Shown: in pieces, positions 1-26,965 of the stretch | Position numbering within the stretch: position 1 is the first letter of the stretch | Layout of the letters: each line of letters starts with the position of its first letter | Virus record (IMG/VR): IMGVR_UViG_3300017753_000076 | Coordinates: 1-26,965 of that record | Reading direction: 5' to 3' (one strand) | From: a virus | Length of the DNA stretch: 26,965 nucleotides | Notes under the pieces: model-generated | Told to the model about the DNA's origin: nothing | The model's input: the letters and a program-made list of their open reading frames with translations, nothing else | Database searches by the model: none | Position numbers and translations under genes: made by a program

Positions 1-83
1 AGGCTTATGATGATATGGTCAAAGTACGTACTGAACAGGGGCGGCGAGTTTTCACAGATATGCCTCACTTTCAGAAAGGTTAA
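1..83 (+). CDS. 3' end of a truncated gene, product unknown
   Basis: Only the last 27 residues or so are present: an open frame enters from the left edge and ends at TAA 81-83. The readable tail includes the stretch KVRTEQGRRVFTDMPHFQKG. A good ribosome binding site for the next gene (AAAGGAGATA) follows directly, so a stop here fits a packed rightward operon. I do not recognise the family. Its place before a run of tiny basic genes suggests that it belongs to the late or tail-end region of the genome. The reading frame is clear, but the identity is unknown. Confidence 0.5.
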   Translation, partial: AYDDMVKVRTEQGRRVFTDMPHFQKG

Positions 84-103
84 ATATTAAAAAGGAGATA
101 GTT

Positions 104-283
104 ATGCCACACGGAAAAAAGCACGGCCTCTATGAGAATATCAGGTTAAAAAAAGCTAGGATAGCAGGGGGTTCTGATGAAAAGATGAGAAGCCCAGGTG
201 AAGCTGGTGCGCCTACTGCACAAAACTTTAAGGACGCAGCTAAGACTGCAAAGAAAAAACCCAAGTCTATGATGAGCAGGTAG
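104..283 (+). CDS. Small basic phage protein (59 aa)
   Basis: This 59-residue protein starts at the ATG that follows AAAGGAGATA with ideal spacing. It is rich in Lys, Arg, Gly and Ala and strongly basic. The N-terminal half holds a short YENIRLKKARI stretch, the middle reads EKMRSPGEAGAPTAQNFKDA, and the C-terminus is KKKPKSMMSR. Small proteins with this 'YENI...RKPGEKGAPT...F' pattern are common in marine phages, but I know of no assigned function. It is the first of five tiny rightward genes that sit within a few bases of each other. The basic tail with Ser-Met-Met resembles the tails of several other small proteins here. It could bind nucleic acid or be packaged in the virion; both are guesses. 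Confidence 0.72.
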   Translation: MPHGKKHGLYENIRLKKARIAGGSDEKMRSPGEAGAPTAQNFKDAAKTAKKKPKSMMSR

Positions 284-286
284 GGT

Positions 287-499
287 ATGTCTAGGCCACC
301 AGAAAAATCAGGTAGCAGCGGTAGACGCGCAGCGTTCTTGCAACGCATGGGTAACATGCCTGGGCCAACTAAAGATAAGAAGGGTAGAGATACGCCTTTA
401 CTTAAGTCTCTAAAAGATTGGGGTGCTTCTTCTAAGCAAGAGGCTGTGCGTAAAGGTAGGCGTATATCAATGATTAATAAGAATAGAAAGAAAGGTTAA
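287..499 (+). CDS. Small basic phage protein (70 aa)
   Basis: This 70-residue protein starts three bases after the previous stop and is translated as part of the same run of small genes. Gly, Ser, Arg and Lys dominate. No membrane segment or known fold is visible. Near the C-terminus the sequence GRRISMINKNRKKG carries the same basic-Ser-hydrophobic pattern found in neighbouring tiny proteins. No strong Shine-Dalgarno precedes the ATG apart from purines around 276-285 (GAGCAGGTAGGG), so coupling to the upstream gene is likely. The function is unknown. The ORF is believable because it tiles precisely between its neighbours. Confidence 0.68.
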   Translation: MSRPPEKSGSSGRRAAFLQRMGNMPGPTKDKKGRDTPLLKSLKDWGASSKQEAVRKGRRISMINKNRKKG

Positions 500-502
500 A
501 GT

Positions 503-673
503 ATGAGATCAGAAAAGTTAGAGCGCAGCCTAATGAACCAGGCAAGTAAGAAAGGTCTTACAGGTAAGGCCAAAGATAATTACGTGTATGGCACAATGAC
601 AAGAGTTGCTGGGCCAAAGGGAAGTCAACAAGCAGCGAGGACAGGAAATGTACGGAAAAAAACGCAAGCCTAA
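503..673 (+). CDS. Small basic phage protein (56 aa)
   Basis: This 56-residue frame runs from the ATG at 503 to TAA at 671-673. It starts three bases after the previous stop, and AAGAAAGG lies just upstream as a weak ribosome binding site. The protein is Lys/Gly rich with no hydrophobic segment. A central stretch reads KDNYVYGTMTRVAGPKGSQQ and the end is RKKTQA. The last 26 bases overlap the next, even smaller gene in another frame. I do not recognise the family. Support comes from its position in a run of tightly tiled small genes. Confidence 0.62.
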   Translation: MRSEKLERSLMNQASKKGLTGKAKDNYVYGTMTRVAGPKGSQQAARTGNVRKKTQA

Positions 674-707
674 AAAATCTATAATGAATGGTGGTTACGG
701 TAAGTAA
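648..707 (+). CDS. Lys/Gly-rich micropeptide (19 aa)
   Basis: A 19-residue frame begins MYGKKRKPKK and ends NGGYGK. It overlaps the end of the previous gene in a different frame, and its TAA at 705-707 shares an A with the next ATG, the TAATG junction used repeatedly in this genome. AGGA precedes the ATG at short spacing. I recall very short MYGKK-type Lys/Gly proteins in marine phage genomes, so I favour a real gene despite the size. Ten of the 19 residues are Lys, Arg or Gly in the first half alone or close to it, so the peptide is strongly cationic. Its function is unknown. Confidence 0.5.
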   Translation: MYGKKRKPKKSIMNGGYGK

Positions 708-874
708 TGGCTAACAAAAGAAAAAGTATGCTGACTAGTAGGCAGAAAAAAACTTTAGACAAACATTCTGTTCATCATACGGATGGTCACATGGATCATA
801 TGAAAAAACTAATGTCGCAAGGTAAAACTTTTACTGCATCGCACAAGTCAGCTATGAAAAAGGTTGGCAAATAA
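707..874 (+). CDS. Small His/Lys-rich phage protein (55 aa)
   Basis: This 55-residue protein is coupled to the preceding micropeptide by a TAATG overlap. It begins MANKRKSMLTSRQKKTLDKH, has a His-rich middle (HSVHHTDGHMDHMKKLM), and ends in KKVGK. The pattern 'LTSRQKKTLDKHS.HHT..HM..MKKLM..G.SFT.AH..AM..VGK' looks to me like a recurrent small-protein family of marine phages without known function. The cluster of His, Asp and Met could bind a metal, but that is only a composition-based idea. It is the last gene of the rightward run. The leftward gene at 878 converges on it with three bases between. Confidence 0.7.
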   Translation: MANKRKSMLTSRQKKTLDKHSVHHTDGHMDHMKKLMSQGKTFTASHKSAMKKVGK

Positions 875-877
875 AAC

Positions 878-1084
878 TTACCAGGGCCTTAGTTTTGGTT
901 TAACTATATTTGAAGGTATTCCCGATACCTCGCACCAGGCTCCGTGTGCGTTAATCTTATCATATAAAGTATCACTGCCCATAATAACACTCCAGCAATC
1001 TTCTTCGTTCTCAAACCATATCTTTGTTTCTTGTGGTTGCCCGTTCATGTAATAAAGAAAAACGCCAAGCGTAAAAAACTGCAT
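878..1084 (-). CDS. Small phage protein, conserved type, function unknown (68 aa)
   Basis: This is the last gene of the leftward recombination operon. I place the start at the ATG at 1084 rather than 1096, because the longer reading has no ribosome site, whereas TGAGGTAC sits just before the ATG at 1084. The N-terminus is hydrophobic (MQFFTLGVFLYYMNGQPQE) and may be a signal or membrane anchor. It is followed by a soluble part with two Cys (ENEEDCW, GAWCEVSGIP) and a Pro-rich tail ending KPKLRPW. Short proteins with an 'NGQP' start and a 'CE.SGIPS..VKPKLRP' end look familiar from phages, with no function known to me. A structured leader lies upstream (1119-1176). Confidence 0.66.
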   Translation of the reverse strand: MQFFTLGVFLYYMNGQPQETKIWFENEEDCWSVIMGSDTLYDKINAHGAWCEVSGIPSNIVKPKLRPW

Positions 1085-1118
1085 TGTGTACCTCATTGTT
1101 TTTGTTATTGTGTAGTTC

Positions 1119-1176
1119 GGGGTAGCCTTTAGCCAAAATTGTTTCCCAAATTTTCCAGTTTGCTATTGGCTACCCC
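1119..1176 (-). promoter_or_regulatory. Inverted-repeat leader or terminator between leftward genes
   Basis: The 109-base gap between two leftward genes holds a perfect 9-bp inverted repeat, GGGGTAGCC (1119-1127) against GGCTACCCC (1168-1176). Inside it, AAAATT (1135-1140) can pair with AATTTT (1149-1154). A competing helix, TAGCCAA (1130-1136) with TTGGCTA (1166-1172), uses the same right arm. No T-run follows in the leftward direction, so an ordinary intrinsic terminator is not obvious. An attenuator or translation-control leader for the gene at 878-1084 is possible. Confidence 0.5.
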
Positions 1177-1193
1177 ACGATATTATTTAAGCA

Positions 1194-1466
1194 CTACAAT
1201 TTTTTTATTTTTCGTACAGTACTGTAGCTTACACCACACACAATCGCGGTTGATTTAAGATCCCAACCTTTGCTTAAAAAATATTTAATATCTTCTTTTT
1301 CTTCGTTGGTTAGCTTATCGTTTCGCCAAGTTCCAATTCTTGTTTTTGATACCCCCCTGGAATCTGTAGTCTCTGGTGTGTAAATAACTTTACTGTTGGT
1401 TTTTAACTTTGAATTGCAGATCTTAGCGTCTGCTTTCATTCTTTCAATTAAATAATCACTTTCCAT
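1194..1466 (-). CDS. Helix-turn-helix protein, small (90 aa)
   Basis: The frame can be opened from a TTG at 1478, but the ATG at 1466 is preceded by TTGAGG at good spacing, so I use it. The N-terminal part (residues 1-45) is polar and unlike anything I know. The C-terminal 35 residues look like a helix-turn-helix of the resolvase or sigma-region-4 kind: LTNEEKEDIKYFLSKGWDLK followed by STAIVCGVSYSTVRKIKKL, where GVSYSTVRKI is the likely recognition helix. It lies eight bases after the SSB-like gene in the same leftward operon. A DNA-binding role, perhaps in regulation, is inferred. The exact target is not visible. Confidence 0.66.
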   Translation of the reverse strand: MESDYLIERMKADAKICNSKLKTNSKVIYTPETTDSRGVSKTRIGTWRNDKLTNEEKEDIKYFLSKGWDLKSTAIVCGVSYSTVRKIKKL

Positions 1467-1474
1467 CACTAACC

Positions 1475-1828
1475 TCAAAATGGTATTTCATCATCTTCAA
1501 TAGAATTGCTAGCAGTGACTTGGGGTTGCTGCACTACTGGTTGCGCTGCCTGTTGCATCGGTGTGTTTGGAAACAACGGAAACTTAGAAACAGTAGGCCA
1601 CATCTTAGGATCTTCTCCGGTTCTGTGCTGCAAGTTTACGTAGACTGAGATCCTGTTATCAATAATCATTGACTTAACTTGCTCAAGCATAGCGTTTGCC
1701 TGTTGATCGAACTGCTTATCCTTGGGTACGTTTAGCCAAGCTGATGCTCTCATTTCCACTGGCTGATTGTTAGACATAAAACCATCTATTGTTAGGGTTT
1801 TAACGCCAAGTGTAGGTTTATTGCTCAT
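1475..1828 (-). CDS. Single-stranded DNA-binding protein (SSB-like)
   Basis: This 117-residue protein has a compact N-terminal region of beta-strand character (residues 1-80, including MRASAWLNVP and RISVYVNLQH), a Gln/Pro-rich linker (QQAAQPVVQQPQV), and a very acidic tip ending EDDEIPF. That tip is the classic SSB tail that recruits repair and replication enzymes. The start has AAGGAG upstream at good spacing and overlaps the annealing-protein gene by 11 bases. In the operon it would coat the single strands made by the exonuclease and hand them to the annealing protein. The core is too diverged to name a subfamily from sight. The assignment rests on the tail, the size and the neighbours. 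Confidence 0.75.
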   Translation of the reverse strand: MSNKPTLGVKTLTIDGFMSNNQPVEMRASAWLNVPKDKQFDQQANAMLEQVKSMIIDNRISVYVNLQHRTGEDPKMWPTVSKFPLFPNTPMQQAAQPVVQQPQVTASNSIEDDEIPF

Positions 1829-2435
1829 ATGAGTTCTCCTTTTCTGTAAACCTTTGTATTAATCTTGCGTGTAGTTTCGGGTAGTCTTGTTTCAAAGCAT
1901 CAAGGTGTTCGTCAGGAGTGTTCCTGTCTATATCGTGTAATGCTTTTAGTGTTGGTGCTGCATCGTATTTAGCAATCAAACCCTTGCACCAATCAATTGC
2001 TTTCTGTTGATCGGGCAATGCCTTTGTTTCTTTTTGCTGTGGTTTTGGTGCAGGTTTTTGTGGCTCAGAAGCTTGTGGTATATCCTCACCTGCATAGATG
2101 TATAGGCCAAGCCCATGCAAAGCTATAGCTTTAACTAAGCAGCGCATCCTGGCATCGTTTACATCTCTGGCGTTTGGATTGGATATAGCGTTGTTTGTAT
2201 TATTCATAACAGGTAGCCACATCATATGTGTTAGCCCTTCAATGGCAACACTGACACGTACCTCTCGCGTTCCATCAGGATACACAACATCATCATGCAC
2301 CTCAAAAGAAGCATCAGGATACTTACTCTTTACTTCTTTCCAAGCCCATGACCAAGATAGGTAAGAGAACCTGCCCTTCTTTTCTATTTTATCACCGACA
2401 TTTATGCCGACTAGTTTATTAAATACGTCTGTCAT
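1818..2435 (-). CDS. Single-strand annealing recombinase, Sak3/DUF1071 type
   Basis: This 205-residue protein has an N-terminal stretch reading FSYLSWSWAWKEVKSKYPDA, the hallmark of the DUF1071/Sak3 family of phage annealing proteins, which have a Rad52-like fold and pair complementary single strands. The conserved core covers about residues 1-120 and includes NARDVNDARMRCLVKAIALH and GLGLYIYAGEDIP. After it come a Pro/Gln-rich linker (about 120-140) and a helical C-terminal part. The gene shares one base with the exonuclease stop (TAATG) and overlaps the SSB-like gene, so the three proteins are probably made together as a recombination set. The GGGAGA before the ATG serves as ribosome site. 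Confidence 0.85.
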   Translation of the reverse strand: MTDVFNKLVGINVGDKIEKKGRFSYLSWSWAWKEVKSKYPDASFEVHDDVVYPDGTREVRVSVAIEGLTHMMWLPVMNNTNNAISNPNARDVNDARMRCLVKAIALHGLGLYIYAGEDIPQASEPQKPAPKPQQKETKALPDQQKAIDWCKGLIAKYDAAPTLKALHDIDRNTPDEHLDALKQDYPKLHARLIQRFTEKENSYEQ

Positions 2436-3409
2436 TATGTTCTCCCAAATAGTTCTTTAGCTTGCATAAGGATACGAGGTGACAGGTCACGCCACACAAA
2501 TCCGTCTGCAAAATGTGGATCAGTTAAGTTAAGTAAATCTACAGCATCATCAGCTATTTTCATAAGCTTTTCTCTACGTTTACAGGCCATAGAAATTTCA
2601 TGTAATGCAAACTGTAAGGCTTCTTCAGTTGGCTCTAACACTACGTAGCCCAACCTGTTAGCGTACACAATCTTAGGTATTAATCCTGACAAGTGCCAAT
2701 ACCCTGCTAGCTGTGTCATGTGTGGTGCTTTGATTGCTTTAGGTAAAGAATTAGCTCTTGGTTTATCTGTATCTGCTGCGCTATCCCATTGTGTTTTTAG
2801 CTCTATCTTACCTTCGTTGTAATCAGGCTTTCCAAAGTATGGCAGCTCACAATGTGGGATAGGCCCAAACAAATCTATCTCACCGATTATTCTGTTTGAT
2901 CCACTAGCTGCTTCTCGTATACCACTGGCTGCATTTTCACATACCAAAGCAAACTCAGACTGTATCGGTTCCTTGCTTCGTTTACCCTCTGCATCGAAAT
3001 AGATACGCTCTCTGTTGTTAATGATGGCACTGTCTTTATCTTTGTTGCGCCAGTGTCCACCTTGAAAGCCTTGCACTACATTGATTGCTTCACTGTAAGC
3101 TTCGTTAGGTGACGCATCCTCGACTAACAGCATGTCAGTGTAGACTTGCACAGCCCTACCACATACCATCGCAGGGTTGTCATTGTACTGTGTAAGCCCT
3201 TGTGTATCTTTATAGTGGCCTGTGTCTTTCAGTACCTGTCTTGCCCAAGCCTCATCACCATCAACATCACCAACAATAATTTGCCATGCTTTCTGTTGCA
3301 TCGGACGTATGATTGCTTTGTTAAAAAATGCCCAGGCATCTGGCGTTGAAGGGTTTGAATGCCATTTGTAATTGAACCTCTCAGCCCAGTCTTTATTTCT
3401 TATTCCCAT
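2435..3409 (-). CDS. RecB/Cas4-type PD-(D/E)XK exonuclease
   Basis: I start this 324-residue protein at the ATG at 3409, where AAGAGGTCAAA gives a strong ribosome site; a longer frame to 3454 has none and would run into the operator. The nuclease signature is clear: GEIDLFG with Asp-179, then IELKT with Glu-203 and Lys-205 about 25 residues later, then HMTQLAGYW with Gln-233 and Tyr-237 as the QxxxY motif. This set is typical of RecB/Cas4-like and phage 5'-3' exonucleases. In phages such an enzyme resects double-strand ends so that an annealing protein can act, and such a protein is encoded directly downstream. It is the first gene of the leftward operon, so the operator pair at 3419-3464 is well placed to control it. 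Confidence 0.87.
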   Translation of the reverse strand: MGIRNKDWAERFNYKWHSNPSTPDAWAFFNKAIIRPMQQKAWQIIVGDVDGDEAWARQVLKDTGHYKDTQGLTQYNDNPAMVCGRAVQVYTDMLLVEDASPNEAYSEAINVVQGFQGGHWRNKDKDSAIINNRERIYFDAEGKRSKEPIQSEFALVCENAASGIREAASGSNRIIGEIDLFGPIPHCELPYFGKPDYNEGKIELKTQWDSAADTDKPRANSLPKAIKAPHMTQLAGYWHLSGLIPKIVYANRLGYVVLEPTEEALQFALHEISMACKRREKLMKIADDAVDLLNLTDPHFADGFVWRDLSPRILMQAKELFGRT

Positions 3410-3418
3410 TTTGACCTC

Positions 3419-3435
3419 TTGACATATAGTGTTAC
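3419..3435. promoter_or_regulatory. Degenerate operator copy with -35-like half site
   Basis: The sequence TTGACATATAGTGTTAC matches the palindrome at 9003-9019 at 14 of 17 positions; only its right half has decayed (TGTTAC for TGTCAA). The left half, TTGACA, is also a perfect -35 box for rightward transcription of the Cro-like gene, with TAATTA at 3441-3446 as a weak -10. It lies directly upstream of the exonuclease ribosome site on the other strand. Confidence 0.6.
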
Positions 3436-3447
3436 TACTGTAATTAT

Positions 3448-3464
3448 TTGACATGACTTGTCAA
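3448..3464. promoter_or_regulatory. Operator: 17-bp palindrome TTGACA-N5-TGTCAA
   Basis: TTGACATGACTTGTCAA is a perfect 6-bp inverted repeat with five spacer bases. It sits between the divergent exonuclease and Cro-like genes and runs into the AAGGAG ribosome site of the latter. The right half read leftward is TTGACA, usable as -35 of the leftward recombination promoter, with TACAGT at 16-base spacing as a possible -10. Binding here would block both directions. Confidence 0.7.
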
Positions 3465-3474
3465 GGAGAAAAAT

Positions 3475-3678
3475 ATGAAACTAGAAGAATGGCGCACAGA
3501 GAAGAAGCTGACTTTGACACAACTTGCTCATAAGTTTGGCGCTCCACATGCTACGGTTGTGAGGCGTTGGTGTCTAGCAAAAGATCATAAAGATTTTAAG
3601 ATACCATCAGCTAAGTATATGAATACTATACAAGAAATAACTATGGGTGCAGTGACGCCCAATGATTTTTACAGGTGA
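3475..3678 (+). CDS. Cro-like helix-turn-helix repressor (67 aa)
   Basis: This 67-residue protein begins MKLEEWRTEKKLTLTQLAHK and carries a Cro/CI-type helix-turn-helix at about residues 12-32, where LTQLAHKFGAPHATVVRRW contains both helices. The end, IPSAKYMNTIQEITMGAVTP followed by NDFYR, is the usual C-terminus of short Cro-like phage regulators. AAGGAG lies six bases before the ATG and partly overlaps the operator at 3448-3464. The position between two divergent operons, with operators in front of its own start, is that of an autoregulated Cro or repressor switch. It is the natural candidate to bind the three TTGACA-N5-TGTCAA-type sites. No partner repressor gene is seen in the window. 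Confidence 0.86.
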   Translation: MKLEEWRTEKKLTLTQLAHKFGAPHATVVRRWCLAKDHKDFKIPSAKYMNTIQEITMGAVTPNDFYR

Positions 3679-3681
3679 TTC

Positions 3682-4011
3682 ATGGGAGGTAAAGCAGCTA
3701 GAACAAAAGGCGCATCGTTCGAGCGCGAGGTGGTGAACTGGCACAAGGACAGAAACGTAGAGGCAGAGCGTATTCCGTTGTCAGGAGCTGTCAAAGGTAA
3801 TTATTCGGGTGATCTAAAGATTGGCCCAGAACAGGCTTTGCTTGCTGAGTGCAAGCGGAGAGCAAGAGCATGGCAAGATTTATATGATGCTCTTGACCAG
3901 GATGGAAGTGACATGCTTTTCATCCGTAAAGACAGGGAGCGCACGTTAGTTGTGCTTCCATTAGAAACATATGAAGCATTTTTGGAGTGGATTGGATGGA
4001 TGAAGAAATGA
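3682..4011 (+). CDS. Holliday-junction-resolvase-like PD-(D/E)XK nuclease
   Basis: This 109-residue protein has the order of motifs expected for small archaeal-Hjc-like or VRR-type nucleases of phages: KGASFEREVV with Glu-14, then PLSGAVKGNYSGDLKI with Asp-44, then LLAECKRR with Glu-56 and Lys-58. These residues form the metal-binding centre of the PD-(D/E)XK fold. The length fits a single nuclease domain. It follows the Cro-like gene by three bases. A role in resolving branched recombination or replication intermediates is likely and fits the exonuclease and annealing genes on the other strand, although a different structure-specific activity cannot be excluded from sequence alone. Confidence 0.8.
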   Translation: MGGKAARTKGASFEREVVNWHKDRNVEAERIPLSGAVKGNYSGDLKIGPEQALLAECKRRARAWQDLYDALDQDGSDMLFIRKDRERTLVVLPLETYEAFLEWIGWMKK

Positions 4012-4214
4012 AACAGGCATTGCGTGATTTGGATGAAGAAACCAAACAAAATTTGCGCGATGCAGGTCTTGAGCCTGACTATGATAAGTTTGAGAAAGGT
4101 CTGATTTACAATGCGTTGCGACTTATGTTGCTTACAAATGATTCAAAAGAATTAGAAAAAGCTTATAAAGAAGTGAAACAAAAACAAAACAACAAAAAAG
4201 ATAAGGAGAACTAA
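3996..4214 (+). CDS. Small acidic/charged helical protein (72 aa)
   Basis: A GTG at 3987 would also open this frame, but the ATG at 3996 has GGAG eight bases upstream and is preferred. The gene overlaps the end of the nuclease gene by 16 bases. The product is highly charged and probably all helical: DEEMKQALRDLDEETKQNLR at the start, KGLIYNALRLMLL in the middle, and a Lys/Asn-rich tail ending NNKKDKEN. No conserved domain is recognised. The repeated Leu spacing in the first 50 residues could support a short coiled coil. The function is unknown; translational coupling to the nuclease suggests that they may work together. Confidence 0.66.
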   Translation: MDEEMKQALRDLDEETKQNLRDAGLEPDYDKFEKGLIYNALRLMLLTNDSKELEKAYKEVKQKQNNKKDKEN

Positions 4215-4215
4215 T

Positions 4216-4503
4216 ATGCCATATACACAAGAAGGTGTCGGATACCAAAAAACAGATACTAGTCGTGCAGCAGCACGTAGTAATTACCCAGGCAAGCTAA
4301 GTGCGCGTGACCGTGTGTTGCAGTTGTTACAGAAAATGCAGTTGTCTTTAACGTCACATGAGATTGCTGATGTACTACAAATACCAGAGGTTACAGTGCG
4401 TCCAAGGTTGTCGGAGTTGCGTAACGATGACAAGATTGTTGACAGTGGTCAGCGTGGAGAAACGCCCTGGGGCAAGAAGTGTATCAAGTGGAGATCTGCA
4501 TGA
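4216..4503 (+). CDS. Winged-helix DNA-binding protein (95 aa)
   Basis: AAGGAG precedes the ATG at good spacing. Residues 28-80 fit a winged helix: SARDRVLQLLQKMQLSLTSH, then EIADVLQIPEVTVRPRLSEL as helix-turn-helix, then RNDDKIVDSGQRGETPWGKK as the wing. The opening part, QKTDTSRAAARS, is a short polar tail often seen on phage proteins of this type. It is the fourth gene of the rightward early operon, and its stop overlaps the next ATG (ATGA). Such small winged-helix proteins in phages are usually assumed to be regulators or replication accessories. No target can be read from the sequence. The fold assignment is fairly safe, the role is not. Confidence 0.74.
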   Translation: MPYTQEGVGYQKTDTSRAAARSNYPGKLSARDRVLQLLQKMQLSLTSHEIADVLQIPEVTVRPRLSELRNDDKIVDSGQRGETPWGKKCIKWRSA

Positions 4504-4736
4504 GATACGGTGGTTTAGAAGTAAAGGGCAGTGAGGCAAACTTTGTATTCTACAGCCCAGACGGACAAAGGTTTTATGAACCTGCAAAGAAATGCCCTGA
4601 CTGCGATGCAAGCGGTCAGGTAGACGGTGAAGAAGCTGTTATTGATTATGTCAATGGCGGCTCACTTGTGGAGATTGTAGCAACATGCCTGGAGTGTGAA
4701 GGGCTTGGTTTTGTAGTGGATGATAGTGCAGATTGA
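4500..4736 (+). CDS. Zinc-knuckle protein (78 aa)
   Basis: The ATG at 4500 has GGAG seven bases upstream and overlaps the previous TGA; a GTG at 4479 is less likely. The 78-residue protein has two CxxCxxxG knuckles, KCPDCDASG (Cys-32, Cys-35) and ATCLECEGLG (Cys-63, Cys-66), which together would hold one zinc ion as in DnaJ-type or rubredoxin-like ribbons. Between them lies an acidic stretch with EEAVIDYVNGGS. The stop is joined to the transglycosylase-like gene by TGATG, so the two are co-translated. It may be an accessory protein for that enzyme, but this is inferred only from position. Confidence 0.72.
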   Translation: MRYGGLEVKGSEANFVFYSPDGQRFYEPAKKCPDCDASGQVDGEEAVIDYVNGGSLVEIVATCLECEGLGFVVDDSAD

Positions 4737-5416
4737 TGCTTCATTATCACGGAACACCCCTTACTCCAAGAAGAGAACTATTAAAACTTGCAGGTAAAAA
4801 TTTTTGTGTATCGTTTGCTAGGCCAGACGATGCTGATTGGTGCTTAACTCATGGTCAATCAATTATGTGGGATAATGGTGCTTTTTCGCTTTACACTAAA
4901 GGCCAAGCAACAGATTGGAATAGTTATTATAAATGGTTAGAGCCAAGAATTGGACATCCAAACTGGGCTGTTGTTCCTGATGTTATTGATGGTGATATTA
5001 ATGATAATTTAAAATTAATTTATGAATGGCCGCACAGAAAAGATTGCGCTGCTGTTGTGTGGCACATGTCAGAACCTATAGATCATTTATTAAATTTAAT
5101 TGATTTAGGTTTTGCAAAGGTTTGCTTTGGTAGCAGTGGCGCTTACTGGCAGGTAGGTTCTGAACTATGGGAGCGCAGGTGTGATGAAGCATTTAATGCT
5201 ATTGCTAGTCGAAGCAGTATACCTTGGATACACATGTTAAGAGGGTTAGCATTGTCTGGTGACAGATGGCCTTTTGCATCAGCTGATAGTGTTAACGTAG
5301 CTAGAAATTTTAAAGACAGTAACCATTGCCCAGAAAGAATGGCAAGAAGAATTGACGCAATACAATGCCCAATGTTTTGGCATGTGCGTCCACATCAAGA
5401 GGAGATGATGATATGA
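4736..5416 (+). CDS. TGT-like transglycosylase, DpdA-like (7-deazaguanine DNA modification)
   Basis: This 226-residue protein looks like a compact member of the tRNA-guanine transglycosylase barrel superfamily, in which phage DpdA proteins exchange guanine in DNA for a 7-deazaguanine base. Candidate active-site motifs in order: WDNGAFSLY (Asp-46, matching the DSGGF-type loop), VVPDVIDGD (Asp-82), VVWHMSEP (His-110), VCFGSSG (131-135), IHMLRG (His-166) and FASADSVNVARN (Asp-184). It is shorter than bacterial TGT (about 370 residues) and lacks an obvious four-ligand zinc site, as expected for a diverged viral form. The best support is its neighbour: the next gene, overlapping by four bases, encodes a queuosine-precursor-type transporter. 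The family is inferred from motifs and needs a profile search. The DNA substrate is inferred from the phage context; tRNA is the alternative. Confidence 0.68.
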   Translation: MLHYHGTPLTPRRELLKLAGKNFCVSFARPDDADWCLTHGQSIMWDNGAFSLYTKGQATDWNSYYKWLEPRIGHPNWAVVPDVIDGDINDNLKLIYEWPHRKDCAAVVWHMSEPIDHLLNLIDLGFAKVCFGSSGAYWQVGSELWERRCDEAFNAIASRSSIPWIHMLRGLALSGDRWPFASADSVNVARNFKDSNHCPERMARRIDAIQCPMFWHVRPHQEEMMI

Positions 5417-5934
5417 TTAAATGGATTTCACTTACAGGCTATATTTCAACAATACCTATAGCTAATTGGATGATTGGAAACGTAGGAACTTTCTGCGTTC
5501 CACAAGGCCCATGCGTTATACCTGTGTTCCCAGGCGTTACAGCTCCAAGCGGAGTTTTAATGATTGGTCTAGCTCTAGTGTTACGTGATGCAGTGCATGA
5601 AACATTAGGAGCTAAATGGGCATTGATTGCCATAACAATAGGTGCCGCGCTGTCTTACATTTTAGCTGATCCTTTTATTGCCATTGCAAGTTTAGTTGCG
5701 TTCGCTGTTTCTGAATTGTCTGACTTTGGCGTTTATTCAAAGCTTAGAGCTAAGAGTAAATTGATAGCAATGGCTGCTTCTGGGATTGTAGGCTCTGTAA
5801 TTGACAGCGCATTATTTCTTTGGATCGCATTCGGTTCATTAGCGTTTATTGAAGGCCAAATAATAGGTAAAGTTATGATGACATTTGCAGCTGTAGCAGC
5901 GTTAAAATTGTATACGGTGACTTACAAAAAATAG
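5413..5934 (+). CDS. YhhQ/VUT-family transporter for queuosine precursor
   Basis: The start at 5413 has AGGAG upstream and overlaps the transglycosylase-like stop (ATGA). The 173-residue protein is almost wholly hydrophobic, with about five to six membrane segments. It shows the signature of the VUT (YhhQ) family: LVLRDAVHETLG, then ILADPFIAIASLVAFAVSEL, SDFGVYSKLR, then ASGIVGSVIDSALFLWIAFG and FIEGQIIGK. Bacterial YhhQ imports preQ0/preQ1, the precursors of queuosine. It would sit in the host inner membrane after infection. Joined to a DpdA-like gene, it suggests that the phage raises the supply of 7-deazaguanine for modification of its DNA. The family call is strong; the exact substrate is inferred. 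Confidence 0.88.
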   Translation: MIKWISLTGYISTIPIANWMIGNVGTFCVPQGPCVIPVFPGVTAPSGVLMIGLALVLRDAVHETLGAKWALIAITIGAALSYILADPFIAIASLVAFAVSELSDFGVYSKLRAKSKLIAMAASGIVGSVIDSALFLWIAFGSLAFIEGQIIGKVMMTFAAVAALKLYTVTYKK

Positions 5935-5945
5935 GGGATTGACAA

Positions 5946-6374
5946 ATGCCACTAAAGAAGTACGCTAACGCGAGGCCGACAGGCCGAGATAACACTAGTG
6001 ATTACAGTGTTAGTACTAACAGTGATTACAGTGTTAACAGTGATTACAGTGAAACTATAAATAATATACATAATAACACTAGTGATTACAGTGCTATTAA
6101 CAGTGATTACACTGTAATACAGTCGAGTGATTTGATTTTGCGTACGTTGACTAAGATGTCTCCTGCTTACAAAAAGGGGAAGCAACGTAGGCAAGCTGAT
6201 CCGTTAGCCTGGCGCATTGATAAACTCATACGTAGACTTAGGCCTATGTTGTCAGCTGACAGGTTTCTTGAAATTACAAAAGAGTTTGCAACACTCGACA
6301 CAATGGAAAAGGTTGCACTTGCTCACAAGCTCGAGGAGTGGCTTAAAGTGGCTCATGGCGGTAAGGGTACATAA
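5946..6374 (+). CDS. Ser-Asp-Tyr-Ser repeat protein spanning iteron-like DNA repeats
   Basis: This 142-residue protein has an unusual first half: from residue 17 the motif SDYS(V/A/E) or SDYT recurs five times, separated by Asn/Thr-rich linkers. The second half (residues 65-142) is basic and helical, including YKKGKQRRQADPLAWRIDKL and LSADRFLEITKEFATLDTME, and could bind DNA. The repeats have the same codons each time (AGT GAT TAC AGT), which suggests selection on the DNA as well as the protein. A gene for an origin-binding protein that carries its own iterons, as lambda O does, would look like this, but no homology to O is claimed. It ends the rightward early operon and meets a terminator hairpin. 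Confidence 0.7.
   Translation: MPLKKYANARPTGRDNTSDYSVSTNSDYSVNSDYSETINNIHNNTSDYSAINSDYTVIQSSDLILRTLTKMSPAYKKGKQRRQADPLAWRIDKLIRRLRPMLSADRFLEITKEFATLDTMEKVALAHKLEEWLKVAHGGKGT
5997..6114 (+). repeat. Five iteron-like direct repeats (AGTGATTACAGTG) with palindromes
   Basis: AGTGATTACAGTG occurs exactly at 5997-6009, 6021-6033, 6039-6051 and 6081-6093, and once with a single change (AGTGATTACACTG) at 6102-6114. Starts are 24, 18, 42 and 21 bases apart, all multiples of three because they lie in a gene. Copies 1 and 4 share a longer 21-bp match (5989-6009 and 6073-6093). Between copies 1 and 2 lies the perfect 14-bp palindrome TGTTAGTACTAACA (6008-6021), and between copies 2 and 3 TGTTAACA (6032-6039). 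This arrangement resembles a phage origin or a partition/regulator array. Confidence 0.85.
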
Positions 6375-6405
6375 AAAGCGAAAAGCCCACCGCAGGGGGC
6401 TTCTC
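6373..6405 (-). terminator. Intrinsic terminator of the leftward early operon
   Basis: A 9-bp stem with one mismatch pairs GAAAAGCCC (6380-6388) with GGGCTTCTC (6397-6405) around an 8-base loop. Read leftward, the stem is followed by CGCTTTTTAT, a proper U-tract, so it ends the operon that runs from 8961 to 6413. Rightward there is no T-run. It overlaps the stop codon of the repeat-protein gene, so it lies exactly between convergent operons. Confidence 0.78.
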
Positions 6406-6412
6406 ATTGGCT

Positions 6413-6607
6413 CTATGAGCAGTTTTGACATAAGGCTACGGTGTATCTGAAGCCATGTTGTATAAAACCTGCTCCGTCACCTGCTGCGCTCCACTTGTCA
6501 GGGCTACCAATTGACTTACTGGTTTTCTTGTATTTATCGCCCTTGTTTATTTTGCATTTGCAGTCGTGGCATGTGTAGCTTTTACGTGATGTGATTAATT
6601 TGGTCAT
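6413..6607 (-). CDS. Small zinc-binding protein with two CxxC motifs (64 aa)
   Basis: GGAGAACAAG precedes the ATG at good spacing. The 64-residue protein has CHDCKCKINKGDKYKK near the start (Cys-13, Cys-16) and LCQNCS at the very end (Cys-60, Cys-63), enough for one zinc-ribbon-like site. The middle is Gly/Ser/Lys rich with an aromatic patch (FIQHGFRYTV). The gene begins inside the end of the preceding 50-residue gene and is the last of the leftward operon, before the terminator. Such minimal zinc proteins are frequent in phage early regions, where some act on host transcription or defence. The function here is unknown. Confidence 0.72.
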   Translation of the reverse strand: MTKLITSRKSYTCHDCKCKINKGDKYKKTSKSIGSPDKWSAAGDGAGFIQHGFRYTVALCQNCS

Positions 6608-6734
6608 CTTGTTCTCCGTCTTTCCAATAATTTATATATGGTTTATTTTCTGTGGCTTCACTAACCTCGATGTAGACAGTGAAACCGTTTATTGTGATGT
6701 AACCCGATACAGGGCTTCTAACGTCAACTATCAT
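6582..6734 (-). CDS. Small protein (50 aa), function unknown
   Basis: The frame runs from the ATG at 6734 to TAA at 6582-6584 and encodes 50 residues. It has a near-consensus ribosome site, TAGGAGGTAAAGCA before the ATG, in which the GGAGG overlaps the stop of the methyltransferase-like gene; this strongly supports expression. The sequence looks like a small beta-rich fold (MIVDVRSPVSGYITINGFTV) followed by a polar tail (WKDGEQDDQINHIT). It overlaps the zinc-protein gene by 26 bases and contains that gene's ribosome site. I know no family. It fills what would otherwise be a 138-base gap. Confidence 0.68.
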   Translation of the reverse strand: MIVDVRSPVSGYITINGFTVYIEVSEATENKPYINYWKDGEQDDQINHIT

Positions 6735-6745
6735 TGCTTTACCTC

Positions 6746-7453
6746 CTATTTATTTGCTTCAAATACAGCTCTTGCAAAGCCGCGAGGCGTTGCGCTGCGT
6801 ATGTTTTTAGTTTTCTGTGATTTACCACCAAGTTTTAAATGTTGTGTTGAATACCCGTCTTGTGGCTTAACAGGTAGCTTGTCAGGCATAACAAAATTAT
6901 CACTAGTCCAAAGGCAGGTTTTCTTTGGATAAGCGTCATATGGTGCGATGTAGTCAGGCCACTTTGGATGGCTTGATTGATCGCTCGGTATGTATCCACC
7001 ATACTCATAGGGGTGAAATCTATAATCAGGCTTTCGCCACAAAGTTGATAAAACACTTACTGGGTTTTCCACAAAATATGGCACATTTAATTTTTCAAAT
7101 AATTGAGAACACCACAACGCATAATTTGCGGCCTTTTTTTGAAAGAATGGATCTTTTTCACGCTTACTTGCAAAATGCGAGCTGCCGCTAACGCTTAAAT
7201 CTGTGCAGACCGGCCATGCCATACCAAAAACTACATCTTTATTTTTACAAGCTCTTAACAAACGGTTTATATTTTCTTTGTCGTGCAAATCTATTTTACA
7301 AAACACAATAAAACCGCCGCTATCAAATAGCTTATGTTCTCGCCCTGTGTGCTGTATGTCATAAGCATAGCAACGGTATCCAGCTTCTGCCCAAGGTATC
7401 AAAGCCTCTCCGGTGTAGTCGTAAAGACTTATAACGTATTTACTATTTGTCAT
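6746..7453 (-). CDS. C5-cytosine DNA methyltransferase-like protein
   Basis: This 235-residue protein carries the order of C5-methyltransferase motifs in short form: SLYDYTGEALIPWAEAGYRC as the AdoMet-binding motif I with AYDI (Asp-32) as motif II; FGMAWPVCTDLSVSG with Cys-83 as the catalytic loop (Pro-Val-Cys in place of the usual Pro-Pro-Cys); VENPVS with Glu-129 as the ENV motif; and RSATPRGFARAVFEAN as the C-terminal motif X. The target-recognition region is very small, about 80 residues with YPKKTCLWTSDNF. This compact family is common in phages as an orphan methyltransferase with no cognate nuclease. It would mark phage DNA at cytosine, probably against restriction. Site specificity cannot be read. 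It overlaps the upstream gene by 11 bases, with GAGGGG as ribosome site. Confidence 0.82.
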   Translation of the reverse strand: MTNSKYVISLYDYTGEALIPWAEAGYRCYAYDIQHTGREHKLFDSGGFIVFCKIDLHDKENINRLLRACKNKDVVFGMAWPVCTDLSVSGSSHFASKREKDPFFQKKAANYALWCSQLFEKLNVPYFVENPVSVLSTLWRKPDYRFHPYEYGGYIPSDQSSHPKWPDYIAPYDAYPKKTCLWTSDNFVMPDKLPVKPQDGYSTQHLKLGGKSQKTKNIRSATPRGFARAVFEANK

Positions 7454-7811
7454 TTAAAAACCCCTCAACAAATTCTATAGTTTTTCCGATTGTCTCAAAG
7501 TCTTTGCTAAACTCAGTTGTGTCACCGTCACCGTATTCACCCTGTAGATGAACATTAAAACGATAGTAAGTTTGACCCTCTTTGGCGTCATGGTATAGAT
7601 CGCTAAATTCTTGATTTTCCCAGTCTATCCAAACTCTCAAAGCTCTATCCGGATATTCTTTTGTTGGCATGTTCTTTGCTACATGGGGCATTGCCTCATT
7701 ACACCAACATTCATCAACAAAATTATATTTAGCTAATTCTGTTAAAAGTTTTTTAAACCCTGCTTTGTCATCAAAGCTAGGGAATTGATTATCAATCCGT
7801 CTTTCTGTCAT
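7443..7811 (-). CDS. Hypothetical protein (122 aa)
   Basis: This 122-residue, acidic, soluble protein has no membrane segment. Stretches such as NFVDECWCNEAMPHVAKNMP, ALRVWIDWENQEFSD and YYRFNVHLQGEYGDGDTTEF suggest a mixed alpha/beta fold, with a short helix FETIGKTIEFVEGFLNDK at the end. It overlaps its upstream neighbour by four bases (ATGA) and the methyltransferase gene by 11, so the three are co-translated. I do not recognise the family. The setting, among small leftward early genes, suggests a host-takeover or counter-defence role, but nothing in the sequence proves it. Confidence 0.72.
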   Translation of the reverse strand: MTERRIDNQFPSFDDKAGFKKLLTELAKYNFVDECWCNEAMPHVAKNMPTKEYPDRALRVWIDWENQEFSDLYHDAKEGQTYYRFNVHLQGEYGDGDTTEFSKDFETIGKTIEFVEGFLNDK

Positions 7812-8104
7812 TGTTTTATCTCCACAATTTGATAAGTGCCTGTGTGGTATTCACCCTTTGCCCACTCAAACAAAATGTTTTCCAAGTCTATCAGCTGGTT
7901 ACTTTGGTATTCGCTACGCTCAAGAAGCATATAATATTTTTTATCACCGTTATCATTTTCACGAATGTGTAACCAGTTATCAATAAAGTCAGGCGCTGTT
8001 GGAATGTCTCTATTTTCCGGTAGGTAAATAAAACCGTCAACTTTGTTATCATCCCAATCATACCAACCAATAACCTCTAGCCTTCTAAATGTAGTAATTG
8101 TCAT
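7808..8104 (-). CDS. Hypothetical protein (98 aa)
   Basis: GGAGGTTAAGAC gives a strong ribosome site before the ATG at 8104. The 98-residue protein is soluble and acidic with many aromatic residues: LEVIGWYDWDDNKVDGFIYL at the start and KKYYMLLERSEYQSNQLIDL in the middle. It ends GTYQIVEIKQ. The pattern resembles a small beta-sheet protein. No catalytic motif is seen and I cannot name a family. It follows the 29-residue membrane peptide by three bases and overlaps the next gene by four. Codon use is like its neighbours, so there is no sign of recent transfer. Confidence 0.72.
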   Translation of the reverse strand: MTITTFRRLEVIGWYDWDDNKVDGFIYLPENRDIPTAPDFIDNWLHIRENDNGDKKYYMLLERSEYQSNQLIDLENILFEWAKGEYHTGTYQIVEIKQ

Positions 8105-8107
8105 GTC

Positions 8108-8197
8108 TTAACCTCCAAAGCCGTATTGAATAACAAGCAACCCAAAAGGGATTGCAAAGATACTTATTGCACCTAAAATATCTAAAAATAGTTTCAT
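8108..8197 (-). CDS. Single-pass membrane micropeptide (29 aa)
   Basis: The frame runs from ATG at 8197 to TAA at 8108-8110 and encodes 29 residues, starting MKLFLDILGAISIFAIPFGL and ending in QYGFGG. Almost the whole peptide is one hydrophobic helix of about 20 residues with a single Lys at the N-terminus, so it should insert in the host inner membrane. Its ATG overlaps the stop of the upstream gene (ATGA), and the ribosome site of the downstream gene overlaps its last codons (GGAGGTTAA), so the tiling argues for a real gene. Possible roles include a holin-like or membrane-depolarising peptide, an inhibitor, or exclusion of other phages; none is proved. Confidence 0.62.
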   Translation of the reverse strand: MKLFLDILGAISIFAIPFGLLVIQYGFGG

Positions 8198-8517
8198 GTT
8201 ACGTCACCCATGCAAGTTATGCTGTCTTTGCTAATTTCCATAAAAGGCTTGCCATCTTTAACCAAGTATTGCTTGTGGTTGCGCTGTGCTACACCCCATC
8301 GAGTAAGGCCAAAAACATCTAGGATACCGTTGATGCGATCCCTAGTTGTTACAGTGGGCCAACCTGCAAGCGTTATACAAAGATTGTTGTTTTCATCGCG
8401 GTAAGCAATTCTATGACCGTGTAACCATACGGTCTGACCGTCTGTCGATGTTCTAGCAGCTGCTGCCTTTTGGCCTTGCTTAAAAGCTGTAGCAATTTTC
8501 ATAGTTTCTTTTCTCAT
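8194..8517 (-). CDS. Hypothetical phage protein with GW-TVTT-R motif (107 aa)
   Basis: This 107-residue protein starts at 8517 by ATGA overlap with the upstream gene, with AGAGAGG eight bases before; a second ATG five codons later is the alternative. The middle segment HGHRIAYRDENNNLCITLAG plus WPTVTTRDRINGIL reads like a recurrent phage protein type in which a small beta-domain is followed by 'GW.T.TT..R.N'. The second half has a similar short strand pattern (QYLVKDGKPFMEI). I know no established function. It belongs to the leftward early operon of small proteins. Confidence 0.74.
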   Translation of the reverse strand: MRKETMKIATAFKQGQKAAAARTSTDGQTVWLHGHRIAYRDENNNLCITLAGWPTVTTRDRINGILDVFGLTRWGVAQRNHKQYLVKDGKPFMEISKDSITCMGDVT

Positions 8518-8762
8518 TTGTTTGACCTCTCTTTGTTAAGTTTATTTAGTGATTGCTGCACAGTGTCAGCAAGATAATAGGATTGGAAAACCCAACCTGC
8601 GCCGTATTTCTTGCCACGGTATTTATCCGCAAATGGTGGGCGCTCACCGTCAAAAGCATAATACCAAACATAATATCTGGGGTTGCCGTTTATGTCGCTT
8701 GGTAATCGGGTTGCCCCGTCTGCAATCTCTTTGGCTCGTTTTGTAATGTCTTTACGTATCAT
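8514..8762 (-). CDS. Hypothetical protein (82 aa)
   Basis: The frame could extend to 8789, but the ATG at 8762 with AAAAGGAG nine bases upstream is the better start, giving 82 residues. The N-terminal part is a basic helix (MIRKDITKRAKEIADGATRL); the middle is rich in Tyr and Trp (YYVWYYAFDGERPPFADKYR) and the end is a polar helix (LADTVQQSLNKLNKERSNK). The aromatic-rich centre hints at a small binding fold. No family is recognised. It lies four bases after the first gene of the leftward operon and overlaps the next gene by four. Confidence 0.68.
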   Translation of the reverse strand: MIRKDITKRAKEIADGATRLPSDINGNPRYYVWYYAFDGERPPFADKYRGKKYGAGWVFQSYYLADTVQQSLNKLNKERSNK

Positions 8763-8766
8763 TAAC

Positions 8767-8961
8767 TTAAGCTCCTTTTCTAAAAGCAAGGTGTAAGTCT
8801 AACCAAAGCTCACATTGCGTTAATGTTTTAAAAGAGACTTCCCAATCACCATTTGAATTAAACACACGCCAATCAAGCTCAGGGTAATCATAAAGCTTTT
8901 CAATGGTGTGATTGCGATATTCGTATAAACCCTTTTGGATTTTCTTTGTTGCTTGTTTCAT
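8767..8961 (-). CDS. Hypothetical protein, first gene of leftward early operon (64 aa)
   Basis: An upstream ATG at 9009 would place the start inside the operator, so I choose the ATG at 8961, which has AAAGAGGTCAACA as ribosome site. The 64-residue protein begins MKQATKKIQKGLYEYRNHTI, continues LDWRVFNSNGDWEVSFKTL, and ends with a short helix (LTQCELWLDLHLAFRKGA). This reads like a small domain with two or three strands and one helix. No family or catalytic motif is visible. As the first gene after the 9003-9019 operator it should be among the earliest leftward products. Confidence 0.7.
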   Translation of the reverse strand: MKQATKKIQKGLYEYRNHTIEKLYDYPELDWRVFNSNGDWEVSFKTLTQCELWLDLHLAFRKGA

Positions 8962-9002
8962 TGTTGACCTCTTTGTTTTTGTTATAACCCCATTGTGCAT
9001 AA

Positions 9003-9019
9003 TTGACATATCGTGTCAA
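9003..9019. promoter_or_regulatory. Operator: 17-bp palindrome TTGACA-N5-TGTCAA
   Basis: TTGACATATCGTGTCAA is a perfect 6-bp inverted repeat with a 5-base spacer, extended to 19 bp by flanking A and T. It matches the operator at 3448-3464 in both arms and the degenerate copy at 3419-3435 at 14 of 17 bases. It lies 41 bases before the first leftward gene (8961) and faces the rightward packaging operon. Each arm is a consensus -35 for one direction. No ideal -10 is seen in either direction. Confidence 0.72.
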
Positions 9020-9076
9020 TAGGTAATTTAAAAAGTTATGTTGTGTTATAAATTGTTATGGTTTACTATGGGTTTA

Positions 9077-9113
9077 GGGTCAGACCTCTGCCCCGATAAC
9101 TGCTCAAGTTATC
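9077..9113 (+). ncRNA. Tandem hairpins upstream of the packaging operon (candidate small RNA or leader)
   Basis: The 199 bases between 8961 and 9161 hold no convincing gene. Beyond the operator, hairpin 1 pairs GGGTCAG (9077-9083) with CTGCCCC (9088-9094) with one mismatch, and hairpin 2 pairs GATAACT (9095-9101) with AGTTATC (9107-9113) around GCTCA. They stack end to end and are followed by a terminator at 9125-9148. Together this could be a short terminated transcript of about 100 bases or an attenuated leader. It is not a tRNA: there is no T-loop and no U33. Confidence 0.45.
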
Positions 9114-9124
9114 CGTCTTAACTA

Positions 9125-9148
9125 GGCCCCTTAACGGGGGCCATTTTT
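9125..9148 (+). terminator. Intrinsic terminator before the small terminase gene
   Basis: GGCCCC (9125-9130) pairs with GGGGCC (9137-9142) across the loop TTAACG, and ATTTTT follows at 9143-9148. It reads rightward, just 12 bases before the small terminase ATG. It would stop transcripts that start near the 9003-9019 operator, so late expression of the packaging genes may need antitermination or readthrough. Confidence 0.8.
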
Positions 9149-9160
9149 AGAAAGCCAGGA

Positions 9161-9598
9161 ATGAGTAGAACGGTAAATATCAAAGTTATGGAAAAGATAG
9201 TTGACAGGCTAGCGCAAGGTGAAACTCTGGTGGACATTACCAAAGATAAAACCATGCCAAGCTATAGAGCAGTTACAAGGGCAGTAGCTGCTAATGATGA
9301 GCTGTTTGAGCTTTACCGCCGTGGCAGGATTTTACAGGCTGAATGGATGTCAGACCGTATCAACAATTTAGCTATGGAACCATTACCGAAAGGCATAGAT
9401 GTTCGAGAGCTGAATGCAGAGGTTAATAGGCGAAGGTTAGAGATAGACACGCTTAAGTGGACAACAGCACGTAATCAACCATTCGGAATACGTGACAAGA
9501 AAGAAGACCAACCACAAACACAAACATTCAGCATATCGTGGGCAGGTGGTGACACCGCTATCAGTGCGAATGAAGATGATGATCAAGTGGTTCATTAA
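9161..9598 (+). CDS. Terminase small subunit
   Basis: This 145-residue protein precedes the large terminase and reads as a phage small terminase. The N-terminus has a helix-turn-helix-like stretch (AQGETLVDITKDKTMPSYRA, then VTRAVAANDELFELYRRGR), and the centre shows the helical oligomerisation region with DVRELNAEVNRRRLEIDTLK and WTTARNQPFGIRDKK. The acidic C-terminus (ANEDDDQVVH) may contact the large subunit. In packaging it recognises the pac or cos site and positions the motor. The AGGA before the ATG lies very close, so initiation may be weak. An internal ATG at codon 10 is possible but has no better ribosome site. Confidence 0.85.
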   Translation: MSRTVNIKVMEKIVDRLAQGETLVDITKDKTMPSYRAVTRAVAANDELFELYRRGRILQAEWMSDRINNLAMEPLPKGIDVRELNAEVNRRRLEIDTLKWTTARNQPFGIRDKKEDQPQTQTFSISWAGGDTAISANEDDDQVVH

Positions 9599-9648
9599 CT
9601 ATCTGGTTAACATCCTGAGTGGCCCAGCTACGCGCGTGAAGTCGAGCA

Positions 9649-9813
9649 ATGGCTAAAATGTTTTCGTATAATATAGATTATGTTAATTATTTCAGGGTTA
9701 ACGGCACATTTGCAGATTTGCAGTCACTTTTTGCCGAATACCGACCCCCCACCCTCCCCAGATCAGGCCGCATCTCCTTACTACATATAATACCTGCGGA
9801 GCAGGGAGTGTGA
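9649..9813 (+). CDS. Possible small ORF between terminase genes (54 aa), doubtful
   Basis: An open frame of 54 residues runs from the ATG at 9649 to TGA at 9811-9813 and fills the 211-base gap after the small terminase. It begins MAKMFSYNIDYVNYFRVNGT and ends PAEQGV. The ribosome site is poor, and the frame crosses a C-rich tract (9740-9759) that looks unlike coding sequence here, so the stretch may instead be a regulatory or packaging-recognition region. TATAAT hexamers at 9667-9672 and 9786-9791 have no convincing -35 partner. Confidence 0.25.
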   Translation: MAKMFSYNIDYVNYFRVNGTFADLQSLFAEYRPPTLPRSGRISLLHIIPAEQGV

Positions 9814-10004
9814 CACAGCCCCTCTCTCCTTCTCAACTAGCAGCGATTAATCACATCTCAGAGTTACGGAGAGGCATCACTGATAGCGACAGTGCATCTG
9901 AGCAGCTAGAATGCGCTGTATTGCTTTTAGATGTTTACGAGGCTATCCTAGAGAAGCATGGGATACTGATATACGCTGACCAGGAGGAGGTCTTGCAGCA
10001 TTGA
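9810..10004 (+). CDS. Small protein upstream of TerL (64 aa)
   Basis: This 64-residue protein appears to start at GTG 9810, with GCGGAG eight bases upstream. It is mostly helical and acidic: SPSQLAAINHISELRRGIT near the start and LECAVLLLDVYEAILEKHG in the middle, ending EEVLQH. It contains the ribosome site of the large terminase (GGAGGAGG at 9983-9990), and its TGA overlaps the TTG start of that gene. No known family. It may be a packaging accessory, inferred only from position. Confidence 0.6.
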   Translation: MTQPLSPSQLAAINHISELRRGITDSDSASEQLECAVLLLDVYEAILEKHGILIYADQEEVLQH

Positions 10005-11278
10005 ATCACATTGAGATACCATATGACCCGAGGCCGTTGCAGATGAAGTTGCACAATGAGATGCAGGTGAAGCGCTGGGGTGTTGTTGTATGTCATCGTA
10101 GGTTTGGCAAGACTGTTTGGGCTATTAATCATATATTGAGGGATGCTTTGTTATCTGGGAAAACTAACCCCAGGTATGCTTATATGGCTCCTACGTATCG
10201 ACAGGCTAAGAATGTAGCTTGGGATTATATTAAGCATTTTGCTGGTGGTATTCCGAATGTAAGGTTTCACGAGACTGAATTGCGGTGTGACTTACCTACT
10301 GGCGCTAGGATTAGTTTACTTGGTGCTGAGAACCCTGATAGTTTACGTGGTATATATTTGGATGGATGTGTCATGGATGAGGTTGCTGACATGCCTGAGA
10401 ATGTATTTCCAGAAGTGTTACGTCCTGCATTATCTGATCGTAAGGGGTTTTGTATCTTTGTTGGTACGCCCAAGGGCCACAATGCTTTTTTTGATTACTA
10501 TGAACAGGCGGCGAGTAATGATGATTGGTTAGCTGCTGTTTATAAGGCTAGTGAGACTGGCTTATTAGATCAGGATGAGTTGACGGCTGCAAAGAGTATG
10601 ATGACTTATGATCAGTACCAGCAGGAGTTTGAGTGTAGTTGGAATGCGAATGTGCCAGGTGCTATTTATGGCAAGGAGTTGGAGCAAGCTACGTTACAGG
10701 GGCGCATAGCGAATGTACCGTATGATCCATCGCATAGGGTAGATACCTGGTGGGATTTAGGTATTGGTGATAGTACCAGTATTTGGTTTACGCAGACTGT
10801 TGGCAGAGCTGTTCATGTAATAGATTTTTATGAGAATAGAAATGAGGGGTTGCCGCATTATTGTCAGATCCTTAATTCTAAGCAGTATTTGTATGGTACG
10901 CATAATGCACCGCACGATATAGAGGTGCGTGAGTTGGGCAGTGGTAAGAGCCGAAGGGAAGTAGCCTGGGATCTAGGGTTAAATTTTAGGGTGGTTCCCA
11001 AGCTTCCTGTTGAGGATGGCATACATGCGGCGCAGATGTTGATACCGAGATTGTGGTTTGATCGTGAGAAGTGCAAGCAGGGATTGGAGTGTTTGCGTCA
11101 GTATCACAGATCTTATAATGATCGTACCCGTACCTTCCGTGCAAACCCTGTACATGATTGGTCTTCTCATGCGGCTGATAGTTTTAGATATTTTGCAGTA
11201 GGGTTACGAGAAACTGGGCCTTTGACAAAGGCTCCACAAATGCAAGCGGTGTCTGATTATGATCCCTTCGCAGCTTAA
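10001..11278 (+). CDS. Terminase large subunit
   Basis: This 425-residue packaging motor has an ATPase and a nuclease domain. ATPase: Walker A VVCHRRFGKT (residues 29-38), Walker B CVMDEVAD with Asp-126 and Glu-127, and coupling motif FVGTPKG (153-159). Nuclease, RNase-H-like: TWWDLGIGDSTSIW with Asp-252, PHDIEVRE with Asp-306, and VHDWSSHAADSFRY with Asp-386 and Asp-393. It drives DNA into the prohead and cuts the concatemer. The only start at the 5' end is TTG 10001, 10 bases after GGAGGAGG, so translation probably depends on the overlapping 64-residue gene. The small terminase lies 403 bases upstream and the portal follows three genes later. Confidence 0.95.
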   Translation: MNHIEIPYDPRPLQMKLHNEMQVKRWGVVVCHRRFGKTVWAINHILRDALLSGKTNPRYAYMAPTYRQAKNVAWDYIKHFAGGIPNVRFHETELRCDLPTGARISLLGAENPDSLRGIYLDGCVMDEVADMPENVFPEVLRPALSDRKGFCIFVGTPKGHNAFFDYYEQAASNDDWLAAVYKASETGLLDQDELTAAKSMMTYDQYQQEFECSWNANVPGAIYGKELEQATLQGRIANVPYDPSHRVDTWWDLGIGDSTSIWFTQTVGRAVHVIDFYENRNEGLPHYCQILNSKQYLYGTHNAPHDIEVRELGSGKSRREVAWDLGLNFRVVPKLPVEDGIHAAQMLIPRLWFDREKCKQGLECLRQYHRSYNDRTRTFRANPVHDWSSHAADSFRYFAVGLRETGPLTKAPQMQAVSDYDPFAA

Positions 11279-11726
11279 TTATAGGATTGCCAGGTTTGTT
11301 GATGCGGCTGAAGTAACGGAAGTTTGCAAAATGTTTCATTCTGAGAGTTATCAGAAGTTTGCTAATTTTAACTTTGATAAAATGCACGAATGGATAGAAG
11401 AAAGAATTGATAGCGATGACAGTGATATTTTTACGGCTTGGGATGGAAATACGCTTGTGGGTTGCCTTGTAGGGATGGCTTATTACTACCCATATTCAAA
11501 TACACTAGTCGCGGCTGATTATATCTGGTATGTTGTACCAAAGTATCGGGGCGGCATGACTGGTGTTCGTCTGATGAAAATGTTTGAAGAGTGGGCAAAG
11601 GGTGTCGGCGCAGTGAGTATTACAACAGGTTCTACTTCTGGCATTAAAAGTGAAAGAGGCGCAAAGTTATTGCAGCGTCTAGGTTATAATTCTATTGGAA
11701 TGGTTATGGAAAAGGAGTTGGTGTAA
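11259..11726 (+). CDS. GNAT-family N-acetyltransferase
   Basis: This 155-residue protein has the GNAT layout: an N-terminal strand and helices (YRIARFVDAAEVTEVCKMF), a long central strand (ADYIWYVVPKY), the acetyl-CoA pyrophosphate loop YRGGMTGVRLM at about residues 96-106, and the closing strand LGYNSIGMVMEKEL. It overlaps the large terminase by 20 bases and ends in TAATG with the next gene, so it is made as part of the packaging operon. GNAT genes near terminase or tail genes are common in phages and may modify virion or host proteins. The substrate is unknown. Confidence 0.84.
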   Translation: MIPSQLNYRIARFVDAAEVTEVCKMFHSESYQKFANFNFDKMHEWIEERIDSDDSDIFTAWDGNTLVGCLVGMAYYYPYSNTLVAADYIWYVVPKYRGGMTGVRLMKMFEEWAKGVGAVSITTGSTSGIKSERGAKLLQRLGYNSIGMVMEKELV

Positions 11727-12370
11727 TGGGTGGTTTTTGTGGAGGTGGTGGAGCAGCAGCGCCTAAGACTAATAAAGACAGAAATTCGGAAGCAAACAAG
11801 CAAGCTGCTGGTACTCGTATGGCTGCTGGAGTTGGTGATGCTGATAATAGGCCAGCTACAGGTGGAAAGTACAAAAGCCCTAAGACTGGTTTTCAACAAG
11901 TTAAAGATGATATTCAAATGGATCTTGGCATGAAATCAAAAGACGTTGATTACTATGCTAGGATAGATGATAGGGCCGCACGTTCCAAAGCAGCTATGGA
12001 TAATCTAGGTAAAGATATATTTGGTAGACCTGCATCTGATGATAGTCCTGCTCCTGCTGCCCCAGCCGCGCCAACAACCCCAGCCCCAGTTGCAAAAGCA
12101 CCAGAGGTTCCGAAGCCACCTAAAGGGCCAGCAAAAATTACTACAGCTCCTGACCCAGGTGAAAAAAGTGAAGTTGGAATTGGCACAGCGGCTAGTGGAG
12201 AAGCTGAAGCTGCGCAAATATTGGCTACTGCTGAAGGTGAGGCAGAAACTAAAGTTGCAGATACGGCAAAAAAAGGTCGAAGAAAAACTATTGCAACAAG
12301 TGCAAAAGGTTTACTCTCTGCACCCCCTGTGCGTAAAAGGCGTTCATTGATGGGTGGCTTGTTAGCATGA
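11726..12370 (+). CDS. Low-complexity Ala/Pro-rich protein with basic C-terminal motif (214 aa)
   Basis: This 214-residue protein starts MGGFCGGGGAAAPKTNK, has a polar helical part (about 55-95), a long Ala/Pro/Thr-rich stretch (103-140) and an Ala/Glu-rich helix (150-180), and ends GRRKTIATSAKGLLSAPPVR followed by KRRSLMGGLLA. The low complexity and the basic end are features of structural or scaffold-like phage proteins found between terminase and portal, where a 'GR..TI.TS..GL' ending recurs. The ATG shares an A with the preceding stop. The function is unknown; it may be a minor virion or assembly factor. Confidence 0.76.
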   Translation: MGGFCGGGGAAAPKTNKDRNSEANKQAAGTRMAAGVGDADNRPATGGKYKSPKTGFQQVKDDIQMDLGMKSKDVDYYARIDDRAARSKAAMDNLGKDIFGRPASDDSPAPAAPAAPTTPAPVAKAPEVPKPPKGPAKITTAPDPGEKSEVGIGTAASGEAEAAQILATAEGEAETKVADTAKKGRRKTIATSAKGLLSAPPVRKRRSLMGGLLA

Positions 12371-12570
12371 TGTATAGACGAAACATTGCTGGAGAAATGG
12401 GGGCCAAGGCTTCTCAGCCAGCAAAACGCCGTGCAGACATGACAGTTGATCCTTTAGAGCGTCTTCAGCAAAAGATGGCTGGTAGAACTCAAGGTGGCGC
12501 TGTAGAGGGTTTAACAAACAATAAAAAGAAAAAGAAACGTTCAATGATGAATAGTATTGGAATGATGTAA
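12367..12570 (+). CDS. Small basic protein upstream of portal (67 aa)
   Basis: This 67-residue basic protein starts MMYRRNIAGEMGAKASQPAK (ATG at 12367 or 12370, both overlapping the previous stop). It has a central amphipathic stretch (DPLERLQQKMAGR) and ends NNKKKKKRSMMNSIGMM, a Lys run followed by Ser-Met-Met-Asn. The same basic-Ser-hydrophobic-Met motif closes the previous protein and occurs in the small proteins at 104-874. It is joined to the portal gene by TAATG. The function is unknown; a head or portal accessory is plausible by position. Confidence 0.66.
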   Translation: MMYRRNIAGEMGAKASQPAKRRADMTVDPLERLQQKMAGRTQGGAVEGLTNNKKKKKRSMMNSIGMM

Positions 12571-14168
12571 TGGCACAAGTAGATCCGTTAATTGCACAAT
12601 TAGACCGTAGATTTAAAACGTTGCAGACGCAGCGTTCTAACTGGGAAAAGCATTGGCAAGAATTAGCAGACTACATGCTGCCACGTAAAGCTGACATCAC
12701 AAAGAAGAGAACTCAAGGGGACAAGAGAACTGAGTTAATTTATGACGGTACAGCCGTACACGCTGTAGAATTACTTTCGTCCTCTTTGCATGGTATGCTT
12801 ACTTCTCCTAGTACCCCTTGGTTCTCGATGAGATACCGTAATCCATCATTGCAAAATGATGACATGGCTAATGAGTGGCTAGAGCTGTGTATGGATCAAA
12901 TGTATCAAGCGTTCAATAGGTCTAACTTTCAGCAGGAAATCCACGAGCTGTACTATGATCTAGTTGTGTTCGGAACTGCTGCTTTCTACGTAGAAGGTGA
13001 CAGGGAAGGGTTGCGGTTTTCATCACGGCATATTGCAGAAGTTACAGTTGCAGAAGATGCAAACGGTACTGTCGATACAGTTTATCGTAAGTTTAAAATA
13101 ACTGCTCGTGCCGCATCGCAACGATTTGGCGAAGACAGCTTGCCCACACAGATGGTAAAAGATTTAAAGAATGATCCGCACAAAGAGCATGACCTAGTTC
13201 ATGTTGTGTACCCAAGGGGAGAATCAAAAGGTAAGATTGCAAAAAGTAAACCTGTAGCATCTGTGTACTATCATCTTGATTCTAAAGCATTAATTTCAGA
13301 AGGTGGGTTTGACGATTTTCCATTTATGGTTCCACGCTTTAATAAAGACAGCGTAAGTACTTATGGACGCTCACCGGCTATGAATGCGCTGCCTGATGTT
13401 AAGATGGTTAACAAAATGTCTGAGACAACAATACGTGCTGCTCAAAAACAGATTGACCCACCGCTTATGGTTCCGGATGACGGTTTTGTATTACCAGTTA
13501 GGACAACACCAGGCGCACTAAACTTTTTTCGTACAGGCACAAGAGACAGACTAGAGCCGTTGCAGATCGGCGCAAACAACCCACTAGGTTTAAACATGGA
13601 AGAGCAAAGGCGTAATGCAATACGTGAAGCTTTCTTTGTTGATCAGTTGCTAATGTCACAAGGCCCAGCCATGACAGCCACTGAGGTGTTGCAGCGTAAT
13701 GAAGAGAAAATGAGGCTTCTCGGGCCTGTCCTTGGCAGGTTGCAATCAGAGTTATTGCGGCCTCTGATCTCGCGTTCTTTTGCGCTGCTGCTCCGGAATG
13801 GCCTCCTCCCTGCTGCTCCGGAGCAACTACAAGGCCAAGACATTGATATTGAGTATGTTTCTCCACTAGCAAAAGCGCAGAAGCTAACAGATCTACAATC
13901 TATGCTTCGAGGTTTTGAGGTAATGATGCAGGTTGCAGAAATCGCACCTGTTATGGATTATCTTGATAGTGATAAACTTGTGCAGTATCTCGTTGAGGTT
14001 ACAGGCATACCAGCAAGGGTTATACGTAGTGATGAAGAGGTTGCGCGTATACGTGATGAACAGGCAGAACAGGCAGAACAGCAAGCGGCTATGGAGCAGC
14101 AAATGATGCAAGCGCAGCAAGCGCAGCAGGTAGCTCCGTTAATTAAAGCTGTAGGTGACGTAGAGTAA
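12570..14168 (+). CDS. Portal protein (T7-like head-tail connector)
   Basis: This 532-residue protein has the N-terminus of T7-type connectors: QRSNWEKHWQELADYMLPRK, then VELLSSSLHGMLTSPSTPWF, the part typical of the family Head-tail_con. Twelve copies would form the ring at the capsid vertex through which DNA enters and leaves, and on which the tail is built. The centre has the helical region with KMSETTIRAAQKQIDPPLMV, and the C-terminus is very Gln/Ala/Glu rich (EQAEQQAAMEQQMMQAQQAQ), giving a helical tail. The length fits T7 gp8 (about 536). It follows the small basic gene directly and precedes the Bbp19-like and scaffold genes, the usual order. Confidence 0.95.
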   Translation: MAQVDPLIAQLDRRFKTLQTQRSNWEKHWQELADYMLPRKADITKKRTQGDKRTELIYDGTAVHAVELLSSSLHGMLTSPSTPWFSMRYRNPSLQNDDMANEWLELCMDQMYQAFNRSNFQQEIHELYYDLVVFGTAAFYVEGDREGLRFSSRHIAEVTVAEDANGTVDTVYRKFKITARAASQRFGEDSLPTQMVKDLKNDPHKEHDLVHVVYPRGESKGKIAKSKPVASVYYHLDSKALISEGGFDDFPFMVPRFNKDSVSTYGRSPAMNALPDVKMVNKMSETTIRAAQKQIDPPLMVPDDGFVLPVRTTPGALNFFRTGTRDRLEPLQIGANNPLGLNMEEQRRNAIREAFFVDQLLMSQGPAMTATEVLQRNEEKMRLLGPVLGRLQSELLRPLISRSFALLLRNGLLPAAPEQLQGQDIDIEYVSPLAKAQKLTDLQSMLRGFEVMMQVAEIAPVMDYLDSDKLVQYLVEVTGIPARVIRSDEEVARIRDEQAEQAEQQAAMEQQMMQAQQAQQVAPLIKAVGDVE

Positions 14169-14377
14169 TGAAACAACTAGAAGAGTTAAAATTATCATAC
14201 AGGCGCACATTTAATACAGATGATGGGCAGAAAGTACTAAGTGATCTTAAATCCAGGTTTGGGTTTGAGACAACCACGTTTTCGGACAATCCACATTTAA
14301 CATCATTTAATGAAGGTCAGCGCGCAACTGTATTGCTGATTGTCCGTATGCTGACCGAAGGGAAGGAACCAAGATGA
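14168..14377 (+). CDS. Small Bbp19-like protein between portal and scaffold (69 aa)
   Basis: This 69-residue protein begins MKQLEELKLSYRRTFNTDDG and continues QKVLSDLKSRFG, ending EGQRATVLLIVRMLTEGKEP. The pattern 'YR.TF.T.DGQ.VL.DL..' with a late 'EGQR' helix matches the small protein placed between portal and scaffold in podoviruses of the Bordetella BPP-1 kind (Bbp19). The N-terminus overlaps the portal stop (TAATG) and the C-terminus overlaps the scaffold gene (ATGA). It is probably a minor head or assembly protein. The family call is from memory of the pattern. Confidence 0.72.
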   Translation: MKQLEELKLSYRRTFNTDDGQKVLSDLKSRFGFETTTFSDNPHLTSFNEGQRATVLLIVRMLTEGKEPR

Positions 14378-15186
14378 GCGAAGAGGCAATCCAAGATACA
14401 GGATCTCAAGAAGCTGCACCAGAAGCTGTTGTAGCAGAAGCTGCACCAATTGGCTTTTTAGAAAGCTTACCAGAAGAAATACGCAATGAACCGAGCTTGC
14501 GTACTTTTACAGACCCAGGCGCACTAGCAAAAAGCTATGTGAATGCACAACGCATGATTGGCGCTGATAAAATAGCAATACCAAGCAAGTCTGCTACACC
14601 AGATGAGTGGAAGGAACTTTACACAAAGCTTGGTGCGCCAGCAGAAGTAGGTGGTTACGAGTTTGAAGGTGACTCGCCGCTAGCAGATGAATACATGAAC
14701 TCTTTTAAAGAACATGCTTTAAACGCTGGATTAAATCCAAATCAAGCAAATCAAATGATGGCTTTTGTTAAAAGCACAGTTGATGGTGTTAACAGCGGTT
14801 ACGAAAAAGGTGCGGAAGAAGCCAAGTACGCAGCGGAACAGGAGTTGCGTGAAGAGTTTGGTCAAGCGTTCGATCAAAGGTTAGAGCTTGCACAAATGGC
14901 TGCTCGTGATCTTTTAGGGGGAACAGACATATTTGATGAAATACAACTGTCTGATGGTCGTATGTTAGGTGATCATCCAGATATTATTAAGATGTTTTCT
15001 AACCTTGCTTCACAGATTGGAGAGGACAATCTTGCAGGAGAAACAACAGAGTTAATTATGACACCAGAAGAGGCGTCAAGACAAATTACAGAAATGACAT
15101 TGCCCAATACGCCATATTGGGATAAAATGCATCCAGAGCATGGCACTTTTGTTAATGAAGTGCTTCGGCTTCGGGAATATACCTAG
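14374..15186 (+). CDS. Scaffolding (capsid assembly) protein
   Basis: This 270-residue, acidic, helix-rich protein lies directly before the capsid gene. It starts with an Ala/Glu-rich disordered tail (about 1-25), followed by FLESLPEEIRNEPSLRTFTD and GALAKSYVNAQRMIGADKIA, a pattern usual for podovirus scaffolds ('P.....L..F.....LAKSY...Q..IG'). The middle is a long helical region with many Gln and Glu (AKYAAEQELREEFGQAFDQR). The C-terminus (YWDKMHPEHGTFVNEVLRLR) may contact the capsid subunit. It would guide prohead assembly and leave before or during packaging. GAAGGGAAGGAA gives the ribosome site. Confidence 0.85.
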   Translation: MSEEAIQDTGSQEAAPEAVVAEAAPIGFLESLPEEIRNEPSLRTFTDPGALAKSYVNAQRMIGADKIAIPSKSATPDEWKELYTKLGAPAEVGGYEFEGDSPLADEYMNSFKEHALNAGLNPNQANQMMAFVKSTVDGVNSGYEKGAEEAKYAAEQELREEFGQAFDQRLELAQMAARDLLGGTDIFDEIQLSDGRMLGDHPDIIKMFSNLASQIGEDNLAGETTELIMTPEEASRQITEMTLPNTPYWDKMHPEHGTFVNEVLRLREYT

Positions 15187-15188
15187 TG

Positions 15189-15271
15189 GATAACCGAAAG
15201 GCCCACTTGTAAGCTTGTAGTCAAGCGGAGTAGCTACCCTAAGTAGCAGCAAGGCCTCGTAAGAGATAACC
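15189..15271 (+). ncRNA. Structured RNA element upstream of the capsid gene
   Basis: The 128 bases before the capsid ATG hold a likely three-way junction. P1 pairs CG (15195-15196) plus AGGCC (15199-15203) with GGCCT (15253-15257) plus CG (15258-15259), with AA bulged. P2 is GCTTG-TAGT-CAAGC (15213-15226) and P3 is GCTAC-CCTAA-GTAGC (15233-15247). GATAACC flanks the element as a direct repeat (15189-15195 and 15265-15271). It may be a leader that protects or boosts the capsid message, or a processing site. The helices are seen; the role is inferred. Confidence 0.6.
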
Positions 15272-15314
15272 AAGCGCAGCAATCGTAAACTTAAACAAGA
15301 GTAGGAGAGACGAT

Positions 15315-16172
15315 ATGTCTAACCAAATTACTACAGCTTTTGTAAACCAGTTTAGCGCTAATGTCCAAATGCTATCACAGCAAATGGGTTCCTTGCTGCG
15401 AAATGCAGTGGATACAGAAAGCGTTAATGGTGAGAAAGCTTTTTTCGATCAAGTAGGGCAAGCTGCTGCTGTTCTACGTACATCAAGACATCAGGATACA
15501 CCATTAGTTGAGACACCACATACCAGAAGAATGGTAACAATGTCAGACTATGAGTATGCTGATCTTATCGATGACAGCGATAAAGTTAGGTTACTTGTTG
15601 ACCCAACTTCAACTTATAGTCGTGCAGCCGCTGCTGCTATGGGCCGAGCAATGGATGATGTTGTCATCAGCGCTGCTTTAGGTTCATCGCAAACAGGTAA
15701 AGACGGTTCAACAACAACAGCACTACCTGCTGGGCAAAAGATTGCTCATGGTTCTGCTGGTTTGACTATTGCTAAACTAGTATCTGCTAAAGAGCTACTA
15801 GATGCAGCAAGTGTTGATCCATCTATTCCACGGCACATTATTGTTTCACCAAAGCAGATTTCTGATCTGTTGAACAATACAACCGTGACTTCAGCCGACT
15901 TCAATACTGTTAAGGCTTTGGCTCAAGGTGAAATTAATTCATTTGTTGGATTTAACTTCATCGTAAGTAATCGTTTGACCGATGACGGCACAAGCCGCCA
16001 GGTTATTGCGTTTGCTCAAGACGGTCTGAAGCTTGCTGTTGGCAAAGAGCCAGCCGCACGTATTGATGAACGTGCTGACAAGTCATACTCAACTCAAGTC
16101 TATTACTGCCAAACTATTGGTTCTACCCGTATGGAAGAATCTAAAGTGGTAGAAATAGCTTGTAACGAATAA
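15315..16172 (+). CDS. Major capsid protein
   Basis: This 285-residue protein starts at an ATG with AGGAG at proper spacing and is placed between scaffold and decoration genes. It begins MSNQITTAFVNQFSANVQML and includes VLRTSRHQDTPLVETPHTRR with the following MVTMSDYEYADLIDD, then SRAAAAAMGRAMDDVVISAA, a pattern of the HK97-fold capsid proteins of this podovirus type. The loop around SSQTGKDGSTTTALPAGQKI and the end TIGSTRMEESKVVEIACNE are also typical. It forms the icosahedral shell. The strong ribosome site and the structured leader upstream fit high expression. Confidence 0.93.
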   Translation: MSNQITTAFVNQFSANVQMLSQQMGSLLRNAVDTESVNGEKAFFDQVGQAAAVLRTSRHQDTPLVETPHTRRMVTMSDYEYADLIDDSDKVRLLVDPTSTYSRAAAAAMGRAMDDVVISAALGSSQTGKDGSTTTALPAGQKIAHGSAGLTIAKLVSAKELLDAASVDPSIPRHIIVSPKQISDLLNNTTVTSADFNTVKALAQGEINSFVGFNFIVSNRLTDDGTSRQVIAFAQDGLKLAVGKEPAARIDERADKSYSTQVYYCQTIGSTRMEESKVVEIACNE

Positions 16173-16184
16173 GGAGATTGACTA

Positions 16185-16646
16185 ATGGCTACTGTTTATT
16201 CAACACAACGCACTAACACACGCGCTATTCCAGCCGTGATGAACAAGGCAAATGAGCTGGGCGGTCGTGTCCGTGTTGCTCATGGCACATACGAAGCATC
16301 TTCATTAGCGTCTGGTGACGTTATTGAGATGTTTATTCTACCAGACGGCGCAAGATTGCTTGAAGGGTCACTAGCACATGATGCTATGGGTTCATCAACA
16401 ACTTTGTCAGTAGGTTATGCCGCGCATACTAATGCGGCTGGCACTGCTGTTGTTGCTGCCGCTGCTGCTTATAAAGCTGCTGCTGCTTCAACATCTGCTC
16501 AGAAGGTAGACATCCTCGCTACTCTAGCTCTAGGCTCAGGCACAGAGACAGACACTAACGAAGATGGAGTTGCTGTTACCGCAACTATGGGCGGTGCTGC
16601 TGGTACAGGAAGTATCGAAGTAACTATCAAGTATGTAGTTGACTAA
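16185..16646 (+). CDS. Head decoration or minor capsid protein
   Basis: This 153-residue protein follows the capsid gene by 12 bases with AAGGAG before the ATG. It starts MATVYSTQRTNTRAIPAVMN and is rich in Ala, Thr and Gly, with strand-like stretches such as GDVIEMFILPDGARLLEGSL and TLSVGYAAHTNAAGTA. The end, GTGSIEVTIKYVVD, is a beta strand. Proteins of this size and composition, directly after the capsid gene in such phages, are usually capsid decoration or minor structural proteins. A strong terminator follows, so it closes the head-gene transcript. Confidence 0.76.
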   Translation: MATVYSTQRTNTRAIPAVMNKANELGGRVRVAHGTYEASSLASGDVIEMFILPDGARLLEGSLAHDAMGSSTTLSVGYAAHTNAAGTAVVAAAAAYKAAAASTSAQKVDILATLALGSGTETDTNEDGVAVTATMGGAAGTGSIEVTIKYVVD

Positions 16647-16653
16647 TTAGGTT

Positions 16654-16678
16654 GGGGCGGTTCGCCGCCCCTTCTTTT
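16654..16678 (+). terminator. Strong intrinsic terminator after head genes
   Basis: GGGGCGG (16654-16660) and CCGCCCC (16665-16671) form a perfect 7-bp GC-rich stem closed by a TTCG tetraloop, followed by TTCTTTT (16672-16678). It ends the capsid transcript before the tail genes. It should lower tail-gene expression relative to capsid, as in T7, unless read through. Confidence 0.92.
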
Positions 16679-16693
16679 ACAGGATAGGTAGAA

Positions 16694-17299
16694 ATGGCGA
16701 GTACAGTTGATATTGCAAACTTTGCGCTAAACAATCTAGGCGCTTCTAACATCACTTCATTAGATGAGAACAGTAAAGCGGCGCGTGTTGTTAATCAAAG
16801 ATATGAATCGGTTAGGGATACTGTTTTTCGAGCGCATCCCTGGAACTGCTTAACGAATAGGGCAAGTTTAGCTCAAGAAACAACAGCTCCAGCATACGGT
16901 TACGCATTTCAATATTCATTACCAACAGATCCTTTTTGCTTGCGTGTGTTAGAATTTAGCAACGGTTCTCTTTCATATCCGCAAGACAACATAACAAATA
17001 ATTCTGGTGGCCCAGTGTTCGTAATAGAGGGCCGCAAGCTTCTTACTGATGAAGGTAACGCTCAAATAAAATATATTGGGCGTGTAACAGATACACAGCT
17101 TTACGATGCTAGTTTAATAGAGGCGTTAGCTGCTAGGTTATCTGCTGAGATATGCTACGCCATTACAGGTTCTACAAGTATGGTTCAGATACAAACATCA
17201 TTGTATGAAGGTAAAATTACTGAAGCACGATTTAATGATGCAACAGAGGGTGCAACGCAACGCCTAGAGGCGAGTGACTTTATTGAAAGCAGGTTCTAA
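16694..17299 (+). CDS. Tail adaptor (tail tubular protein A, T7 gp11-like)
   Basis: This 201-residue protein opens with TVDIANFALNNLGASNITSL and continues AARVVNQRYESVRDTVFRAH, then PWNCLTNRASLA, which is the usual start of podovirus tail tubular protein A ('NxALxxLGxxxI...F...R..VL..HPWNFA'). The end is ARLSAEICYAITGSTSMVQI plus a helix. The length fits T7 gp11 (196). Twelve copies would bridge portal and nozzle. The AGGTAGAA upstream is a modest ribosome site. The gene is joined to the nozzle gene by TAATG. Confidence 0.92.
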   Translation: MASTVDIANFALNNLGASNITSLDENSKAARVVNQRYESVRDTVFRAHPWNCLTNRASLAQETTAPAYGYAFQYSLPTDPFCLRVLEFSNGSLSYPQDNITNNSGGPVFVIEGRKLLTDEGNAQIKYIGRVTDTQLYDASLIEALAARLSAEICYAITGSTSMVQIQTSLYEGKITEARFNDATEGATQRLEASDFIESRF

Positions 17300-19302
17300 T
17301 GGCACGTTCTGCACCAGCGTTTAGTTCTTTTACAGCAGGTGAGATCAGCCCAAAGTTAGAGGGCCGTACCAATATAGAAAAGTATCGTGAGGGATTATCA
17401 GACCTTACAAACATGGTTGTTATGCCTCATGGCGGTGTAACACGTAGGCCAGGCACAGAGTACCTTGGAGAAATAAAAAGCAGTTCTGTTAAAACAAGGT
17501 TGATACCGTTTCAATTCAAAACGGCTGACACTTACATTTTAGAGTTTGGTGAACAGATTATGCGTGTGTTTCGTAATGATCTACAAGTGTTAAACAGCTC
17601 TGCAAAAACAATTACCGCTATTACTAAGGCTAATCCAGGCGTTTTAACAAGCAATAGCCACGGATTTAGCAATGGAGATGAGATCTTTGTTGATAGCGTT
17701 GGTGGTATGACAGAGCTAAATGGACGTAACTATCGTGTTGCCAACTCAACAACAAATACCTTTACTCTTGTAGATTTGTTTGGCGGTGCAATCAACACAA
17801 CAAGTTTTACAACATTTACATCTGGTGGAACTGCGACAGAGATATTTGAGGTTGCAACGCCATACACAGAAGCGCAGCTGTTTGATATTCGTTTTGCACA
17901 ATCGGCTGATACTATGTTTATAGTTCATCCAAGCCATCCAGTTAAAACGCTAACGCGAACAGATCATAATGCTTGGACGTTTGCATCTCTAAGCATAAAT
18001 GAAAATAGCACTCCAACACTCACAAGCACAAATAATTATCCAAGCGTTGTTTCTTTTTTCGAACAGCGTTTAGTTTTTGGTAATACAAACAATAATCCGC
18101 AAACGTTGTGGTTTAGTAAAAACGGAGACTACGACAACTTTGCTACAGGCAGTAACGATGACGATGCCCTAATCTACACAATCGCATCAAATCAAGTTAA
18201 CGCTATACGTTTTTTGTCAGCAACAAGGGTTTTAACTGTTGGAACTTCTGGTGGTGAATATGTTCTTACATCTACAAATGATGGGCCAGTTACACCCACA
18301 ACGACACTTATTCGAAAATATTCTAATTACGGTACAGCAGAGATAGAACCGGTACAGGTTGCTGACGTTACTTTGTTTGCCCAGCGCGGTAAGCGAAAGA
18401 TAAGAGAGTTTAAATTTGTTGGTGACGTTAACACAGGGGGCTATTCAGCGCCCGACATGACTATCTTAGCAGAGCATGTGACTGAAGGTGGAATAGTTCA
18501 AATGGCCTTTCAGCAGGAGCCTGACAGCGTTGTGTGGTGCGTTAGAAACGACGGTACGCTTCTTGGTCTTACGTACCGCCGAGAAGAAGAGGTTGTCGCT
18601 TGGCACAAACATATTATTGGCGGTAGTTTTGGGTCTGGTCAGGCAGTCGTAGAAAGTATTGCAACACTACCTACTGATACAGGCGAAGATGAGTTGTTTA
18701 TGATTGTAAAGCGTACAATTAACAGTGTTACAAAAAGGTATGTTGAAAAGCTTAAAGTGTTTGATTTCGGAGATGATACAACGACAGCATTTTTTGTTGA
18801 CAGCGGTTTGTCATACAGTGGTGGGGCTACAACAACATTATCAGGTTTATATCATTTAGAAGGTGAGACACTGCAAGTTTTGGGAAATGGAGCGACACAC
18901 CCAAACGAAACTGTTAGTGGTGGTGGTATAACATTAGATTATTCTTCAACAAAAGCTGCTGTTGGCTATGGTTTTGACAGCACAATGCAAACTCTACGTA
19001 TAGAGTCTGGATCTGTTGATGGCATTAGCCAAGGAAAACCAAAGCGTGTTCATAGTATTACCGTAAGGTTTTTTGAAACTGTGGGTGCTGAAGTTGGAAA
19101 TGATAACGGCGAAGTCGATAGAATATTTTTTAGGGATAGCTCTATGGCTATGGATACTGCTGTTCCTATGTTTACTGGTGACAAGGATATAGAGTTTCCT
19201 GGTGGATTTGATGACGATGATCGTGTATTTATAAAACAGGCCCAACCTTTGCCACTAACCGTTCTTGCGTTCTATCCACGCATGAATACATTTGATAAGT
19301 GA
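17299..19302 (+). CDS. Tail nozzle protein with E1-FCCH-like domain
   Basis: This 667-residue protein starts SFTAGEISPKLEGRTNIEKY and continues NMVVMPHGGVTRRPGTEYLG, the common opening of podovirus tail nozzle proteins. An inserted domain at about 104-180 (ITAITKANPGVLTSNSHGFS, NGDEIFVDSVGGMTELNGRN) reads like the FCCH domain named from ubiquitin-activating enzymes, which appears in many phage tail proteins. The rest is a beta-rich propeller-like part, including PSVVSFFEQRLVFGNTNNNP and ADVTLFAQRGKRKIREFKFV. It would form the hexameric tip through which DNA leaves. The gene follows the adaptor gene in the T7 order. Confidence 0.9.
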   Translation: MARSAPAFSSFTAGEISPKLEGRTNIEKYREGLSDLTNMVVMPHGGVTRRPGTEYLGEIKSSSVKTRLIPFQFKTADTYILEFGEQIMRVFRNDLQVLNSSAKTITAITKANPGVLTSNSHGFSNGDEIFVDSVGGMTELNGRNYRVANSTTNTFTLVDLFGGAINTTSFTTFTSGGTATEIFEVATPYTEAQLFDIRFAQSADTMFIVHPSHPVKTLTRTDHNAWTFASLSINENSTPTLTSTNNYPSVVSFFEQRLVFGNTNNNPQTLWFSKNGDYDNFATGSNDDDALIYTIASNQVNAIRFLSATRVLTVGTSGGEYVLTSTNDGPVTPTTTLIRKYSNYGTAEIEPVQVADVTLFAQRGKRKIREFKFVGDVNTGGYSAPDMTILAEHVTEGGIVQMAFQQEPDSVVWCVRNDGTLLGLTYRREEEVVAWHKHIIGGSFGSGQAVVESIATLPTDTGEDELFMIVKRTINSVTKRYVEKLKVFDFGDDTTTAFFVDSGLSYSGGATTTLSGLYHLEGETLQVLGNGATHPNETVSGGGITLDYSSTKAAVGYGFDSTMQTLRIESGSVDGISQGKPKRVHSITVRFFETVGAEVGNDNGEVDRIFFRDSSMAMDTAVPMFTGDKDIEFPGGFDDDDRVFIKQAQPLPLTVLAFYPRMNTFDK

Positions 19303-19311
19303 GTTTAAGTA

Positions 19312-19848
19312 ATGTGTAATCCTTTAGCGCTTATATCAACTGGAGTACAGGTCGTAGGGGGCATAAGCAGCAAGAAAGCATCAGATAGGGCTGCGGCAGC
19401 GGCTTTACGTGCTGGAGAGTTTAATGCGTCTATTATAGAGCGTGACATTGATTTGTTTGAGCGCCAGCGCGGTATAATGAATGCTCAGTTTGCTATTGAT
19501 AGCGAAAGAGCTGCAAGCGCATTTGAAGGACAAGTGCAGGGTACGCTTAGAGCAAGCACAGGATATGCAGGATTTGATATGAGCCAAGGCACACCTATGA
19601 CTGTTCTTAGGCAGAATGCTCGTGAGTTTGATTATGAGCAGTCGGTTAATAAATTTAACAATGAAATTTCAAACTTACAGATCAGTGATGCACAAGAAGA
19701 GGCTAGGCTTAACGCAGAGCTTTCTCGCATGGAGGGCGGTATGGCTGCTGCTAGCGCTAGGGCTTCTGGTACTGCTGCGCTTATCTCTGGGTTTGGTGGT
19801 GCTGCAAAAACAGCTTATGAAACAGGTTTAATAGGCGGTGATGACTGA
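19312..19848 (+). CDS. Internal virion protein (T7 gp14-like)
   Basis: This 178-residue protein begins MCNPLALISTGVQVVGGISS, a short hydrophobic segment typical of the first ejection protein of podoviruses, and continues as a long Ala/Glu/Arg-rich helix (ASDRAAAAALRAGEFNASII through ERDIDLFERQRG). The centre carries FDMSQGTPMTVLRQNAREFD, a known kind of signature in this family ('G...S.GSPL.V......E...D'), and the end is a Gly/Ala-rich segment. It is probably stored under the portal and ejected to form a pore in the outer membrane. It is joined to the next gene by TGATG. Confidence 0.86.
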   Translation: MCNPLALISTGVQVVGGISSKKASDRAAAAALRAGEFNASIIERDIDLFERQRGIMNAQFAIDSERAASAFEGQVQGTLRASTGYAGFDMSQGTPMTVLRQNAREFDYEQSVNKFNNEISNLQISDAQEEARLNAELSRMEGGMAAASARASGTAALISGFGGAAKTAYETGLIGGDD

Positions 19849-22313
19849 TGAAGATACCACGATATACAGCACAAGCAACCGTAACCAGAGAAGCTCCAGG
19901 CAGACGGATTAGCGCAAGACAGTCACCTACAGCTATGGCGCAAGCCGAACTGGATAAAACAAAGCCAATGCAAGCTGCATTGCAAGCAGCAGGTGATTAC
20001 GCTCAAACAAGATATAAGATACAAACTGAAAATAATCTCAATGAAGCTTTACTTGATGGGCAGGAAGCTTTGCGTGAAAGACGTAAAGAATTAGAGAAAG
20101 ATCCTGATTACAACAATATCCTTGATGGTGACAATCCCATTTGGAACAAGGAAACAGATCAGCTTAAAAGGGATTTGTTAAAAAAAGTAGGTAAAGACAG
20201 GTACGCTATACAACAGTTTAATAGTCGTTTTGGAAACCTTGAGTTGCAAAACAGATTTGCTTTGCGAGATGCTGTTGATCGCAGGGTAGAAATAGCAGCG
20301 TCACAAAACCGTTCTCGAAAGCTGCAAGACGCAGAAGATCAAATAGCAAACAGTTTAGATCTTTCTCAGATTAGTTTTGTCCTTAAAGATATTGTGCAGG
20401 ATACTCAAAAGCTTGCACAGATAAGAGCTGGAAACCTAGATGTTTTAAGCGAACAGCAAAGAGAAATGATTAAACGAGCTACCTACAGATCGTTGGAAAA
20501 GAATGCTGAGAATGCGCCTAGCGGAATTGCTTTTATTGATGAAATCAGAATAGCACTACGTGACGGTGTCACCGCCGACTCTCTTGACCCTAGAGGAGAG
20601 GGTAAAACCTCTCTTAGCTCTAACGAAGCTGCTTATGTGTATGGTTTGCTTCAAATGCTAGATCCTGATGATCAAGCGCAAGTATTAAAGTCTGTTGGAG
20701 GAACGCAAAGCTTTATCGAGGGGCCAAGCCTAGCAGAGCAAAACGCAAGAAAAGTAGCAGAAAGTTTTTCATCTCAGCTATCAGATCAAATGACTGTTCG
20801 TATTGGTCAGGTGTCTGAAGGCAATGTGCAGTCAAACGAGCAGATGAATGAACTTGCAAATCAAATTTCTGAAACTTCTCAATTTTTAAGCAATGAAGAA
20901 CGTGTAAAGTTACAAAAAGAATATTCCGATTTGTCATACCTTAACGATCTTACAAGAGAACTTGGCATCAAAGCGAACCTTGGAAAAGGTAGCGCAACAA
21001 ACATTTCTGCTATTAAGCAGCAGTATAAAAAAGGAATAAAAGGCCAAGGTCTTGATGGAGTAGACACAGAGCTAGAAGAAAAGGCTTTTGCTGTAATAAC
21101 GCAATTTGAAAGTAATCTTAGACAAGCAATGTCTGTTGAGGGTGATCCTATAGGTTTTGCTCAATCGGTTAAGATGGACGGTGTAAATATTAAACCAGTA
21201 GATCTTTCTGTGCAAGCCGTGCAGCAAGGCACAAGTGGGATACAGGATAGGATAAACTCTGGTAGGATTATACAAAGTTTGAATGATTTGGACTTTGTTC
21301 CTGTTCTATCGAAGTCTGAAGCTGGCTTAATTATAGAAAGTATAGCAAATCAAGAAGTTGCAGGGGCAGATGCTGTTGGATATTTGCAGTCTGTTATGGA
21401 TCAGCTTGGCCCTGAGAATAGCGGTTTGGTTTTAGAAAACTTGCGGCGTAAGGGATTAAACAAAACTTATATTCAAGCAATGTATATGACTGACGCAAAA
21501 ATTGCTAATGATCTTGTTTCTATAAAAAACCTTTCTGTTGCAGAACTTAAAAAAGGACAGCCAACTTCTGTTACGGCTGGCGTTACAGGTATAGCGCAAA
21601 CAATAGTTAACTTGCCGAAAGTACAAAACTATAACGCTGCTTTGCTTGCTGGCGGTGATGGGGCAGCAACAAAAAGATTATTTAATGAACAATACGAAAT
21701 GGTTGAAAAGCTCTCTCTTTATTACACTTCACGAGGCATGAATGTAACAGATGCAGTTGAAAAATCTGTAGAAAGCATTTTTGTTGGTGAAGTTAATATT
21801 ACAAAAAATCAACAGTACATTGTTCCAAATGGAATAGATAACAAAAAAATAGAAGATGCAGCACAAGAAATTTTAAGTAGTGACATCCTAAAAAGATTTA
21901 ACCTTGCGCCTTTAGCAGCTCCTAATCTTGATTTGTTAGAAGAGTCAGAAGTAAGTGAGGCTTCTTTAAGAACTACAGGCATGTGGTTAAACAATGGAAC
22001 TGGAGATGGTCTTATTCTTCACTACAATCTTAATGGTACATTTATCCCAGCAAATATTATGGGAGATGACCCTGCAATGCCTGGGGGAGTTCTTGAAATA
22101 AAATTTAAAGATTTAGAAAACATGGATTTTACAAAGCTTAGAGACTCTAAGTTTGCTCTAGCACCAAAAGCATTGTCGCAATTTGCAACAGGCTTTAAAA
22201 TACAAAGTGGGCCTCTTTACACTGGTACTGGTTACGGCTCTATGGGTACAGCTCCTGTTGGGTCTGAGTTTCCAGGGCTTGACAATACAATAAGACAGAA
22301 AGAGAGCAAGTAA
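19848..22313 (+). CDS. Internal virion protein (T7 gp15-like core protein)
   Basis: This 821-residue protein is long, helical and rich in Gln, Asp and Lys. It starts with a flexible tail (residues 1-30), then runs as helices such as AALQAAGDYAQTRYKIQTEN and NLNEALLDGQEALRERRKEL, with repeat-like stretches through the centre. Length and place match gp15-like core proteins of podoviruses (about 750), which form the tunnel across the periplasm during DNA ejection. No catalytic motif is seen. It is joined by TAATG to the next gene. The sequence itself is very diverged, so the call rests on composition, length and order. Confidence 0.76.
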   Translation: MKIPRYTAQATVTREAPGRRISARQSPTAMAQAELDKTKPMQAALQAAGDYAQTRYKIQTENNLNEALLDGQEALRERRKELEKDPDYNNILDGDNPIWNKETDQLKRDLLKKVGKDRYAIQQFNSRFGNLELQNRFALRDAVDRRVEIAASQNRSRKLQDAEDQIANSLDLSQISFVLKDIVQDTQKLAQIRAGNLDVLSEQQREMIKRATYRSLEKNAENAPSGIAFIDEIRIALRDGVTADSLDPRGEGKTSLSSNEAAYVYGLLQMLDPDDQAQVLKSVGGTQSFIEGPSLAEQNARKVAESFSSQLSDQMTVRIGQVSEGNVQSNEQMNELANQISETSQFLSNEERVKLQKEYSDLSYLNDLTRELGIKANLGKGSATNISAIKQQYKKGIKGQGLDGVDTELEEKAFAVITQFESNLRQAMSVEGDPIGFAQSVKMDGVNIKPVDLSVQAVQQGTSGIQDRINSGRIIQSLNDLDFVPVLSKSEAGLIIESIANQEVAGADAVGYLQSVMDQLGPENSGLVLENLRRKGLNKTYIQAMYMTDAKIANDLVSIKNLSVAELKKGQPTSVTAGVTGIAQTIVNLPKVQNYNAALLAGGDGAATKRLFNEQYEMVEKLSLYYTSRGMNVTDAVEKSVESIFVGEVNITKNQQYIVPNGIDNKKIEDAAQEILSSDILKRFNLAPLAAPNLDLLEESEVSEASLRTTGMWLNNGTGDGLILHYNLNGTFIPANIMGDDPAMPGGVLEIKFKDLENMDFTKLRDSKFALAPKALSQFATGFKIQSGPLYTGTGYGSMGTAPVGSEFPGLDNTIRQKESK

Positions 22314-24196
22314 TGCGTCCTAGACCGCTAAAGCAAGATAGCGCTGTTATTAGGGCTACAGGTTTTGCGGATTTATCTGTGACTGCTGGAGAGGTGTACA
22401 GACAAGCAAAAGACGCTCCTACTGTTTTTGATTTAGCTAAAACAAGTCTTAAATTGCAAAGCGATACGCTAGATCAACTTACTCCAACAGAACGAGCTAA
22501 CGTTTTTGAGCAAAACAATCAGCGTATTGAAAAAGTAAAACGACTACAAGATGACTTAATGATCGAAACTGACGATGTAAGATCAGAGCAGTTAAGAACA
22601 GAACTTAATGATTTAGCCGAAGATCCCTTTGTTACGCTACAAGGTGACGTAATAAAAATGCTTGAGGATGGTAGGTTGATTAGTGAATTTGCACTAAACG
22701 AAGAATATGGGGATTACATAGAATTTGACGAGCCAATGTCTCGTGAAGGAGCAGAGCTTCTTGTAAAGAACAAACGAGCAGAAATAGCAAGAAACGCTAT
22801 TATACAAAAAGGATTGAATGGAGTTGCTGGTTATTCAGCGCTGTTTGGAGGTAGTTTAGTTGCTGCTGCCACAGATCCTATAGAAATTGGAGCTGCTTTT
22901 ATTCCGTATTTTGGTTTATCAACTAGAGCTAAAGCTATGGCTAGGTTTGGTAAAATTAAAGGTAGAACAGCTATCGGTGCAGGTGAGGGTTTTGCTGGAT
23001 CTGTTGTAACAGAGCCTTTGTATTATGGACTGTCTCGACAGCAACAACTTGATTACACAATGGGTGAAGCGCTGCTTAACGTAGGGGTGGGAACATTTCT
23101 TGGCGGTGGTCTAGGAACTATTGCTGGTGTGTTTGGCAGACAAAAGGTAAATACAGCTTCTGTAGCAAGAGATGTTGGATTGGCAGATGATGCTTTGCCA
23201 GCTCAATTGAAAGACATGCCTAATGTAGAGGTTGATCAGCCACAATTAGATTTACAAGCAAGTAGGCAAAGACAAAACTCTGCAAAAACACACAAAGCGC
23301 TTGGGGGTGAAAAGGTTGGAGCTATAGCATTGCGCCAATTTTTAAACGATAACGCTATAGATGTTACGCCTGTAATGCCAAGGCATGTTCAAAAACCTGA
23401 GAGTTTTTTAGATTTTATTCGTAGGCAGGGCGGTATAAATGATGATGATCCTACATATAGAGGTGAACTTAGATCTATAGGTATAAAAGGTGCTAAAGGC
23501 TACTATGATAAGCGTGGTAATTACGTAAGTCGTGTAAGCAACCCAGAGGGTAGATCGCTCGATGATATGACAATAAGGGCGCAAGAGGAAGGATATATTG
23601 ATCCAAATTTAGACACCACTGCTGCTAAAAACGATTTGTTAGAAAAAATACGAGATGAAGATAAGGGAAGTAAACTTCATTTTGCTGCTGCTGATCAAAA
23701 CCAAGCTGCTGACTGGGAGGCTTTTGTTGAAGGAAAAGACGTTTATCAAGCCGAAGTAGAAAATAGAAAAGCTATAAAGCAACAATTAAACTACCTTGGT
23801 GTAAAGCACACAGACGAAGAAATAGCCATCATTGCAGATAGAATGTCCAGAACTGGCGAAGATGTTGATGAAGCTCATGCAAACATAAGTCACCAGTTAG
23901 AGGATCTCGAGGCTGAATATTATGCTAGGTATGCCTTAGATCCTAAAAATGACATTGCTGGCGATTTTGAAGCTGCACAAAAATTTGACGATGCTTTAGA
24001 CACAATAGATGATGAGTATAATTTTGATGCGGAGGTGCAGAGAAATGAAGAAATTATTAAACAATATCAAAATGCTAATCAGCTTACCGCAAAAGAGCTT
24101 GATGAAGTTGAAGCAGAAATTGCTAAAGCTGAAGAAACGTATGATGCGTATGTGGAGCTAGTAAGAACTGGAACAATTTGTATGTCGAGGGCGTAA
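22313..24196 (+). CDS. Internal virion (ejection) protein, N-terminal gp16-like part
   Basis: This 627-residue protein has a helical N-terminus (residues 1-165), then two hydrophobic segments (GLNGVAGYSALFGGSLVAAA, about 165-195, and EALLNVGVGTFLGGGLGTIA, about 250-275) that may insert in the inner membrane, then a polar and acidic helical region to the end (EIAKAEETYDAYVELVRTG). The last residues TICMSRA sit at a TAATG junction with the next gene. T7 gp16 is one protein of about 1,300 residues; here the same region is covered by two genes. No lytic transglycosylase motif was recognised in it. Confidence 0.75.
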   Translation: MRPRPLKQDSAVIRATGFADLSVTAGEVYRQAKDAPTVFDLAKTSLKLQSDTLDQLTPTERANVFEQNNQRIEKVKRLQDDLMIETDDVRSEQLRTELNDLAEDPFVTLQGDVIKMLEDGRLISEFALNEEYGDYIEFDEPMSREGAELLVKNKRAEIARNAIIQKGLNGVAGYSALFGGSLVAAATDPIEIGAAFIPYFGLSTRAKAMARFGKIKGRTAIGAGEGFAGSVVTEPLYYGLSRQQQLDYTMGEALLNVGVGTFLGGGLGTIAGVFGRQKVNTASVARDVGLADDALPAQLKDMPNVEVDQPQLDLQASRQRQNSAKTHKALGGEKVGAIALRQFLNDNAIDVTPVMPRHVQKPESFLDFIRRQGGINDDDPTYRGELRSIGIKGAKGYYDKRGNYVSRVSNPEGRSLDDMTIRAQEEGYIDPNLDTTAAKNDLLEKIRDEDKGSKLHFAAADQNQAADWEAFVEGKDVYQAEVENRKAIKQQLNYLGVKHTDEEIAIIADRMSRTGEDVDEAHANISHQLEDLEAEYYARYALDPKNDIAGDFEAAQKFDDALDTIDDEYNFDAEVQRNEEIIKQYQNANQLTAKELDEVEAEIAKAEETYDAYVELVRTGTICMSRA

Positions 24197-26694
24197 TGGT
24201 TGATTGTTTAAAACTTATTGATGATGCAAATAATGGTCGGCTCAACGATGAAACGCTTGAGCAAATCATAAAAGAATTGCAAGACGTTAAAACAAAACGA
24301 AAAGCTGAAAGCGGTTTAAGCGCTGTTGAGGATGACATATTTGAACGTGGTGCTTATTTAATAAAAGAAGCAGAGCTTTCTAAAAAACTTGAGCGCAGAA
24401 ATAGATACAAAAATATTCTCGTAGAGCAAAAAATACTTGATTTGGCAAACAAAGCAGATGAGCTTGTAGAAAACCCTTCTTTAGCACTTGAGGCTTTGTT
24501 AGTTGGTGTTAATTCGCCATTTGAGGGAGCGCAAAGATCTGTTGATAGTTTAATGAACTCAATAGGTGGGGAAATATTTGGCGGTCTTATTAGTAATTTA
24601 AATCGAAAAAATTTGTTAACAAAATTTAACAAGATGAGTAAAGATTTTGAACTACAGGTCACTCGCGCGTTAGGAAACTTAAACACTAAAAATCCAAAAA
24701 CAGATGCGGAAGCTAAAGTAACTTCTAAAGATGCAAAAGCTATTGCTGAAATAATGTTTAAGTATCAAAGGTCTGCTCTTAAAAGAGAAAATCAAGCTGG
24801 CGCATACATACGTTTAAAAGAGGGCAGAGTAGTTAGGACTAGCCACGATCCTGGGAAAATGACAGCTTTAGGTAAACAGGGCTGGGTTGACTACATGATG
24901 GAAACTGACAGGTTAAATTGGTCTAAAACTGCAAACGGTGATTTAGTAAATGCAGATGACGCTTTAAAAAGAGCTTTTCTTGCAAGGTCTTATGAGGCAA
25001 TTACGACTGGCGTAAGAATAGCAACAGATAGAACTGAAGTTGGTAGAGCTTTTACAGGGCCTAAAAACATTGCAAAAGCACGTAGCGAAAGCGCTGTCTT
25101 TACTTTTAAAGATCCTGATGAGTGGTATAAATACAATCAAAGTTTTGGTCGAGGCTCTTTAAGAGAAAGTTTTGTGCAAGACTTACAGTCATCAATTAGA
25201 TCTACAGCTCTTATGGAACAGCTTGGCACAAATCCAGAAGCAATGTTTGAGCGTGTGCAGAAAAAACTTTTACAAAAACACAGAAGCGATCCAAAGAAAG
25301 TTAAAGATCTTAAACGCGAAGGTTCTATAGTTAATTTTGATTCTATGCTTAAAGAGGTTACTGGTGATATTAACATAGGATCACACACGCCACTGGCTAG
25401 ATGGATGCACGGATATAGGGCTGTGCAGACTATGGCGAAACTTGGCGGTGCTGCTGTGTCTGCTTTTAGTGACGTAGCGTTTATGGCTTCAAACAGAATG
25501 TACCAAGGTCGCAGTTTAATGGACGCTTGGGGCGATAGCTTTAACGCAGTATTTAAAGGTATGAGTGGCAAGGAGATGCGAGACTTTGCTGATAGGCTTG
25601 GCGTTGGATTTCAAAGTCAGTTGGGTGATTTTATGTCAAGATTTAACGCATCTGACGATATTCCTGGCAAAACCTCAAAGTATTTAAACGCATTTTTTAA
25701 GCTAAACCTTTTACAGCCTTGGACAGAAGCAAACAAACGTGGAATTACTTTGATGATTTCAAATGATTTAGCAAGAGAGGCTGGTAAACGTTTTGATAGT
25801 CTGCCACCTGATATGCAAAGATTGTTGGGCCTTTATGAGATAGACGGTAAAAAATGGGAAGCTGTTAGAAAAGGTGTCAAAAAAGGTCCAGATGGTAAAG
25901 AATATATAGTGCCTGGAGAAATACCAGATCAGTCTGTAAGAGAAAATGTTTTTAACTTGTTAGTAAACGAAGCAGAGTTTTCTGTTCCCTCTCCTGGCGC
26001 ACGAGAAAGAGCAATACTAAGACAGGGTTATCGCCCTGGTACGGCTGCTGGTGAGGCAATACGATTTGTTGGTCAATTTAAATCGTTTGGAGTTTTAGGT
26101 ATTACTAAAAACTTAGGACGGCATACTTACGGCACTGGGATTAAACAAAAGCGTGAAATATTTAGTAGGGGTTTAGGCGCTAATGCTGGATTGGTTAACA
26201 CAGTAGTAGGTACTACAGCTCTTGGATACATGGTTTTGCAAGCAAAAGAGGTAATGAAGGGCAGAGAGCCTAGGCCACCTGATGCTAAAACTTTCTTAGC
26301 TGCTGCTATGCAAGGTGGTGGACTTGGTATTTATGGTGACTTTTTGTTTGGACAAGCAAATAGATTTGGTGGTGGTGCGCTAGAGACAGCTATTGGCCCA
26401 GGTATAAATACTGCTTTTGACGCTTTAGATCTTTTGATGAGAGCTAGAGATCAGGCTTTAATTGGTGATGAGGATGTTCGCGGTGACTTAGTAAGGTTAA
26501 TAAAAAGCAATACACCTTTAGCTAATCTTTTCTATACTCAGCAAACATTAGACTATATGATATGGTATCAATTACAAGAAAGCATAAACCCAGGTTATTT
26601 ATCACGCATGGAGCGCAGAATAAAACGAGAGAACGATCAAGAATTTTTTATACCCCCATCAAGTGTTGTCGCAACAGGTGGTGGATTTAGATGA
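24196..26694 (+). CDS. Internal virion (ejection) protein, C-terminal gp16-like part
   Basis: I start at ATG 24196, sharing its A with the previous stop and preceded by GAGGGCGTA; a TTG at 24178 would also open the frame. The 832-residue protein begins MVDCLKLIDDANNGRLNDET, which fits the N-terminus of a family of podovirus ejection proteins that start with 'C...I..A.GR.L...E'. It is helical through most of its length. The C-terminal part has the recurring segment GGGLGIYGDFLFGQANRFGG and the closing LDYMIWYQLQESINPGYLSR. It precedes the tail fibre gene. With the previous gene it would make the inner-membrane end of the ejection channel. Confidence 0.82.
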   Translation: MVDCLKLIDDANNGRLNDETLEQIIKELQDVKTKRKAESGLSAVEDDIFERGAYLIKEAELSKKLERRNRYKNILVEQKILDLANKADELVENPSLALEALLVGVNSPFEGAQRSVDSLMNSIGGEIFGGLISNLNRKNLLTKFNKMSKDFELQVTRALGNLNTKNPKTDAEAKVTSKDAKAIAEIMFKYQRSALKRENQAGAYIRLKEGRVVRTSHDPGKMTALGKQGWVDYMMETDRLNWSKTANGDLVNADDALKRAFLARSYEAITTGVRIATDRTEVGRAFTGPKNIAKARSESAVFTFKDPDEWYKYNQSFGRGSLRESFVQDLQSSIRSTALMEQLGTNPEAMFERVQKKLLQKHRSDPKKVKDLKREGSIVNFDSMLKEVTGDINIGSHTPLARWMHGYRAVQTMAKLGGAAVSAFSDVAFMASNRMYQGRSLMDAWGDSFNAVFKGMSGKEMRDFADRLGVGFQSQLGDFMSRFNASDDIPGKTSKYLNAFFKLNLLQPWTEANKRGITLMISNDLAREAGKRFDSLPPDMQRLLGLYEIDGKKWEAVRKGVKKGPDGKEYIVPGEIPDQSVRENVFNLLVNEAEFSVPSPGARERAILRQGYRPGTAAGEAIRFVGQFKSFGVLGITKNLGRHTYGTGIKQKREIFSRGLGANAGLVNTVVGTTALGYMVLQAKEVMKGREPRPPDAKTFLAAAMQGGGLGIYGDFLFGQANRFGGGALETAIGPGINTAFDALDLLMRARDQALIGDEDVRGDLVRLIKSNTPLANLFYTQQTLDYMIWYQLQESINPGYLSRMERRIKRENDQEFFIPPSSVVATGGGFR

Positions 26695-26756
26695 CTGTTC
26701 AAACAAATAAATATGTGATAAAAGGTTTTAAGCAAAGGATGCGGTATGACAGTTAG
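26691..26756 (+). CDS. Possible micropeptide between ejection and fibre genes (21 aa), doubtful
   Basis: An ATGA overlap with the previous stop opens a 21-residue frame (MTVQTNKYVIKGFKQRMRYD and a final Ser) that ends inside the fibre start. It is strongly basic. It shares its first residues, MTV, with the fibre protein. It may be a real coupling peptide that carries ribosomes to the fibre ATG, or chance. Confidence 0.25.
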   Translation: MTVQTNKYVIKGFKQRMRYDS

Positions 26757-26965
26757 TAGTGCAACAAACAAAGTAAGCTATAACGGCAATGGCTCAACAA
26801 CAGTTTTTGCTTATGGCTTTAAGATTTTTGATCAAGATGATCTTACTGTTATTTTACGTAATGCAAGTGGTGGTGAGACTACACAAAGCATTTCTACAAA
26901 CTACACTGTAAGTGGTGTCGGTAGTGCTAGTGGTGGCAATGTTACTATGGGTACTGCGCCAGCTA
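26746..26965 (+). CDS. Tail fibre protein, N-terminal part (cut by window end)
   Basis: The last frame is open to the window end (73 residues visible). It starts MTVSSATNKVSYNGNGSTTV and continues FAYGFKIFDQDDLTVILRNA, then NYTVSGVGSASGGNVT, the standard N-terminal attachment domain of podovirus tail fibres and spikes ('Y.GNG.TT.FAF.F.I....L.V......G......Y.V.G.G...GG.VTF'). This domain fixes the fibre to the tail adaptor ring; the receptor-binding part lies beyond the window. AAAGGATGCGGT precedes the ATG. The place after the ejection genes fits the T7 order. Confidence 0.88.
   Translation, partial: MTVSSATNKVSYNGNGSTTVFAYGFKIFDQDDLTVILRNASGGETTQSISTNYTVSGVGSASGGNVTMGTAPA

Follow-up and report, generated by a model that had tools for sequence, protein, structure and literature searches.

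A compact DpdA-type transglycosylase and a YhhQ-type transporter as a recurrent two-gene module of environmental phages, and a candidate import-and-insert route to 7-deazaguanine DNA

Among the described phages with 7-deazaguanines in their DNA, those coming closest to the locus considered here are Pantoea phage MED16 and Salmonella phage 7-11, neither of which has a preQ0 pathway (PMC8306585, PMC6884629). LC-MS detected dADG in the virion DNA of both, where it amounts to about 0.13% of G in the case of MED16 (PMC8306585) and 0.02% in that of 7-11 (PMC6884629); inhibition of restriction enzymes by the dADG of MED16 was minimal, and the DpdA of this phage gave a 99% HHpred match to bacterial TGT (PMC8306585). 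Mycobacterium phage Orion, which has DpdA only, contains no modified base (PMC6884629). Precursor salvage by such DpdA-only phages was proposed in 2019, and the Hutinet 2019 survey described phage YhhQ as being without correlation to any group. Transporters of the preQ0 type are found in EC151/Seurat phages (PMC8310023), and YhhQ in haloviruses HCTV-1/16 (PMC8651126), in both cases alongside a preQ0 pathway, while in bacteria a Q-precursor transporter (QPTR) can be fused to tRNA TGT (PMC11130926). No report of a stand-alone transporter-DpdA pair as a recurrent module was found in the open-access papers searched.

The window, i.e., the whole stretch of DNA analysed, is a complete IMG/VR record, a linear fragment of 26,965 bases from a marine phage, with genes for terminase, head-tail adaptor, capsid and tail proteins. 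Since the nearest relatives of its tail protein are from Pelagibacter phages (about 55% identity) and prophage relatives are mostly from Alphaproteobacteria, an alphaproteobacterial host is likely. Two overlapping plus-strand genes, confirmed as the sequence-only reading had described them, encode a predicted compact DpdA-type (TGT-superfamily) base-exchange enzyme of 226 aa (4736-5416) and a Vut_1/YhhQ (QPTR)-family membrane transporter of 173 aa (5413-5934). The ATG of the latter overlaps the DpdA stop as ATGA and, together with a GAGGAG ribosome-binding-like site, occupies positions 5399-5416 (+), from which overlap we infer translational coupling of the two genes. The reading favoured here, to which we would assign a probability of about 0.7, is that of an import-and-insert unit by which phage DNA is modified without preQ0 synthesis genes: the YhhQ-type protein would be placed in the membrane of the infected host cell and import external preQ0 (or preQ1), the compact DpdA would then swap guanine in phage DNA for the imported 7-deazaguanine by the TGT mechanism with an aspartate nucleophile, and the product would be dPreQ0, or dADG after hydration, leaving the phage with modified DNA and no need to encode preQ0 synthesis itself. 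DNA would presumably be the target, with the identity of the base and the protection from host nucleases being equally presumptive parts of this proposal, and the mere 0.02-0.13% of G modified in related phages weighs against it.

As far as the enzyme is concerned, all five motifs singled out in the sequence-only reading (DNGAFS, VPDVIDG, FGSSG, HMLRG and ASADS) are present, and the DpdA-like assignment made there is borne out by a match to PHROGs family phrog_887, "queuine tRNA-ribosyltransferase" (E 2.4e-41), and by 37% and 34% identity to the DpdAs of MED16 and 7-11, respectively, both of them homologues from phages in which 7-deazaguanine DNA has been demonstrated. Relatives of the 226-aa protein occur in 102 phage records, and D46, D82, H110, G132, H166, R169 and D184 are invariant across 58 sequences, MED16 and 7-11 included; all of these but R169 are putative active-site residues. 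Going by motif order and TGT numbering, with no significant alignment, D46, D82 and D184 may be the equivalents of TGT D102, D156 and D280. AlphaFold2, given an alignment of 45 relatives, returned a TIM barrel with a pLDDT of 83 in one of five models (the others being poorer), and in this model most invariant residues lie at or just past the C-terminal ends of strands in the manner of TIM-barrel enzymes (D46, H110, G132 and H166 at strand C-termini according to DSSP, D82 just past one). It is highly improbable, in our opinion, that the pair is a passenger without an effect on DNA, consisting of an inactive enzyme and a hitchhiking importer: such a state would have a precedent in Orion, which carries DpdA without any modified base (PMC6884629), but the putative active-site residues are fully conserved and the pair recurs in divergent phages.

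A TGT fold was the point on which, as set beforehand, the transglycosylase assignment was to stand or fall, and the assignment was not refuted. All named matches of the window model at E<0.01 in the viral fold library were queuine/queuosine tRNA-ribosyltransferases (E 6.5e-6 to 5e-3), belonging to Arthrobacter, Microbacterium, Mycobacterium and Dinoroseobacter phages, whereas the PDB search yielded generic TIM barrels (best E 0.018) with no TGT among the matches listed, so that the TGT-type fold is supported via viral homologues only. PDB phmmer and profile searches with the enzyme family did not find TGT either, a shallow hhalign comparison of the family with the TGTs of host genomes gave a non-significant probability below 1%, and no Pfam family, PF01702 included, was matched at E<1. 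An invariant Zn-site cysteine set is likewise absent from the family (C24 is the sole invariant one in alignment A3 among those checked, and it varies in the wider set). The marks of a canonical tRNA TGT, a PF01702 match and a Zn-binding C-terminal part, are thus lacking in this protein of only 226 aa; the supported assignment is a DpdA-type transglycosylase that shares its family with the enzymes of MED16 and 7-11.

The same observations bear on the proposal that enzyme and transporter serve as an auxiliary metabolic unit raising queuosine-type modification of host or phage tRNA, and not of DNA, during infection. This would agree with the PHROGs label of the enzyme family and with the fusion of Q-precursor transporters to bacterial tRNA TGT (PMC11130926), but a PF01702 TGT is already encoded in 35 of the 37 prophage-bearing genomes, TGT is much longer than the phage protein, which has no invariant set of Zn-site cysteines, and the relatives MED16 and 7-11 have modified virion DNA (PMC8306585, PMC6884629), which makes a role in tRNA modification unlikely.

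The 173-aa protein passed the cut-off of PF02592 Vut_1 (44.3 bits, E 3e-11; cut-off 27.2), as anticipated for a VUT/YhhQ-type transporter by the sequence-only reading, and missed that of TIGR00697, the queuosine precursor transporter family (40 bits, E 3.5e-10; cut-off 50.95). It also matches phrog_4899 (E 1e-36), and hydrophobic stretches span most of its residues 33-169. Judging by this family membership, its substrate would be preQ0/preQ1.

Enzyme and transporter constitute a genuine, widespread and conserved two-gene module that is common in environmental phages; the earlier description of the cassette as unusual was wrong in this sense, while the coupling of the two genes proposed along with it, already visible in the ATGA overlap, extends to their relatives. 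Of the 80 closest IMG/VR enzyme loci, 75 have a transporter from this family no more than 1 kb away, encoded on the strand of the enzyme gene in every case and either before or after it. Isolates with the pair include Rhizobium phage RHph_N3_2 and Pseudanabaena phage Pam5. After dereplication (enzymes below 85% identity to each other, at least 1.5 kb of flank required) a transporter lies within 1.5 kb in 41 of 42 loci, a rate valid for this branch of the enzyme, as the loci sampled were the top-scoring ones. The more mixed loci from bacterial genomes had a transporter in 14 of 39 cases. No adjoining transporter accompanies the DpdA of MED16, SfI, Epa33 or Vibrio phage D105, and the existence of isolates without a transporter (MED16, 7-11, several enterobacterial and Vibrio phages) indicates that it is not essential. 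DpdA-transporter fusions were not seen among the loci examined, and no other neighbour was present in more than 7 of the 42 dereplicated loci, if one disregards the shadow ORFs that overlap the pair or run antisense to it.

Searching from the transporter revealed loci in which the neighbour is a different protein of 200 aa, belonging to phrog_15826, "unknown function" (E 7.5e-61; e.g., L006:5399-6004, L007:5402-6004 and L018:5389-5991, as well as about 80 IMG/VR loci). Of 80 loci with this protein, 60 have it next to a member of the transporter family. Profile comparison of this family with the DpdA family gave a probability of 92-94% (E 2e-7 to 5e-7), and its invariant residues (D37, P70, D71, Q102, G122, H147 and D169) follow the same order as those of the window enzyme. 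In the PDB, its model (pLDDT 93) matches tRNA-guanine transglycosylases with an E of about 1e-4, along with other TIM barrels; hhalign against the TGTs of host genomes was not significant, and PDB phmmer and profile searches with the family did not find TGT. Sequence and model make it probable that phrog_15826 is another compact family of TGT-like transglycosylases, with the same transporter as its partner. Two cassette-carrying phages also have PAPS-reductase-like genes (L006:4163-5002 (+) and L044:857-1657 (-)).

On the transporter tree, at least 11 changes of partner family and 8 changes of gene order were counted, although this is a quick tree with many weak forks, the starred branches of which force 4 to 6 changes per label. 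The phage L128 shares synteny with the window (PDDEXK, wHTH and zinc-knuckle proteins 79%, 53% and 49% identical, respectively); its transporter, 70% identical to that of the window, is paired with the second enzyme and occupies another slot, between the PDDEXK and wHTH genes. This arrangement implies that the enzyme-transporter pair behaves as a movable unit, with the zinc-knuckle gene outside of it. In the window, the latter gene (4503-4736 (+), alternative start 4479; CPDC...CLEC pattern, weak DnaJ_CXXCXGXG match) lies upstream of DpdA and overlaps its start, and its product had been suggested as a possible third component of the system. That suggestion has been abandoned: it is not a recurrent neighbour in the 42 relatives, and in L128 its homologue follows the wHTH gene and is set apart from the gene of the transglycosylase.

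Several other genes of the window deserve mention in their own right. A phrog_757 DNA methyltransferase (6746-7453 (-), E 8e-69) is encoded near the DpdA-transporter cassette and might represent a second DNA modification. Further genes are those for a Sak single-strand annealing protein (1818-2435 (-); PF06378, E 3.6e-48) and a small PDDEXK/RusA-like resolvase (3682-4011 (+)). The ORF at 5946-6374 (+) contains a repeated SDYS motif encoded by a AGTGATTACAGTG-type DNA repeat (5997-6110), possibly an iteron-like site within a gene; a homologue with the same feature is present in L128/L007.

Regarding the origin of the precursor, the earlier claim that no preQ0 synthesis gene is present stands for QueC (PF06508) and QueD (PF01242), neither of which was found by profile search, over the 26,965-base linear fragment, which is not the whole phage. 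The salvage logic of the sequence-only reading gained from a comparison of 50 virus records searched with QueC, QueD and Vut_1 profiles, in which QueC or QueD was detected in 6 of the 23 transporter-free records as against 1 of the 27 that have a transporter (Fisher p=0.03), many of the records being fragments, which weakens the absences. That queC/queD are commoner where the transporter is missing fits salvage replacing preQ0 synthesis in transporter-bearing phages. In Caulobacter phage DMCA, which has no transporter, a QueD-like gene (L046:5708-6004 (+), annotated as 6-carboxytetrahydropterin synthase) stands directly before DpdA and overlaps its start, in the place taken elsewhere by the transporter. 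Genomes bearing prophage copies lacked QueC in 5 of 14 cases having the transporter versus 1 of 23 lacking it (p=0.02), a difference that is only suggestive, as most genomes without QueC are MAGs, and that comes from a small set in which kinship was ignored.

These hosts also provide the grounds for supposing that DpdA uses a host-made precursor, with the transporter carrying another base or vitamin or serving another step: QueC is above the cut-off in 34 of the 37 prophage-bearing genomes (some matches being weak), a Vut_1 protein is encoded in 21 of the 37 (phage copies counted), and the phage transporter is short and divergent. We nevertheless regard such a division of labour as improbable, given the near-perfect and repeatedly re-formed pairing of the transporter with two TGT-like families and its replacement by queC/queD genes. 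In several bacterial genomes, a Vut_1 gene adjoins QueC, sometimes together with a divergent TGT-like protein of 435-445 aa (all three lie within about 3.2 kb in the Devosia locus L257; further cases are L256 and G001:C2:62746-63962), and such clusters may represent bacterial islands for 7-deazaguanine DNA that include an importer.

While the parts of the import-and-insert unit are known, its recurrent stand-alone arrangement is new, as is, likely, the second enzyme family. The 2019 guess of precursor uptake by DpdA-only phages thereby takes concrete form in a widespread gene pair that can be tested, and the published statement that YhhQ in phages correlates with no group is contradicted; phrog_4899 and phrog_15826 gain a likely function, and the dependence of phage DNA chemistry on the import ability of the host becomes a question that can be put to the test. 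A bolder view, which we hold only tentatively and consider rather less probable than its converse, is that there is a large and unrecognised class of phages with stand-alone salvage cassettes (the transporter plus one or the other of the TGT-like enzymes, which would be interchangeable). In these phages DNA modification would depend on environmental 7-deazaguanines and restriction resistance would be nutrient-dependent, and phrog_15826 would be a new type of DNA transglycosylase that might possibly insert another base.

Set against the known systems, the window resembles most the DpdA-only group of Hutinet 2019, MED16 and 7-11 having a short enzyme of the same family and no preQ0 genes; unlike in the window, however, no transporter adjoins DpdA in MED16 and the inspected 50 kb of 7-11 have none in their annotation, the precursor presumably being host-derived in both. 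From clusters of the folE-queD-queE-queC-dpdA type, in which queC and queD are present, the window fragment differs in lacking these two. Seuratvirus/EC151 and HCTV-1/16 share with it a viral preQ0-type transporter linked to DNA 7-deazaguanine genes, but carry preQ0 synthesis, whereas the transporter and transglycosylase of the window stand alone. The YhhQ/QPTR importers (COG1738, PF02592) are the family to which the window transporter belongs by the PF02592 cut-off, although it is shorter than they are and falls below the TIGR00697 equivalog cut-off. Bacterial TGT and the QPTR-TGT fusions (PMC11130926), finally, follow the same transporter-plus-transglycosylase logic, but with tRNA as the target and a long, Zn-binding, fused enzyme, whereas the pair in the window is unfused and its enzyme short.
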